Origin: Rheinheimera sp.
Lineage (GTDB): Bacteria; Pseudomonadota; Gammaproteobacteria; Enterobacterales; Alteromonadaceae
Assembly (NCBI RefSeq): GCF_020217005.1
Contig: NZ_JAIWOI010000058.1
Span: forward strand, 1 to 10,000
DNA: 10,000 nucleotides
Direction of reading: 5' to 3'
Positions 1-10,000 of this stretch are shown here, piece after piece. The notes below the pieces were generated by a model, which saw only the letters and a list, made by a program, of their open reading frames with translations, was not told where the DNA came from and made no database searches. The position numbers and the translations under genes are program-made. Position 1 is the stretch's first letter. The number at the start of each line of letters is the position of its first letter.

Positions 1-665
1 GTCGTGAAAACTTAGGTGAAAAAATAGGTGGTTTTGTTGCCTATATCCTGATCCCTTTGTGTCTGATTGGCTGTTCTTACCCTGCTGTGGATATAGGTGC
101 AGGTGAAAAAGAGCGCGGCACTTTAGAAACCTTATTGATATGCCCGATCAGCAGAACTTCTATCGTATTAGGTAAGTTTCTGACCGTGTTAACCACAGGC
201 CTCGCTTCTGCACTTATTACTGTCAGTAGTTTTGGCGGTTGGGGTTATGTGATTGGCTCCCTGATGGGCGTGGACATAGTGGCGAAAACCATGTCGACTT
301 TAGGCATAGCCGATCTGCTGTTGATCCTGATGATGCTGATCCCGCTCTCTGCTATTTTTGCCTCTTTATTGCTGTCTTTATCTATTTATGCCCGCAGCTT
401 TAAAGAAGCGCAAAACTACATAGGCCCCTTGAGCATGATCGTCTTTATGCCGCTGATTGTCGCTTTGATGCCGGGTGTAGAACTGACCTGGGCCATGGCG
501 ATGTTACCTATAGCGAACGTGGCTTTGGCTATTAAAGAGTTAATCAAAGGCACCATGGATATCAGCATGCTGCTGGTTATTTTTGGTTCAACCGCAGTGA
601 TAGCCGGGGCTATGCTGGCGTTTTGCGTCAGCTGGTTCCAAAAAGAAAAAGTATTGTTCAGATAA
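1..665 (+). CDS. ABC-2 type transporter permease, NatB-like (3' part)
   Basis: This is the C-terminal 220 residues of an inner-membrane ABC exporter permease; the frame is open to the left window edge, so the start lies outside. The stretch GEKERGTLETLL followed by P-x-SR and GKF is the signature of the NatB/ABC-2 permease family, which works with a NatA-type ATPase to extrude Na+ or another solute. After this cytoplasmic loop the sequence shows about five hydrophobic segments, including one near VALMPGVELTWAMAMLPIAN and a last one ending shortly before the C-terminal QKEKVLFR. The ATPase partner would be expected just upstream. The substrate cannot be decided from this part. The family call is well supported; the Na+ role is inference from homologues. 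Confidence 0.85.
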   Translation, partial: RENLGEKIGGFVAYILIPLCLIGCSYPAVDIGAGEKERGTLETLLICPISRTSIVLGKFLTVLTTGLASALITVSSFGGWGYVIGSLMGVDIVAKTMSTLGIADLLLILMMLIPLSAIFASLLLSLSIYARSFKEAQNYIGPLSMIVFMPLIVALMPGVELTWAMAMLPIANVALAIKELIKGTMDISMLLVIFGSTAVIAGAMLAFCVSWFQKEKVLFR

Positions 666-687
666 AACGGCGGGATATGTTTGCTGT

Positions 688-710
688 AGGGCGGGGCTTG
701 TCTCCACCCT
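688..710. repeat. GC-rich imperfect palindrome, REP-like
   Basis: AGGGCGGGG (688-696) pairs with CTCCACCCT (702-710) over a 5-nt loop, with one mismatch and one G-T pair. Short GTAGGGCGGGG-type palindromes often sit between genes as REP-like elements. No U-tract follows, so it is probably not a terminator by itself. Only one copy is seen in this window, so its repeat status in the genome is inferred. Confidence 0.4.
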
Positions 711-732
711 AAGTCTATCTGAGTCAATGCAG

Positions 733-763
733 GGGCGTCGTTTATCGGCGCCCGTTTCGTTTC
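733..763 (+). terminator. Terminator-like hairpin after the NatB-like gene
   Basis: GGGCGTCG (733-740) pairs with CGGCGCCC (746-753) as an 8-bp stem with one G-T pair and a TTTAT loop, followed by the T-rich tract GTTTCGTTTC. It is likely the terminator of the permease gene. It also argues that the following Nudix gene starts downstream of it, at 790, because an ATG at 727 would place the hairpin inside the coding region. Confidence 0.6.
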
Positions 764-789
764 TAATCCTATGCAGAGTCTATCGTCCA

Positions 790-1539
790 ATGAAGTTATT
801 TGACGCTATCGTAAATCCCTACAACGGCTGCTACATAGGGCCAGCCCAATTACCTGATTCTGCCGCCGAATTTGCCGCTCGTCTGGCCGCATCTGTCGAA
901 GCCTGGCAGCATCTGCATGCTTTAGTCTGGCTTGAGATACCGGCCTGCCGTTCAGAATTGATTGCTGCAGCTGTCGCACTAGGTTTTAGCTTTCATCACT
1001 GTGCGCCGGACCAACTGATGTTATGCAAAAAGCTACAGGCCGATAGCTATTTACCTTTAGCCGCTACTCATAGCATTGGGGTAGGGGCAGTGGTTTTATC
1101 CGCTGCTGGCAAAGTATTACTGGTGCAGGAAAAACCACTGCCAGGCAAAAGCCCTGGTTATTTTAAATTGCCAGGCGGTATGGTAGATGCCAAAGAGCAT
1201 CTGGCCGATGCGGCAGTGCGTGAAGTGCAGGAAGAAACCGGAGTCACAGCCCGTTTCGACAGTTTTTTAGGCTTACGCCACCATCATCAGGGCCAGTTTG
1301 GCGCATCGAATTTGTATATGGTGTGTCGTTTAACTGCTGAAGAAACTGACCCCACGCCAGACCCACGCGAAATACTGCAGGCACGCTGGTTCGACTGCAC
1401 TGACTACCTGGCCGACCCCAACGCCAGTTTTTACAACAAGCTGTTGGTGCAAACCGCCTTAACTGGTCCGCGCCTTTCCAGTCAGAAAGTACCGGGTTAT
1501 ATGAAAGACCCGGATGAGTATGAGATTTTTATCGGGTAG
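790..1539 (+). CDS. Nudix hydrolase with N-terminal pre-Nudix domain
   Basis: This is a 249-residue Nudix-family pyrophosphatase, probably cytoplasmic, that would cleave a nucleoside diphosphate linked to another moiety (X). A full Nudix box is present at about residues 130-152: GMVDAKE, then seven residues, then REVQEETGV. It fits G-x5-E-x7-REUxEExGU with all metal-binding glutamates. The roughly 95 residues before it (MKLFDAIVNPYNGCYIG onward) resemble the N-terminal domain of the NUDT6/plant NUDT group. An in-frame ATG at 727 would add 21 residues, but those would be coded through a terminator-like hairpin and are not domain-like, so 790 is preferred; no clear Shine-Dalgarno sequence precedes either. 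The exact substrate is unknown. Confidence 0.88.
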   Translation: MKLFDAIVNPYNGCYIGPAQLPDSAAEFAARLAASVEAWQHLHALVWLEIPACRSELIAAAVALGFSFHHCAPDQLMLCKKLQADSYLPLAATHSIGVGAVVLSAAGKVLLVQEKPLPGKSPGYFKLPGGMVDAKEHLADAAVREVQEETGVTARFDSFLGLRHHHQGQFGASNLYMVCRLTAEETDPTPDPREILQARWFDCTDYLADPNASFYNKLLVQTALTGPRLSSQKVPGYMKDPDEYEIFIG

Positions 1540-1591
1540 GTTCAGATGTAAATACTTTTGGTTCAAAGGCGTTATCAACCAACAGTTGAGC

Positions 1592-1597
1592 TATAGT
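1592..1597 (+). promoter_or_regulatory. Possible -10 box of the toxin-antitoxin operon
   Basis: TATAGT matches the sigma-70 -10 consensus at five of six positions and would start a transcript about 40 nt before the antitoxin ATG. No good -35 box is found 16-18 bp upstream, so this is tentative. Confidence 0.3.
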
Positions 1598-1642
1598 GTT
1601 CGAAGAGTTAGGCTATTCACATGATGAAGGTGGAGTAAAAAG

Positions 1643-1855
1643 ATGTTAAGTATCCAGATCGACAATCCAGAACTGGAAGCCGAATTAAAACAGGCATTTG
1701 GCAGTAATCCGCAGTCTGTAGTTAAAGCTTTTGCAGACTTTGTACAGGCAAGAAGATTAGCCGACGATATTCAAACTTCGATAGCAGAGTTAGAGCAAGA
1801 CAAGGCACTCAAATCCGCTGACGTGTTTACATCTATTCGTGCAAGGTATGAGTGA
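1643..1855 (+). CDS. Antitoxin of a ParE/RelE-type toxin-antitoxin pair
   Basis: This 70-residue acidic protein is placed directly before, and overlapping, a ParE/RelE-type toxin gene, the usual antitoxin position. It starts MLSIQIDNPELEAELKQAF, a short beta strand followed by a helix, as in ribbon-helix-helix-like or Phd-like N-terminal DNA-binding parts. It ends with the charged tail DVFTSIRARYE, which would wrap the toxin. A strong Shine-Dalgarno (AGGTGGAG, 1628-1635) lies 7 nt before the ATG. Its stop codon overlaps the toxin start in ATGAGTGA, so the two are translationally coupled. Antitoxin-toxin complexes of this class usually repress their own operon. The antitoxin subfamily is not firmly recognised; the call rests on size, order and partner. 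Confidence 0.8.
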   Translation: MLSIQIDNPELEAELKQAFGSNPQSVVKAFADFVQARRLADDIQTSIAELEQDKALKSADVFTSIRARYE

Positions 1856-2135
1856 CTTACAACTGGTTTTTTCGCCACGCGCAAAAGAGCGTTTATTGCA
1901 AATTGCTGAATACCTCTCTGGTCAAGGGCTAGAAAATGCCTTTGTTATTGAATACCTGAATCAGTTTGAATTGTGGTTAAATAAAGTTCTGCTCGAGTTT
2001 CCTGAATCAGGTATTGAACTTCCAGAATATGGACCAGGGATAAGAAAGGTCTGTTACAAGAAGTACAGCTTTGTTTACCGCGTTACGTCCTCTCAAATAG
2101 AAATTCTGACCGTTTTTCGCGACAACCTGCCTTAA
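1848..2135 (+). CDS. ParE/RelE-family toxin
   Basis: This 95-residue protein has the ParE/RelE fold signature. The N-terminal strand plus helix (LQLVFSPRAKERLLQIAEYL) is followed by a central helical stretch and then the C-terminal strands RKVCYKKYSFVYRV and QIEILTVFRDNLP. Family members either inhibit DNA gyrase (ParE) or cleave mRNA on the ribosome (RelE). The C-terminal form looks more ParE-like, but the target cannot be decided here. The ATG at 1848 is chosen because it overlaps the antitoxin stop by 8 nt; a GTG at 1839 would add three residues. The stop lies inside a hairpin (2134-2177). Confidence 0.85.
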   Translation: MSDLQLVFSPRAKERLLQIAEYLSGQGLENAFVIEYLNQFELWLNKVLLEFPESGIELPEYGPGIRKVCYKKYSFVYRVTSSQIEILTVFRDNLP

Positions 2136-2398
2136 GTTTGTGTTTGGAAGTCATCCGCAAAGTACAAACAGAAACTTGTTATGTTAGGGCATGAACTGTA
2201 AGTGCTTGCATCAATCAACTTAAATAGCCACTCAAAATAAACTGCCCGCTCCCACAGAACCAATACTTAAATCATATTTTAGAAACAGCACAGAGAAAAA
2301 CTTGTCTTTTAATCTCCTATCAATTTCAGGAAAATACTGAATTCTCAGCTTGGACCCAAAAAGTCATTGCTTATTTCAAAATACCACCTTAAGTTTGT
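2130..2398. repeat. 12-bp direct repeats bounding a 245-bp segment
   Basis: CCTTAAGTTTGT occurs exactly at 2130-2141 and again at 2387-2398. The first copy carries the toxin stop; the second overlaps the stop of the minus-strand ORF at 2389-2535. The stretch between them is AT-rich with no clear complete gene. It holds open but start-less frames on both strands: about 54 codons on +, ending at 2392, and about 43 codons on -, ending at 2232. I cannot assign either. Confidence 0.4.
2134..2177 (+). terminator. Hairpin at the toxin stop codon
   Basis: AAGTTTGTGTTTG (2134-2146) pairs with CAAACAGAAACTT (2165-2177): 13 positions with one mismatch and an 18-nt loop. It begins within the toxin stop codon. 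No U-run follows (GTTATGTT), so it may end or stabilise the mRNA rather than act as a classical terminator. Confidence 0.35.
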
Positions 2399-2535
2399 TG
2401 CAAATAAGTTGCAAGTGTAACTGCATTGCCGGCAATGGATGTCATGGCACCTAGTTTCTCTTTGGTTGCATCGCCTTGGAGTGTTACGTCATGCTTTCTA
2501 TCCTTACTTTGCATAAGTATATGTATTCGGGCCAT
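2389..2535 (-). CDS. Small hypothetical protein, 48 residues
   Basis: This is an uninterrupted 48-codon frame from ATG (2533-2535) to TAA (2389-2391) on the minus strand, in a stretch with no other gene. The product starts MARIHILMQSKDRKHDV and ends NAVTLATYLQQT. Its composition is strongly protein-like: charged first half, then a small-residue, alpha-helical Ala/Thr-rich second half with no signal peptide. An in-frame TAA lies four codons before the ATG, so the start is fixed unless a GTG/TTG inside is used; the ribosome binding site is weak. It contains the perfect 14-bp palindrome CATTGCCGGCAATG (2424-2437). No family is recognised. It runs in the same direction as the cassette genes at 3491-5361, so it could be an old cassette gene, but no attC is visible beside it. 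Confidence 0.5.
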   Translation of the reverse strand: MARIHILMQSKDRKHDVTLQGDATKEKLGAMTSIAGNAVTLATYLQQT

Positions 2536-2578
2536 TGTTCTTGGTTAATCGGCCTGGGCTCATTCAATATTAAAGGAA

Positions 2579-3001
2579 ATGAAATTGAATAAAAAAGCAA
2601 TAATAAATAAGTTGTTACTATTGGGTGGTTGGGTATTTTGGATATATCTAATTACTACAGCATTTGTGTATGTATTGAAACCATATACGCAAATTGAATG
2701 CTACAACGAAGTAACTCAACGTTCTGAATCTCCAGAGAAAAACAAGATCGCTGAGGTGAGAATTAGGGATTGCGTGGGTGGCACATCAGATTATTTTGGA
2801 ACAGTGAGTCTAAGCGACAAGAACTCACCTGAAGAAAGCACAGTCGTTTTTGAGTTTAACGGAACACCAGATGAAAGCGGGTTGAGTATTGAATGGGAAT
2901 CAAAAGATACGCTTTTAGTGAAGATGAAGACAATTAAAAAGGCGAACCGATTAGTTCGCTACGGTAACGACGTAAAAGTGAAATTTGAAATTACAAAATA
3001 G
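2579..3001 (+). CDS. Hypothetical membrane-anchored protein
   Basis: This 140-residue protein has one N-terminal membrane segment at about residues 11-33 (LLLLGGWVFWIYLITTAFVY) after a lysine-rich start, so the rest probably lies in the periplasm. The outer part has two cysteines (in IECYNEV and IRDCVGG) that could form a disulfide. Beta-type strands end in GLSIEWESKDTLLVKM and VKVKFEITK. This layout resembles small anchored beta-sandwich proteins such as the DUF5412 type, but I do not claim membership. The Shine-Dalgarno AAAGGA (2572-2577) is very close to the ATG at 2579 and better placed for the TTG at 2585, so the product may start two residues later. The gene at 3012 follows within 10 bp. 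Base use is AT-rich compared with the flanks. Confidence 0.7.
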   Translation: MKLNKKAIINKLLLLGGWVFWIYLITTAFVYVLKPYTQIECYNEVTQRSESPEKNKIAEVRIRDCVGGTSDYFGTVSLSDKNSPEESTVVFEFNGTPDESGLSIEWESKDTLLVKMKTIKKANRLVRYGNDVKVKFEITK

Positions 3002-3011
3002 CGGTGGGATT

Positions 3012-3140
3012 ATGACAACATTAATAAAAATATTACTGATAATTTCAGTGATGCTTATTTCGCAGACAACCTTTGCTGCGAGCTGTGCAAACATACAACT
3101 CACTGAAAAGGCAACACAATATAAAGAAAATCTAACTTAG
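3012..3140 (+). CDS. Small exported peptide, possibly truncated
   Basis: This 42-residue frame starts with a clear secretion signal: Met-Thr-Thr, one Lys, a hydrophobic core (LLIISVMLIS) and a likely signal peptidase I site after TTFA-A. Only about 20 residues would remain after cleavage, with one Cys. GGTGGGA (3003-3009) can serve as ribosome binding site, and the gene lies 10 bp after the 2579-3001 gene, so the two are probably cotranscribed. The TAG stop sits in the centre of a core-site-like palindrome (3130-3146). Reading past TAG gives only ten more codons before the next stop, so the gene was probably longer once and has been cut here. Function is unknown. Confidence 0.5.
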   Translation: MTTLIKILLIISVMLISQTTFAASCANIQLTEKATQYKENLT

Positions 3141-3146
3141 TTAGAT
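3130..3146. other. Back-to-back core-type sites (collapsed attC candidate)
   Basis: ATCTAAC (3130-3136), then TTA, then GTTAGAT (3140-3146). The two heptamers are perfect inverted copies and fit the integron inverse core RYYYAAC and core GTTRRRY exactly, but with none of the usual 50-100 bp between them. Two convergent truncated frames stop inside it. It may be the scar of an attC that lost its middle, or chance. Confidence 0.35.
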
Positions 3147-3262
3147 AAGTTGTGTGCAAAGGTAACTAATTGATAGTTTTCAGAACCGCTTATTGTTTTT
3201 GAGCCGACAATAGCTCTACCTGGTAACTCTGATGTTAAAGTTTTAAGCAGCTCAAACGACCT
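3137..3262 (-). pseudogene. C-terminal fragment of an unknown protein
   Basis: A 41-codon start-less frame on the minus strand ends at TAA (3137-3139). The residues are strongly protein-like: FELLKTLTSELPGRAIVGSK, then a mixed strand-like stretch ending VTFAHNLSN. Just upstream in this frame is a stop, and there the sequence changes into GGTCAGGT-type repeat material (from about 3266), so the fragment was probably cut off by that element. It has the same direction as the cassette genes. No family is recognised. Confidence 0.4.
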
Positions 3263-3265
3263 TTA

Positions 3266-3490
3266 GGGTCAGGTCTAGCATCTTGCTCCACACCACAAAG
3301 GAAAAATATGTTAGCTGTTTTCTGTGAGCTTTTTCGTTTTTACTTTTATTAAAGCATTGAAATTGAATCAACTAATTATCTCGGGGCAAAGGGCAAGATC
3401 TGACACCATTAATTGTTTGCGGGGGCAAAGGGCAAGATCTGACACCATTAATTGTTTGCGGCCTTATTTTAAGGACGTGGTCAGGTGCCT
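3266..3490. mobile_element. Repeat-rich segment, possible non-coding mobile element remnant
   Basis: This segment lies between the gene fragment ending near 3262 and the cassette gene ending at 3491 and has no credible gene. Related GTCAGRTC-type motifs recur: GGTCAGGTCTAGCATCTTGC near its left end, two inverted forms GGGCAAGATCTGAC in the tandem repeat, and GGTCAGGTGCC at its right end (3479-3489). From memory, similar GGTCAGATCTTGC-like sequences flank small Y1/REP-associated transposases in gammaproteobacteria; no transposase is present here. The segment stands where an attC for the 3491-3838 cassette would be expected. Confidence 0.35.
3383..3461. repeat. Perfect 39-bp tandem duplication
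   Basis: Two identical 39-bp copies (3383-3421 and 3422-3460, plus one matching base at 3461) begin GGGGCAAAGGGCAAGATCTG and end AATTGTTTGCG. The match ends abruptly at both sides. Because 39 is a multiple of three, a + strand frame through it repeats 13 residues, but that frame is not credible as a gene. Confidence 0.95.
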
Positions 3491-3838
3491 TTACCCAATT
3501 TTTGCTAGTGCTTCTTGAGCCGCTACCATAACAACTTTCCATTTAGCATCTTTCAATAGCTCATCAATAGATTGATTCTCGCTATCAATATTTCGCTCAA
3601 AAAGTTTTGTAAACTCCCAGAGGATTAATTTCTCATCCGCCGTAACGCTTTCAGATATTAAACCAGACCCTTTAGGTAAGGAGTCCATAACTAAATCATC
3701 AAACCACCAACAAACAAATTCGCTTTTATAGTCATTGTATTCAACTTTTGATGCAAATTCTCTCTGTCTCGGCGGAGACGATAAAAAGCTCAAAATTTCT
3801 AGGCACGAATTTCTGAATTTCGAGGCAGTACTGTCCAT
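3491..3838 (-). CDS. Integron cassette gene, unknown function
   Basis: This 115-residue, probably cytoplasmic protein starts MDSTASKFRNSCLEILSFLS. It has an aromatic core (EFVCWWFDDLVMDSL), an acidic middle and a helical C-terminal stretch KWKVVMVAAQEALAKIG. No catalytic motif or membrane segment is visible and I do not recognise the family. The ATG lies only 4 bp after the attC site at 3843-3918 in transcription direction, the normal layout of an integron cassette, and there is no separate promoter. Its own attC should follow the stop at 3491, but a repeat-rich segment is found there instead. GC content is lower than in the flanking kef genes. Confidence 0.75.
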   Translation of the reverse strand: MDSTASKFRNSCLEILSFLSSPPRQREFASKVEYNDYKSEFVCWWFDDLVMDSLPKGSGLISESVTADEKLILWEFTKLFERNIDSENQSIDELLKDAKWKVVMVAAQEALAKIG

Positions 3839-3842
3839 AGTT

Positions 3843-3918
3843 ACCTAACGTTTGGTTAAGGGGCGGGCTTTACCCCGTCCCAGTGAGCGAAGTGAACGAT
3901 TTGAACCACTTGTTAGCC
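3843..3918 (-). other. attC recombination site, near-canonical
   Basis: Read on the minus strand, the site starts with R'' GGCTAAC and ends with R' GTTAGGT, which fits GTTRRRY. Inside, the L'' arm TGGTTCAA pairs with the L' arm TTAACCA with one unpaired base, the asymmetry that integron integrases use to choose strand. The centre (GGGACGGGG / CCCGCCCC and TTCACTTCGCTCA) can fold further. The 76-bp length is typical. The stop codon of the gene at 3913 lies within R''. Confidence 0.9.
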
Positions 3919-4458
3919 GTAATGCTGGATTTCGCCAAAATACCACTGCTCAGAAACATATGGATTTCCATCATCATCTTCGTCAGTACGCAGAACTCCA
4001 AGCTCACTAAAGCCCTCCGGTAGTGCTAGACCTAATTCTTGGGCAAGACTTTGTCCTTGGATTTTTTCAATTTTCCCGAAGCGTCCAGTTTGTTCCGTTG
4101 TGTGCTCTTTGAAATATTGTTCACTTGTATAAATACACAGTTCGCTAGAGAACATACAGGGCAGTGAAATAACGCATGTGACTCTAAAGCACTCAGCGTA
4201 TTGTGGTTTGGCTTTGTATATATGGTATGCGGCATCTATAAGTTGCTGTGCACAAAATGCTTGTATGCTCTTGGTGGTTTGCTTACCCTCAACAAGATTT
4301 CGATACACAGGAATTTTATAGTTCCAGTACTTTTCCTCTGACGTTATCTGGAGTGGAAAATATCCTGAAAGCGACTCTTTCCAACGCGCGAGTGCGCGTA
4401 AACGACGTGGTATGCCACGAAGCTTTTTGTTGCTAAACGAAGATCTGCCTGCTGTCAT
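3913..4458 (-). CDS. Integron cassette gene, DUF3916-like protein
   Basis: This is a 181-residue soluble protein. The N-terminus is basic (KKLRGIPRRLRALARWKESL, residues 11-30), followed by EEKYWNYKIPVYRNLVEGKQ (41-60), a helix with CAQQLIDAAYHIYKAKP, and the strand-rich RVTCVISLPCMFSSELCIYT (92-111). It ends in an acidic loop (RTDEDDDGNPYVSEQWYFGE). From memory this pattern fits the DUF3916 family, whose function is unknown; the match is not verified. The ATG lies 7 bp after R' of the attC at 4466-4525, and the stop is inside the next attC, so this is a complete cassette. It has no promoter of its own, so expression would depend on an upstream promoter. Confidence 0.8.
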   Translation of the reverse strand: MTAGRSSFSNKKLRGIPRRLRALARWKESLSGYFPLQITSEEKYWNYKIPVYRNLVEGKQTTKSIQAFCAQQLIDAAYHIYKAKPQYAECFRVTCVISLPCMFSSELCIYTSEQYFKEHTTEQTGRFGKIEKIQGQSLAQELGLALPEGFSELGVLRTDEDDDGNPYVSEQWYFGEIQHYG

Positions 4459-4465
4459 AAAGTAC

Positions 4466-4525
4466 GGCTAACGCTGCTAGCCGCAGCCAGCGCTGTTTGC
4501 TGGCGATAAAATTTGTTTGTTATAA
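4466..4525 (-). other. attC recombination site, degenerate arms
   Basis: On the minus strand it begins TTATAAC immediately after the stop of the upstream cassette gene and ends GTTAGCC (4466-4472), with 60 bp in total. The centre folds as GCCAGC/GCTGGC. The outer L arms pair poorly, so this is a weaker attC than its neighbour, but its place exactly between two cassette genes supports it. Confidence 0.65.
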
Positions 4526-4526
4526 A

Positions 4527-4949
4527 TCACCTTTCGATTAACCAATATACTATCGCAGCAAATGGGACAACAATAATACAAAAAGTTAACAGTCCTACGC
4601 TCGTTTGGAGAGCAGTGTTAACTAAGGCATCACCGCCTATAAAGTAATTAAAGGCCATAGCAAAAACTATAACTGAGACTACACAAGAGCAAATACCAGA
4701 AATTAACAATTTAAGCACTATCGTAGTATTTAATTTTTGAAAGACTATCCTGAATACCGTATAACCAAAAATTGAAGTACAAATAGCCACGCCAACAGCG
4801 AAAAATAACGAAAAGAATAAAATAGGTAACAAAGCTAATGTCATTTCACTTTGGATGGTGGCAACCACAATAGTAGCGGCAATAAAAGCCATCCAGTAGC
4901 CAGCAATCGCTGAAACAACGTAGGTAGAAAATTTAGGCTCAATTTGCAT
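4527..4949 (-). CDS. Integron cassette gene, four-helix membrane protein
   Basis: This 140-residue integral membrane protein has four hydrophobic segments at about 9-31, 38-66, 77-101 and 112-137. Polar turns separate them (TIQSEMT, FQKLNTT, GGDALVNTALQTS), and it ends WLIER. No known transporter or enzyme motif is seen and the family is not recognised. The frame is open 44 codons further upstream, but that part runs through the attC at 4954-5010 and into the preceding cassette gene. The ATG at 4947-4949, just after the attC R' box, is therefore the proper start (MQIEPKFSTYVV). There is almost no leader and no Shine-Dalgarno, as is common for cassette genes. The stop touches the next attC, so the cassette is complete. 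Confidence 0.75.
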   Translation of the reverse strand: MQIEPKFSTYVVSAIAGYWMAFIAATIVVATIQSEMTLALLPILFFSLFFAVGVAICTSIFGYTVFRIVFQKLNTTIVLKLLISGICSCVVSVIVFAMAFNYFIGGDALVNTALQTSVGLLTFCIIVVPFAAIVYWLIER

Positions 4950-4953
4950 ATAA

Positions 4954-5010
4954 GTTATAACGCCCGCAATAGCCGAGAGCGAAGCGAATCGGTTGTTTGT
5001 GCTTGTTATG
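4954..5010 (-). other. attC recombination site
   Basis: On the minus strand CATAAC (R'') begins just after the stop of the gene at 5014 and the site ends GTTATAAC (R', 4954-4961), 57 bp in all. A central hairpin CCGA-TTCGCTTCGCTC-TCGG is present, and the flanking arms ACAACCGA and TCGGCTATTG pair with an unpaired base. Spacing, core boxes and position between two genes support attC. Confidence 0.75.
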
Positions 5011-5013
5011 TTT

Positions 5014-5361
5014 TTACCAATTCTCGTCATAATAGAAGGGTAATTTTGGAGAATCAAAATCACCCTCCCCATATTTCGCATCTATGTGCGCTGGCAGCAT
5101 ATTCCGCATCTTTTCGTGAATAGATGTGTGTAACAATTTAAATCCAGCGTGCTCATTGATCGAGATCGAACCCAGAAACCGTTCGATATCTTCAATATTT
5201 TTGTAATGCAATGGCTGATGAAAGAACCTTTGATATTCTTGTAAGGTCGAGAAAACGTACATCAAGTCTTTTAAATTGACCTCAACTTTCTCATCAGGAT
5301 CGATTGCCTCAAAACCGAAGGTAACAATCTCTTCCAAATTGTCAGTGTACTCTTTAGTCAC
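5014..5361 (-). CDS. Integron cassette gene, unknown function
   Basis: This 115-residue acidic soluble protein is encoded by the first cassette in reading direction. It starts with GTG (MTKEYTDNLEEIVTFGF) behind GGGG at about 7-nt spacing. Predicted helices include VNLKDLMYVFSTLQEYQRFF and the stretch NIEDIERFLGSI; the C-terminus is aromatic and acidic (LPFYYDENW). No motif or family is recognised. The stop codon is followed within 3 bp by the attC at 4954-5010. Upstream, a core-like ACATAAC (5377-5383) could be the cassette junction. Base use is AT-rich compared with the flanking kef genes. Confidence 0.72.
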   Translation of the reverse strand: MTKEYTDNLEEIVTFGFEAIDPDEKVEVNLKDLMYVFSTLQEYQRFFHQPLHYKNIEDIERFLGSISINEHAGFKLLHTSIHEKMRNMLPAHIDAKYGEGDFDSPKLPFYYDENW

Positions 5362-5376
5362 TTACTACCCCACGAA

Positions 5377-5443
5377 ACATAACATTTCTATATTGTGCCG
5401 GCACGCTTTCTCTGGTTCTACCAGATGACACACCAGTGTTAAC
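5377..5443 (-). other. Candidate cassette junction or decayed attC/attI
   Basis: GTTATGT on the minus strand (5377-5383) lies where the R' box of the first cassette is expected, and GTTAAC (5438-5443) could be the opposite box. Between them are the hairpin TCTGGT-AGA-ACCAGA and the palindrome TGTGCCGGCACA (5394-5405), but no convincing L'/L'' arms. It may be an attI-like or degenerate site. Confidence 0.3.
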
Positions 5444-5445
5444 TT

Positions 5446-5473
5446 ATTGATAAAAACAATTAATTACAGTCAA
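5446..5473 (-). promoter_or_regulatory. Possible promoter reading into the cassette array
   Basis: On the minus strand TTGACT (5468-5473) matches the -35 consensus at five of six positions. ATCAAT (5446-5451) with a 16-bp spacer is a poor -10 box. It points at the GTG of the first cassette gene, so it could act as the array promoter. Confidence 0.28.
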
Positions 5474-5546
5474 CTACGGCAAGACGAGACCCAAAGCGTG
5501 CTGGCACATTATTACTTTTCTCTGGCCTGTTATTTTTAGGTTGGGC

Positions 5547-5580
5547 CACTCTAAGTATCTAAATTAGAGTGTTTTTTCTT
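5547..5580 (+). terminator. Rho-independent terminator on + strand
   Basis: CACTCTAA (5547-5554) pairs perfectly with TTAGAGTG (5564-5571) over a 9-nt loop and is followed directly by TTTTTTCTTTTT. It is a strong terminator shape for + strand transcription, but no + strand gene lies upstream within 2 kb, so it may belong to a gene lost when the array was built or to an unseen small RNA. Confidence 0.75.
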
Positions 5581-5614
5581 TTTCAGCAACAGATAAATGT
5601 GCCTGTTGGTTTGC

Positions 5615-5852
5615 TCAAAGCGTGCCTGTTTTTTTTGATGACAGCCAATAACACTGTGTATTCGCCAAGTAGTAGAAGCAATATCCGCTTTTGTCTAAAG
5701 TGACGATAGAGCTAACCTCTCGATACCACCAGCCAGCAGACTCAACCCATCTAGCTATTTTTCAGGCAAATCCGCTCTGAGGCACATAGCTTTGCATCAC
5801 TTGCAATGCCGCTTTATTTCTGTCACACCCTTGCCAGAGCCTGATCGTTCAT
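5615..5852 (-). pseudogene. Decayed small gene, unknown family
   Basis: A minus-strand frame reads LWQGCDRNKAALQVMQSYV..SGFA, then an in-frame TGA (5762-5764), then KIARWVESAGWWYREVSSIV, TLDKSGYCFYYLANTQCYWL and a stop at 5615-5617. The residue pattern on both sides of the TGA is strongly protein-like. An ATG at 5850-5852 lies in another frame (MNDQAL) and would join the first part after the loss of one base. So one frameshift and one stop appear to have broken an about 80-residue gene. The family is not recognised. It is divergent from kefF, and the kefF promoter should lie in or next to its 5' end. Confidence 0.45.
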
Positions 5853-5893
5853 AAACACTATAGCCACTGTTTTTAAAGGACTATCGGCGCTTT

Positions 5894-6427
5894 ATGATTA
5901 GTTTGTTATATGCCCATCCTTATGCCCGCCATGCCAGGTTGGAGCAAATGATGCTTAATGCAGTGCAGCATTGGCCCGGGCTTGAGCTGCGCGATTTGTA
6001 TCAGCTGTACCCTGATTTTTATATTGATGTTGCACTGGAGCAAAAGATGCTGGCCCACAGTAAGGCCATCGTTTTGCATTACCCCATGCAGTGGGGCTTG
6101 CCGCCGGCTTTATTAGTGCAGTACCTGCACAAGGTGTTTCAGTATGGCTGGGCCTACGGTAAAGCTGCCTCTGGTGAGTCTGTGATGTCGCTGCAGGGAA
6201 AAAAATTCTGGTTAGTCACACACGCAGTAGCGCCACAGCATGAATTGGACCCTTGTTATCAGCAGACTATGTTCACGCCTTTGCGCCAACTGGCTTTATC
6301 TTGTGGCATGGAATGGCAACACCCTCTGATGCTGCCTGAATTAACCGACAGCACTATTGCCACAGAGGCCGCCGAATTATTCCGCTCCGGGCTGGAGCAA
6401 CTTTCTGCGGCCATAACGCTGGACTAA
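5894..6427 (+). CDS. kefF: KefF-like ancillary flavoprotein of the KefC potassium efflux system
   Basis: This 177-residue flavodoxin-fold NAD(P)H:quinone oxidoreductase (NQO1-like) binds FMN and activates the membrane antiporter KefC at the cytoplasmic face. Family marks are the N-terminal LLYAHPYARHARLEQ, the LYQLYPDFYIDVALEQ segment, and HYPMQWGLPPALLVQYLHKV followed by YGWAYG. Length and order agree with Escherichia coli KefF (about 176 residues). It is followed 24 bp later by the antiporter gene, as in the kefFC operon. AAGGA (5876-5880) is about 13 nt before the ATG, rather far, but no better start exists. The match to KefF rather than KefG is inferred from residues and from the partner; the two are close relatives. 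Confidence 0.88.
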   Translation: MISLLYAHPYARHARLEQMMLNAVQHWPGLELRDLYQLYPDFYIDVALEQKMLAHSKAIVLHYPMQWGLPPALLVQYLHKVFQYGWAYGKAASGESVMSLQGKKFWLVTHAVAPQHELDPCYQQTMFTPLRQLALSCGMEWQHPLMLPELTDSTIATEAAELFRSGLEQLSAAITLD

Positions 6428-6451
6428 CAAAGCAGCGATAAAGGACTGATT

Positions 6452-8275
6452 ATGCATCTTAACGTTCTGACTTATTTAATGATTTACCTGGCAGCTATGG
6501 TGCTGGTAGTGCCTTTAGCCAAGCGCTTTGGCCTTGGCGTCGTGCTGGGGTATTTATTAGCTGGTATAGCGCTGGGCCCGGCAGGTTTTGCTATTGCCAG
6601 TAATACCGACGACATTAAGTTGCTGGCTGAGCTGGGGGTGGTGCTGATGTTATTCAGTATAGGCCTGGAGCTGGATGCAAAAAAACTCTGGGCCATGCGG
6701 CACAGAGTCTTTCTGTTTGGCTCATTGCAGGTGCTGGTCTGTGCTTTGGGCATAGGCCTGGCCACCAGTGTGCTGGGGTTATCTTACGCTTTGTCGGTAT
6801 TTATCGGTCTGGCTTTGGCTTTGTCGTCCACTGCTGTGGCTGTGCAACTGATGAAAGATCGTAATTTAATGGGCACTCACACCGGGCAATCTGTGTTTGG
6901 CGCCTTGTTACTGCAAGACATGGTGGCTATTCCACTGTTGATTGGTGTCAGTTTACTAGCGCCTTCGGCCGATACAGCTGAATTTAAAGCCTTGCCTGCT
7001 TTGGCTGCTGTAGTGGCCCTGGTATTAGCGGGGCGCTACCTGATAGGGTATTTATTGCACTGGGTTGCTCATCACGGCTCCCGCGAGCTTTTTGTCGGGC
7101 TGGCCTTATTGCTGGTGATAGGGGTGATGGAGCTGATGACAGCTGTTGGTGTATCTGCGGGTTTAGGTGCTTTTATTGCGGGTGTGCTGTTGGCAAGCTC
7201 TGAGTTCCGTCATCAGTTGGAGGCCGACCTGGAACCCTTTAAAGGACTGTTTTTAGGGCTGTTTTTTATCACTATTGGCGCCAGTATCGATATGCAGCTG
7301 TTAAGCACAGAATGGCAACTAATTAGCCTTTTGCTGCTGTTATTTGTCGGGTTAAAACTCTTGCTGTTGTATGGCGTGGCGTGGGTGTTAAAGATTGCCG
7401 CGCCTGAGCGTTTGAGCTATGCCATCTTGCTGGGGCAAGGCAGTGAATTTGCTTTTGTGTTGGCGGCTTTGGCAACTGCAGGGGCTCTACTTAGTGCCAC
7501 AGAAGGCGCCATGCTGAATTTGTTAATTGCCTTGTCTATTGCCGTATCGCCTTTATTGATGAAGCTGCTGGACGTCTGGGCCGTGCGCCAGCAAAACCAG
7601 CAGCCGCAACAGGGATCTGATGTAGAGAATAGCGAAAGCCCGGTCATTATTGCCGGTTTTGGCCGTTACGGTCAGATTTTAGGCCGTCTGTTATTGTCCA
7701 ACGGCATAGTGCCCACAGTGCTTGATCACGACTCTGACACTATTCAAACCATGACGAAGTTTGGCTTTAAGGTGTATTACGGCGACGCCAGCCGGATGGA
7801 CGTGCTGGAGGCTGCTGGTGCTGCGCATGCCAAAATTCTGGTGATTGCGGTAGACGATGTACAGGCGATTAACGCCATTGTCAGCAATGCCAAACAACAT
7901 TTCCCGCATTTAAAACTGATGGCCAGGGCCAAAGATGTGGCCCATATGTATCAGTTACGTCAGTTGGGTGTAGAGCATATAGAGCGTGAACTCTTTGAGG
8001 CTTCGTTACGTCAGGGCAGGGATGTATTAACTCAACTTGGCATGGGCCGCTACGAAGCCAAAGAACTGGCCGACCGTTTCAGAGCCGCCAATTACCAGCT
8101 GATCGATAAAATGCAGCTGGTGCGTCAGCAACAAGACGAAAAAAGCTATATACAGTTGTTAAAACAAAGCAGGGAAGAGCTGCAACGCCAGTTGGAACGT
8201 GAAAGCCGGGATGCGCCTAAGCGTTATCAGGGGCTATACACAGAGCCTGAAGCGGATAAAAACGACCTCAAATAA
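6452..8275 (+). CDS. kefC: Glutathione-regulated potassium efflux antiporter KefC/KefB
   Basis: This 607-residue CPA2-type K+/H+ antiporter of the inner membrane is opened by glutathione adducts during electrophile stress and closed by free glutathione. The N-terminal part (about 1-375) has 12 or so membrane segments. It holds the conserved LLLQDMVAIPLL with Asp156 and the regulatory loop HQLEADLEPFKG (254-265), the counterpart of the E. coli KefC HALESD loop. From about 397 a soluble RCK/KTN domain follows with the nucleotide-binding GFGRYG (402-407) and acidic D425. The last 50 residues are charged and helical. The Shine-Dalgarno AAAGGA (6440-6445) is well spaced. It is cotranscribed with kefF; KefC is preferred to KefB because of that partner, but the two are hard to separate by eye. 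Confidence 0.9.
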   Translation: MHLNVLTYLMIYLAAMVLVVPLAKRFGLGVVLGYLLAGIALGPAGFAIASNTDDIKLLAELGVVLMLFSIGLELDAKKLWAMRHRVFLFGSLQVLVCALGIGLATSVLGLSYALSVFIGLALALSSTAVAVQLMKDRNLMGTHTGQSVFGALLLQDMVAIPLLIGVSLLAPSADTAEFKALPALAAVVALVLAGRYLIGYLLHWVAHHGSRELFVGLALLLVIGVMELMTAVGVSAGLGAFIAGVLLASSEFRHQLEADLEPFKGLFLGLFFITIGASIDMQLLSTEWQLISLLLLLFVGLKLLLLYGVAWVLKIAAPERLSYAILLGQGSEFAFVLAALATAGALLSATEGAMLNLLIALSIAVSPLLMKLLDVWAVRQQNQQPQQGSDVENSESPVIIAGFGRYGQILGRLLLSNGIVPTVLDHDSDTIQTMTKFGFKVYYGDASRMDVLEAAGAAHAKILVIAVDDVQAINAIVSNAKQHFPHLKLMARAKDVAHMYQLRQLGVEHIERELFEASLRQGRDVLTQLGMGRYEAKELADRFRAANYQLIDKMQLVRQQQDEKSYIQLLKQSREELQRQLERESRDAPKRYQGLYTEPEADKNDLK

Positions 8276-8290
8276 TAACTAGCCATCAGA

Positions 8291-8336
8291 AGCCTAAGCC
8301 GAAACCGCCTCAGGATCAGAAGTTTTGGCTTGGGCT
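8291..8336 (+). terminator. Long hairpin after kefC
   Basis: Positions 8291-8305 pair with 8322-8336 over all 15 bases (two G-T pairs) around a 16-nt loop. No T-run follows, so Rho-independent termination is uncertain; it may protect or end the kefFC mRNA. The second arm overlaps an alternative CTGAGC/GCTCAG pair (8335-8340 and 8360-8365). Confidence 0.45.
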
Positions 8337-8380
8337 GAGCTCAACTGCAGTGCAGGGGCGCTCAGTGAAGGTGAAGTTGT

Positions 8381-8410
8381 TTGTATATCGGAAACGCAAA
8401 AGGCTATACT
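8381..8410 (+). promoter_or_regulatory. Candidate promoter of the diguanylate cyclase gene
   Basis: TATACT (8405-8410) matches the -10 consensus at five of six positions; TTGTAT (8381-8386) is a weak -35 with an 18-bp spacer. The transcript would begin about 45 nt before the coding region. Confidence 0.4.
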
Positions 8411-8463
8411 GCCGAAGTAATGAAGCAGTGGAGTAATTAGTCATTAATTTTCATGGATTTGAA

Positions 8464-9621
8464 TTGCATTTGCCAACGCTGATGCTGTTTACCTTAATGG
8501 TCAATCTGATGATTGGCTGTTATCTGGCTATGGTTTATCTGCTGCGTCGGCACGATAAAAGTTTTTTGATTTGGTCTTTGGCTTGTGTGGTTTTTGTGGC
8601 TGGAGGTTGTGCTGCAGCAGCAAGGCCTTATCTTGAGTGGCCCATCCTGACTTATGTGCTTTCCGATTTGTTACTGCTATTGTCTCCGGCTCTGGTTGTT
8701 ACCGGACTGGTACTTTTTCTAAAAGGTCGTTTTAGTGCGCGTTCAAGGCAACAGGTAGTGTTGTTACTGACTTTGTATCTGTTACTTCAGTTCATGTTAC
8801 ATCAGGTGAATAACGCCTCAACTGCTTTAACCTCTTTTGGCATAGCTGTGATTTTTATTTATGCTATCCCATTGTTACGGCAATCCAGATTGAAACCTGC
8901 TTTTCCCGTTTATGTGTTACAAGGCTTTTTCGCTGTTCACGCCGTTATAATGTTGCTGCAGGTGGTATTGGTGATGCCGCTGATAGGTGAAGACTATCGG
9001 GCCATCAGTTTACCCGGCTTACAATGGGTGCTGTTGGGTCATGTGTTATTAACTGTTGGCACAGGTTTTATGTTGCCTTTGCTGGCTTTTTCTCACACAG
9101 AAAGTCAATTGTTGCGTTTGGCGGAACTGGATGACTTAACTCAGTTACTCAATCGAAGGGAGTTTTTAAAACGAGCCAATCTGACGTTAAGCAGCAGCAG
9201 GCGACAGCAGCACAGCGTGGTGGTGCTGATGATTGATCTCGACCATTTTAAGCAAATTAATGACAAGTGGGGCCACGCTGTGGGCGATCAGGCACTGAGA
9301 AAAGTGGCTGATTTACTCAGGGTTGGACTTCGCACTACAGATCTGATCGGCAGGCTTGGTGGCGAAGAGTTTGCCGTCTTGATGCCCAATACCAGCGCTG
9401 CGCAAGCAGCGGTAATAGGTCAGCGCTTGTGTGAGCGCATTGCTCATCATGGCTGGGAAATAGAAGCCAGGCCCGTGAAATTAACGGTCAGTGTAGGTGG
9501 CGCCAGTTGTGTCGGTGCGATGCGCGAGTTAAATGAATTATTGGCAGAGGCGGATACCGCTTTATACAAAGCCAAGTCAGAAGGGCGCAATCGTATCGTC
9601 TTTGGTTCTGAAGCAGGCTAA
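8464..9621 (+). CDS. Membrane-bound diguanylate cyclase (GGDEF)
   Basis: This 385-residue protein makes cyclic di-GMP from two GTP at the inner membrane. About seven hydrophobic segments fill residues 5-210 and probably sense a signal; this region is not a domain I can name. The GGDEF domain starts at DDLTQLLNRREF (223-234). It carries the metal-binding Asp258 in MIDLDHFKQIND, the active-site GGEEF (299-303) and the product-inhibition site RTTD (290-293) exactly five residues before it, so it should be active and feedback-controlled. The TTG start at 8464 lacks a ribosome binding site. Alternatives are ATG at 8482, or a rare ATT at 8443, which sits 9 nt after GGAG (8430-8433) and would add seven residues. 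It ends before a strong terminator. Confidence 0.9.
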   Translation: MHLPTLMLFTLMVNLMIGCYLAMVYLLRRHDKSFLIWSLACVVFVAGGCAAAARPYLEWPILTYVLSDLLLLLSPALVVTGLVLFLKGRFSARSRQQVVLLLTLYLLLQFMLHQVNNASTALTSFGIAVIFIYAIPLLRQSRLKPAFPVYVLQGFFAVHAVIMLLQVVLVMPLIGEDYRAISLPGLQWVLLGHVLLTVGTGFMLPLLAFSHTESQLLRLAELDDLTQLLNRREFLKRANLTLSSSRRQQHSVVVLMIDLDHFKQINDKWGHAVGDQALRKVADLLRVGLRTTDLIGRLGGEEFAVLMPNTSAAQAAVIGQRLCERIAHHGWEIEARPVKLTVSVGGASCVGAMRELNELLAEADTALYKAKSEGRNRIVFGSEAG

Positions 9622-9664
9622 AGGCCATCCGCTTATTACGGGTCTGAACCTGGCGCAGTAAATA

Positions 9665-9700
9665 CAAACAATAAACGGCCTTTCGGCCGTTTATTGTTTG
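9665..9700. terminator. Bidirectional terminator between GGDEF gene and rimO
   Basis: A perfect 16-bp stem (CAAACAATAAACGGCC with its exact complement) has a TTTC loop. The arms are rich in A on one side and T on the other, so it can end transcription of both convergent genes. Confidence 0.9.
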
Positions 9701-9718
9701 CAAAGCAGGCAAAGTGAA

Positions 9719-10000
9719 TTATTCAGCCAGACTGCCCCATAAGTCGTATTCGTCTGCTTCTTCTACTACCACATCCACCAGATCGCCTGGTTTTAATGAA
9801 GTTTCGCCATTTAAGTACACAGCACCGTCAATTTCAGGAGCGTCAGCGAAGCTGCGGCCTATGGCACCTTCGTCGTCCACTTCATCTATTAACACTTTAA
9901 TAGTACGGCCAATTTTGCTTTGCAAACGAGCAGCACTGATGCGCTGCTGCGTTTCCATAAAGCGGTGATAACGCTCTTCTTTGATTTCTTCAGCGATTTG
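9719..10000 (-). CDS. rimO: Ribosomal protein S12 methylthiotransferase RimO (C-terminal part)
   Basis: This is the last 93 residues of RimO, the radical-SAM enzyme that adds a methylthio group to the conserved aspartate of ribosomal protein S12. The frame is open across the right window edge. The visible part contains the end of the radical-SAM domain ([19 protein letters not shown]) and the C-terminal TRAM domain. The latter includes [20 protein letters not shown] and [15 protein letters not shown] and ends in [13 protein letters not shown], nearly the same as the E. coli protein. The Fe-S cluster motifs lie outside the window. An internal ATG at 9956-9958 is not the start. It is convergent with the diguanylate cyclase gene. 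Confidence 0.95.

Follow-up and report, generated by a model that had tools for sequence, protein, structure and literature searches.

The window, a stretch of 10,000 nucleotides at the start of a Rheinheimera contig (C123 of a 3.92-Mb draft assembly in 379 contigs), carries an array of four minus-strand genes separated by three attC sites. The array is flanked on one side by kefF and on the other by an open reading frame (ORF) at 2579-3001, a small ORF with a ParE-type toxin ORF, and a Nudix gene. Genes and sites are listed from the head of the array.

5014-5361, minus strand: cassette gene 1, 115 aa, no family match
4955-5011, minus strand: attC of cassette 1, 29.3 bits (E 1.4e-5); R'' box ACATAAC complements core GTTATGT
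4527-4949, minus strand: cassette gene 2, 140 aa, hydrophobic (by eye), no family match
4466-4525, minus strand: attC of cassette 2, 11.4 bits (E 0.25, weak); R'' box TTATAAC complements GTTATAA
3913-4458, minus strand: cassette gene 3, 181 aa, DUF3916 protein (PF13079, E 5.3e-34)
3843-3918, minus strand: attC of cassette 3, 42.2 bits (E 1.1e-8); R'' box GGCTAAC complements GTTAGCC
3491-3838, minus strand: gene 4, last in the array, 115 aa, weak SCO4402-family match
3383-3460, no strand: two perfect tandem 39-bp repeats (repeat search), beside the distal array end

For gene 2, the ORF list begins at an upstream ATG (5081), and the ATG at 4949, behind the attC site, was chosen as the start. The match of gene 4 to NF047838 has E 7.1e-6 and 26.2 bits against a cut-off of 50, and PADLOC returned no match for genes 1 to 4 or for the ORF at 2579-3001. 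Between the Nudix gene and the array, at 1643-2135, the small ORF stands upstream of the ParE-family toxin ORF (PF05016) and is antitoxin-like by position only.

The attC sites were scored with a covariance model that was built because our own arm-pairing score could not tell them apart from dinucleotide shuffles. Its training set comprised 26 attC sites of first cassettes at other loci and none from the window; one of the 26, from L115, looks like a relative of the window's 3843 site. With filters off, the three sites were the best three of nine matches in the window, the next reaching 9.0 bits. The score of the 4466 site alone is not significant; the site is secure because, from the array head onwards, exact complementarity links each 7-base core to the R'' box that follows, three times in succession. 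Three attC sites between four genes of one direction had been proposed from the sequence alone, and the covariance matches and box complements uphold that layout, with the proposed sites ranking first to third, one of them weakly. The coordinates 3843-3918 and 4466-4525 stand, but 4954-5010 was off by one base and becomes 4955-5011. An Rfam search gave one sub-threshold match, elsewhere than the attC sites, and a greedy cassette chain, which ran past real arrays and placed wrong attC ends in the window, was used as a lead only. The three sites are unlike one another, which fits cassettes collected from different sources, so far as their sequences can tell.

At the distal end there is no recognised attC after gene 4: the expected box ACCTAAC reads ACCTGAC at 3480-3486, where it adjoins a repeat-rich stretch. 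The attC of gene 4 is lost or unrecognised, and the tandem 39-bp repeats perhaps mark the place where it was lost. Related GGTCAGGT/AGATCTGAC motifs can be seen by eye at 3270-3490, and similar motifs, again by eye, in L010.

A search of 390 family genomes with gene 1 matched five, itself included. The relative in the Rheinheimera genome G015 is 96% identical in amino acids and lies inside an array headed by an integron integrase gene (intI); at the DNA level, cassette 1 and this array share 399 of 427 bases (93%), the alignment starting at GTTATG, the head of the window array, and ending in the attC R' box. The sequence-only reading had named, as evidence that would refute a CALIN (an attC cluster lacking an integrase), the same genes found elsewhere always without attC. 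This does not apply to gene 1: attC matches lie directly behind the gene in three of its four relatives (L269, L270 and L271), and for L272, the fourth, the single match lies about 1.2 kb away. At least cassette 1 is thus a mobile cassette, since it is shared with the intI-headed array of G015 and since attC follows the gene in three of four relatives. Gene 3 has matches in two of the 390 genomes, itself included.

The attI-like leader and its copies

A query covering 5450-6450, just outside the array, matched many unlinked places in the genus. The matching sequence is a leader that reads, in the direction of the array, from 5708 to 5380, with an attI core at its array end.

5380-5708 (outer end about 5708), minus strand: leader, an attI-like platform without intI, 329 bp, non-coding, member of a dispersed repeat family
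5380-5398, minus strand: attI core GCACAATATAGAAATGTTA, crossover at G^TTA (pattern scan; the G015 cassette alignment begins GTTATG)
5390-5409 and 5493-5512, no strand: inverted repeat arms inside the leader, 90% complementary

Of 22 Rheinheimera genomes, 14 contain matches to the leader, in 65 rows altogether and one to eight per genome; some rows are fragments or two pieces of one copy. Most aligned copies end in sequence like GCACAATATACAAATGTTA, beyond which the DNA differs immediately from copy to copy; a few are truncated or degenerate. At three loci (L059, L074 and L076) the leader aligns for most of its length with the interval between intI and attI. Its homologue there is bounded by the first cassette on one side and, on the other, by a divergent intI that lies about 316 bases from the core. 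Identity of the leader to intI-linked attI is no higher than 69-76%. The leader thus appears to be a copy of an attI region without the integrase. The attI site at the array head is assigned by sequence only, from homology to the intI-linked attI and from the exact junction. The inverted-repeat motif is also present in the aligned intI-linked copies, and its arms are possible sites for IntI or a regulator. By eye, the leader contains TTGACT and TATCAA; a consensus scan for promoters and terminators found none in it.

Whether the cores are followed by cassettes can be judged from the first attC box, the R'' sequence of which should complement the core. Among 76 distinct cores with at least 900 bp of downstream sequence, 55 have an exact complement of their own 7-mer plus A within 1.4 kb; when cores were swapped between loci (200 swaps), the mean was 4.0% and the maximum 12.2%. 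Leaving out seven intI-linked cores, a matching first attC box follows 49 of 69. The expected box is absent after 21 of the 76. The cores of this test, and those examined for a neighbouring intI, come from loci chosen for core or leader resemblance, with a few probable chance matches (e.g. L125, L128 and L143) retained.

These observations bear on how the array is to be classed. Clusters of attC sites lacking integron integrases (CALINs) are usually defined by at least two clustered attC sites and no intI nearby (PMC9024848). The sequence-only reading had given the array this label, which holds: attC sites are clustered (two at E<=1.4e-5, the third by box complement) and no intI is nearby. As an account of the locus it was incomplete, however, since the array heads on its own attI-like platform at 5380-5708, and the earlier reading ended at 5443.

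We consider it very probable that integrase-less attI platforms are dispersed in these genomes and loaded in trans, and that the window array stands at such a platform. The array would have been built at an integrase-less attI copy with its core at the array end of the leader: circular cassettes would be inserted at the leader's G^TTA by an IntI encoded elsewhere, and a promoter in the leader would express the first cassettes. The leader would have been copied to many places; this copying, like the order of cassette insertion, is something we infer. Several dispersed leaders per genome in many Rheinheimera, together with a parallel set in Idiomarinaceae, indicate that one IntI could load many.

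Integrases, platform turnover and alternative origins

TIGR02249 has no match on the window contig, in agreement with the earlier claim that the window encodes no tyrosine recombinase, and intI is absent from its place next to attI at the window array. A whole-genome search, which the earlier reading had also called for, found no integron integrase over the TIGR02249 cut-off and no intact intI in the 379 contigs, a result that holds for the assembly because the genome is a draft. The only piece of an integron integrase that it did find is a C-terminal intI fragment on C129, and the weaker matches were taken for XerC/XerD. The fragment (G000:C129:7612-7782, L001) adjoins a gene for a 413-aa recombinase-like protein and looks as if another element had cut the integrase gene.

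Integrases beside leaders are likewise few. An intI over the cut-off directly adjoins five of the 65 leader rows (in G002, G010, G012, G014 and G015), at most one per leader-bearing genome. Of the cores of both groups that have 1.4 kb or more of upstream sequence, 71 in all, seven have a divergent intI match within 1.5 kb, one match being partial. In the other nine of the 14 leader-bearing genomes, no leader has an adjacent intI: six of the nine carry an intI over the cut-off elsewhere, which could be the loader instead, and three (our genome, G016 and G021, the last a single-contig genome with leaders present) carry none over the cut-off. The intI elsewhere in G001 carries a stop. One TGA stop near profile position 265 occurs in three Rheinheimera intI genes that are not beside a leader (G001:C60, G002:C15 and G012:C41), damage that may be shared.

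The foremost alternative, which we nevertheless regard as improbable, is an ordinary degraded integron, in which a complete integron at the place of the window array lost its intI in situ. Loss of intI did take place, at another locus, in our genome and in G021. The intI locus of G015, G014 and G002 has its orthologue in our genome on contig C358, which keeps attI and both flanks but has 21 bases where G015 has 1.15 kb with intI; the G021 orthologue has 40 bases in place of the intI stretch. Alignment of these loci indicates that intI was lost at the orthologous intI locus in both genomes. Because that orthologue is C358 and not the window, the array is not simply a leftover at the old integrase place. 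Also against in situ degradation are the lack of an intI match on the window contig, the one to eight leader rows per genome with at most one leader-adjacent intI, and the genome G008, in which kefF and the Nudix gene are 766 bp apart with nothing between them that matches the window. On our preferred reading, loading in trans at a dispersed platform, the loss at C358 means that the platform array in our genome is now probably frozen.

Comparison of orthologous places points to turnover of what follows the leader. At one locus shared by four genomes, the left flank and leader are 72-88% alike in the aligned pieces and the right flank, over about 6 kb, is 83-87% alike; between them lie blocks of about 0.7 to 3.3 kb with no mutual similarity, our own copy (C367) having a degenerate core and the shortest block. 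The pair L063/L067 repeats the pattern with blocks of about 5.0 and 2.3 kb. Orthologous leaders, as far as these alignments go, carry different cassette blocks. At a third place, a 4.76-kb block containing a leader and an array is present in G015; the aligned flanks are 120-132 bp apart in G004, G002 and our genome, about 610 bp apart in G014, and 4.9 kb apart with a leader remnant in G021. For a target site duplication there is one empty site, with flanks too diverged to place the ends. In G015, a leader-headed array (L061, about 6450-7800) contains sequence that, by eye, resembles a gene for a reverse transcriptase together with the end of a group II intron.

Recognisable attC sites tend to lie near leaders. 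At E<=0.01, the matches within 7 kb of a leader number four of four in our genome, 12 of 14 in G015 and six of 11 in G021, against 1.8% of the genome within that distance in G015 and G021; the 7-kb limit was chosen after seeing the matches, and the lists are partial because 150 of 779, 961 and 926 candidates were scored in the three genomes. In G021, no leader is near five of the 11 matches at E<=0.01, or near nine of the 16 at E<=1, and therefore leaderless CALINs exist too. Two attC clusters without a recognised leader stand on G021:C1, at 2555.7-2559.4 kb and 2404.1-2404.9 kb; they are leaderless CALINs or belong to another attI type. Clusters of this kind would suit a second alternative, that cassettes were inserted at chromosomal attG-type secondary sites with no dedicated platform, a form of insertion for which citing papers credit Loot et al. 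(2024) with experimental support. We think this a very poor candidate for the window array: insertion at attG would take place at a short degenerate site without a conserved flank, whereas here the flank is conserved over 329 bp, and it would not yield such a sequence ending exactly at the crossover at many loci.

Relation to described integron arrays

Integrons are typically described as having one attI, next to intI. The window array resembles sedentary chromosomal integrons in its attC sites, its crossover at G^TTA and its homologous attI region, and differs from them in having no adjacent integrase and in the several attI copies, as against the typical one near intI. With CALINs it shares at least two attC sites and no intI nearby; unlike them, it is headed by a conserved attI-like sequence, further copies of which occur in the same genome. 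CALINs arise through integrase loss or translocation and can be mobilised in trans, according to the part of the literature represented by PMC11389934, and are about as numerous as complete integrons (2961 vs 2760; PMC9024848). In Xanthomonas, CALINs occupy conserved chromosomal loci away from the intI locus (PMC12444791). The likeness lies in arrays standing at conserved places away from intI; the difference is that no shared attI leader is mentioned in the passages on the Xanthomonas CALINs (PMC12444791). Delta-attI cassettes of class 1 integrons, as they are presented in PMC12901181, also have attI sequence outside its usual place and are functional with IntI1; there, pieces of attI lie within a cassette, whereas here a whole attI region heads the array. 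A search of the open-licence literature found no title or abstract on dispersed attI copies without intI, which is not proof of absence.

With several attI platforms per genome, cassettes would be loaded, and perhaps expressed, at many chromosomal places. Arrays headed by attI would offer a testable origin for some CALINs, and the leader core is a marker outside what the standard tool looks for.

Related leaders beyond Rheinheimera and the ends of the leader

Allowing at most one mismatch, the core pattern occurs in 52 of 395 family genomes and five of 52 genera, one with a single isolated match; the backward control gave one match. An exact core scan of titled genomes found 58 stretches, mostly in Rheinheimera, Idiomarina, Pseudidiomarina and Aliidiomarina, with two in Celerinatantimonas and several likely chance matches. 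Idiomarinaceae leaders have the same core, other sequence and similar length. For the integrase search, the core-bearing set was used minus G208 (one isolated match) and plus G008 (a leader and no core); in these 52 leader- or core-bearing genomes, intI exceeded the family cut-off in 18, and in seven of the 38 outside Rheinheimera. In Pseudidiomarina atlantica (contig12; L122, 4700-6560), the first cassette of an intI-headed array is succeeded by another complete attI leader, which has a cassette of its own.

Similar leader copies across related genomes suggest that one integrase may serve many landing sites. We put forward tentatively, and with somewhat less than even confidence, a distributed integron in Rheinheimera and Idiomarinaceae: a mobile, short, attI-bearing element without intI, probably with a promoter, that would spread to many chromosomal places, where each copy would gather cassettes from one integrase in trans. 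If this is true, the element would amount to a non-autonomous satellite of the integron platform itself, and many CALINs would be live platforms and not wrecks.

The ends of the leader differ between the two groups. Among the matches listed, the similarity between many pairs of Idiomarinaceae leaders, at up to 99% identity, ends about 345-355 bp from the core. Their left end is a hairpin (GTCTGCT...AGCGGAC), and a related downstream hairpin follows 11 of 84 cores examined, in nine of the 11 directly after GTTAAYG. Hairpins on both sides hint, from their sequence, at a mini-transposon. A scan for a right end of the leader found one in Idiomarinaceae only and none in Rheinheimera. The outer edge of the Rheinheimera leader was considered as a terminal inverted repeat and dropped, as a genus-wide scan finds the motif without the leader; it is also present in G003, a genome with no leader. 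This intergenic, genus-wide motif (GGTCTGCTAACG, then TCGTCACTTTGTGCCAAAAGC) abuts several leaders and also occurs alone (L217, L227, L228, L231 and L242). In being short, non-coding, dispersed and without an enzyme of its own, the leader is like a miniature inverted-repeat transposable element (MITE). MITEs also have paired terminal inverted repeats and a target duplication; for the leader, hairpin ends occur in Idiomarinaceae, and no right end was found in Rheinheimera. A third alternative takes the leader for a miniature transposon or some other repeat, not an attI copy, with an end that happens to suit IntI. It agrees with the Idiomarinaceae pair ends, left hairpin and downstream hairpins, but is most unlikely given that the leader aligns with the intI-attI interval of a linked integron for most of its length, that the Rheinheimera outer motif occurs without a leader and that the scan found no right end in that genus.

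A third leader type, with the same attI core at its end, is present in Celerinatantimonas diazotrophica (L146 and L163), and at L163 a matching first attC box follows the core.
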